DNA from: a virus
Reading direction: 5' to 3' (one strand)
IMG/VR virus record: IMGVR_UViG_3300047666_001239
Location: 1 to 34,467 of that record
DNA: 34,467 nucleotides
How positions within the stretch are numbered: position 1 is the first letter of the stretch; every line of letters starts with the position of its first letter. The position numbers were made by a program, and so were the translations under genes. This document shows, in pieces, positions 1 to 34,467 of this stretch. The notes beneath the pieces were generated by a model, which saw nothing but the letters and a program-made list of their open reading frames with translations, was not told where the DNA came from and ran no database searches.

Positions 1-632
1 ATAAAGTCTGCGGCATCGTTAAAGGTTTGGGTGTTAACTTTGCTAGCCGCTAAGCCTTTGCCGTAATCCGCATTGGTTAAATAATCGTAAGTACACAAGG
101 CTAAATTGTCGCTATATTTAACTTGATTATCACGCGGATCTAATACTTTTAATCCTTTAATATCGGCCGCAATACTTGGCTCGCCGCGCCACCAATCAAT
201 TTTTTTATTCTGGGTTAAGCGTACATAGGCATAGGCAACATTCTTTAACTTAGCTGTGCTTTTCCACCGGCTAAATTCAGCGGCTAATTCTGTGCAATAG
301 GTTTGATTTTCGCTGCCAACAAACGTTTTAATGTAATAACGCTCGTTGTCTATTTGACCTTGAGGAATGTCGTTAAAATACAACTGGCCTATCTCTTCAA
401 TTTCACCGACACAAAAAACACAAATAAAATGCAAATATTCGTTAACTACACCACCACTTTTATCCGTTGTGACTTTAAGTACTTTCACACAGGGTGATTT
501 TTTCATAAAACCATAGATGATTGGCACGCCTTGATTAGTGCCTTTTTTCTCAATATTTATGCCCTGGGGTTTAGGCTCGCTTGGGGTAAACCATCCTTTA
601 ATTTGTTTCCACTTTTTAGATAACCAGCCCAT
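1..632 (-). CDS. Tail tip / host-specificity protein (lambda J-like), C-terminus cut by window start
   Basis: The reading frame is open from an ATG at 632 to the window start, giving about 210 N-terminal residues of a longer protein. Visible segments are GVPIIYGFMKK near residue 36, then NEYLHF and GEIEEIGQLYFND, then a stretch rich in Tyr and Trp. This order is typical of the N-terminus of the central tail-tip protein of lambda-type tails, which sits at the tail tip and contacts the host receptor. The start overlaps the stop of the upstream gene as TAATG, which supports both the start and translational coupling. Its place, last after tape measure and two tip proteins, agrees. The receptor-binding half lies outside the window, so host range cannot be judged. 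The family call rests on motif style. Confidence 0.75.
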   Translation of the reverse strand, partial: MGWLSKKWKQIKGWFTPSEPKPQGINIEKKGTNQGVPIIYGFMKKSPCVKVLKVTTDKSGGVVNEYLHFICVFCVGEIEEIGQLYFNDIPQGQIDNERYYIKTFVGSENQTYCTELAAEFSRWKSTAKLKNVAYAYVRLTQNKKIDWWRGEPSIAADIKGLKVLDPRDNQVKYSDNLALCTYDYLTNADYGKGLAASKVNTQTFNDAADF

Positions 633-1207
633 TATTTAGCGCCCCATTTGTATTCTTTGCCCGATTCTGCGGCAAAATCAAAACCAGTATCACCCGGTGC
701 AAAACGTTGTAAACTCGCCGGAGTGGTCCGTATGCCGCCTTTTTGTTTCCAGTTAGCAAACTCACTTGATATTTTTTGTTTGATGGTGGCTTTGCCTTTG
801 GTGGGATCGTCGGTAATGCTTGGTGCACCATTGATTATCATAGATGACATAGGGATTGGTGTGCCGGCTATTGAATAGTCGCTATTTAAAATTGCCAGGC
901 TAATGTCAACATCACGGCCATGCTGTGGCGTGCCAAGCAATATCGCGACTAATGATGGGTCTACTGCATCAAGGGTTAAATCAATATTTGATACACGGAT
1001 ATCAATATCTTGTTTTAGTTTACCCAAGTTAAGTAACTGGCCATTACCTAAGTAGGTATTGGTGTTATAAGTAATATCAAAAGCGGTATTACTTAAGTAA
1101 ACATTGCTAGGGGTACCATCACCCGTAACAAACGCAAGCTTAATTAAAATAGCGCGTAAGTGGTCAGTTTTAAGGGCAGCTAACGTGTCAGCATGAAGCG
1201 TTCGCAT
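632..1207 (-). CDS. Minor tail protein, DUF2163-like
   Basis: A 191-aa protein. The N-terminus (MRTLHADTLAAL) and the following beta-rich part, with a DITYNTNTYLGNG segment around residues 47-60 and a DIRVSNIDLTLD segment near 90, resemble the DUF2163 (BR0599-type) proteins found in siphophages and gene transfer agents just before the tip protein. These are thought to belong to the tail-tip baseplate hub. No signal peptide or membrane segment is seen. The gene follows the preceding one by one base and its TAA stop overlaps the ATG of the J-like gene, so the tip genes form one translationally coupled set. The family is assigned from recall; the tail-tip role follows mostly from position. Confidence 0.6.
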   Translation of the reverse strand: MRTLHADTLAALKTDHLRAILIKLAFVTGDGTPSNVYLSNTAFDITYNTNTYLGNGQLLNLGKLKQDIDIRVSNIDLTLDAVDPSLVAILLGTPQHGRDVDISLAILNSDYSIAGTPIPMSSMIINGAPSITDDPTKGKATIKQKISSEFANWKQKGGIRTTPASLQRFAPGDTGFDFAAESGKEYKWGAK

Positions 1208-1208
1208 A

Positions 1209-1766
1209 CTAAAAAGCCTCGATTATTTTAAGTTTAAGTTTAGCTTTATTGTTCTTTTTACTTTTTAACGCTGAAATATCACCTTTATTACGTACGGTAA
1301 ATTTAAGGTTATTCACGTTAACTAATTCATTAAGAGCCACTGATTTAATTAATGGCGGATAAAGTATGACCGTGCTCCCATTTACATCAGCAACTTGGTA
1401 AACCTTGCTATGGCTAATAAACTGTAAAAAATCACCAATGGCAGCTGAAAAGTTTGCTAATACAACATCAGTTGTACCAACAGCATAAGCACTACTCGCT
1501 TTAACTGTGCCAGTGACAGTGCCATTGGCCATATCAACAAGAGGTACTTGTAATTCAAAAGGTTCATGCTGACCAACGGCATTTAAAAAAGCAGACAAAG
1601 CACGTGCTGTTGCCATGTTATGCCAAGCAGTTGTAAGCTCAAATTCAAAGCGTTGAGCGCCAGTACTAGCCGCAATAGTTTTTAATGATTGCGCGGTGTT
1701 GATATAAGCAGGGCTATTGCTGCTTATTGAAACGTCGCTAAATTCTGTATGGGGGAATGTTTTCAT
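1209..1766 (-). CDS. Minor tail protein, probable distal-tail component
   Basis: A 185-aa, beta-strand-rich protein lying between the tape measure gene and the DUF2163-like gene. In siphophage tail modules this slot holds the distal tail protein or a minor tail protein that joins the tube to the tip. The sequence has a hydrophobic-alternating segment (FEFELTTAW, around residues 41-49) and a basic C-terminus (KNNKAKLKLKIIEAF). No catalytic motif, signal peptide or membrane span is visible. It starts 23 bases after the tape measure stop, with a short AAAGGT-type ribosome site upstream. I do not recognise a specific family, so the call is a positional inference. Confidence 0.5.
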   Translation of the reverse strand: MKTFPHTEFSDVSISSNSPAYINTAQSLKTIAASTGAQRFEFELTTAWHNMATARALSAFLNAVGQHEPFELQVPLVDMANGTVTGTVKASSAYAVGTTDVVLANFSAAIGDFLQFISHSKVYQVADVNGSTVILYPPLIKSVALNELVNVNNLKFTVRNKGDISALKSKKNNKAKLKLKIIEAF

Positions 1767-1789
1767 TTTTTACCTTTTGTTTGCCGTTA

Positions 1790-4612
1790 TTAAGCGGCTT
1801 CGCCACGGTCAGCTTTAGCTTGTACCATGGCGCTATAAACGGCTTCATAGTTACGTTCTATCATTTCAGCAACAACGCTTTCATCAGCATTGCCCTGGAT
1901 AGTAATTGGCGAACTGATAGAAATTGAATCGCCACCATTGCCGCTATTACCACCATCAATTTCGTTTAACTGTTGTTGATTAAATACTTGGCCTTGGTTA
2001 CCACCAAGTAAGTAGTTTCGGCCTTCAAAAGCAAGTACTTCAGGCTTGTTTCTCTCACCAAATTCAATAACATTGTTGTTACCAATGTAGCCACCACGCT
2101 CAAAACCAGGGGGTTGCTGTGATTTTATTTTTGATATTTGCATTACACCTTGGGCTAGCATGAGTCCCGCTGGAATTAGCCCGAACGGATAACCACCACC
2201 GTTTTGAAAAGACTGCAATACAGCACTAGGTAGCGCGATAGCCGCTTGAGCTAATGATGCAGCCTTTGCTATTTTAAAGGCTGTTTTACTTTGCCCTGAC
2301 ATTTGACTAGCCATTCCCTGAAGAGTGTTTGCGCCAATAAGCAATTTGTCTTTTCCCGTCGCGCGTTCAAAAGCCACTTGCTTGTTCAGCAATTCGCCAT
2401 AAATACCTGTGTGTTTGTTTTGTAAATTACGTTTGGTGTCTTGGTGGTTTCGCTCTTCTTGTTGTAGCATTAAATTTCGATTACGTGCTTGCTCTAATTC
2501 TTCTTCCGTTTGCCCGGCTTTAATCTCCATTTTTACTGAGTGGAAACCGTTTAACTCAGCTAACTCAGCGGCATAACCGTCACGGCGAATTTGGTCTGCT
2601 TGTTCTCTAACATTCAGCGCTGCCTGAACTTCATCATCTATCGTTTTTTGAGCTGCTGTAGCTTTTTGTTCCGCACGTTCTTTTTCTTGTGCTAGTTTTT
2701 GATCACTTAATGCTTTTAACGCTAAATCTTTTTTAACATCAAGCTGAAGACTTAATGTGTTGTACTTTTCCTTGCTGATCAACTTAGCCGCTAGCGAGTT
2801 ATCAACAATGCTTTGTTGGCGTACATAAGAGGCATTTATAACACCTTCTTTATTTAGCAGGCTTTGTTCAACGCCTGCTAAATCCTTACCTAATTTTTTA
2901 TTATCGGGCGGCGTTATGTTTGATGGTTTTTTAGGCTCAGCTTCAGGCTTACCACCGCCATCTAAAAAGGCGATTTGTGTTTTTAATTTCTTTTGAAGGG
3001 CGAGTTGCTTATTGTATTTTAAGGTGGCTGTTTCTTTAGCGCTTTCAGCCCTTATTACCGTTTCTTTATAAATTTTTACTTTAACGCTCAGACCGTCTAA
3101 ATCATCTTTGTAAACTTTTGCCCATTTTTTTATTGCACTCTCAGCCACATTAATCTTACTTGTCAGCTGTGATATTTCTTCTTTTTGTCCAACCAAACCA
3201 CTCGTAACATCAAGTAAGCCATCTTGTAACTTAACTGCTGACAGTGTTTTATATTTTTTAGTTAAATGCTCTACATCAACAGCTAAACTTTTGGTTTTAC
3301 TCGATGCTTCATCGCTGCTGGTTGCATACGAGTACAAGGCAAAACCAGCTAACATAATAACACCCGCAGGACCGCCTAATAATGCCATTGCGCCTGACAA
3401 TGCCCGCGTAGTAATTGATGCAGCTCTGGTTGCGACAGTTAGAGCGGTTCTCGAAGCAATTAATGCCCGTTCAGTTGCCATAACTTGACCATTAGCAATA
3501 GCCAAATTGTTAGTGGCTCTGATTCTGGCAATGGTTGAGGATGTCATAGCTAATGAAATTGAGGCGACGGCTCGCTCGGACACCGCTCTAGCGTTAGCGG
3601 ATATAGCCAGGTTCATTTCGGATCTTGCTGTTGCTACGTTTGCATTTAGTACGGCAGTGTTAGCCACAACAGCACTACGCATTGCCACTGTTTTAGCATA
3701 AAGAGCATTAGTTGCATGACCAGCAGCTATAACAAGACCGCCGCTAAATAAAGTATTGATTTTTTCGACATGCTGAGCAAGAAAATTTAAACTTGAGGCC
3801 GTTCCCCTAACGGTATCCTCCATTACATTACCAGCACCACCATCACTAATTTTTAATAAAAACTGATCCCATGAATCACCCATATTAGACACGGCACCGT
3901 CATAGGTTGCGGCTTGGCGTTCCATTGCGCCACCAAATTCGTTCTTACCTAAGTTTTGTAAGTACTGCTCAATGGCTGCGGCATTATTGGCAACTTCTGT
4001 TTTATTTTTTCTAAAGGTAAAGGCAATGGTGTCGCCTTGGTTTTTCGCTTTTATACCGAATTCTTTTAATCGTTCAAACTCAGATACGCTTGCATCAGCA
4101 ACCGCCTCAATAAATTGATCTAAACTTTTACCCATGGCACTAGCCGTGTTGCCATAACTATTTAATGCGGCTTCCGTAGGATCTAAACCAAGATTTTTTA
4201 ATTTAATAAATGCTTGTATTGATTCTTTAACTGAATAAGGTGTGGATGCTGCAAACTTCTGTAGTCGTTCAAAGGCATCAGCCGCTTTCTCTTTACTGCC
4301 AGTTGCTGTCTCTAGTGTTGCTCGTAGTACTTGAAAGGTTCGAGTAGTTTGACTTAACTCACTTATCAATAGCCCGGCACTAACTCCTGCAAACATGCCA
4401 CTAAGCCCCCGAGTTACTGACTGGGCTACTCGGTTAGTAGCGATAAGATTATGGTTAGTATTGTCTAATGCGGCACTTAATTGTCGTGTCTGACCAGCTG
4501 TGCGCTGAGTGCTATTACCAAAACCCTCAACTAAGCGCGTGTTTTGTTGTACTTCAGGTCGAAACCTCCCGTTTCTTACGTCAAAAACAATACCTAGCCT
4601 TAAATCACTCAT
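1790..4612 (-). CDS. Tail tape measure protein
   Basis: At 940 residues this is the longest protein of the window. In siphophages the tape measure protein sets tail length and is ejected during DNA entry. The N-terminal third contains the typical block around residues 95-250 (FQVLRATLETATG, then FERLQKFAASTPYSVKE), which matches tape measure N-terminal domains. A hydrophobic segment follows at about 405-430 (GPAGVIMLAGFALYSYA), then a long Glu/Lys/Gln-rich coiled coil to about residue 760. The C-terminal part is Gly/Asn/Gln rich. The ATG overlaps the stop of the chaperone extension (ATGA). The length is modest for a siphophage; by the usual rule of about 0.15 nm per residue the tail would be near 140 nm. 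Confidence 0.9.
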   Translation of the reverse strand: MSDLRLGIVFDVRNGRFRPEVQQNTRLVEGFGNSTQRTAGQTRQLSAALDNTNHNLIATNRVAQSVTRGLSGMFAGVSAGLLISELSQTTRTFQVLRATLETATGSKEKAADAFERLQKFAASTPYSVKESIQAFIKLKNLGLDPTEAALNSYGNTASAMGKSLDQFIEAVADASVSEFERLKEFGIKAKNQGDTIAFTFRKNKTEVANNAAAIEQYLQNLGKNEFGGAMERQAATYDGAVSNMGDSWDQFLLKISDGGAGNVMEDTVRGTASSLNFLAQHVEKINTLFSGGLVIAAGHATNALYAKTVAMRSAVVANTAVLNANVATARSEMNLAISANARAVSERAVASISLAMTSSTIARIRATNNLAIANGQVMATERALIASRTALTVATRAASITTRALSGAMALLGGPAGVIMLAGFALYSYATSSDEASSKTKSLAVDVEHLTKKYKTLSAVKLQDGLLDVTSGLVGQKEEISQLTSKINVAESAIKKWAKVYKDDLDGLSVKVKIYKETVIRAESAKETATLKYNKQLALQKKLKTQIAFLDGGGKPEAEPKKPSNITPPDNKKLGKDLAGVEQSLLNKEGVINASYVRQQSIVDNSLAAKLISKEKYNTLSLQLDVKKDLALKALSDQKLAQEKERAEQKATAAQKTIDDEVQAALNVREQADQIRRDGYAAELAELNGFHSVKMEIKAGQTEEELEQARNRNLMLQQEERNHQDTKRNLQNKHTGIYGELLNKQVAFERATGKDKLLIGANTLQGMASQMSGQSKTAFKIAKAASLAQAAIALPSAVLQSFQNGGGYPFGLIPAGLMLAQGVMQISKIKSQQPPGFERGGYIGNNNVIEFGERNKPEVLAFEGRNYLLGGNQGQVFNQQQLNEIDGGNSGNGGDSISISSPITIQGNADESVVAEMIERNYEAVYSAMVQAKADRGEAA

Positions 4613-4884
4613 ACTTCAACCTTGTTTATTACGCTAGCAGCGGCTTTGCTCATCTTCCGTAAACCGCTAAATTCGTCTTTGGTATAATTGCGTTCACTCA
4701 TTTCGCTTTCTGTTTTTACTTGCACTAAATCAAGCCCTAAACAAGCGCCGTCGTGTCGGTAGCGCATGAGATCACATGTTTCATTAAACCAAACCACTAT
4801 TGGCCAATTCATCGGTAATATTTCAATCACTTGGTCTTGCTTTAATTCGTCAATAAGGTGTTGCGGTGCGCCATGTTGTTCCAT
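4609..4884 (-). CDS. Tail assembly chaperone extension (T domain of gpGT, DUF1799-like), made by -1 frameshift
   Basis: A 91-residue frame is present if read from the ATG at 4884, but the frame is open upstream to 4947, where the preceding chaperone gene carries a slippery heptamer. After a -1 slip the product continues LIEAAKGWAAPSLIENKTL and then into this frame, giving a 219-aa fusion (107 + 112 residues). The AAKGW and NWPIVVWFNETCDLMRY segments resemble DUF1799 proteins, the T part of gpGT in Mu-like siphophages. gpGT binds both the tape measure and tail tube subunits during assembly and is absent from the mature tail. Its stop overlaps the tape measure start (ATGA). Independent initiation at 4884 is possible, but that ATG has no good ribosome site. 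Confidence 0.75.
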   Translation of the reverse strand: MEQHGAPQHLIDELKQDQVIEILPMNWPIVVWFNETCDLMRYRHDGACLGLDLVQVKTESEMSERNYTKDEFSGLRKMSKAAASVINKVEV

Positions 4885-4907
4885 TTCATTAAGCGTTTTA
4901 TTTTCAA

Positions 4908-5267
4908 TTAAGCTTGGAGCAGCCCATCCTTTTGCTGCTTCAATGAGTTTTTTGACGGTGCGCCTGATACGGCATGCATATAACCGTTAATTAATGCTGC
5001 ACGTACAAAAGGCACTTGAAAAAACGCATCGGTATTTTTTTTAGTAAAAGGTAGGTCTTTATTGTTGGTACCTAAAATTTCTTGCCAACCTTTAACTAAG
5101 CTATTTAGTAAAATGATATCGCCTTGTTGTGCCAGTTCATCAAACTTATCCTGGCTGACTAACTCAAATTGAATTTGGCATTGATGCTCGATAACTGCGC
5201 CGCCATCAGCTGGCTCATTAATGGTGACTGGCCACCAAACAATATTTGATTTTTTAAGTTTAAACAT
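4908..5267 (-). CDS. Tail assembly chaperone (gpG-like)
   Basis: A 119-aa protein just upstream of the tape measure, the fixed position of the lambda gpG equivalent. The N-terminus (MFKLKKSNIVWWPVTI) and the beta-strand region fit this family of small tail chaperones. In the zero frame it ends with QQKDGLLQA. Codons 105-107 read TCA AAA AAC and hold a canonical A AAA AAC slip site, so a minority of ribosomes should shift to -1 and make the gpGT-like fusion. The 116-base gap to the tail tube gene contains a stem-loop at 5289-5304 that could lower expression relative to the tube protein, as expected for a catalytic-amount chaperone. Confidence 0.8.
   Translation of the reverse strand: MFKLKKSNIVWWPVTINEPADGGAVIEHQCQIQFELVSQDKFDELAQQGDIILLNSLVKGWQEILGTNNKDLPFTKKNTDAFFQVPFVRAALINGYMHAVSGAPSKNSLKQQKDGLLQA
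4947..4953 (-). promoter_or_regulatory. Programmed -1 ribosomal frameshift site (A AAA AAC)
   Basis: On the minus strand the heptamer A AAA AAC lies in register with the chaperone frame (codons TCA AAA AAC). A -1 slip joins the zero frame to the frame that runs to 4609, with no stop in between. This is the X XXY YYZ pattern used by tail chaperone genes across long-tailed phages. I did not find a clear downstream pseudoknot by eye. Confidence 0.8.
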
Positions 5268-5280
5268 AGAATTCTCTATA

Positions 5281-5304
5281 AAATTAAAGGCTGTTTAAAC
5301 AGCC
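5281..5304 (-). terminator. Stem-loop between tail tube and chaperone genes (weak terminator or attenuator)
   Basis: A perfect 16-bp palindrome, GGCTGTTTAAACAGCC (5289-5304), is followed on the minus strand by TTTAATTT. The stem is good but the T tract is interrupted, so partial termination or mRNA end protection is more likely than a full stop. Confidence 0.5.
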
Positions 5305-5388
5305 ATAAAAAGGGATTAAGGTGGCATCCTTGCCAAAGAAATCCGACTCCAGCGAAGCTACGCCTTCAACGCCTTTGATTACTTTAAG
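5284..5388 (-). pseudogene. Start-less open stretch after the tail tube gene (possible lost or frameshifted C-terminus)
   Basis: Directly behind the tail tube stop, the +1 frame is open for 34 codons and reads like protein: LKVIKGVEGVASLE, then SDFFGKDATLIPFYG, then CLNSL and a stop. It has no start codon or ribosome site. It could be a former C-terminal end of the tail tube gene lost by a one-base change at the stop, a remnant left by mosaic recombination, or an extension read by a +1 slip at ACT TAA. Its last codons overlap the palindrome at 5289-5304. Function is unproven. Confidence 0.3.
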
Positions 5389-6304
5389 TTAAGGTCAATT
5401 TAATTTCGTCATTACCAGCAGTGGTTGGAATTAGGATCAAGTCCATGTCTAAACTGGTGGTGCCTTCGTTATCACCGTATTTAGGTGGCTTAACTTGCAC
5501 TTTCGGGCAGTCAACTTTACAAATAAGACCTGCTGTTTGACCATTTTGAATAGAGAGCGCACCGGTGACTGAATTTTTAGCCTCGCTGAAAAAGTCTTTA
5601 ACCGATAAATCAGGTGCTTCAATGCTGACTGAGCCATTGGCTTTACGCTCATTAATTTCAACACTTTGTGTGGTAAGAGTTTCAATAAACTTCACGTCTT
5701 GACCAACATCTAAGGACAATTTGTAAGGTTTTGCTGCAAAGCCATTAAGCATAAAACCTGAAGTACGACCTGCACCTGTTGGTGTTGGTTTTTGCCATAA
5801 GCTCCAATCAGGCGTAACAGGTGCCACTTCAGTTGGGTCAACCCATAAACCGATAAAGCTAAACTCTAAATATGGAATGCCTTTTTCTAAGGTTATTTTG
5901 ACATTGCCGCGCGCGCCTTTCATGGCATGAAGGTTTTTACCCATATTGAAATAAAGCGTGGCACTTTCGTAATTACTGGCGGCTAAATCATATTCAACAG
6001 AAGTCAGCGCAGTAATCGTTTCAGCAAGTCCACAAGCGCGCACTAATGGCCCCCATGCTGGAGCGATAGCAACGGTGCCACTGCCTTGTAATTCAATTTT
6101 AAAGCTAATAAGCACATGCTCACCGCTGATAATAGATTCATCTGCGCCCAAATACGGTTTAACTAAACCACGTTCTAAGGCTTCCGCTTCAAGCGGGGTT
6201 AGCTCAACGTCTTTGGCTAAAATGGCATTAACTGCACCCGGTGAAGAATCTACGCCATAAGTGGCTTCAATTTTTGCGAGTAATAATTTTTCACTAAATC
6301 TCAT
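5384..6304 (-). CDS. Major tail (tube) protein
   Basis: A 306-aa protein in the position of the tail tube gene, between the terminator/completion genes and the tail chaperone. Its beta-rich sequence with many Gly/Thr/Asn loops, and the N-terminal motif MRFSEKLLLAKIEATYGVD, match tail tube proteins of Mu-like siphophages, which stack as hexamers to form the non-contractile tube. No sheath gene is present anywhere in the tail module, which supports a siphophage rather than a Mu-type contractile tail. The gene is followed by an odd open stretch in another frame and by a stem-loop. No sequence anomaly is seen within the gene. Confidence 0.8.
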   Translation of the reverse strand: MRFSEKLLLAKIEATYGVDSSPGAVNAILAKDVELTPLEAEALERGLVKPYLGADESIISGEHVLISFKIELQGSGTVAIAPAWGPLVRACGLAETITALTSVEYDLAASNYESATLYFNMGKNLHAMKGARGNVKITLEKGIPYLEFSFIGLWVDPTEVAPVTPDWSLWQKPTPTGAGRTSGFMLNGFAAKPYKLSLDVGQDVKFIETLTTQSVEINERKANGSVSIEAPDLSVKDFFSEAKNSVTGALSIQNGQTAGLICKVDCPKVQVKPPKYGDNEGTTSLDMDLILIPTTAGNDEIKLTLT

Positions 6305-6315
6305 GGTTAGCGTCC

Positions 6316-6489
6316 TTATTTAGCCGGTGTTTTTTTAGTTGTAGATTTAGTTTCAACAACTTTTTCTTGTTGCTCAAAACCCGTTATTTCTTGATGTTTG
6401 GTTTGCTCAACCAAGGTGGTTTTTCCCGTTTCAGGGTCTTTGGTGTAGCTGCCGCCTTGGCGTTTGTTTAATGGGGTTGGTTTGCTCAT
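6316..6489 (-). CDS. Small phage protein of unknown function (57 aa)
   Basis: A short frame from ATG at 6489 to TAA at 6316 encodes a hydrophilic 57-aa protein rich in Lys, Thr and Gln (MSKPTPLNKRQGGSYTKD at the start, STTKKTPAK at the end). Its start overlaps the stop of the upstream gene as ATGA, and it is the only sensible coding content between that gene and the tail tube. Small basic proteins at this place are common in B3-like phages. No motif, membrane span or signal peptide is visible and no function can be given. Confidence 0.6.
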   Translation of the reverse strand: MSKPTPLNKRQGGSYTKDPETGKTTLVEQTKHQEITGFEQQEKVVETKSTTKKTPAK

Positions 6490-6923
6490 TGGCTTGCCTC
6501 TTCAAAATGTTCAGTTGAAAATTGTTCTAATTTCCACAATGCATGGTCGTTAGCACCAATGGTTCTTGATGCATCAAGTAACAAAGCGCTATGCTCTGAC
6601 GTTGGCTGGAAACCAAAAAGTTGTTTACGCGCTTCTTTTACAACCGCGTCAACAGAGCTTAGGGCTTTACTACCTGTTATATCGTTAACTTTACTTACGC
6701 CAATCACTACGCCAATAATAGTTTTTACATGCTGTAATGGCGTACCCATATCACGTGTGTTACCACTGGGCTTGCGGCTAATTTCAATCACATACGCAAC
6801 GGGTGATCTGTTTAACTTACTTTTTAACACTGCGCCTAAATCAACACCTTCTTCAACAACGTTAAACAGGTTTTTACCCTTTGATTTAGCCAGAGCAAGT
6901 TTGTTAATAATTGGGTTAATCAT
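6486..6923 (-). CDS. Tail terminator / completion protein (Mu gp37-like position)
   Basis: A 145-aa protein between the DUF1320 connector gene and the tail tube gene. In Mu-like siphophages this place is held by the tail terminator, which caps the tube and joins it to the head. The middle part (residues 40-85: SPVAYVIEISRKPSG, then QHVKTIIGVVIGVS) has the strand-turn-strand look of terminator proteins. The start ATG lies one base into the stop of the upstream gene, and the stop overlaps the start of the small 57-aa gene (ATGA), so all three are translationally coupled. The role is inferred from position and style, not from a diagnostic motif. Confidence 0.6.
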   Translation of the reverse strand: MINPIINKLALAKSKGKNLFNVVEEGVDLGAVLKSKLNRSPVAYVIEISRKPSGNTRDMGTPLQHVKTIIGVVIGVSKVNDITGSKALSSVDAVVKEARKQLFGFQPTSEHSALLLDASRTIGANDHALWKLEQFSTEHFEEASQ

Positions 6924-7342
6924 CAGATGAAACTCGTTGAGTTATCGCGACTGAACACGCTACCTGCGCTTTGCATTTCAGCTAAATCAGTTGTGGCTAC
7001 TTCACTGTCTTGGCTGTTAGTGCCAATAGTAATTTCGCCTTTATTTACTGCTTTTAAAAACTTAATGGCGTTGTTATAGCGTTCAGTAATATGGTCGGTG
7101 GGCGCATCATCATACAAACGATAACGAGCAATATCGCAAGCAAGCGGCTTAAGTGACTTGGGCAAAGTGTCAGCGGTAAAATTAAAACGTGATAAATACG
7201 CGTCCATTTCAGTGCTAGCATCTTCAATCGCGCGGTTAAGTACGTCATCATTAATGATGCCTAGACTGTCACGATCAGTAAGTTGAATTAATTCATTTAA
7301 ACTGTAGCGGTCAATCAAACCTTGCTTGCTGCAATACAACAT
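6923..7342 (-). CDS. Head-tail connector, DUF1320 (Mu gp36-like)
   Basis: A 139-aa protein starting MLYCSKQGLIDRYSLNEL, with DAYLSRFNF in the middle and a CDIARYRLYDD segment near residues 87-97. These are the hallmarks of DUF1320, the family of Mu gp36. The helical fold resembles the head completion proteins that join portal and tail. It lies directly after the gp35-like gene and before the terminator gene, the same order as in Mu-type genomes. The C-terminal 30 residues are Ser/Thr rich and probably disordered. Confidence is high for the family, moderate for the precise structural role. Confidence 0.8.
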   Translation of the reverse strand: MLYCSKQGLIDRYSLNELIQLTDRDSLGIINDDVLNRAIEDASTEMDAYLSRFNFTADTLPKSLKPLACDIARYRLYDDAPTDHITERYNNAIKFLKAVNKGEITIGTNSQDSEVATTDLAEMQSAGSVFSRDNSTSFI

Positions 7343-7344
7343 GT

Positions 7345-7968
7345 TTATTCGCCTGTTTCGTCAGTTGCTGAATCAAGTGAGCTCACAACCACATTGTCTT
7401 GATACCAAGCCCAAGCAGCATCTCGCTCTGCAGCTGTAGGAGTGATATCTTCACTGTTAATAGTCATTTTTAGATGTTCACAATTAGGCTTTTTCGTTAA
7501 TGGCGCTTCATTATTTAAGTCGTCAATAACAGCGATAAAATGGTGAAGTTCTATAGGGGCTGAACTGCAATCAAATCCAAACGTTCTTTCTCCAACACCG
7601 GCCAAATCAGCAAGCGCGTCTTCATGAGTAATGACAGGGGGGTTAGCAATTTCTATTTCAAGTAGCGTTATGGTTTCTTCTTGACCCAAGCTTAATTTTG
7701 TTAGTGCCGTCACCTGATTTTTTAAGGTGGCATTTTCAGCAAGCAACTTCGCAAACATTTCTTTGGTATAAGCCATTGTTGAGTCGCTTTGAGTGTCACT
7801 TGCTGATTCAGCAACAACGGTTAGATTTTCATCATCAACTAACAACTGTATTTGTTCTTCGGTAGCTTGTAGTTCGTTTTCACCTTTTGTTAAAGCAAAA
7901 CCTGCTCGTCGGTAACCTGTGGGCATAGCGCATAATACTGCTACGGCAAGTAACGTTAATTTAGTCAT
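7345..7968 (-). CDS. Mu gp35-like (HI1506-related) structural protein
   Basis: A 207-aa protein whose N-terminal 50 residues include GYRRAGFALTKGENELQATEE, the segment shared by Mu gp35 and HI1506-type proteins. A helical, Glu-rich stretch follows (residues 70-110), then a region ending in a Trp-rich motif (DAAWAWYQDNVVVSSLD). The first 15 residues are hydrophobic and look somewhat like a signal peptide, but this is a virion-module gene and export is unlikely. Some homologues carry a Rho-like N-terminal fold at the end of the protein. It lies just after a strong terminator that follows the capsid gene, so it should be transcribed at a lower level. Confidence 0.65.
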   Translation of the reverse strand: MTKLTLLAVAVLCAMPTGYRRAGFALTKGENELQATEEQIQLLVDDENLTVVAESASDTQSDSTMAYTKEMFAKLLAENATLKNQVTALTKLSLGQEETITLLEIEIANPPVITHEDALADLAGVGERTFGFDCSSAPIELHHFIAVIDDLNNEAPLTKKPNCEHLKMTINSEDITPTAAERDAAWAWYQDNVVVSSLDSATDETGE

Positions 7969-8002
7969 TTTTATAGTCTCAGTTCATTTTCAAAAGAAGG
8001 TT

Positions 8003-8030
8003 AAAAAAAGCCACCACAATATCTGGTGGC
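8003..8030 (-). terminator. Intrinsic terminator after the major capsid gene
   Basis: On the minus strand a perfect 7-bp stem GCCACCA / TGGTGGC with a 7-base loop is followed by seven T residues. It sits 24 bases behind the capsid stop and 35 bases before the gp35-like start. It is probably leaky, so that capsid mRNA is in excess while the tail genes are still read. Confidence 0.8.
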
Positions 8031-8054
8031 TAAACACTCAGGGAAAGTTAACTA

Positions 8055-8981
8055 TTAACCTGCGCCAGTTGAGCCAACAGACAGTTGCCATAAGGTGTAA
8101 CCTGCAGATGCTCGCGCTTCTGCACCAAACTTGAGTTTTTTCTTACTAAACACGTCATCGCTGTTTAAGTCGGTTTGACTAACAAACACAGGCGCTTTAC
8201 GGTTTTGGTACAAGAAAGGTTTGATAGGACGCGTAGTACAATGCAGCATCCATTGGGTGTTACTGGTTAGCCCAGGGTTAACAATAATATTAGTGATTTG
8301 TCCGAAGTAAGGATTAATCGAATTATCAGCAAATTTGTCACTCGTTGCCAACATACGAGCAGCAGTGGCAAGCGTTGTTGGTACTTCTAACGTGTCAGGC
8401 ACAATTTTTAATTTACGGCCATGTTCATCTTTATGGCCAGACATCATAATAATTGCCGCACCTAATGACGCATCAGCAGCCGCTAAACTTGCCCAACTTA
8501 AAGTAGCGGTTAACTTGTTAGATATGCTTTCATCTTCTTGGGTTTCAGGGTTGTAAACGGGGTGATCCGTATCGTAGAAAAACTGACCGTCGTAACACAA
8601 AGTGATAAACGCTTTATCTTTGGCCATGTTAATCAAGTCATCAGGCAACTCTTTAGCCGCTTGACCACCATCACGGGCTTGAATGGAGTATTGACCCATT
8701 TTGTCGTCGTCAATGTCATTGCGATCAACTTCAATGGTTACTTCAAAGTCTTCATTGGTTAATGAGTACTTTGATGCAGATAAACGATTAAGTACTTTTT
8801 CACCAATCCACTTGCGCATACGAGGAAAGTTGCCAAACCAAGTATAATCTTCAGTTTTAGTTGACGACGGCACTACCGTAGTGGTTTTTTCATATTGTGA
8901 CTCGTGGGTTTCAAACGTTTTATTAAAAATCGTTTTAATTGCCACGAACGCTGCTTGAATAGCGGCTTTATTTACAATCAT
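8055..8981 (-). CDS. T: Major capsid protein (Mu gpT-like)
   Basis: A 308-aa protein, close in size to Mu gpT. It shows the family's N-terminal helix (AAIQAAFVAIKTIFNKTF), the FPRMRKWIGEK segment near residues 52-62 and the DRNDIDDD...GQYSIQA motif near 88-104, followed by FYDTDHPV. gpT forms the HK97-fold icosahedral head. An in-frame ATG at 9002 exists, but the start at 8981 is chosen because AAGGAGA lies eight bases upstream and because the alternative prefix is basic and unlike the family. The start overlaps the stop of the upstream gene (ATGA). A strong terminator follows the gene. Confidence 0.92.
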   Translation of the reverse strand: MIVNKAAIQAAFVAIKTIFNKTFETHESQYEKTTTVVPSSTKTEDYTWFGNFPRMRKWIGEKVLNRLSASKYSLTNEDFEVTIEVDRNDIDDDKMGQYSIQARDGGQAAKELPDDLINMAKDKAFITLCYDGQFFYDTDHPVYNPETQEDESISNKLTATLSWASLAAADASLGAAIIMMSGHKDEHGRKLKIVPDTLEVPTTLATAARMLATSDKFADNSINPYFGQITNIIVNPGLTSNTQWMLHCTTRPIKPFLYQNRKAPVFVSQTDLNSDDVFSKKKLKFGAEARASAGYTLWQLSVGSTGAG

Positions 8982-9388
8982 GCTAGTTCTCCTTCTACCC
9001 AAATGCCATTTGGTTCAATACCCATAATTCGACCGGCTAATGAACGTGTACTACCGCCATTTGTTTTGGCAACGGTTTCGTCGTCTTCCAAATAGCATTG
9101 ATTAAATAAGTCGGCTTGTGCTACAGCATCACCAACACTGTTTTTTGCGAAGAACAAACGTTCGCGTCGAACTTCAACTGTTTTTGCGCCATTTGCACCT
9201 GCCGTGTTATCAACGGCTTCTTCTGCAATACCTGCGAACTTTAAACCGGCTTTAGTGGTGGCTTTGTTGGCATAGCCGCCATCAATTATCACAATGGCAC
9301 CGCCATGAATTACTGCACCTGCAGCTAAGGCAAGTACAAGCAAATTACCGCCTTTTTGTAAGGTACCTTTATCTTTAATTAACGCCAT
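8978..9388 (-). CDS. Probable capsid decoration / head-stabilising protein
   Basis: A 136-aa protein between protease/scaffold and capsid genes. It is rich in Gly, Ala and Val with short beta repeats (GGAIVIIDGGYANKATTKA) and ends in RIMGIEPNGIWVEGELA. This resembles the small beta-barrel cement proteins of Mu-like and DUF2190-type heads. The first codon is coupled to the stop of gene I, and its TGA overlaps the capsid ATG. Other possibilities are a minor head protein without cement role. No active site is visible. Confidence 0.6.
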   Translation of the reverse strand: MALIKDKGTLQKGGNLLVLALAAGAVIHGGAIVIIDGGYANKATTKAGLKFAGIAEEAVDNTAGANGAKTVEVRRERLFFAKNSVGDAVAQADLFNQCYLEDDETVAKTNGGSTRSLAGRIMGIEPNGIWVEGELA

Positions 9389-9978
9389 TAGTCCTCTCCT
9401 TTACTGGCTTTCAGTTCAGCTTTGAATTCTTTCTGGCTAAGGCCCATGTTTTTACACATAGCTATTTGCTCAGTAGACAAGTCATCACCTTCTTTACCTT
9501 TAGGCTTTTCTTTGCCTTTGGTTTGCGTATCAGTTAACGCGGCAATAGCAATACGTGGCTCAAGCATGGCTTTTAATGCAACAGCGCCTTGGCTCTTACC
9601 GACAGTTTCTAAGTAATCACGATCGGCTTGGCCAGTAATTTTGGCGGCATTGTCTTTTAATAGCTGTTCAACTGAATTTTCATCAGTGCCATTTTTTAAT
9701 GCGGCTAATTGCTGATTAACATCGTTATACGTGGCAATAGGCACAAATTTCGTCGCATCAACTTCTTTGCCACCACCTGCTTTTAAAGCAACAACACTTT
9801 GGTTAGCAGTATTTAAATCTTTTTCTAGTTGGCCAGATTTATCGGCTTTGGTTTTTAACGCAGCAATAGCGGTTGAAGCTAAATCTTGAAGTTTTTTTAG
9901 TGCTACCGCATTAGATAAATCGTCATCTGTATGCGCAATACCAAGTAAACCAAGCATTAATTTAAATGCTTCATTCAT
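9388..9978 (-). CDS. Z: Nested scaffold protein (Mu gpZ-like), internal start in gene I
   Basis: Within gene I, an AGGAGA sequence stands about six bases before an in-frame ATG at 9978. The product would be 196 aa, begin MNEAFKLMLGLLGIAH and consist of the helical, Ala/Lys/Gln-rich scaffold half. Mu makes its scaffold Z in exactly this nested way, and lambda does the same with Nu3 inside C. The boundary fits the end of the protease domain (a Thr/Pro/Asn-rich linker just before). The call rests on the ribosome site, frame and family precedent. Confidence 0.75.
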   Translation of the reverse strand: MNEAFKLMLGLLGIAHTDDDLSNAVALKKLQDLASTAIAALKTKADKSGQLEKDLNTANQSVVALKAGGGKEVDATKFVPIATYNDVNQQLAALKNGTDENSVEQLLKDNAAKITGQADRDYLETVGKSQGAVALKAMLEPRIAIAALTDTQTKGKEKPKGKEGDDLSTEQIAMCKNMGLSQKEFKAELKASKGED

Positions 9979-10566
9979 AGTGTCTTCTCCTGGAGTGGTG
10001 TGATTAGTTAAATTAGGTGGATTGGTTTTTGCTTTTAATGCGGCAATTGCTTTCATGCCATCAACCGCAGGGTCATTGGTTAACGCTACGTGCATTAAAT
10101 TGGTGGGGCGGCCTGTTAGTGTGTCGTAGGCGAATACGGCAGAGGTATAACGATATTCTTTGTCGTCTATTGCTTTTTGGCCGTCAGGTGTAAAGTCAAC
10201 ATTTAGGGCATATAACCCTTCGCCTTCAACGTATTCAAAATCGTCAAACCACGCAGCTGCAGGTGCAGGCTGACCGTTTTCTTCGGTGTGCATAGTTTGA
10301 TGTTCGTAATCAAAATGATAGTCGTTTGACCGCAGGGCAGCGTTGGCTTTTAAAATGGCAAAGGCTTCGCTGTCCATTAGCCACTTGCCGCCTTCAACAT
10401 CGTCAGGACGTCCGTCTTTAGAAGAGAAGTAACCACTGGGTAATAATTGCACTCGATTGTTTTTAACATTATCAAGTGAGCCAACAGAAAAACTTAACAC
10501 TGCTAAGGCCGTGTTATTTTTATTAGTTAATGTCGCTATAGCGACTTTTGATTTTTTAAATTTCAT
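9388..10566 (-). CDS. I: Prohead protease with scaffold (Mu gpI-like)
   Basis: A 392-aa protein matching the Mu I family. The N-terminal half (about residues 20-190) is the protease, with the segments LLPSGYFSSKDGRP, DYEHQTMHTEENG and ALTNDPAV; the His of YEHQ and the Ser/Thr-Asn-Pro segment are the expected active-site regions. The C-terminal half is Ala/Lys rich and helical and is the internal scaffold. As in Mu, an in-frame start for a separate scaffold product lies at 9978. There is no evident Shine-Dalgarno sequence at 10566, and the start codon is part of the right arm of a stem-loop inside the late-promoter repeat. The protein cleaves itself and the scaffold during head maturation. Confidence 0.88.
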   Translation of the reverse strand: MKFKKSKVAIATLTNKNNTALAVLSFSVGSLDNVKNNRVQLLPSGYFSSKDGRPDDVEGGKWLMDSEAFAILKANAALRSNDYHFDYEHQTMHTEENGQPAPAAAWFDDFEYVEGEGLYALNVDFTPDGQKAIDDKEYRYTSAVFAYDTLTGRPTNLMHVALTNDPAVDGMKAIAALKAKTNPPNLTNHTTPGEDTMNEAFKLMLGLLGIAHTDDDLSNAVALKKLQDLASTAIAALKTKADKSGQLEKDLNTANQSVVALKAGGGKEVDATKFVPIATYNDVNQQLAALKNGTDENSVEQLLKDNAAKITGQADRDYLETVGKSQGAVALKAMLEPRIAIAALTDTQTKGKEKPKGKEGDDLSTEQIAMCKNMGLSQKEFKAELKASKGED

Positions 10567-10621
10567 GCAGCCAGAATGGCAGCATGTGGGATTGCTTTAT
10601 AATAACTTGTATTAGTAAATT
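10564..10621 (-). promoter_or_regulatory. Candidate late promoter PI with start-codon stem-loop
   Basis: This 58-bp stretch matches 19200-19257 at 46 of 58 positions without gaps. The conserved parts are AATTTACTAATACA, GTTATT and the dyad CATGCTGCC ... GGCNGCATG (10564-10586). It lies between the terminator behind the gpG gene and gene I, the place of Mu's PI promoter. The upstream conserved block is a candidate Mor/C-type activator site. The dyad includes the ATG of gene I, so it may also form an mRNA hairpin that affects initiation. Confidence 0.6.
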
Positions 10622-10757
10622 TTAATTACATGGGGAAAGGTAAAAGAGGGGTTTTAACGAGCATTGGTAAATTACAAGCAAACCACGTTAGCCATGTGAT
10701 TTATGAAACGTTTATGAATTATTTAAAGCCACTTAACCGAGTTAAACGCCTCATTAC

Positions 10758-10798
10758 AACCAAAACACCTAAACATGGCTTAAAATACGTTTTAGGTG
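10758..10798 (-). terminator. Probable terminator after the gpG-like gene
   Basis: On the minus strand CACCTAAA (10798-10791) pairs perfectly with TTTAGGTG (10773-10766) across a 17-base loop, followed by TTTTGGTT. The stem overlaps the stop codon of the virion morphogenesis gene. The long loop lowers confidence. Together with the promoter-like repeat further down, it separates the lysis/head-1 transcript from the I-capsid-tail transcript. The remaining bases 10622-10757 show no convincing gene. Confidence 0.5.
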
Positions 10799-11238
10799 CT
10801 AACAAGGTGAGAACGTAATATATCTAATATTTCCACTTCGTCTGAATCACTTACACCTAAAAATTGACGCGCTGGAATGTTCGCTCTCTCTCTGCCAAAT
10901 TGATGTGTTGCGGCATATTCCATATTTGAGCCAAACATTAATTGATTGCCATTTAGTTGGTAATTTAACAAATCAGCCAAGGTGCCATAGCCTCGTAGTA
11001 TTTTGTCAGACTGGCCAGATAAACTTTTATTCTCAATGGTGTTAATACTTAGCGGCTCCCATGATTGACCATCAGGGCTAAGTTCTCTGCTCATACGGTT
11101 TTGAGTCGATTCAAGCATGTGCTCGCCAATTTCTCTAAGCGCTGGGCTTAAATCATCTGATTGGCTAAGTAAACGATTTAATGCTCTGGCTATGGCTTCT
11201 TCGCCCAGTAAATCAACGCTAACAAAAGAGCCAGCCAT
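10792..11238 (-). CDS. Virion morphogenesis protein (Mu gpG-like, tail completion family)
   Basis: A 148-aa protein with the family's features: a helical N-terminal part with EIGEHMLESTQNRMSRE, the DGQSWEPLS motif around residues 55-64, and a C-terminal ATHQFGRE...IPARQFLG segment. This is the phage virion morphogenesis / P2 gpS-related family that includes Mu gpG and acts in joining head and tail. The ATG overlaps the stop of the upstream 78-aa gene by one base. It is the last gene before a terminator and the PI-like repeat, as gene G precedes I in Mu. Confidence 0.85.
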   Translation of the reverse strand: MAGSFVSVDLLGEEAIARALNRLLSQSDDLSPALREIGEHMLESTQNRMSRELSPDGQSWEPLSINTIENKSLSGQSDKILRGYGTLADLLNYQLNGNQLMFGSNMEYAATHQFGRERANIPARQFLGVSDSDEVEILDILRSHLVST

Positions 11239-11474
11239 TAAAGGCCAGCCATTAAATCAATGTCGGCTTGGGTTTGCGCTAACGCATGAAGGCTTGAGTA
11301 AATTTCAGCAAACAAGGTTTGTTCATCCGCTGAAGATTTAGCGTCAAGTACTTCAACTTGTGCAACTTTATCGCTAAAGCTAAGCGTAGTGTTATTTATT
11401 ACTAATACTGCTGCATTGGCATTATCACGGCTTGTTGATTTCTGCCTTAGTTTTTCTAACATTGTCGTAGCCAT
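11238..11474 (-). CDS. Unknown small virion-module protein (78 aa)
   Basis: A 78-aa protein between MuF and the gpG-like gene. The sequence is mainly helical, with VAQVEVLDAKSSADEQTLFAEIYSSLHALAQ in its centre (shown in part: EIYSSLHALAQTQADIDL). It lacks Cys, membrane spans and known motifs. It overlaps the neighbour genes by one base on both sides, so it is certainly part of the head operon. I do not recognise the family. A small helical accessory of head assembly is possible, but no function can be given. Confidence 0.6.
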   Translation of the reverse strand: MATTMLEKLRQKSTSRDNANAAVLVINNTTLSFSDKVAQVEVLDAKSSADEQTLFAEIYSSLHALAQTQADIDLMAGL

Positions 11475-12877
11475 TAAAATGCTGCCTCTAATAATTTATC
11501 AAAATATACCGCTATGCCTTCGTCCCACTTTGCTAATGCATCACGGTTAAGTAACCACATAGCAAAATGCTCAGCGTGCCATTCAAAGTCATTACTTAAA
11601 CTGTATTGAGTAACACCATGTCCATAAGGCACTGGCATGCGTGGTTTACCTGCTTTGTAATGTACTTGATGGCCTATCTCATGTAACCAAGTAACTAATG
11701 CGCCACCGTTGTCACCACTTTCGCTAGCTGTTCTAACAATATGAGAAAGTGACCATTGCTTGTTTCCTTCACGCATTAATAATATAGCATTTTCTACCGC
11801 TTCTGCTAAGTCGTCAAATTGAACTTTGTTAAATCGGGTATCTGATTTGACTTTAACAACCACATGATTTTTATTACGCCAGGTAAAACCGTTGGTTCTG
11901 CTCGCATTACGCGTGGTAAAATAGCTATGCGTAGCACTACCCATGTTTAAATACGGCTGAACTTGTGGCGCTAAGTTACGTGATGCTTTGGTTTTAGCGC
12001 CCATTTGTGCTTGTTTGAGAAACAAGGTTTTAATGTCGTGTTTATCTAAAAATTGACCAAGCTGGTTCAAGCGTTCTTTAGCCGGTGTAAACTCAGCTAG
12101 CTTTTTATTCAAGCTGTGAACATCTGCACCGGGCACGCTACTAAATGCTGTAGGCGCTATACGCGGCGGTGGCGTAAAAGTCTCCGCTTTCTTTTTTGCT
12201 TGTTGCGCTAAATTTTTATTAATTGTTTGCTTTTGTGGAGCATAGTCAAAGCTTGGATCAATACCTTTGGGGATCACATGTTCTTCACCCGTGACTTTAT
12301 CAACCCATGCTTTAGTGCCATCATTAGGCGCTTTGCTAATGTTTAAATTTTTACGGTTTACATAGGCTTGGCTTCGACCACGAACTTTGCACTTACAGCC
12401 CCAGCCGTTCTGTGGGAAATGTGTTTGCCACCACTCATCACTTTTGGGTAAAAGTAAACTATGCCAGGATAAATGCATTGGCCTTGGGTGAATACTATCG
12501 CCGTGTTGATATTCCCAATAGGCAAAGTGCTGAAGCTGCTCGTATCGGCCAGCATTATAGCTTTGACGCATGTTGGTATCGTAAATAATACGACTACGCC
12601 AAGCGCTTGAGCCAGTATGTTCCCAGCCGTGCTTTGCACGTATTTGTTTAAAGTTTGTTTTAAGCCAACCGATTGACTTACCTTCAGCTATCGCGCTATC
12701 AACCATTTTGCGCATGTCGTTAAGTAAATCATCTTTCATCGCACCGGCAATCATAAAGCCGTTGTTATGGCCAGCGGCCCAAACATCAGCCCAACGCTCA
12801 GTTGGTATGTTTAATTTAGCTCTAAAGAAATCAATAGACTCTTGAAAAGGCAGTGAACCATAACGGGCTTCAGGCAT
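11474..12877 (-). CDS. MuF head morphogenesis protein with C-terminal zinc-metalloprotease domain
   Basis: A 467-aa protein. The first 190 residues are the Mu F / SPP1 gp7-type minor head domain: RSRIIYDTNMRQSYNAGRY at 95-111, HPRPMHLSWHS at 130-140 and GWGCKCKVRG at 158-167. MuF joins the portal and is packaged in the head. The C-terminal part (about 265-467) is an addition. It contains HEIGHQVHY starting at 399, a zinc-binding HExxH, and EWHAEHF near 432-438 with candidate third ligands. This is a zincin fold of the kind found in MuF-type polymorphic proteins, so the enzyme could be carried in the virion and enter the next host with DNA. Whether it acts on host or phage protein is unknown. 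The start is ATG at 12877 with GGAT upstream. Confidence 0.85.
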   Translation of the reverse strand: MPEARYGSLPFQESIDFFRAKLNIPTERWADVWAAGHNNGFMIAGAMKDDLLNDMRKMVDSAIAEGKSIGWLKTNFKQIRAKHGWEHTGSSAWRSRIIYDTNMRQSYNAGRYEQLQHFAYWEYQHGDSIHPRPMHLSWHSLLLPKSDEWWQTHFPQNGWGCKCKVRGRSQAYVNRKNLNISKAPNDGTKAWVDKVTGEEHVIPKGIDPSFDYAPQKQTINKNLAQQAKKKAETFTPPPRIAPTAFSSVPGADVHSLNKKLAEFTPAKERLNQLGQFLDKHDIKTLFLKQAQMGAKTKASRNLAPQVQPYLNMGSATHSYFTTRNASRTNGFTWRNKNHVVVKVKSDTRFNKVQFDDLAEAVENAILLMREGNKQWSLSHIVRTASESGDNGGALVTWLHEIGHQVHYKAGKPRMPVPYGHGVTQYSLSNDFEWHAEHFAMWLLNRDALAKWDEGIAVYFDKLLEAAF

Positions 12878-12944
12878 GCTTTATCCGTTTAGCAGTTATG
12901 TGAATATACCAACGCGGATAACGTTTAATAAATTTGGCTAGCAT
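12870..12944 (-). CDS. Possible 24-aa basic peptide between portal and MuF genes
   Basis: A mini-frame starts at ATG 12944 inside the portal stop (TAATG) and ends with TGA overlapping the MuF start by eight bases. The peptide, MLAKFIKRYPRWYIHITAKR then IKHA, is strongly basic and aromatic. The coupling on both sides suggests that it is read, either for its product or to carry ribosomes across to MuF. It is far too short for any family call. Confidence 0.35.
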   Translation of the reverse strand: MLAKFIKRYPRWYIHITAKRIKHA

Positions 12945-14578
12945 TACTGGCCATCCTCAACATCTGCCATACCGCCAAGCTCGCTTGCCACCAGTGCTAA
13001 TTGCAGCACTTCACTGGCCTCATCAATTGATAAGTCCATGGTATTTAATTGTTCTTGTAGCTCTTCAAGTGACGTAGCGCCATTAATTAACGTTTCAATG
13101 TCATCATTAAAGCCTTGCAGTATTGGGCTAAAACCATCAGTTAATTGATGAGTAAATAAGTCAGCAGTATCTTTATTTTGTGCTTGGTCAGCTTTAGTTT
13201 TTAACGCGGCCAACTTAGTAATAGCCATGTTTTTCAGTTTGGCTTGTGGCTTAGTTTCTTTTGGTTTTTCGTCTTTTACCGCGCTAGAGAGGTCTTTTTT
13301 CTCTTCTTCTACTACAACAGCAAGCACGGCTTCACCGGGTTTAGGTAATGGGATTTGTAGCTTTTCATTTACCCAGTTCACAGGAATTTGCACACCCGTA
13401 GATACTAGCCCTGGTAAGCTGTCAGAAAACAGTTTCATGTCTTCTGCTTCAGTGGTGTCGTGAACTAAGCGGGGGCAGCGGCTAGGCTTGGTGTAGCTTC
13501 TGCAATTAAACATGTACATGGGCAACACAATATCGCGCGTTGCTGTGCTATCAATTTGAGTCAGATCACTATCACGTATTTCACCGCGCACTTCATCATG
13601 CACACTACCCAACGCATTGGTTGAGCTTTTACCATCAGCCTGGCTTGTTAATGTACCGCCTAAAATAGCCTTGCTCATGGCTTTGTCCATGAACTCCATC
13701 ATGTAAGCAAACGGTTTCTCACTGCCTTTAGCGGCTTCTTCAAACTCTATTTGCATCCCTTGTGGAATAATGCCACCTGCATTGTGGCCAATACCCATTA
13801 CTGCTTGTAGCAAGGTTCTTTTTTCTGTTGAGCTTGCGCCGGTTGGATATTTACCTACACGCAGCGGTAAGCCATAAATCTCATTGAACTCAGCTAAATC
13901 GCGTACAGAGTAGTTTTTAAAGATATAGGGCCATGCCAATATACGGGCTAAACCATTACGTGAAACATAACCCGATTTAGTTTTGTGAACATGCTTAACC
14001 CAACCAAATGGGTTGAGGGCTTCACCGTTGGGGGTGTTATCACGCAAACGAATATCGTTGCGATCATCTCTGTTGATCATAAACCAACTTGGGTCTTTAA
14101 AATCTATGGATTTTTGTAACCATAGTTTTTCTTCTTGGTGCCAAGTAACTTCACTATTTGAAAAGCCTTTTAAAATAGCGTCTGACATATCAAAGAAGGT
14201 GTCAGGCAAAAAGGTCATGTCTTCAAGCAGCTCTTGCAGCATGTCAGTATCGCGTATCTCTTCTTTAATGGCATTACGCGGTGGTACTAATTTCCATGGT
14301 ACCGACTTCATGCACAAACGACGCTTTTGCAGCTCAGAAAACAAATGGGTGTCTTTTTCTTCAATGTCTTCTGCTAATTCACATTGGGCAATAATATCGC
14401 CTTGCTCGGCTTGCAACAAAATACCTGCCAATTTAGCCGGTGTTAACCCTTTGCTTGGATGCTCTGCATAATGGTTTTGCAAATGCGCTAACTTAACTTC
14501 ATCAGTTTGCGGCGTGGTTAAGTCGTCTTTTCTTAATGGGTTGCCGAGCGTATCAACCAGCCCTTTGTAGTTAGACAT
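12944..14578 (-). CDS. Portal protein (Mu gp29-like, DUF935)
   Basis: A 544-aa protein of the DUF935 family. It shows the N-terminal segment YKGLVDTLGNPLRK, the core motif FELQKRRL-like FSELQKRRLCM, and the TLTSQADGKSSTNALGSVH segment near residue 315-335 that is diagnostic for Mu-type portals. The portal dodecamer forms the head vertex for packaging and ejection. The ATG at 14578 is preferred to the one at 14587: the sequence AAGGAG lies ten bases before the former but only one base before the latter. It begins two bases after the terminase stop. The C-terminal 130 residues are Lys/Glu/Ala rich. Confidence 0.92.
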   Translation of the reverse strand: MSNYKGLVDTLGNPLRKDDLTTPQTDEVKLAHLQNHYAEHPSKGLTPAKLAGILLQAEQGDIIAQCELAEDIEEKDTHLFSELQKRRLCMKSVPWKLVPPRNAIKEEIRDTDMLQELLEDMTFLPDTFFDMSDAILKGFSNSEVTWHQEEKLWLQKSIDFKDPSWFMINRDDRNDIRLRDNTPNGEALNPFGWVKHVHKTKSGYVSRNGLARILAWPYIFKNYSVRDLAEFNEIYGLPLRVGKYPTGASSTEKRTLLQAVMGIGHNAGGIIPQGMQIEFEEAAKGSEKPFAYMMEFMDKAMSKAILGGTLTSQADGKSSTNALGSVHDEVRGEIRDSDLTQIDSTATRDIVLPMYMFNCRSYTKPSRCPRLVHDTTEAEDMKLFSDSLPGLVSTGVQIPVNWVNEKLQIPLPKPGEAVLAVVVEEEKKDLSSAVKDEKPKETKPQAKLKNMAITKLAALKTKADQAQNKDTADLFTHQLTDGFSPILQGFNDDIETLINGATSLEELQEQLNTMDLSIDEASEVLQLALVASELGGMADVEDGQ

Positions 14579-14580
14579 GG

Positions 14581-16209
14581 TTACCATGCTCCTTTTTTAT
14601 TACTGGGAAAATCATCGTCTTCTTCATCACGATCTTTTGGTGGTAATGGGGTGTATTCAATGACGCCGCCGTCCATCCAACTGGCACGAACGGCCATTAC
14701 AAGGCCAACAGCTACGTCACCATGGCGTTGTCTGCCATCGGTGCCTTTAGTGCTACCTTTATCAATTTTAGGGACACCGTTAATAATTTTTATTTGCCCC
14801 ATGTCGTCTAGAACATCTTGATGACGAGGGATTTCTAAGTTTAGATCTTCAAATTCAGCTTTTAGTTTTGGCATCCATTCCATATACCAACGCTCGGTTA
14901 GCATTACTTGCTCAACCATTTCTGTGCCATAACGCAAGGCAGCTGATTCGGCCAAGTAACCACCGTTACCCGTTGCATCAAAGGCCAAACCTTGTAAACG
15001 CGGTAAGCGATCACATAAATAAAATAATATTTCGCGTTGGGCGTCATACGTTAAGTTACTCATTTCAAGCAAGAACGGTACGCGCTTGGTTAAGTCTTTA
15101 TTGATTTGCAGTGGTACGAATACCGAGAGATCACCTTTACGGGCAAAATCTTCACCGAAGGCGTGGTTTAAATCTTTATTAAGCTTGGCTAAGTGAGGTT
15201 TTAACTCGTCTTGCCATTCTTTTATTTGAACTTCTTTATGCTTTGCCGACCACTCTAAAAAGTCACTTGGGGCGGTAAAGCGAATAATGGGAATGTCTTT
15301 TTTCATGGCTTGCTCAACAAGCACACGTTTTATATAAACACCACCGCCTTGTTTAGGCACGCAAGCGTATTCTTCTAGGGCATCATCTTCTGTGGCGGTT
15401 TGGTTTAACAGAGCCGCTTTCCATATATCCTCAACTTCTTGAGTCCATGCTTTGTGACGTGTTTGGCTTATACGTTTATAAAGCCCTTCATTACACGCAT
15501 CATCAAGGGTAATACGATGTACGGAGTATTCTTTTTTACCCGCACGACTGTCTTGTATAAGGGTATTGAAGAGGTTGTCTGTACCATTATGGGTGCTAAT
15601 TAATCTAATTTTAGCGCCCCACATAGTTAATGCGCTGGCCGCTTTAAGTACTTCAGCTAAACGGTCATGAAAGGCGGCTTCGTCAATAGTAACGTTGCCT
15701 TGCATACCACGTAAGTTTGACGGGTTAGAGCTTAACGCTTGTATTTTGTAGCCACTGGCAAAGTTGATGGTGAAGGTAAGGATCTCTTTTCCTTCTTGCC
15801 CTTCATCTATAAATATTTCTTCTTCAATATCACCTGCGGCTTTATCAAATGCCATTGCCCACATGGCGCAAGCGTCGATAAATTCGCGCGCCATGTCTTT
15901 GGTTGAACCCACATAAAAGTGGTTGGTACCAAAGGCAACTTTACTTTTACTGGCCTCTAAAACGGCATCGGCAGCTTCTGCCCAGGTTAAGCCCGTTCGA
16001 CGTGACTTTTCAGCTATTTTTAATATGGACTCGTCGGCCATCCAACGCTTTTGATAACCTAATAAAACTTCATCAGGATCAAAAGGAATAAACACGGGTA
16101 AACCAAAACGTTTCTCTGTGTTGTCACAATTGTTGATCGCTTTTTGATAGCTAGAAAGTTTTAGCTCTGGCTTAGTTTGCTTAACAACTGGTGACGGGGG
16201 CAATATCAT
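14581..16209 (-). CDS. Terminase large subunit (Mu gp28-like)
   Basis: A 542-aa packaging motor protein. The ATPase half holds a deviant Walker A (SRRTGLTWAEA, about residues 69-79), Walker B VTIDEA at 173-178 with Asp176 and Glu177, and a coupling motif ISTHNGT near 204-210. The nuclease half, with an RNase H fold, shows GEDFARKGDLSV near 352-363 and FDATGNGG at 410-417. This enzyme cuts and packages Mu-type genomes headful from an integrated copy. Its ATG overlaps the stop of the gp27-like gene by one base. All expected catalytic segments are present, so it should be functional. Confidence 0.92.
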   Translation of the reverse strand: MILPPSPVVKQTKPELKLSSYQKAINNCDNTEKRFGLPVFIPFDPDEVLLGYQKRWMADESILKIAEKSRRTGLTWAEAADAVLEASKSKVAFGTNHFYVGSTKDMAREFIDACAMWAMAFDKAAGDIEEEIFIDEGQEGKEILTFTINFASGYKIQALSSNPSNLRGMQGNVTIDEAAFHDRLAEVLKAASALTMWGAKIRLISTHNGTDNLFNTLIQDSRAGKKEYSVHRITLDDACNEGLYKRISQTRHKAWTQEVEDIWKAALLNQTATEDDALEEYACVPKQGGGVYIKRVLVEQAMKKDIPIIRFTAPSDFLEWSAKHKEVQIKEWQDELKPHLAKLNKDLNHAFGEDFARKGDLSVFVPLQINKDLTKRVPFLLEMSNLTYDAQREILFYLCDRLPRLQGLAFDATGNGGYLAESAALRYGTEMVEQVMLTERWYMEWMPKLKAEFEDLNLEIPRHQDVLDDMGQIKIINGVPKIDKGSTKGTDGRQRHGDVAVGLVMAVRASWMDGGVIEYTPLPPKDRDEEDDDFPSNKKGAW

Positions 16210-16781
16210 TAGGCAAGACCTAATATTTGTTGCTTAATTAAGTTCGCACCTTCTTTGGTTAAACCTGCTTGTTTAGCGGTTGAGTCAACTTCTTCAGCTA
16301 ATTCTTCAGCAAAGGCTTTACGTACTTCTTTCTCACGCTTCATATTGAGCATGGCGGCATTTTCTAAGCGGTTAAGTGCCAGGGCTAGGCTGTTAATGGT
16401 TTTAGCATCAAGCAATTTATCTGGGTCTGAATTGGCTTCCATCAGTAATTTAAAATGCTGCGTTTTGAGCATTTCAAGTAGAAGCTGTGTGGTTTCGCCC
16501 GTTGGTTTAGCACCAAACTGTGCTACCCACATTTCGGTTGATTCACGCATGGCCCGTATTTCTTGGCCTACGGTTTCCATTTCAACGCTATAGCGACTTA
16601 AGCCCGACTTACTGATTTTTTGTGTCGCAAGACCCGCTTGTTGAATAAGTTCATTGATAGCGGCAAGTATATCGGCCTGTGTATGGCTTTTATTACGCAG
16701 TAAAGCATCGAGTTCAGTTTTTAACTTTTCAGGTAATAGGTCGATTTTAGACGCCTTGCCACGCTTTTTAACTTGGCTCAT
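16209..16781 (-). CDS. Terminase small-subunit-like protein (Mu gp27, DUF3486)
   Basis: A 190-aa protein of the DUF3486 family: basic start KKRGKASKIDLLPEKLKTEL, an HTH-like segment (TQADILAAINELIQQAG, then ISKSGLSRYSVEME) and a helical C-terminus. This family precedes the large terminase in Mu-like genomes and probably recognises phage DNA for packaging. The N-terminal winged-helix-like part has the phrase SKSGLSRY typical of gp27. Start and stop are coupled to its neighbours. The packaging role is inferred from the family position. Confidence 0.85.
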   Translation of the reverse strand: MSQVKKRGKASKIDLLPEKLKTELDALLRNKSHTQADILAAINELIQQAGLATQKISKSGLSRYSVEMETVGQEIRAMRESTEMWVAQFGAKPTGETTQLLLEMLKTQHFKLLMEANSDPDKLLDAKTINSLALALNRLENAAMLNMKREKEVRKAFAEELAEEVDSTAKQAGLTKEGANLIKQQILGLA

Positions 16782-17041
16782 TGCTTGGCTTCCATTTGTT
16801 CTAGATAGTCTTTGCGTATTTTGGGTACTTCACGACGTATGGCGGCTAAAGCTCGTTTGGCTTCAGGGTCACTTTCAAACACTTCGTTCACCCAACTTTC
16901 AGCAACAAAAGCTACACCGGGGTTAGCTTTTTCAAAAGCGGGTTTTATGCATTGCTTTTCAATTTCTGCTAAAACAAGAAATCGAGAGAAAGCCGATATA
17001 ATTTTTTTTTCAGCAGCGTTATACGGTTTTGACTTAGCCAT
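16778..17041 (-). CDS. Unknown 87-aa phage protein
   Basis: An 87-aa, mainly helical and charged protein between the gp26-like and gp27-like genes. It has a Trp-containing middle (VAESWVNEVFESDPEAKRAL) and ends KIRKDYLEQMEAKQ. Its stop overlaps the DUF3486 start (ATGA), so it is translated with the packaging genes. I see no DNA-binding or catalytic motif. The start ATG at 17041 has only a weak AAGGAATT sequence upstream. A packaging accessory is possible but unproven. Confidence 0.65.
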   Translation of the reverse strand: MAKSKPYNAAEKKIISAFSRFLVLAEIEKQCIKPAFEKANPGVAFVAESWVNEVFESDPEAKRALAAIRREVPKIRKDYLEQMEAKQ

Positions 17042-17054
17042 GTTAATTCCTTAG

Positions 17055-17342
17055 TTATGCACTTGGGCGTTTAACGCCATCTACAAAGCTTTTGCCTTGC
17101 GCTACGTCTTGGCCACGGCTAAGTAACGTGGCATTTATAATGTCACCCACTTTTTCGATAGAAACTAAACCTTGCTCGGCTAGCCAACCTAAATTAGTGC
17201 GTACTTGGTCACGGCTCATTATGTTATGAAAAGCTTCACAAGAGTCTTGGATCATACTGTCGTTACTTTTATAACCAAGTGCCTCTAACGCGCGTAAAAT
17301 CGACAGGCGATGATGCTGATTTTGAATATTTTGAAGTGCCAT
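17055..17342 (-). CDS. Mu gp26-like protein with winged-helix-type fold
   Basis: A 95-aa protein starting MALQNIQNQHHRLSILRALE. The pattern of a helical start, a MSRDQVRTNLGWLAEQGLV recognition-helix-like segment at about residues 51-69 and a short wing fits the VpaChn25_0724-type phage proteins, the gp26 slot of Mu-like phages. These look like ArsR-type winged helices, but a regulatory role has not been shown to my knowledge. Order with gp25- and gp27-like neighbours is the same as in Mu. It is preceded at three bases by the stop of the downstream-numbered neighbour. Confidence 0.7.
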   Translation of the reverse strand: MALQNIQNQHHRLSILRALEALGYKSNDSMIQDSCEAFHNIMSRDQVRTNLGWLAEQGLVSIEKVGDIINATLLSRGQDVAQGKSFVDGVKRPSA

Positions 17343-17345
17343 TAT

Positions 17346-17702
17346 TTATCCTTTTATTTCGTTTTCAACGAGCATATTTACGTGATTATTAATATTGGAA
17401 AGTAAGTCTTTCATACCGTCTACACTGCCTTTTAGCTCGCCAACCTCCTTTTCAAGACTATGAATTTCACGGCTATTGGGCAGTGCTGCAAGCTGGGTTT
17501 CTAGGGTGTTCACTTGTTTTGCTAACTTAACGTGCTCTGTCGAAGTGTTGTAAGTGTCTTCAATACTTTTAACGCGTTCCTTAAGTGCATCGTGTTCTGA
17601 GCGCTTAACAAAAAACAACACCAATACAAAAGCGATAACGGTGAATATGCTTGTAAGCACAAACTGAACAACCTTAAAGTAATCGTTATTTATCCATTCC
17701 AT
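17346..17702 (-). CDS. DUF2730 membrane-anchored coiled-coil protein (Mu gp25-like)
   Basis: A 118-aa protein with an N-terminal membrane span (residues 9-29, VVQFVLTSIFTVIAFVLVLF) followed by a long coiled coil, as in DUF2730 / Mu gp25. The ATG at 17702 is chosen over an upstream ATG at 17774 because AAGGAAA lies at good distance and because the longer form would add 24 residues inside the upstream gene. The coiled coil faces the cytoplasm or periplasm depending on orientation, which is not clear. Location between lysis genes and packaging genes suggests a spanin-like or envelope role, but this is inference. Confidence 0.7.
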   Translation of the reverse strand: MEWINNDYFKVVQFVLTSIFTVIAFVLVLFFVKRSEHDALKERVKSIEDTYNTSTEHVKLAKQVNTLETQLAALPNSREIHSLEKEVGELKGSVDGMKDLLSNINNHVNMLVENEIKG

Positions 17703-17706
17703 TGAT

Positions 17707-17934
17707 TTATTTCCTTTTATGCTTTTGTAATGCTTCGTGATGCACTTGGCAGCCAATGCAACGTACTGCATCAACTGACTTTACGCGTTTAAGCAATATT
17801 GGTTCCCCGCAATCTAAACAACAACGAACACCATCAATGACAAGTGGTTTTTCTTTTTGCTGTTGATGATTTTGCAGGGCTTTAGAAATTGCAAGCTGCT
17901 CTAACTTGCTTGCTTGATCAAATTGGTCAGTCAA
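17707..17934 (-). CDS. TraR/DksA-type zinc-finger protein
   Basis: A 75-aa protein with two Cys pairs, C39xxC42 and C59xxC62, forming the C4 zinc finger of the TraR/DksA family. Phage members bind RNA polymerase through its secondary channel. I place the start at a TTG (17934), two bases after the upstream stop and eight bases after AGAGGGAG. This gives a typical N-terminus (MTDQFDQASKLEQLAISKAL) and family length. The ATG starts further upstream would read over 60 bases of the holin gene. Such genes are common in the lysis cluster of Mu-like and P2-like phages. Confidence 0.8.
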   Translation of the reverse strand: MTDQFDQASKLEQLAISKALQNHQQQKEKPLVIDGVRCCLDCGEPILLKRVKSVDAVRCIGCQVHHEALQKHKRK

Positions 17935-17935
17935 G

Positions 17936-18481
17936 TTAGGCGCTCCCTCTGAACTGGCTATTAATGTCTTTGCTTTTACTACCCATACTTGAGCCATAGA
18001 AAAAACCCGTAACGTCTTTACGTTCATCAAAGAATGACTTTGTTGCCATAGTTAATACCGACGTGAGCAAAGCAAGTAGTTCAGGGTTATCACGCATAAA
18101 GTACAATGCGAAAGCCTGGCAAATTAAGCAGATAGCAATATACACAGGGTTGTATTTCATAATGCGGTCTGCAATTTTATCCGCTTGTTCTGGGTGCTTG
18201 TTGTGCATGCCCCTGGCACCTTGGCGGTCTTTATACGGAGCCATGTTAATTTCGTGTTCGTTAGCCATTAACGTGGCTTTTAGCTCAGCAGCAAGCTTGG
18301 GATCATTACTTAATGCTTTTTCAATTTTAAGCGGATTACTTTCACCTGTTGCTTGGCTAGCAAAGTCGAGCACTTTACTGGCAACTTTAGCGGCATCGTT
18401 GTCACTACCACTAAGCTTGTTACTTATCCAATCGGTTATGCCAAGTGTTTTTGCTATGCCTAAAACGGCTAATACAGACAT
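17936..18481 (-). CDS. Probable holin (three-TM GTA-type)
   Basis: A 181-aa protein. The N-terminal half is Ala/Lys rich and soluble, followed by the DRQGARGMH segment and two hydrophobic stretches, NPVYIAICLICQAFALYFM (about residues 109-127) and ELLALLTSVLTMATKSFF. A basic charged tail ends the protein. This order matches the 3TM holin family found with gene transfer agents and many marine prophages. The holin would open the inner membrane for the endolysin coded two genes upstream. Some members are annotated only as membrane proteins, so the lysis role is probable rather than certain. Confidence 0.65.
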   Translation of the reverse strand: MSVLAVLGIAKTLGITDWISNKLSGSDNDAAKVASKVLDFASQATGESNPLKIEKALSNDPKLAAELKATLMANEHEINMAPYKDRQGARGMHNKHPEQADKIADRIMKYNPVYIAICLICQAFALYFMRDNPELLALLTSVLTMATKSFFDERKDVTGFFYGSSMGSKSKDINSQFRGSA

Positions 18482-18490
18482 GCTTTTCTC

Positions 18491-18739
18491 CTAATAAATA
18501 TTTTGATTATTGCCAAATGATAAGGCGTTAAGTTCAATTTTTTGGGATATTACTTTGTTTATGGCTACATCAATGTCTATGACGGTTATGCTATTCCAGC
18601 CACGTTTGAATTGGTTGGCTTGCTCAATACGCTTATAAATACACGAATAGTTAACGGGTACATTTTGTAATGCGTAGAACACTTCAGCGCGTAAACGGGC
18701 TAATTGGCCTTCTTGGTAACGTTCATGTGAGCGGGGCAT
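18491..18739 (-). CDS. Unknown 82-aa lysis-cluster protein
   Basis: An 82-aa protein between endolysin and holin. The N-terminus is basic (MPRSHERYQEGQLARLRAEV) and the rest mixed alpha/beta, without membrane span. A weak helix-turn-helix look (VFYALQNVPVNYSCIYKRIEQ) could suggest nucleic-acid binding, but this is not conclusive. It starts 12 bases after the endolysin stop and ends ten bases before the holin start. I do not recognise the family. Confidence 0.6.
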   Translation of the reverse strand: MPRSHERYQEGQLARLRAEVFYALQNVPVNYSCIYKRIEQANQFKRGWNSITVIDIDVAINKVISQKIELNALSFGNNQNIY

Positions 18740-18751
18740 AATGAGTTACCT

Positions 18752-19177
18752 TTATTTCAAATCAAAAATAACAACAGGCAGCTCATTGCGCAGCCGTGTG
18801 TCAAAATGCAACCACGTTTTAGTGTGCTTGGCATTTTCCATAGTGGTGATGTAGGGGAAGCGTTTAGGGTTAGCTAAAATAAAGGATTGCATTTGTTCTG
18901 GGGTAAAGTGTTTTGATTTAGGATCAAAGCCACGGCCAAACCTATGTTGGCTTAATTGTGCGCCTATGCTGCATAGAGGGTGGCGAAATCCGCTGTATTG
19001 ATAACTACCAGCTAGATGCCAGTTATTAACCGTTAACGGGCCAAAGGCTTCGCGCATTGCAACGAGGGTTGCAAGTGCTTTTTCATCTAAAAACCACCAA
19101 GAATTTTCGCCAAACTGCTCAAAAGTTTGCTTATCAACAAGTTCTTCAATGATAAAGTGAGGGAGGTAATGAGCCAT
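18752..19177 (-). CDS. Endolysin: M15-type peptidoglycan peptidase
   Basis: A 141-aa protein of the peptidase M15 fold. The zinc ligands are visible: His78 and Asp85 in SQHRFGRGFDPK, and His124 in TWLHFDTR. The segment VNNWHLAGSYQYSGFR is typical of phage members that cut peptide cross-bridges in the wall. No signal peptide is present, so release depends on the holin. I choose ATG 19177 (MAHYLPHF) because the family starts there; a longer form from 19210 would begin in the loop of the promoter stem-loop. Neither start has a strong ribosome site. It is the first gene of the late lysis-head operon, as lys is in Mu. Confidence 0.85.
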   Translation of the reverse strand: MAHYLPHFIIEELVDKQTFEQFGENSWWFLDEKALATLVAMREAFGPLTVNNWHLAGSYQYSGFRHPLCSIGAQLSQHRFGRGFDPKSKHFTPEQMQSFILANPKRFPYITTMENAKHTKTWLHFDTRLRNELPVVIFDLK

Positions 19178-19199
19178 TTTACTAACGCCATAAACAAAA

Positions 19200-19257
19200 C
19201 ATGCCGCCATATTGGCAGCATGTGAAAAGGGTTAGAAATAACCTGTATTAGTAAATT
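19200..19257 (-). promoter_or_regulatory. Candidate late promoter Plys, repeat of the element at gene I
   Basis: This 58-bp segment repeats 10564-10621 at 46 positions. The first 14 bases (AATTTACTAATACA) and the CACATGCTGCCA part are identical, and the stem-loop CATGCTGCC AATAT GGCGGCATG has one wobble pair. It lies directly before the endolysin gene, the place of Mu's Plys. Mu late promoters are switched on by C; here the Mor/C-type protein coded at 29248 is the likely activator. Confidence 0.6.
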
Positions 19258-19639
19258 AATCGCCGTTTAATATAGCCTTATTCATATCTTCATAAAGTTT
19301 ATCTTTGGCAAGTACTGCATGATTGTATTTTACTAGGAGCGCGTTAGTGCAAGCGCCTATCTCATTTGATTTCTTGATTTGTTTTTCTAAAGAACTTATT
19401 CGTTTTATTACGTTCTTTTCTGCTCGAATTACGCTTGTAGATTTAACGCCAATTACGGCAGCAACATAGTTAACAACAGTCACCAAAATAGTAGATATGA
19501 CGGGGGCTAATGTTGTATAAAGCTGAATTTCATCTAGCGATAAAGATATAACTTTACCTTGAATGATAGCAATTAGGACAGTTGAAAGGGTGCCAACCGC
19601 AGCACCACTTTGCCAAGATGGAAGGTTGTTTTTTTTCAC
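19256..19639 (-). CDS. Membrane protein of the accessory cassette (third gene)
   Basis: A 127-aa protein with two hydrophobic segments, AAVGTLSTVLIAIIQG (residues 12-27) and APVISTILVTVVNYVAAVIG (45-64), then a cytoplasmic coiled coil rich in Lys and Glu. The start is GTG (19639), overlapping the stop of the previous gene (GTGA). It ends inside the late-promoter repeat. The base composition is more AT-rich than the lysis genes. A holin-like role is possible from topology, but the tight coupling to two other membrane proteins favours a separate cassette of unknown function. Confidence 0.6.
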   Translation of the reverse strand: MKKNNLPSWQSGAAVGTLSTVLIAIIQGKVISLSLDEIQLYTTLAPVISTILVTVVNYVAAVIGVKSTSVIRAEKNVIKRISSLEKQIKKSNEIGACTNALLVKYNHAVLAKDKLYEDMNKAILNGD

Positions 19640-19881
19640 TTAACAATCCTCCCTGAGCAATTTAATATGGCTTCAATTAAAGCGTCGTCATCTTCCGTAT
19701 TAATTTTTATTTTAGATATTTTACCATTAGCCTTTTTTATTTCTAATGTTATTACTTTAGGTGGAAAGCCATAAATGATAATAGCTTTACCCAATAAAAG
19801 ACAGATACGCCAGAAGAATGGAGTTAATAATATTAATCCCGCCATAGCTATTAATTGTAGGTACGCTTCTGTTTCAGACAT
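19636..19881 (-). CDS. Single-pass membrane protein of the accessory cassette (second gene)
   Basis: An 81-aa protein with hydrophobic residues 8-37 (one long or two short spans) followed by a small soluble beta-type domain, ITLEIKKANGKISKIKIN, and an acidic helix, TEDDDALIEAILNC. Its ATG is coupled to the stop of the first cassette gene (TAATG), and its TGA overlaps the GTG of the third. Such a small membrane-anchored domain could bind a ligand or partner protein. I do not recognise it and give no function. Confidence 0.6.
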   Translation of the reverse strand: MSETEAYLQLIAMAGLILLTPFFWRICLLLGKAIIIYGFPPKVITLEIKKANGKISKIKINTEDDDALIEAILNCSGRIVK

Positions 19882-20762
19882 TAGTTAGCCGTTAATTTTC
19901 TACCGCTTTCAGTTCTGTTTCGTAATACTTCTATCACCTCTCGCTTATATCGAGGAGAAGTACCATGGCGGTGTGTTTTAGTTATTTTTAGTTTAACAGC
20001 AAATAAGTCACCTTTAGAGAAATTTTCTTTATTTTTATTAATTCTCTCTAAAAATGCTTCATCCTTCATTGTTGCAGAATATGCTTGTTCGTCTCTGTGT
20101 TTCACCTTCCAACCTGATGCACCTTCGAAGTTAACACGAGTAAATCTTATGTTTATAGTTTCTGTTTCTTCAGTTACTTCATCAACAATATTGAGAGGGA
20201 TTGCCGTGAAGCTCTCACTATCTTCTTGAGTTAACGTAATAACATTTTCATCATTCGCGTCTTTGACAATAAACTTTGCATTTTCGCAACCCGCAATAGG
20301 CGCTTTAATGATTTTTTCTACATTTTGTCTAAATTCTTTATTAATTACCAACTCAGCTACCTCAGTTGGTAATACATATTGACTATCATCATTAAAAACT
20401 AATTTAGATTTATTATCTGCGATTGTTTCAACTAGCTTTATTTTTCGAGATTTAATTTGCTGTATAGCACCGATAACAGTTACAGGTATAGCTGTGCTTG
20501 CTATAAAGCCCAGAATACTTAATGGGTTTATACCGTTACTATTCACGTAGGTTACAAACTCGACAACAAAAGAGCCTTCTGAGTGAGCTTTTACTTCTAA
20601 ACCTAATTCCGAGCTTTCACCGTTAAGCATCTTATCTGCACTTTTAAGTGCTTTTGCGGTACTTACGATAGCGTCACCGAGCTTTCCAGCATCAATAGTA
20701 TGGCCTTCTGTTTCTTTAGTATCGTACGATAGCTGAAACGTATATTTTGTTTTTGTGTTCAC
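19881..20762 (-). CDS. Unknown two-domain protein of the accessory cassette (first gene), DUF7946-like style
   Basis: A 293-aa protein starting at a GTG (20762) with GAGGG seven bases upstream; a longer ATG start at 20801 has no ribosome site. Residues 1-85 contain HTIDAGKLGDAIVSTAKALK and a conserved-looking LEVKAHSEGSFVVEF strand. A hydrophobic stretch follows (NPLSILGFIASTAIPVTVIG, about 87-106), then a beta-rich C-terminal domain with a basic end. This order, an N-terminal 'HxIDAxxLxxAI ... EGSFxVE' domain plus hydrophobic hinge plus beta domain, recalls DUF7946-type proteins that occur in prophages and accessory islands. Function is unknown. Being first in a coupled operon of three membrane-linked proteins, it may belong to a superinfection-exclusion or defence module; that is speculation. 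Confidence 0.6.
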   Translation of the reverse strand: MNTKTKYTFQLSYDTKETEGHTIDAGKLGDAIVSTAKALKSADKMLNGESSELGLEVKAHSEGSFVVEFVTYVNSNGINPLSILGFIASTAIPVTVIGAIQQIKSRKIKLVETIADNKSKLVFNDDSQYVLPTEVAELVINKEFRQNVEKIIKAPIAGCENAKFIVKDANDENVITLTQEDSESFTAIPLNIVDEVTEETETINIRFTRVNFEGASGWKVKHRDEQAYSATMKDEAFLERINKNKENFSKGDLFAVKLKITKTHRHGTSPRYKREVIEVLRNRTESGRKLTAN

Positions 20763-20883
20763 TTTTAATCCCTCAATTTTATTATTAGTCCTAGTAAACA
20801 AGCCTTAGCTTGCTTCTACAAAGTTATCTGCTATTTTTAATTTATACATCTAGCAAGGAGGCCAAGGATGGCAATACTCCTTT

Positions 20884-21327
20884 TTAACTTGAGTGTTGGC
20901 TATCTTTCAAAACATCTTCACAGTGAGCCGTTAATACAGAGCCATAGTCCTGAACCAATGTAGACATTTCAGATGAAGTAAATTTTTTATTGAATGTGTG
21001 TTGCGCCTGAGTAAATTCATCGTCGTCTCTCTTGCGAAGTACTTGAAAAAAAGATGTAACCAAATCATCCTTTTCAGAAAAAAGTCGACTCAAGCCTTCT
21101 TTAAGCTTAGGGGTATTAGTCCTATCCATTGAAATTCTTAGTTGTACACTTTCAGCGGCTATTATTTCAGAACAAACAAACAGCCTTTCTACTTCAGTTC
21201 TAGCTCCCGTTAAAGTTGTCAACCTGTCATCAGTTATTTCATTCAACGCCTTGCTATTAAAAATAACAAATAGAGAAGATATGCTAATTAATAACGCTAT
21301 TAGTAATACCCAGCCAACACGATTCAT
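20884..21327 (-). CDS. Membrane-anchored accessory protein of unknown function
   Basis: A 147-aa protein with an N-terminal hydrophobic helix (VGWVLLIALLISISSLFVIF, residues 4-23) and a helical soluble part with two Cys. The topology, a short basic start then one span, suggests an outward-facing domain, like the sensing or four-helix part of chemoreceptor-type proteins. It has its own ribosome site (AAGGAAATTAAAA before ATG). It lies next to the repressor and away from structural genes, so it is probably a lysogenic-conversion gene. The gap 20763-20883 holds two small stem-loops (20809-20822 and 20855-20882) but no gene that I trust. Confidence 0.6.
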   Translation of the reverse strand: MNRVGWVLLIALLISISSLFVIFNSKALNEITDDRLTTLTGARTEVERLFVCSEIIAAESVQLRISMDRTNTPKLKEGLSRLFSEKDDLVTSFFQVLRKRDDDEFTQAQHTFNKKFTSSEMSTLVQDYGSVLTAHCEDVLKDSQHSS

Positions 21328-21347
21328 TTTTAATTTCCTTATTTTAA

Positions 21348-21689
21348 TTAACTAATTTTTTTATTTACTTCTCGTTGCGCAAGCGCATCGCTCGTCGCCT
21401 TTATTGCAGCTTGTGCTTTAGGCGAGCTGTGGCGGTAATTATCGAGTAGTATTTCTTCCTCTCTGTTCAGTGGTTTACTTTGTTGATCGGTAATTGGTGA
21501 TGAACGTATGCCTGTTAGAACATAAACAGCATCAAAACCTAACTCAATCAACTTGATTAATTTATCTGATGGGATAGGTGAACCCGACTCCCAACGTGCG
21601 TAAGTAGCCTTTGAAACACCAATATCATTATATACAGCAAGTTGATTTAACTTTAAGCGGGCACGCTCTTCCTTTAAAAAACATCTCAT
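21348..21689 (-). CDS. Phage repressor, XRE-type HTH (c-like)
   Basis: A 113-aa regulator starting MRCFLKEERARLKLNQLAVY. Residues 5-60 form an XRE helix-turn-helix: LNQLAVYNDIGVSKATYARWESG is the HTH with recognition helix (in part, VSKATYARWESG). The rest is helical, with no peptidase domain, so lysogeny would not be broken by RecA self-cleavage. It is divergent from the early operon, and a perfect palindrome plus half-sites lie between them. Starts further upstream (21719 and 21764) would place the start codon inside or beyond the operator, so 21689 is preferred, though no clear ribosome site precedes it. Confidence 0.75.
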   Translation of the reverse strand: MRCFLKEERARLKLNQLAVYNDIGVSKATYARWESGSPIPSDKLIKLIELGFDAVYVLTGIRSSPITDQQSKPLNREEEILLDNYRHSSPKAQAAIKATSDALAQREVNKKIS

Positions 21690-21728
21690 ATTTGACACTT
21701 TAGTGTTGACACGTCTCATATATGAGAC
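21684..21728. promoter_or_regulatory. Immunity operators between repressor and Ner-like gene
   Basis: The perfect 16-bp palindrome GTCTCATATATGAGAC (21713-21728) is joined by a second TCTCATAT half-site at 21684-21691, 30 bp away. Two TTGACAC direct repeats (21692-21698, 21706-21712) and the palindrome ACACTTTAGTGT lie between. The full palindrome fills the spacer of the early promoter, so a bound repressor or Ner would block polymerase. Confidence 0.65.
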
Positions 21729-21735
21729 ATATACT
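21706..21735 (+). promoter_or_regulatory. Early promoter (Pe-like)
   Basis: A consensus -35 TTGACA (21706-21711) and -10 TATACT (21730-21735) are separated by 18 bases. This promoter points to the Ner-transposase operon, with a leader of about 60 bases that includes a small stem-loop (ACCTAG / CTAGGT, 21765-21782). The operator palindrome lies within the spacer. Confidence 0.7.
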
Positions 21736-21801
21736 AGATTTAACTTAAACAAAACCACAAACAAACCTAGCTACAACTAGGTGTAATTAAGCGAGTTTAC
21801 T

Positions 21802-22062
21802 ATGGATTATGAAACAATCAAAACCCAATTACGCAATAAAGGCTATTCAATGTCTATGATTGCCGAAGCCTTGGGCTGCACCCCTGTTAACGTTCACCAA
21901 GTTTGCAAAGGTCAAAACAATAGCTACCGCGTTGCTAAAGCGGTTGCAGCAGTGCTTGAACTTGCAGTAAACGATGTTTTCCCGACAAGCTATCGAGATA
22001 TTCAAAACTTCCCCACTTCACGTCAACAACGCGTAGAGGCTCTTCAACAGCGTTTAGCTTAG
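21802..22062 (+). CDS. Ner-like DNA-binding protein
   Basis: An 86-aa HTH protein, first gene of the early operon. The segment YSMSMIAEALGCTPVNVHQVC (in part, IAEALGCTPVNVHQV) is the helix-turn-helix of the Ner/Nlp family, followed by SYRVAKAVAAVLELAVNDVFP, typical of Ner. Ner lowers early transcription and represses the c promoter during lytic growth. It lies opposite the repressor gene, as ner does in Mu and D3112. The ribosome site is weak (AAGCGAG). Family assignment is good; its operator is presumably in the region 21684-21728. Confidence 0.75.
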   Translation: MDYETIKTQLRNKGYSMSMIAEALGCTPVNVHQVCKGQNNSYRVAKAVAAVLELAVNDVFPTSYRDIQNFPTSRQQRVEALQQRLA

Positions 22063-22117
22063 TAGTTCTTGGAGTAAATAACGTTTCACGAAACTTATCA
22101 GGGGTTAAAAAATAATA

Positions 22118-22456
22118 ATGAACATAACCACGCAAACTGCGCCATCGGCACAAGGCCACCAGCTGCAACATAGTCGGGTCTTTAGTCTCAATGGCCCAAG
22201 CAATAGTGTTGTAGCGAATATGGCTTGGCAACTTAACCAACAATTCAAACAGGCTTCTTACGGCTCCCAATTCAATATTGCTGATATCACTAATATTAGT
22301 CCGTGTATTACTCGTATTCGGTTGGTTATGCATGATGCTTGCATCCTGTGTGTTCAGTCAATGGTTAATAGCTTAGACCCACAGCTAACGGCGCGTCTAG
22401 AGCAAAACGAACTCTATTATTGGAAACGCGATCAAGGGGCAATTTCTAATGCCTAG
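22118..22456 (+). CDS. Unknown early protein (112 aa)
   Basis: A 112-aa protein in the early operon. AGGGG lies upstream of the ATG, and its stop overlaps the next start by eight bases, which supports the frame. The N-terminal 30 residues are Gln/Ser/Asn rich; the central part has a SQFNIADITNISPCITRIRLV segment (in part, IADITNISPCITR) and a Cys pair (CILC). No membrane span or known domain is visible. A 132-residue frame on the other strand overlaps it but lacks a ribosome site and would oppose the operon. Confidence 0.55.
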   Translation: MNITTQTAPSAQGHQLQHSRVFSLNGPSNSVVANMAWQLNQQFKQASYGSQFNIADITNISPCITRIRLVMHDACILCVQSMVNSLDPQLTARLEQNELYYWKRDQGAISNA

Positions 22457-22934
22457 AACAAATTGGAAATGCATTGTGCCGCACTCAATGGTTAAAGCAC
22501 TTAACTTAACTAAAGAGCACGGAAAAGAGAAAAAGAGTCAAAGCGTACAGCGTATTGCCGACCGTTTAGGTATTAATGGTGACTTACTATACAAGTGGTT
22601 AGGCGATGCAAAAATGCCCGTAAATAAGGTAATAGCGTTTGAAGAGGTATGCGGCATTAACTTTGTAACGCAATATTTAGCGCATAGCCAAGGGTTTTTA
22701 TTAGTACCAGTACCAACGGGTAGAAAAGCAAAACATCGAGAATTAAATGAGTTGCAATTGTTTATGACTCAAGTTGCTGCGTTGCTTATTCAATCTAGCG
22801 ATGATGGCGCTAACACTGATCCCCAAAAAACGATGGATAGCATAAAATTGCTAATGGAAGATTTAGCCTTTCATTTGCGCAACGTACCTGCTGCTGATAA
22901 CCCACAAGCAACGTTTAACTTGGATGAAGCTTAA
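22449..22934 (+). CDS. Phage regulatory protein, CII / CP76-like style
   Basis: A 161-aa protein. An HTH region lies at about residues 30-60, with QRIADRLGINGDLLYKWLGD, followed by PVNKVIAFEEVCGINFVTQYLAH. This phrase (HTH, then 'K(L/V)IAFExxCGIxxVTxYxA') is typical of the phage CP76/CII regulatory family of P2- and Mu-like phages. The C-terminal half is helical. It probably binds DNA to control early or lysogenic transcription, but the target is not evident. It is coupled with its upstream neighbour and with the mini-gene that follows. Confidence 0.65.
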   Translation: MPRTNWKCIVPHSMVKALNLTKEHGKEKKSQSVQRIADRLGINGDLLYKWLGDAKMPVNKVIAFEEVCGINFVTQYLAHSQGFLLVPVPTGRKAKHRELNELQLFMTQVAALLIQSSDDGANTDPQKTMDSIKLLMEDLAFHLRNVPAADNPQATFNLDEA

Positions 22935-23038
22935 TGAAGAAGCGCATATGCCTAGCCATTATTGAGGTACTGATTGTATTAGTTGCTTTGGTTAGCTTTT
23001 GTTACGCACTTCATATTGAACAGGTATTAATGCAATGA
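22934..23038 (+). CDS. Single-span membrane mini-protein (34 aa)
   Basis: A 34-aa frame starts at 22934 within the stop of the previous gene (TAATG) and ends at 23038 overlapping the next start (ATGA). The peptide begins MKKRICLAIIEVLIVLVALV and continues SFCYALHIEQVLMQ: two Lys and one Arg, then one hydrophobic helix. Double coupling in an operon strongly suggests real translation. Function is unknown; small early membrane peptides may modulate host envelope proteins. Confidence 0.6.
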   Translation: MKKRICLAIIEVLIVLVALVSFCYALHIEQVLMQ

Positions 23039-23358
23039 CTGATAAAATTATTAAACATAAATATTTCAGTGGTTCACAGCACCGCATGGGCAATGTAGTT
23101 ATGTCGCTTGTAGGTATGGAAGCCAACGGTTTAACCATGGCTGAGCTTGCTGAAAAAGCCAAAGACAGTAAGTCAAACATACTTAAAACATTGCCTAACC
23201 TTGAAGCGATTGGCTGGGTAGAAAAACACCCCAGTAACAATAAAGCTTACCGCCTAACTGCCATGTTTAGCCAAATGGCCAACACCATTCAAATTGGCTT
23301 GCGAACTGCCGTGCAGCAGCTTGAGCAAGACCAACAAAACTACAACAAAATTTACTAG
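23035..23358 (+). CDS. Winged-helix-type early protein
   Basis: A 107-aa protein with an IclR/MarR-like HTH: LTMAELAEKAKDSKSNILKTL at about 33-53, followed by LEAIGWVEKH and a wing (NNKAYRLT). The C-terminal helix is Gln rich. It probably binds DNA, and its place just before the replication genes suggests a control role in the early phase. It ends nine bases before the next start with GGAATTACCC between. The closest family cannot be named with certainty. Confidence 0.65.
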   Translation: MTDKIIKHKYFSGSQHRMGNVVMSLVGMEANGLTMAELAEKAKDSKSNILKTLPNLEAIGWVEKHPSNNKAYRLTAMFSQMANTIQIGLRTAVQQLEQDQQNYNKIY

Positions 23359-23367
23359 GAATTACCC

Positions 23368-24321
23368 ATGTCTGAAGACAACACAAAAGTTACAGATCTA
23401 TCTACAGAACAGCAAAAAGCGATTATTGATACCAAAGAAGTGTTGGCATCTAAGCAAGATGTGTTGATGGCAATTGGTCAAGTTCAAGCTTTCAACAACA
23501 TAAGAAAATATGCGACCGTCGCAGAATTAGTTACTTACCGAAAAATCAAAGAATCTAAGCAATATAAGGGGTTGGTGTATGAAGATGAAAATGGAAAAAG
23601 TGCGACTGTCGCAGATATTAAGGAAGTTTGTACTATTTTTTTTGGTCGTTCATACCGAGCTATGCAAGAAGATGAACAAAACCTAACAATTTTTGGTGAA
23701 GAGTTTTTCAAATCATCAAAAAACATGGGCCTTGGTAACCGTGAACTACGTAAACTTCGTCAACTGCCTAACGAAACTCAAGACTTGATCATCAACAGTG
23801 AAAAGGTTGATTTAAACGACAAAGAAGCAGTTAAAGAATTAATTGAAGATGCTGCTTTTAAATATGCCACTGAAAAACATGAACTTGAACAACAAGTAAA
23901 AGAAGCCAACCAAACTGTTGATGCGGTTCGTGCTAACTCAGCTGAAAAACAACAACAGCTTGACCAGGCTAAAGAGTTAGAAGCTAAGCGCCAGTTTAGC
24001 CAAGCACCTTGGCAACGTGATGCCTTAGACAACGTAAACGCCATGATAGAAGCACGTGCCTATATAACCCAAGGTACAAACCAATTACTTGCGGTACTAA
24101 ATAACCTCAGCAATAACCATGAATTAGACAGCAAGGCTATTGACCTTATAGGCCGTAGTTTACTGACTGAAGCAAAACACAATTTTGACATGGTTAATGA
24201 AATGGCTAACGAGGCTTTTGGCATTTTAGGCAGCAAATATCACCCCGATTTATTTGCCGATGATTTATTTACCCAGCTGCATTCACATGATGAAAGTGAA
24301 GTAATAATTAACGCTGAATAA
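23368..24321 (+). CDS. Early coiled-coil protein of unknown function
   Basis: A 317-aa protein before the transposase gene. It has a globular N-terminal part (about 1-150), a long Gln/Glu/Lys coiled coil (around 165-215) and a helical C-terminal part. Genes of this type stand before tnpA in marine Mu-like prophages and may act in replication or as a DNA-binding accessory, but I know no tested function. In the coding sequence two 13-bp palindromes (TGCGACNGTCGCA) lie at 23511-23523 and 23601-23613, exactly 90 bp apart. A ribosome site, AGGAATTACCC, precedes the ATG. Confidence 0.6.
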   Translation: MSEDNTKVTDLSTEQQKAIIDTKEVLASKQDVLMAIGQVQAFNNIRKYATVAELVTYRKIKESKQYKGLVYEDENGKSATVADIKEVCTIFFGRSYRAMQEDEQNLTIFGEEFFKSSKNMGLGNRELRKLRQLPNETQDLIINSEKVDLNDKEAVKELIEDAAFKYATEKHELEQQVKEANQTVDAVRANSAEKQQQLDQAKELEAKRQFSQAPWQRDALDNVNAMIEARAYITQGTNQLLAVLNNLSNNHELDSKAIDLIGRSLLTEAKHNFDMVNEMANEAFGILGSKYHPDLFADDLFTQLHSHDESEVIINAE

Positions 24322-24354
24322 ACGCAAAAAAAACAACTGATTAGTAGGTGAATT

Positions 24355-26136
24355 ATGATTTCTGACATAGCAATAAGTACGTTAACGCTTTGCGGCGAAC
24401 AGTTACAAAAAGCTGGTAATGGCGAAAAAGGCTCTATTTTATCACGTGTTATGACTGAATTAGGCTGGAGTAAAGACAAGGTTTACCGAAACCTTAAAAA
24501 GCTTGGTTTTGATAGTGGTCGTAAAACCCGTAAAGATGCAGGTACCACAAGCCAAGACATAGGCGCGTTATTAACCCTTGCAGCCGTCAGTAAAACCAGT
24601 GCTAGAGCTAACGGTAAAACGCTAGTAGAAACCACCGACGCAATCAGCATTTTAAGCCAAAATGGTCATGAGTATTTATCACCTAGTTCAGTTAATCGCT
24701 TATTGCGTGAACGCAAGTTAACCGCCAAGCAAACTAAGCAAGACACCACACACGGCCATATTAGAACATTGCATAGTAACCACATGCATGAAGCTGATGC
24801 TTCACTTTGTGTGCTTTATTACCCGCCTAATAGCAAAGGTGTTTGTGTGCAAAAACATACTACCTTTGCTGAGCAATATAAAAACAAACCAGAGCAGCTT
24901 GAAAAAATCAAAAAACTGCGGGTTTGGCGCTATGTGATGGTTGACCATTACAGCGGTTTAATTTCAGTTAAATATTTTGAAAGTGCGGGTGAAAACCAAA
25001 AGATTTTATATACCTTTTTACTGTCTGCTTGGGGCAAAGCAAGTGGCTCTCCTTTTCATGGTTTACCGCAATACCTCTACTGGGATAAAGGCAGCGCCAT
25101 GACCAGTAAAGCAATTAAACATGCGTTAGGTTGTTTAAAGGTAAATCACATTGCGCATACCACCCACTTAGCACGTGCTACGGGCGCTGTTGAAAAAGCC
25201 AATGACATTGTTGAAAAACGTTTTGAAGGTCGTTTGTTTCTTGAGTCGGTTAACAGTGTTGATGAACTAAATGCCATAGCTGTTAAGTGGCAAAACGCTT
25301 ACAACGCTAATTTAATCCCAAATTATAACGCTAAGCATAAGCGCCATGGCATGGCGAGAAATGACGCTTGGTTAACCATAATGCAAGCAGGCAATATTAA
25401 GCATTTACGTGCGTTACCTAACCTTGATTACTGTCGTTATATATTTTCGCATGAGCCTGAAACACGCATTGTTAAACCCGATGGTGAAATTACTTTTGTT
25501 CATCCACAAGTTAAAAAATCGCTTACCTACAGCCTTGCTAACTTAGACGGTATTTCGGCAGGCATTACGGTATTAGTTAGCCCACTTGTTGTGAGTGATG
25601 AGTGTCGCGTATTAGTGACTATTGAAAATAAATTTGGTGAAAATGTTCTACATGAAGTTGCACCGCTTGAGTTCCTTGAAATGGGCTTTCGTGCTGACGA
25701 TGCCATATTTGGTGAAGAGTTTAACACCAGAAAAGACAGCCAAATTGATACCAACCAAAAGCAAATGGACAGACTTGCTTATCCTGGCCTTAGCGATGAA
25801 GACATTGCTAAAGCGAAGAAGAAAAAGGTAATGCCATTCAATGGCGAAATAGATGCTTTAAGCCATATAGCCAACTTAAATGCACCTGCCGCCATTACCC
25901 CCAAAGGTAAAGAATTTACTGTGCCAAACGAGTTTGTACCTGAAACACGTAAACCACTTTCACCACTTGATTTGAAAATAGCCGTAACCAATGCACTGGG
26001 CCGTGATTTAGAAGGGTTTGAGTTTGATGTATTGGCAAGCTATGAAGCGGTTTATTCAGAAGATATTGCCGCTATTGTCGCTGAGCTACATAGCGGCTTA
26101 GCCAAGCCAACGGCAAAAATTGTTCAGTTTAAATAA
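24355..26136 (+). CDS. Transposase TnpA (MuA-like DDE, B3/D3112 clade)
   Basis: A 593-aa transposase. After an N-terminal HTH region comes the rve catalytic core: Asp148 in HEADASLCVLYY, Asp244 in QYLYWDKGSAMTS and Glu280 in RATGAVEKANDIVE, a complete DDE triad. The segments WRYVMVDHYSGLI (191-203) and PFHGLPQYLYW (233-243) place it with B3/D3112-type rather than Mu-type enzymes. It cuts and joins phage ends during integration and replicative transposition. The expected end-binding sites are seen at 34303-34343. The C-terminal domain (about 450-593) would contact TnpB. The gene is intact. Confidence 0.95.
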   Translation: MISDIAISTLTLCGEQLQKAGNGEKGSILSRVMTELGWSKDKVYRNLKKLGFDSGRKTRKDAGTTSQDIGALLTLAAVSKTSARANGKTLVETTDAISILSQNGHEYLSPSSVNRLLRERKLTAKQTKQDTTHGHIRTLHSNHMHEADASLCVLYYPPNSKGVCVQKHTTFAEQYKNKPEQLEKIKKLRVWRYVMVDHYSGLISVKYFESAGENQKILYTFLLSAWGKASGSPFHGLPQYLYWDKGSAMTSKAIKHALGCLKVNHIAHTTHLARATGAVEKANDIVEKRFEGRLFLESVNSVDELNAIAVKWQNAYNANLIPNYNAKHKRHGMARNDAWLTIMQAGNIKHLRALPNLDYCRYIFSHEPETRIVKPDGEITFVHPQVKKSLTYSLANLDGISAGITVLVSPLVVSDECRVLVTIENKFGENVLHEVAPLEFLEMGFRADDAIFGEEFNTRKDSQIDTNQKQMDRLAYPGLSDEDIAKAKKKKVMPFNGEIDALSHIANLNAPAAITPKGKEFTVPNEFVPETRKPLSPLDLKIAVTNALGRDLEGFEFDVLASYEAVYSEDIAAIVAELHSGLAKPTAKIVQFK

Positions 26137-26156
26137 TACGGGTTTAAGGAAGAATT

Positions 26157-27602
26157 ATGAGCGCACTATTAAAACTTCACACAACTACTGAGTTTTTATC
26201 TATCGGCGATGTGATGGCTAAGCATGAAATTATGCAAGCAAGTTTGGTTAGACAATTGGCAGCTGACGGCATGGTATGCAGTAAAGGAACAGTGCGTTTA
26301 TTAATGCAAGGCGGTTGGCCTAAAAAGTTCAGCCAATTAGCAGTAAAAAAATCAATTTTGCGGTTGTTAAATGGCCGCGCAACTCAGGAGGAAATGAACA
26401 TTATGTTCGACAAAGCTGCAGAGCAAAACAGCAAGCCGCAAACCTTTAAAGCATCAACCTTGTTGGGTAAATATAATTTTACTCAACGTGATGGCTGCAA
26501 CGTACTTAAAGAGGCGGGCATAAAACTAAGCCTGCCATCGTTCAATATGTTTTTGAACAATGGCTACACCACTAATGCGTATTCACTCAAAGACATTCAG
26601 CAACCGCTTGAAACATGGCTAGCTAAATTTGCCACCAAACAAGAAATAAAAACAATGTGGGACACAACGGGGAAAGCGCATTTAGGAACCGTTAAAAAAA
26701 ATCTATTAACTAATAATTTTGCTGAAAACTTGGAGCCAGAAATGTTAAGCCAAAAAGCAATGAAGCACTTTCGTGTTTCTCAACATCCTTTTGCTGATGA
26801 AATGCGCGGTATGAATGACTTATTCATGAGTCAACACCATCTTCGAGTACGTGAAGCGATGATACAAGCCGCACAAAACGGCAGTATTTTAGCGGTAGCT
26901 GCTGAGTGTGGTGCGGGTAAAAGTACGTTACGCGAGTGCTTTAACGAGTACACCAAAATTGAAATGCCTAACTTATTAATTATTGAGCCAGAAGTAACCG
27001 ACAAAAAGCTACTAACGGCAGCAATGATTTTTGAAGCGATAGCCGACGAACTAGGGATCACTAATTTACCTGTAGGCCATGAAAAACGCTCACGAAAAAT
27101 TAAACGCGAGCTAATTAAAAGCAGTAAATCAGGTAATAGTCATGTGATTGTTATTGAAGAAGCACACGACTTAAGCAAGTCATTATTGAAGCATTTAAAA
27201 CGTGTTCATGAGCTGCGTGAAGGCTTTAGAAGTTTGCTGGGTATTATTTTGGTTGGCCAAGGTGAGTTAAATAGCAACTTGAATAATTACGATGTTCGTG
27301 AGTTTTCACTGCGCTGTAACGTGATTGATTTACCGCCGCTTGGCCTTTCTATTACTGACTATGTGGCTCATAAGTTTAACCGTAAAGGCGTTGATTACAG
27401 CAAGGTAATTAACCAGGGCGGTATTGATGCCATTAAAGAGCGTTTGCAAGGCGTTACGGGCTTTGGCTTGAAACGTGGCCAAGAATCTAAAGACATGAGC
27501 TATCCGCTAAATGTTAACACCATGCTAGTTAAGGCAATGAACCTCGCCGCGAGTTTGGGCGAGCCGTTGATCACTAGAGAAATTATTGAGCGAATTAAAT
27601 AA
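26157..27602 (+). CDS. Transposition ATPase TnpB (MuB-like AAA+)
   Basis: A 481-aa AAA+ protein directly after the transposase gene. Walker A AECGAGKST is at 249-257 and Walker B HVIVIEEAH at 329-337, followed by an LVGQGELN sensor segment. The N-terminal 200 residues hold small HTH-like repeats, longer than in Mu B (312 aa) and like the B proteins of B3-type phages. It binds target DNA as a filament, stimulates TnpA and gives target immunity. An AAGGAAG ribosome site precedes the ATG. All expected motifs are present. Confidence 0.92.
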   Translation: MSALLKLHTTTEFLSIGDVMAKHEIMQASLVRQLAADGMVCSKGTVRLLMQGGWPKKFSQLAVKKSILRLLNGRATQEEMNIMFDKAAEQNSKPQTFKASTLLGKYNFTQRDGCNVLKEAGIKLSLPSFNMFLNNGYTTNAYSLKDIQQPLETWLAKFATKQEIKTMWDTTGKAHLGTVKKNLLTNNFAENLEPEMLSQKAMKHFRVSQHPFADEMRGMNDLFMSQHHLRVREAMIQAAQNGSILAVAAECGAGKSTLRECFNEYTKIEMPNLLIIEPEVTDKKLLTAAMIFEAIADELGITNLPVGHEKRSRKIKRELIKSSKSGNSHVIVIEEAHDLSKSLLKHLKRVHELREGFRSLLGIILVGQGELNSNLNNYDVREFSLRCNVIDLPPLGLSITDYVAHKFNRKGVDYSKVINQGGIDAIKERLQGVTGFGLKRGQESKDMSYPLNVNTMLVKAMNLAASLGEPLITREIIERIK

Positions 27603-27614
27603 GAGGACACTGAA

Positions 27615-28238
27615 ATGACACAAGTAATAGAAGAAAAACCAAAGTTTTTAATGAATAGCCGAGGCTTTCAAACACCAATTGAAGACATTAAGCCGCAAGA
27701 CTTGCTAAAGCATGATTTGGTAATGCAGCTAACAGCGCAAGCTAAAGAGCAAAGTAAAGCACATGAAGACTTTAAGAAAAGGGTATTCAGTGAAGTTAAC
27801 GACCTTATTGCTTTAGTCGCTGATGAATACGATGTGAGCATTGGCGGGGCAAAAGGCAATGTTTCATTAACAAGTTTTGACCAAAAGAAGAAAATTCAAG
27901 TTGGTATTGCTGACCAAATTTCTTTTGGATCAGAAATTGATATTGCTAAACAACTTATCACTGAAGTTATTGAAGACGAACTAGCAGATACCAGTAGCTT
28001 TATTGCTCAGTTGATGCGTGATGCTTTCGAGTCAGACAAGCAGGGCCTATATAACAAAAACCGTATCTTAGCTCTGCGGAAATACCGTGATGCAAACAAG
28101 TCTGACAAATGGGTCAATGCAATGAAAGCCTTAGATGAAGCCATTATTTGTAGTAATTCTAAAACGTACATTACTTTTCAAGAACGCAATATTCAAGGGG
28201 CTTGGGTGCAAATACCATTGGTAAGTAAGAGCTTATAA
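27615..28238 (+). CDS. DUF3164 early protein
   Basis: A 207-aa protein of the DUF3164 family, found next to the B gene in Mu-like phages. The N-terminus has the NSRGFQTPIEDIKPQDLLKH segment (residues 14-33), the C-terminus NKNRILALRKYRDANKSDKW and the ending YITFQERNIQGAWVQIPL. No enzyme motif or membrane span. Its biochemical role is not known to me. It lies 12 bases behind tnpB with GAGG in the spacer, so it is cotranscribed. A long structured noncoding interval follows. Confidence 0.8.
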   Translation: MTQVIEEKPKFLMNSRGFQTPIEDIKPQDLLKHDLVMQLTAQAKEQSKAHEDFKKRVFSEVNDLIALVADEYDVSIGGAKGNVSLTSFDQKKKIQVGIADQISFGSEIDIAKQLITEVIEDELADTSSFIAQLMRDAFESDKQGLYNKNRILALRKYRDANKSDKWVNAMKALDEAIICSNSKTYITFQERNIQGAWVQIPLVSKSL

Positions 28239-28440
28239 CGCACAACTGCGTGGTCGTTCGCCATGCTGAGTTATTAGCTGTTGCTTATATTACAACGTTG
28301 TTGCGTAACTCAGTGAATAAACGTCTAGCCGGGCTCATAACCCTCCAGTTGGTAACTACGCCAACGGTGACAAAGTAGGACCCCTCAAGCCGCTTAATTG
28401 CGGTTTTTGGGTGAACCCAATTCGGCGGTACTAACCGCTT
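28239..28440 (+). ncRNA. Structured interval, possible phage small RNA
   Basis: This gap has no credible gene but several perfect stem-forming repeats: CTGAGTTA / TAACTCAG (28266-28273, 28306-28313), GTTGG / CCAAC (28348-28352, 28361-28365), the terminator at 28388-28408, TTGGG / CCCAA (28407-28420) and GCGGT / ACCGC (28425-28438). Fourteen bases at 28330-28343, CGGGCTCATAACCC, equal the anticodon arm of bacterial initiator tRNA as I remember it, but no full tRNA cloverleaf can be folded. It may be an RNA with function or an elaborate attenuator before the HU gene. Confidence 0.4.
28388..28408 (+). terminator. Intrinsic terminator before the HU gene
   Basis: The stem AGCCGC / GCGGTT with a six-base TTAATT loop is followed by a run of five T residues (28404-28408), partly within the stem. 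It would end early transcription from the TnpAB-DUF3164 operon or act as an attenuator. The HU and GemA genes then need read-through or their own promoter. Confidence 0.65.
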
Positions 28441-28466
28441 AATAACTAAAAAAGGTAGTAATAACC

Positions 28467-28739
28467 ATGAATAAATCTCAATTAATCGAACAAATTGCTA
28501 GTGTTGCTGAGCTTTCTAAAGCGCAAGCTGAACGTGCATTAAATGCTTTTCTTGGCAGCGTTACCGAAGAGTTAGCCGATGGAGAACAAGTGGCTTTGGT
28601 GGGTTTTGGTACCTTTTCAGTGAGTGATCGCGCAGCAAGAACGGGTCGAAACCCTCAAACAGGTGCAGCCATTGAAATTGCCGCCGCTAAGGTACCTAAA
28701 TTTAAACCAGGAAAAGCACTAAAAGACGTATGTAACTAA
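28467..28739 (+). CDS. HU-family DNA-bending protein
   Basis: A 90-aa HU protein: [20 protein letters not shown] start, the [21 protein letters not shown] arm region (residues 46-66) with the RNPQTG intercalation motif, and the [12 protein letters not shown] end. HU bends DNA; in Mu it is needed to assemble the transposition complex at the left end. Here the phage brings its own copy, also seen in other Mu-like phages. The AAAGGTAG ribosome site lies ten bases before the ATG. The sequence is complete and should be functional. Confidence 0.95.
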
Positions 28740-28753
28740 TTTAAATATTTGAT

Positions 28754-28779
28754 GGTAGCCTTTAGCAATAAGGGCTACC
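28754..28779 (+). other. Stem-loop in the GemA leader
   Basis: GGTAGCC (28754-28760) pairs perfectly with GGCTACC (28773-28779), extended inward by two further pairs including a wobble. No T run follows; the GemA ribosome site AGGAGAG starts one base behind it. It could limit HU mRNA decay or control GemA translation. Confidence 0.4.
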
Positions 28780-28791
28780 AGGAGAGAAATA

Positions 28792-29244
28792 GTGACTAAC
28801 AAATTAATCCAAAAAATTAAAATAGCAGAAAAACAGTTTCATGATGACGATGACGACATGAAACGTTTAGTTAAGCGTGAAATAACAGGCGAGGATTCAT
28901 TAATTGATATGACGTTAGCTCAGAAACAAGACGTTCTTGATCACTATAAAAGCCTGGGCTTTGTTGTTCAAACCAAAGCCAAGAAAAAGCTAACCGGGCA
29001 AGCCGCCAAATTATTCAGTATTTGGCAGCAAATGGCTGATTCAAAATTCATTCGAGATCGCCGTTATGCCTCATTAGAAAAATGGGCTGTTGAAAACTGT
29101 AAAGGTGATAACCACGGCACACCTATTAATAAGCTTGAATGGTTCACACCAACCATGCTGCACAACGCAGTAGAGCAATTGAAAGGCTGGCAAAAACGTG
29201 AACAAGACAAAGCTGACGCCAATAAAAATGTAGTGAGTGCATAA
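28792..29244 (+). CDS. gemA: GemA-like regulatory protein (DUF1018)
   Basis: A 150-aa protein of the DUF1018 family that includes Mu GemA. Typical parts are IKIAEKQFHDDDDDMKRLVK, the LTGQAAKLFSIWQQMADSK segment at about 65-83 and the C-terminal LEWFTPTMLHNAVEQLKGW. GemA of Mu alters host gene expression and DNA supercoiling; the molecular action is unclear. The start codon is GTG at 28792 with AGGAGAG at good distance. It is followed after three bases by the Mor/C gene, as gemA-mor in Mu. Confidence 0.85.
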   Translation: MTNKLIQKIKIAEKQFHDDDDDMKRLVKREITGEDSLIDMTLAQKQDVLDHYKSLGFVVQTKAKKKLTGQAAKLFSIWQQMADSKFIRDRRYASLEKWAVENCKGDNHGTPINKLEWFTPTMLHNAVEQLKGWQKREQDKADANKNVVSA

Positions 29245-29247
29245 ATC

Positions 29248-29607
29248 ATGGATAAGCAAGAGCGCAATGGCCAGTTTCTTTTTGACTTACTTCAGTTAAA
29301 TATTGAGTTGTTAAAATCCGCTGGCTTTGAAGAGAAAAAAGCCTTTGATATGGCCTTAGAAACCTGTCAAACATTGACTGGCCGCTACGCTGGCTTGCAA
29401 TTTTATTTCCCTAAAGGAAAAAAATTATTATCCATTATTAACCAGTCAAAAGTATTTCACGAGTGTAACGGCAGAAATGTAGATGATCTCGCCATTAAAT
29501 ATGGCTATTCAGCCGTTCACATTTATCGAATGCTAAGTAATGAATATAAACAGCGCCAAGGCGATATGTTTGACGAAAACCAACCAAGTTTATTAGATAG
29601 AGACTAA
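29248..29607 (+). CDS. Mor/C-family late transcription activator
   Basis: A 119-aa protein with the Mor/C architecture: helical dimerisation region, the strand motif GLQFYFPKGKKLL (residues 49-61), and the HTH RNVDDLAIKYGYSAVHIYRML (in part, LAIKYGYSAVHIYR) at about 76-95. Mor and C of Mu switch on middle and late promoters by binding a dyad upstream of the -35 region. Only one such gene is seen, so it may serve both steps. Its likely targets are the repeated elements at 10564-10621 and 19200-19257. It overlaps no gene and lies three bases behind gemA. Confidence 0.88.
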   Translation: MDKQERNGQFLFDLLQLNIELLKSAGFEEKKAFDMALETCQTLTGRYAGLQFYFPKGKKLLSIINQSKVFHECNGRNVDDLAIKYGYSAVHIYRMLSNEYKQRQGDMFDENQPSLLDRD

Positions 29608-29707
29608 CGAATGGCAATAAATAAAACATGAAAACCTCACACAAGAACAATTAAATACTTCCTACTTAAAAAACTCAGAAACAAATCAAACCAGGAGAAG
29701 AAATGAT

Positions 29708-29908
29708 ATGCATTTAACTACTTGCCCTGTATGTCATAGCAATATTGATTTATTGTCACTTGTTGAAGACAAAGCAAGCAGCGAGCTATTAAGTGAAGTT
29801 GCCAAGCTTGACTCTTGGCTTGCGCCAAGTGTTCTATTATATGTTGGACTCTTTAAACCAGCTAAAAGTAAGCTGAATAACTCACGCGCTTTAAAGCTAC
29901 TAAAATAA
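29708..29908 (+). CDS. Small Cys-motif phage protein
   Basis: A 66-aa protein starting MHLTTCPVCHSNIDLLSLVE, with one CPVC knuckle, then a helical part with WLAPSVLLYVGLFKPAKSKLN. Small proteins of this pattern (CPxC, then 'LGLFRPAKR') stand at the end of the early operon in B3-like Pseudomonas phages. The single Cys pair could bind zinc as a dimer. AGGAG lies ten bases upstream of the ATG. The gap before it (29608-29707) holds only very short frames, one of which (KHENLTQEQLN) may be a decayed small gene. Confidence 0.6.
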   Translation: MHLTTCPVCHSNIDLLSLVEDKASSELLSEVAKLDSWLAPSVLLYVGLFKPAKSKLNNSRALKLLK

Positions 29909-29962
29909 ACGTTAGCCCTTACCAGCAATAACCGTCTTCTATTAAAAGCGTGTGAAGCAACA

Positions 29963-30190
29963 GTGATTAACATTAGAGAAGCCCGCAAAACTCAAAAAGC
30001 AAAACCATTTAAGGATCATGCTTATCTTGAAAGGGTAATTGATAGCATGAGCGAATCATTTGCTGCAGTTAACACTAGCAGCAACAAACTAGGCAAAGCA
30101 GTAATTAAAAAGCAGGGCCACGTAACAACACCTGAAGAAGATCAAGCAGCCCATGAAGCAATGCTAGTTCAGTATGGTTATAGCAAATAA
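29963..30190 (+). CDS. Unknown small early-operon protein
   Basis: A 75-aa, basic and helical protein beginning at GTG (29963) with a weak ribosome site (GAAG), starting MINIREARKTQKAKPFKDHA. The C-terminal part, PEEDQAAHEAMLVQYGY, is acidic. It is the last gene of the early operon; the strong terminator begins at its stop codon. No motif is recognised. The ATG-less start and short length lower confidence, but reading direction and place fit. Confidence 0.55.
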   Translation: MINIREARKTQKAKPFKDHAYLERVIDSMSESFAAVNTSSNKLGKAVIKKQGHVTTPEEDQAAHEAMLVQYGYSK

Positions 30191-30216
30191 AAAAAGGCTC
30201 ATTAAGAGCCTTTTTT
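30189..30216 (+). terminator. Strong terminator of the early operon
   Basis: A perfect stem of A-rich sequence plus GGCTC (30189-30200) with GAGCC plus six T residues (30206-30216) and a five-base loop. It overlaps the stop of the last early gene and works on paper in both directions. It separates phage early genes from the cargo region. Confidence 0.9.
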
Positions 30217-30229
30217 ATATTGGTAATAG

Positions 30230-30308
30230 CCGTTATTGCCACAAAGCGGTCCTAATTTTGACATATATTAATCTCAATAAATGGTCCGCTTAGCCACCAA
30301 AACGGTCA
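30230..30308. repeat. Two imperfect 23-bp direct repeats and an inverted repeat
   Basis: CCGTTATTGCCACAAAGCGG (30230-30249) continues TCC and is similar to 30286-30308, which begins CCGCTTAGCCACCAAAACGG. The pattern CCGNTTA-GCCAC-AAA-CGGTC is shared. AAGCGG (30244-30249) and CCGCTT (30286-30291) also form an inverted repeat. A third related copy lies at 32609-32629, behind the Septu-like genes. The rest of 30217-30573 shows no gene; it is AT-rich and probably holds the promoter of the ATPase operon. Confidence 0.45.
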
Positions 30309-30573
30309 TTCACCTAATTTCATAGATATGATTTAAACATTAGCCGTTGTTCGTTTAGCAATATTTTACTCATTCTTACGCTGTTTTAGACCGGTGTTAA
30401 CACGGAGACATTAAACATCGATATTAAATAAATTCCTTTTGTTTTTATGTCTTAGGATGCTTTACTTATCAAGTAAGTTTTCCTCTATCGCTTACTGTCA
30501 GTATAAAACATCTATAAATAAAACAGTTGCTTGCTTAGATATCTTAAAGCAGACTATGTAATCAACATTGTAT

Positions 30574-30597
30574 ATCAATGACATTGAGGTCATTGAT
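30574..30597 (+). promoter_or_regulatory. Perfect 9-bp inverted repeat in the leader of the ATPase-HNH operon
   Basis: ATCAATGAC (30574-30582) and GTCATTGAT (30589-30597) form a perfect inverted repeat with a six-base centre. It ends 19 bases before the ATPase start. It may be a repressor operator or an mRNA hairpin near the ribosome site. Confidence 0.5.
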
Positions 30598-30616
30598 AAA
30601 TTAGAGCAATATATTC

Positions 30617-31846
30617 ATGATCAAATCAATAGATTTTAAATTAGTTGGAAGCTCGAACAGACGAGTTCAAATTGAACTTGAGAGTAAAAACCTCATCATT
30701 ACAGGTGGTAATGGTTGCGGTAAAACCCGCTTTCTTGGACAGCTAAAAGCTCACTTAGAGCAATTATTTTCTCGACAACTCCGAGCCAAAGATATTATAG
30801 AAAAAGACTTAGAGAAGAATAGGCACACTTTAACTCAAATTAAACCTTCGGATCGTAATTTTGTTCACTATCAAAATCAAATAACAAATCTAGAGGGGGA
30901 ATTAGAAAGGCTTACTAATGAAAATATTACATTAGATAACCTTGAAGATATATTTACTAAATTAAATTCAAATCAATTTATCCTTCGAGAATTCAAAGCT
31001 AATAGACTAGCAAATAATATAGCGAGTAATGGCCAGATTGAAAGTATGACCACTGTTAAGAGCCAGGGGCAGTCAAGTAATTTTCAGGCAGATTCCAGCG
31101 ATAAGTTCGAAAAATACCTAGTAAGCTACTACAACTATGGTAGCCATGTTATGGCTAGAGAAAATAATCCTAGCGAAGCTAAAAAAGTGGATGACTGGTT
31201 TGATAAGGTGCAAAGCGATCTCTGTAATTTGTTTGAAGATCCGGATTTGTTACTGAAGTATTCCCCAAATATACAGGCATTTAATATTCTTCAGAATGGA
31301 AAAGATCCATACCGTTTCAATCAATTGTCATCAGGCTATAGCTCAATACTTTGCATCTATGCTGATCTACTAATGAAAGTTGAATTACGTGAAATTTCTG
31401 CTGATGAATTAACTGGAATTGTTTTTATTGATGAAATAGATGCGCATCTCCATGTTTCATTGCAGCGTAAAATATTCTCATTTTTTGATAGAGCATTTCC
31501 TAAAATTCAATTCATTGTGACTACGCATTCGCCATTTGTGATTCAGTCTGTAAATGATTCAATTATCTATGACCTTAGTAAGTTAGAGCAACTTGAAGAT
31601 CTTTCGATGTACTCGTATGAATCAATTTTGAAAGGACTACTTGGAGTTAGTAACACATCAAATATTCTAAATGAACGACTAGATAGAATGGCAAAATTGA
31701 TCCATGAAGTACCGATTAATGCTGTAAAGCTGAAAGAACTGCTTGATGAAATAGCACCACATGAAAACCAATTAGATTCACGTTCACGTGCTTTTGTATT
31801 ACTAGGAAAGAATGCTCTTCTAGATTCTACTGACGGTGAGGAGTAA
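30617..31846 (+). CDS. Septu-like (PtuA-type) ABC/SMC-class ATPase
   Basis: A 409-aa ATPase. Walker A GGNGCGKT is at 30-37, a coiled-coil insertion at about 45-115, the signature LSSGYSSI at 237-244, Walker B VFIDEIDAHLH at 269-279 and the H-loop TTHSPFV at 302-308. This is the AAA_15/AAA_21 plan of PtuA. The signature has Tyr where many relatives have Glu-Lys. An HNH nuclease gene follows within four bases, the Septu arrangement. In Septu systems the ATPase forms a complex with the nuclease that attacks on phage infection. At 409 residues it is somewhat short. The GAGCA before the ATG is a weak ribosome site. Other ATPase-HNH pairs exist, so the subtype is open. Confidence 0.8.
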   Translation: MIKSIDFKLVGSSNRRVQIELESKNLIITGGNGCGKTRFLGQLKAHLEQLFSRQLRAKDIIEKDLEKNRHTLTQIKPSDRNFVHYQNQITNLEGELERLTNENITLDNLEDIFTKLNSNQFILREFKANRLANNIASNGQIESMTTVKSQGQSSNFQADSSDKFEKYLVSYYNYGSHVMARENNPSEAKKVDDWFDKVQSDLCNLFEDPDLLLKYSPNIQAFNILQNGKDPYRFNQLSSGYSSILCIYADLLMKVELREISADELTGIVFIDEIDAHLHVSLQRKIFSFFDRAFPKIQFIVTTHSPFVIQSVNDSIIYDLSKLEQLEDLSMYSYESILKGLLGVSNTSNILNERLDRMAKLIHEVPINAVKLKELLDEIAPHENQLDSRSRAFVLLGKNALLDSTDGEE

Positions 31847-31850
31847 GTGA

Positions 31851-32516
31851 ATGTTTAATGTTACTCGTTCATACCCAGCTCCCGCTTGTTTAGCTAAGAA
31901 AAAGTACAACGAAAATGAAGTATTAAAGGCACTGAAACCTATGTTTCATGAAAAGTGCTATCTGTGCGAACGTGATGAAATTCATGATGTTGAAGTTGAG
32001 CACTTTGTTCCCCATAAAGGTGTCGAAGCCTTAAAATTTGATTGGGATAACCTTTACTATTCTTGTTCTCGCTGCAATAGCATTAAGAGTAGTACGCACA
32101 TCAACTTGTTAGATTGTACTGATAAAACAATTAAAGTTGGTACCTTAATTAGTTGTAAGATGCCATCAGCACCTTCTGATGATGTACAAGTGAAAGCAAC
32201 TACAGCTAAACCTACTGCTGAAATAAAAAATACAGTGAACCTACTAACTTTTTGCTACAACCTCGATAATACCGCTTTAAGAGGAATAAGTAGAGAAAGC
32301 TTAATGGAGCAAATGTGGGACCATTACACTGAATTACTGTTGAATAGGTCAATCTTACGAAAGAAAAAGTCTCCTGCTGATCATAAAAAGGATGCTGAGC
32401 AGACCATACAGGCAATGTTAGATGTGACTCATCCGTTTGCAATTTTTTGGCGTTGGTATTATCTCAGTGACAATTTTCTAACACAAAAATATCCTCACCT
32501 CAGAGTTGGATTTTAA
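31851..32516 (+). CDS. Septu-like (PtuB-type) HNH endonuclease
   Basis: A 221-aa HNH nuclease. Zinc-binding pairs are C36xxC39 and C72xxC75, and the catalytic region is EVEHFVPHK (His51), with WDNLYYSCSRCN (Asn67) behind. This is the ββα-metal fold of PtuB-type nucleases. The ribosome site GAGGAG lies inside the last codons of the ATPase gene, so the two proteins are made together. It probably cuts DNA or RNA when activated by the ATPase complex. The C-terminal 100 residues are helical with a Trp-rich end (AIFWRWYYLSDNF). No membrane segment. Confidence 0.82.
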   Translation: MFNVTRSYPAPACLAKKKYNENEVLKALKPMFHEKCYLCERDEIHDVEVEHFVPHKGVEALKFDWDNLYYSCSRCNSIKSSTHINLLDCTDKTIKVGTLISCKMPSAPSDDVQVKATTAKPTAEIKNTVNLLTFCYNLDNTALRGISRESLMEQMWDHYTELLLNRSILRKKKSPADHKKDAEQTIQAMLDVTHPFAIFWRWYYLSDNFLTQKYPHLRVGF

Positions 32517-32578
32517 GTTTCAAATAGCAACTAAAGGATTTATGGAATAGAGGAACTAATAGAACTCAAGGCTTGAAG

Positions 32579-32629
32579 CGGACATTAGCTAGAACTACCT
32601 GCTAATGTCCGTAATGCGCACAAAGCGCC
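32579..32629. repeat. Inverted repeat plus third copy of the 23-bp motif behind the Septu-like genes
   Basis: CGGACATTAGC (32579-32589) and GCTAATGTCCG (32601-32611) form a perfect 11-bp inverted repeat with an 11-base loop. Starting in its right arm, CCGTAATGCGCACAAAGCGC (32609-32628) resembles the repeats at 30230 and 30286. A GACATTAGC also occurs at 33107. The stem could act as terminator for the ATPase-HNH operon although no T run follows. The gap 32517-32678 has no gene. Confidence 0.45.
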
Positions 32630-32678
32630 AGTAAGAACCTAGCTCAAGATAAATACATAAGATGTACTTATTGACACA

Positions 32679-32846
32679 TTAATCGTTTGGATCAGAAGGA
32701 TAAATACATCGAAGTAAATTATATTCAGTGGATTGGTTCCAAGAAGTAAGTAGCTTATTAAACTCTTCTAGCTCAATTGGTGTAAGGCAATCATTAATGG
32801 CTTTTTCTGACAGCGCATTTAAACGCTCGAACTGTTCCTTGTTCAT
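32679..32846 (-). CDS. Unknown 55-aa protein with own promoter
   Basis: A 55-aa, acidic helical protein starting MNKEQFERLNALSEKAINDC, then LTPIELEEFNKLL. AAGGAAAA lies eight bases before the ATG at 32846, which is preferred to an upstream ATG that lies in the promoter. The 'LSEKAxxDxLTPxELEEFNxLL' pattern looks like the N-terminal segment of FecR/anti-sigma-type proteins, but without the rest. It may be a small soluble regulator or a free-standing partner. A perfect inverted repeat overlaps its promoter. Confidence 0.55.
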   Translation of the reverse strand: MNKEQFERLNALSEKAINDCLTPIELEEFNKLLTSWNQSTEYNLLRCIYPSDPND

Positions 32847-32875
32847 ACTAATTTTCCTTAATAGTCTCTCATAAA

Positions 32876-32912
32876 AATATAGTACGTTTATAAGTTTATA
32901 CAACTTATAAAC
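32876..32912 (-). promoter_or_regulatory. Promoter with 10-bp inverted repeat operator
   Basis: On the minus strand -35 TTGTAT (32903-32898) and -10 TATATT (32881-32876) are 16 bases apart. GTTTATAAGT (32886-32895) and ACTTATAAAC (32903-32912) form a perfect inverted repeat covering the -35 and spacer. A regulator binding here would block the 55-aa gene. Confidence 0.5.
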
Positions 32913-33008
32913 AAGACAATCTAAAAGAACAAAAAAAAACTTTTAAAAAAGGCACTCTGCTGCAACGCTTTATTGTCAAAGCACACAGAGGAACATAGAA
33001 AAAATTTA

Positions 33009-33030
33009 CCCCCGTATTACTAAACGGGGG
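33009..33030. terminator. GC-rich stem-loop
   Basis: CCCCCGT (33009-33015) and ACGGGGG (33024-33030) make a perfect 7-bp stem with an eight-base loop. The bases that follow on either strand are AT-rich but without a long T run. It lies between two minus-strand genes. Confidence 0.45.
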
Positions 33031-33045
33031 TCATATTTCAGACAT

Positions 33046-33066
33046 AAAAAAACTGCTCTTTGGCAG
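33046..33066 (-). terminator. Terminator of the 261-aa gene
   Basis: Read on the minus strand, CTGC / GCAG (33066-33063 and 33056-33053) forms a short stem followed by seven T residues (33052-33046). It lies 76 bases behind the stop of the 261-aa gene. The stem is only four to five pairs. Confidence 0.45.
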
Positions 33067-33141
33067 CTTTTGATATTGGGTTAACCGTCACTAATGCCAC
33101 ATTCGAGACATTAGCGATTTCAGCTAATAGAGCAGATTGGA

Positions 33142-33927
33142 TTAGATTTTTTTTGGCAGAGCATTTGCCATAAGCTCTAATATACGCTCTATTTCATTAG
33201 TCATATGAACCAATGTATCTATAACTGGCTGATAATACCCTACGTCTGTAAATGAGAAATTTAAACCTACAGGTACATTTAGTATTTTATGATATAAATT
33301 ATTTGTAGGTACGACAATAACCCCTAACGTTTTTACATCAAAGAACTTACCATTCCATACTACATCCCTGCGGCATTGTCCGAAACTACAATTGCTAATG
33401 CCCCCAGGGAAGTCTGGTATTTGAGAACAAAGTTGTTCACTTGATATCATAGTAAAGTTGCCTGTAGGTATTGGAAGTTTGTGTTTATCAATAATATTTA
33501 TCTCATGAATAAGGTTAAGAAGCACATTACCACCATCTCCAGCAAATGGTTTCACACTTTGAATGGCTACAAAAAAATCCTCATTAACCCTATGACCTAA
33601 TCGACTTTTAATGGTTGATTCAAGTTTTATTTCTGATTTTGAAAAAGGAAACTGGAGTGCTCCATAAGAAGATTCTGGTATGTATAATGACACAGACTCA
33701 AAATATGCTTGATCTAATGCAGACCTAAGGTTATGAAATACATCGCCACAACGGACTACTACCTTATCAAGTGCGTTTAAATTTTTTTTGGCAAATGTTG
33801 CTCGTTGTCCTGAATTAGTATCGGTTTCTAGGCAATAAGTGTAAGGAGGTGAATCTATAATAAGATCACCAATCTCTAACGTTAACTCCCTTGCTCTTTC
33901 AATCTTTGATTTTGCAACTCTAAACAT
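33142..33927 (-). CDS. Unknown 261-aa cargo protein
   Basis: A 261-aa soluble protein. The segment GDVFHNLRSALDQAYFE at about residues 61-77 and the later HEINIIDKHKLPIP near 140-153 form a recognisable pattern ('GDxxHNLRSALDxA ... xNxIDKH') of a widespread bacterial family of unknown function that is often found in islands and prophages. The two His of HNLRS and DKHK might be functional. The rest is mixed alpha/beta with four or more Cys. It has its own terminator and AGGAG about seven bases upstream of the ATG. As phage cargo next to a defence pair it could be part of defence, but nothing in the sequence proves this. Confidence 0.65.
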   Translation of the reverse strand: MFRVAKSKIERARELTLEIGDLIIDSPPYTYCLETDTNSGQRATFAKKNLNALDKVVVRCGDVFHNLRSALDQAYFESVSLYIPESSYGALQFPFSKSEIKLESTIKSRLGHRVNEDFFVAIQSVKPFAGDGGNVLLNLIHEINIIDKHKLPIPTGNFTMISSEQLCSQIPDFPGGISNCSFGQCRRDVVWNGKFFDVKTLGVIVVPTNNLYHKILNVPVGLNFSFTDVGYYQPVIDTLVHMTNEIERILELMANALPKKI

Positions 33928-34263
33928 CTAGTGAACTCCTTTGAAAAAAAACAGTTTATTGTAAGGCAAAAACCCTTGTTTAAACATTGGCTTTTGCGTT
34001 TTTTCATAAGAATAGATTAAATATAATCTAGATAAGAACTAAAAATTCAACTTATTAAAATATTGATTAGTTTAATTAAAACATGAAAGAGAGGGTTTTT
34101 CGTTATTTCATGTTATTACCACTTAAACATTAGAAAAAGTATGGAAGATAACTTTTAGTTAATGTCTCCTTTGCGCACTAAGTTGCCAGTTTAAACTCAA
34201 ACTAATCCACTTTATATTTCTGTAAACACAATTTTCCATATTTGAAACGTTGTTTCTAAAACT
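33928..34263. other. Noncoding end region of the prophage
   Basis: No credible gene. Visible are AACATGAAA / TTTCATGTT (34080-34088 and 34106-34114), a perfect 9-bp inverted repeat with a 17-base centre, and GAAAC GTT GTTTC (34244-34256), whose CGTTTCA on the minus strand resembles the first half of the MuA-site consensus. Further transposase sites may lie here. Confidence 0.4.
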
Positions 34264-34343
34264 CGTCCCATATAGTCCCGTACCTTCCCGCTTAATCCCG
34301 CACTTTTCGCAATTTTATGTTAATCTTTTCTTACTTCCCTTCA
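34264..34343 (-). other. Proposed Mu-like prophage terminus (attachment end)
   Basis: Reading inward on the minus strand from 34343 the sequence is TGAAGGGAAGTAAGAAAAG, then ATTAACATAAAATTGCGAAA and so on. Two sites match the second half of the MuA-binding consensus (AARYRCGAAAAV) at 11 of 12 positions: AAGTAAGAAAAG (34336-34325) and AATTGCGAAAAG (34314-34303). The terminal TGAAG equals the right end of Mu as I remember it. Behind them GGGA occurs four times at exact 10-bp steps (34299-34266). The plus-strand bases after the CA end are ACTGA, the expected 5-bp target duplication. Confidence 0.6.
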
Positions 34344-34467
34344 ACTGATAACCGTTAGCAATCAAAAAATAATAACCCCAGCCCCGTAAAAACTGATTAA
34401 GTTTATGAATTTGCGTTTTCATTGCAATTCCCCAATTGCGGTTGGTCAGTTTTCTCACTTTCGCTTT
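34315..34467 (-). pseudogene. Group II intron reverse transcriptase/maturase, C-terminal fragment cut by the prophage
   Basis: An open frame enters from the right window edge and ends at 34315. Its 50 residues read KAKVRKLTNRNWGIAMKTQI, then HKLNQFLRGWGYYFLIANGY, then QLKGSKKRLT. The 'R(K/E)LTxRNxGIxM...I.KLNQxLRGWxxYFxxA' pattern is the maturase domain (GIIM, domain X) of group II intron proteins. Family members continue for about 40 more residues with an RRRLR segment; here homology stops near FLIANGYQ, exactly at the proposed prophage end (34343), and the last nine codons are phage DNA. The remaining C-terminal part should lie beyond the far prophage end. Upstream domains are outside the window. 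Confidence 0.7.

Follow-up and report, generated by a model that had tools for sequence, protein, structure and literature searches.

A stand-alone Septu-type ptuA–ptuB pair as predicted defence cargo in a right-end slot of a B3-like transposable phage

Main

An ATPase gene followed by an HNH nuclease gene, lying beyond the early operon of a transposable phage, raises two questions: whether the pair is an anti-phage system, and whether it belongs to the phage at all. We examined such a pair in a viral record (IMG/VR IMGVR_UViG_3300047666_001239, positions 1 to 34,467; this whole stretch of 34467 bp is referred to here as the window). An initial annotation had described it as a Septu-like defence pair carried by a Mu-like phage. 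Our analysis indicates that the pair is very probably an anti-phage module of the stand-alone Septu (PtuAB) type, which a B3-like phage carries as cargo in a non-essential slot at its right end and which would protect the lysogen. The two genes belong to the Septu families, keep their motifs and their paired order, and lie within the phage in a slot that is optional.

The pair belongs to the Septu family

Both open reading frames lie exactly where the initial annotation had drawn them, at 30617–32516. On the plus strand, ptuA (30617..31846, ATG start) encodes an ABC-type ATPase of 409 amino acids and ptuB (31851..32516, ATG start) an HNH nuclease of 221 amino acids; the two genes are 4 bp apart, and a GGAG ribosome-binding motif lies within the 3′ end of ptuA. 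PtuA matched the PADLOC PtuA profile PDLC00268 over residues 1–407 (E 2e-138, 460 bits), and PtuB matched the PADLOC PtuB profile PDLC00331 over residues 1–218 (E 2e-87, 290 bits). The Pfam matches were AAA_21/AAA_15 for PtuA and HNH for PtuB. Profile searches thus place the pair in the PtuA and PtuB families rather than in a non-defence family, which bears out its description as Septu-like.

The residues expected of a working system are in place. PtuA contains a Walker A motif (GGNGCGKT, 30–37), an ABC signature (LSSGY, 237–241), a Walker B motif (FIDEID, 270–275) and an H-loop histidine (His304), and PtuB contains C36/C39, E50-H51, N67 and C72/C75-N76-K79. A five-way alignment of the window protein with four phage copies showed that PtuA keeps GGNGxGKT (30–37), L237-S-S-G240, FIDEIDAHLH (270–279) and TTHSPFV (302–308); comparison of PtuB with four phage copies showed that C36, C39, E50, H51, W65, N67, C72, C75, N76 and K79 are kept. 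In the Septu system EcB88, immunity is lost on mutating PtuA K43 or D316, or PtuB H75 or N91 (PMC13096335). The counterparts of these four essential residues (K36 and D272 of PtuA, H51 and N67 of PtuB) are all present here, and the H51–N67 spacing of 16 equals the H75–N91 spacing of EcB88 PtuB.

Two features that had been taken as unusual proved to be ordinary for this Septu subgroup. The signature LSSGYSSI also occurs in three related loci (L005, L007 and L008), and near variants occur in other relatives: LSSGFSSI in L009, LSSGYQSI in E. coli, and LSSGYAAI and LSSGYSAI in two genomes of the Cognaticolwellia family. The ATPase had also been called short, whereas 409 amino acids is a normal length for the subgroup (410 in the four phage copies).

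Structure prediction, from five usable sequences and for single chains only, gave poor AlphaFold models (mean pLDDT 54 for PtuA and 41 for PtuB). We set the PtuB model aside as too weak and used only the PtuA model further, in Foldseek, as supporting evidence: with this weak model, 49 of the 49 matches at E <0.001 were PtuA, the top one being the E. coli Septu structure 8EEA. The pair resembles studied Septu systems (8EEA/8SUX, EcB88) in combining an ATPase with an HNH nuclease in the same gene order, in having no reverse transcriptase and in keeping the catalytic residues. It differs in that the PtuA of 8EE4 has 465 amino acids versus 409 here. Outside the ATPase core, the PtuA of the window shares little identity with any solved PtuA, so neither the oligomer type nor the nuclease target is confidently transferable to the window pair.

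PtuA and PtuB homologues also serve as the effectors of type I-A retrons (Ec78/Eco7 and Ec83), with the same catalytic residues and the same H–N spacing. The window pair, by contrast, is accompanied by neither a reverse transcriptase nor msr–msd RNA, and its PtuA is about 140 residues shorter. The PADLOC retron I-A models matched much more weakly than the Septu models (104 versus 460 bits for the ATPase, 39 versus 290 bits for the HNH protein), and the NCBIfam retron PtuA model, at 99 bits, fell far short of its cut-off of 500. A search across the whole window revealed no reverse transcriptase; nor did the window yield an Rfam RNA match or a tRNA gene, and hence it holds no possible tRNA-Tyr decoy. 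The two components by which a retron I-A is recognized, the reverse transcriptase and the msr–msd RNA, are thus missing from the window, and the traits that mark Septu are present: ATPase motifs, an HNH gene directly downstream, the essential residues and no reverse transcriptase alongside. Judged by its sequence, the pair is a real, intact-looking member of Septu, a family that is itself known.

Just 5′ of ptuA is a perfect 10-bp inverted repeat with a 6-bp spacer (30573..30598, no strand assigned), a possible operator. The RNA fold of this hairpin is not stabler than that of shuffled sequences (z -0.5), and we therefore do not claim leader regulation of ptuA. A search for a strong promoter 5′ of ptuA found none.

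A B3-like transposable phage carries the pair

The window starts inside the late genes, and the left phage end is not within its 34467 bp. The minus strand carries the late genes (terminase, portal, head and tape measure) and the plus strand the early operon, which encodes a transposase, its AAA+ partner, DUF3164, HU, GemA and Mor. The MuA/B3-type DDE transposase (24355..26136) was recognized by a Pfam rve match below the curated cut-off and by 58 transposable-phage relatives among named phages, all at less than 60% identity and 51 of them Pseudomonas phages. Domain searches identified the MuB-type AAA+ transposition partner (26157..27602) and the early genes GemA (28792-29244) and Mor (29248-29607), all on the same strand. 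The HU-type DNA-binding protein gene within the early operon (28467-28739) is common to several, not all, relatives. The last early gene (29708..30190, plus strand) is interrupted by one in-frame TAA at 29906-29908 and is whole in two relatives (L002 and L031); it is either a pseudogene or the site of a sequencing error.

By its genes and layout, the carrier is a B3-like transposable phage. A B3-like layout is that of Mu with the early operon inverted (PMC5977238). The phage is of Mu type, but the earlier label of a Mu-like phage needs correcting on layout: the early operon here is inverted relative to the late genes, unlike in Mu itself. The closest relative that we found is a Cognaticolwellia mytili prophage (L002, which is the same as L014), whose transposase is 83% identical.

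The pair lies inside the phage, in a slot at its right end

Comparison with the C. mytili prophage defines the place of the pair. The blastn blocks shared with L002 stop at 30221 of the window and resume at 34232–34343 (84%), and these blocks are adjacent in L002. On the left, the slot is bordered by the early-operon terminator, a hairpin flanked on each side by A and T tracts (30190..30216, no strand assigned) whose sequence is conserved in L002, L062 and L031. On the right is the phage end itself (34232..34343, plus strand), which has TCCC-rich subterminal repeats and a terminal ...TTTTCGCAATTTTATGTTAATCTTTTCTTACTTCCCTTCA, corresponds to 16365-16476 of L002 and is recognized by an end-signature profile.

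The L002 prophage begins with TG at G001:4522 and ends with CA at 45092 (40,571 bp), with the 6-bp repeat CAAAGC on both sides, and rejoining its flanks restored an open frame of 203 amino acids. The flanking repeat and the rejoined frame indicate that the L002 ends are real. The TG...CA ends with a short target duplication are seen in this relative; the window holds the right end only. Directly beyond that end is flanking, non-phage DNA: a group II intron maturase gene, of which the window contains the C-terminal part (34344..34467, minus strand; Pfam GIIM, E 5e-7). Homology to L002 and the maturase gene beyond together place the right end at 34343, and hence the pair inside the phage. This agrees with the initial annotation, which had put the pair between the early-operon terminator and the phage end: the end maps beyond 32.5 kb, not left of 30.6 kb.

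The phage copy in the window seems to have inserted into a group II intron-encoded protein gene, its end adjoining the maturase part. The C. mytili prophage transposed into a gene within a long attC-like array, a chromosomal integron (L018 3988-4521, L002 16477 onward), and L058 also seems flanked by attC-like sequence.

The cargo segment of about 4.0 kb (30222..34231, no strand assigned) is missing from L002 and has a G+C content of 34%, versus about 40% in the phage. Besides the pair, it holds two minus-strand open reading frames: a small one of 74 amino acids with no assigned family (32679..32903), and an orphan of 261 amino acids (33142..33927) with its own terminator-like hairpins downstream (33071-33048 and 33031-33008). 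The 261-amino-acid protein found no home in Pfam, NCBIfam, PHROGs, PADLOC, plasmids, viral contigs or 246 genomes of the family to which the host of the C. mytili prophage belongs. It contains RCGDVFHNLRSALD, in which an R-x5-H pattern could hint at a HEPN-like fold. A weak match of this protein to ThsB (E 0.018) was discarded, and the idea that the cargo contains a host-derived intergenic repeat was dropped when a search covering ten genomes or records turned up a single 26-bp match.

Measured between the right end and the low-coordinate end of the tape-measure gene, the window spans 32,554 bp and L002 32,823 bp. The similar span indicates that the cargo has added no length to this stretch of the genome, which, as far as two genomes can suggest, would be consistent with a headful limit.

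The slot is empty or differently filled in relatives

To compare the same interval in other phages, we used a right-end profile built from 13 right ends. A further 32 records or loci contained the end signature at E <=0.01, several of them near copies of each other and twelve of them the suppliers of seeds. Relatives have 132-1381 bp between the last early gene and the end, versus 4155 bp in the window, whose filling is the largest seen among the slots compared. As had been predicted for related prophages, the interval was either empty or otherwise filled. It is essentially empty in L002, L031, L034, L037, L058, L062, L077 and L084, and it encodes a 237-amino-acid lipoprotein-like protein in L067, L068, L070, L073 and L074. 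In L036, it holds a gene (7499-8311) for a 270-amino-acid DUF2971 protein of the candidate defence family PDC-S31 (PADLOC, E 7e-46), followed by the end signature and then by host DNA resembling a 5S rRNA gene; in the sister L037 the slot is empty. Those other fillings that were searched against PADLOC gave no match, which leaves Septu in the window and PDC-S31 in L036 as the matches to defence models. The slot is therefore optional, and its content varies at a fixed place between conserved elements, as in a hotspot.

The slot of L102 (16906-18158) holds two orphan genes, one of which encodes a 258-amino-acid protein with a CxxC motif resembling that of HNH proteins; this protein matched nothing in Pfam or PADLOC. 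Two further candidates, a trypsin-like gene in L003 and a three-gene ATPase set in L058, were rejected as cargo because the right-end signature precedes them, which places both in flanking DNA.

Other explanations for the pair

The same data bear on whether the pair might instead be part of a host chromosomal defence island, beside a prophage ending left of 30.6 kb and caught in a viral contig by chance. The right end of the closest relative does directly follow the early-operon terminator, and the cargo is lower in G+C than the phage, as such an island could be. We nevertheless regard this origin as extremely improbable, because the terminal sequence lies past the pair and not at 30.2 kb, a non-phage gene begins directly after it, and in other relatives, too, genes intervene between the operon and the end signature. 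There is also a very slim chance that the genes are a retron I-A effector, that is, a PtuAB toxin whose reverse transcriptase and msr–msd RNA were lost or separated. Against this stand the far better fit of the stand-alone Septu profiles, a window that holds neither component, and the recurrence of the two-gene form, with no reverse transcriptase, in P2-like phages and E. coli. Furthermore, the PtuAB of retron-Eco7 halts growth when its retron is missing, so an orphan would be selected against. These points outweigh the facts that PtuA and PtuB are common to Septu and retron I-A and that solved structures of retron PtuA match in the ATPase core.

A role in the phage's own lytic cycle, in host takeover or replication rather than in defence of the lysogen, seems quite unlikely. 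The pair is missing from most relatives and is separated from the early operon by a terminator hairpin, even though it lies on the same strand. HNH proteins have many phage roles, but homologues of this pair are also found in unrelated phages and in non-phage islands, where a lytic role would make no sense, and the family is defined by defence. We thus favour a stand-alone Septu module that would protect the lysogen.

Proposed role of the pair

For the window pair, a defence function is predicted by analogy with studied Septu and retron systems. Its position in the slot would let the pair move with every transposition and be packaged with the phage. In a lysogen, PtuA and PtuB would be made from their own promoter and may form an ATP-gated complex in which the HNH nuclease PtuB is kept inactive. 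Infection by another phage would release the nuclease to cut an essential nucleic acid, and this cutting would stop the infecting phage and protect the lysogen. The nuclease target is tRNA-Tyr in the Septu system EcB88 (PMC13096335) and in retron-Eco7, and DNA has been reported as the target for another E. coli Septu (cited in PMC11555353). The initial annotation suggested that the system might sense replication intermediates, in which case its carrier would have to avoid self-activation; this idea is plausible.

The right-end slot and known defence hotspots

Septu is already established in prophage hotspots (PMC9122126). The hotspots described there, in P2-like, P4-like, Vibrionaceae and Bacillus prophages, resemble the present slot in being small variable intervals at a fixed place that hold defence systems including Septu. 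Here, by contrast, the slot belongs to a B3-like transposable phage and lies directly against the transposition end, and only two fillings so far match defence models. D3112-like Mu-like phages have regions of genomic plasticity that likewise hold accessory genes of lower G+C at fixed places, but the accessible part of PMC4378225 describes these as lying mainly in the left arm, with mostly short open reading frames including anti-CRISPR genes, and there names no Septu. A literature search that covered little of the subscription literature found no description of Septu in transposable phages or of a right-end slot. The Septu family is known; the newer part, the right-end cargo slot and a home for Septu in this group of transposable phages, appears to be undescribed.

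Comparison fixes the right end and the cargo slot for a group of B3-like phages of marine gammaproteobacteria, and the slot is a lead that deserves a systematic survey; of 294 related viral contigs, 80 were kept in the present analysis. Bordered by Mor or the last early gene to one side and by a recognizable end signature to the other, the slot offers a simple anchor for mining defence genes, even in short viral contigs. It is possible, but on balance doubtful, that B3-like transposable phages in general have a defence hotspot in the interval from the early-operon terminator to the right end. Replicative transposition would then disseminate Septu, PDC-S31 and systems yet to be described (among them perhaps the 261-amino-acid protein here and the orphan proteins of relatives), and the headful limit would set how much cargo fits.

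Relatives of the pair in other settings

The same pair, in the same gene order, was found in all the related loci that we examined. P2-like phage contigs carry copies at 38-41% PtuA identity; those in L007-L009 lie between the tail-completion and baseplate-spike genes. The Septu subgroup of P2-like phages and E. coli islands thus also travels on transposable phages. Among the Cognaticolwellia-family genomes, 2 of 246 have copies, at 47-50% PtuB identity and amid chromosomal genes. Copies at 54-55% identity occur in 14 of 5426 E. coli genomes. Three E. coli loci were viewed: one adjoins IS3, and two are on a RepL island beside tRNA-Asn/mtfA, one of which also has MobQ and pilus genes and a broken ptuA.
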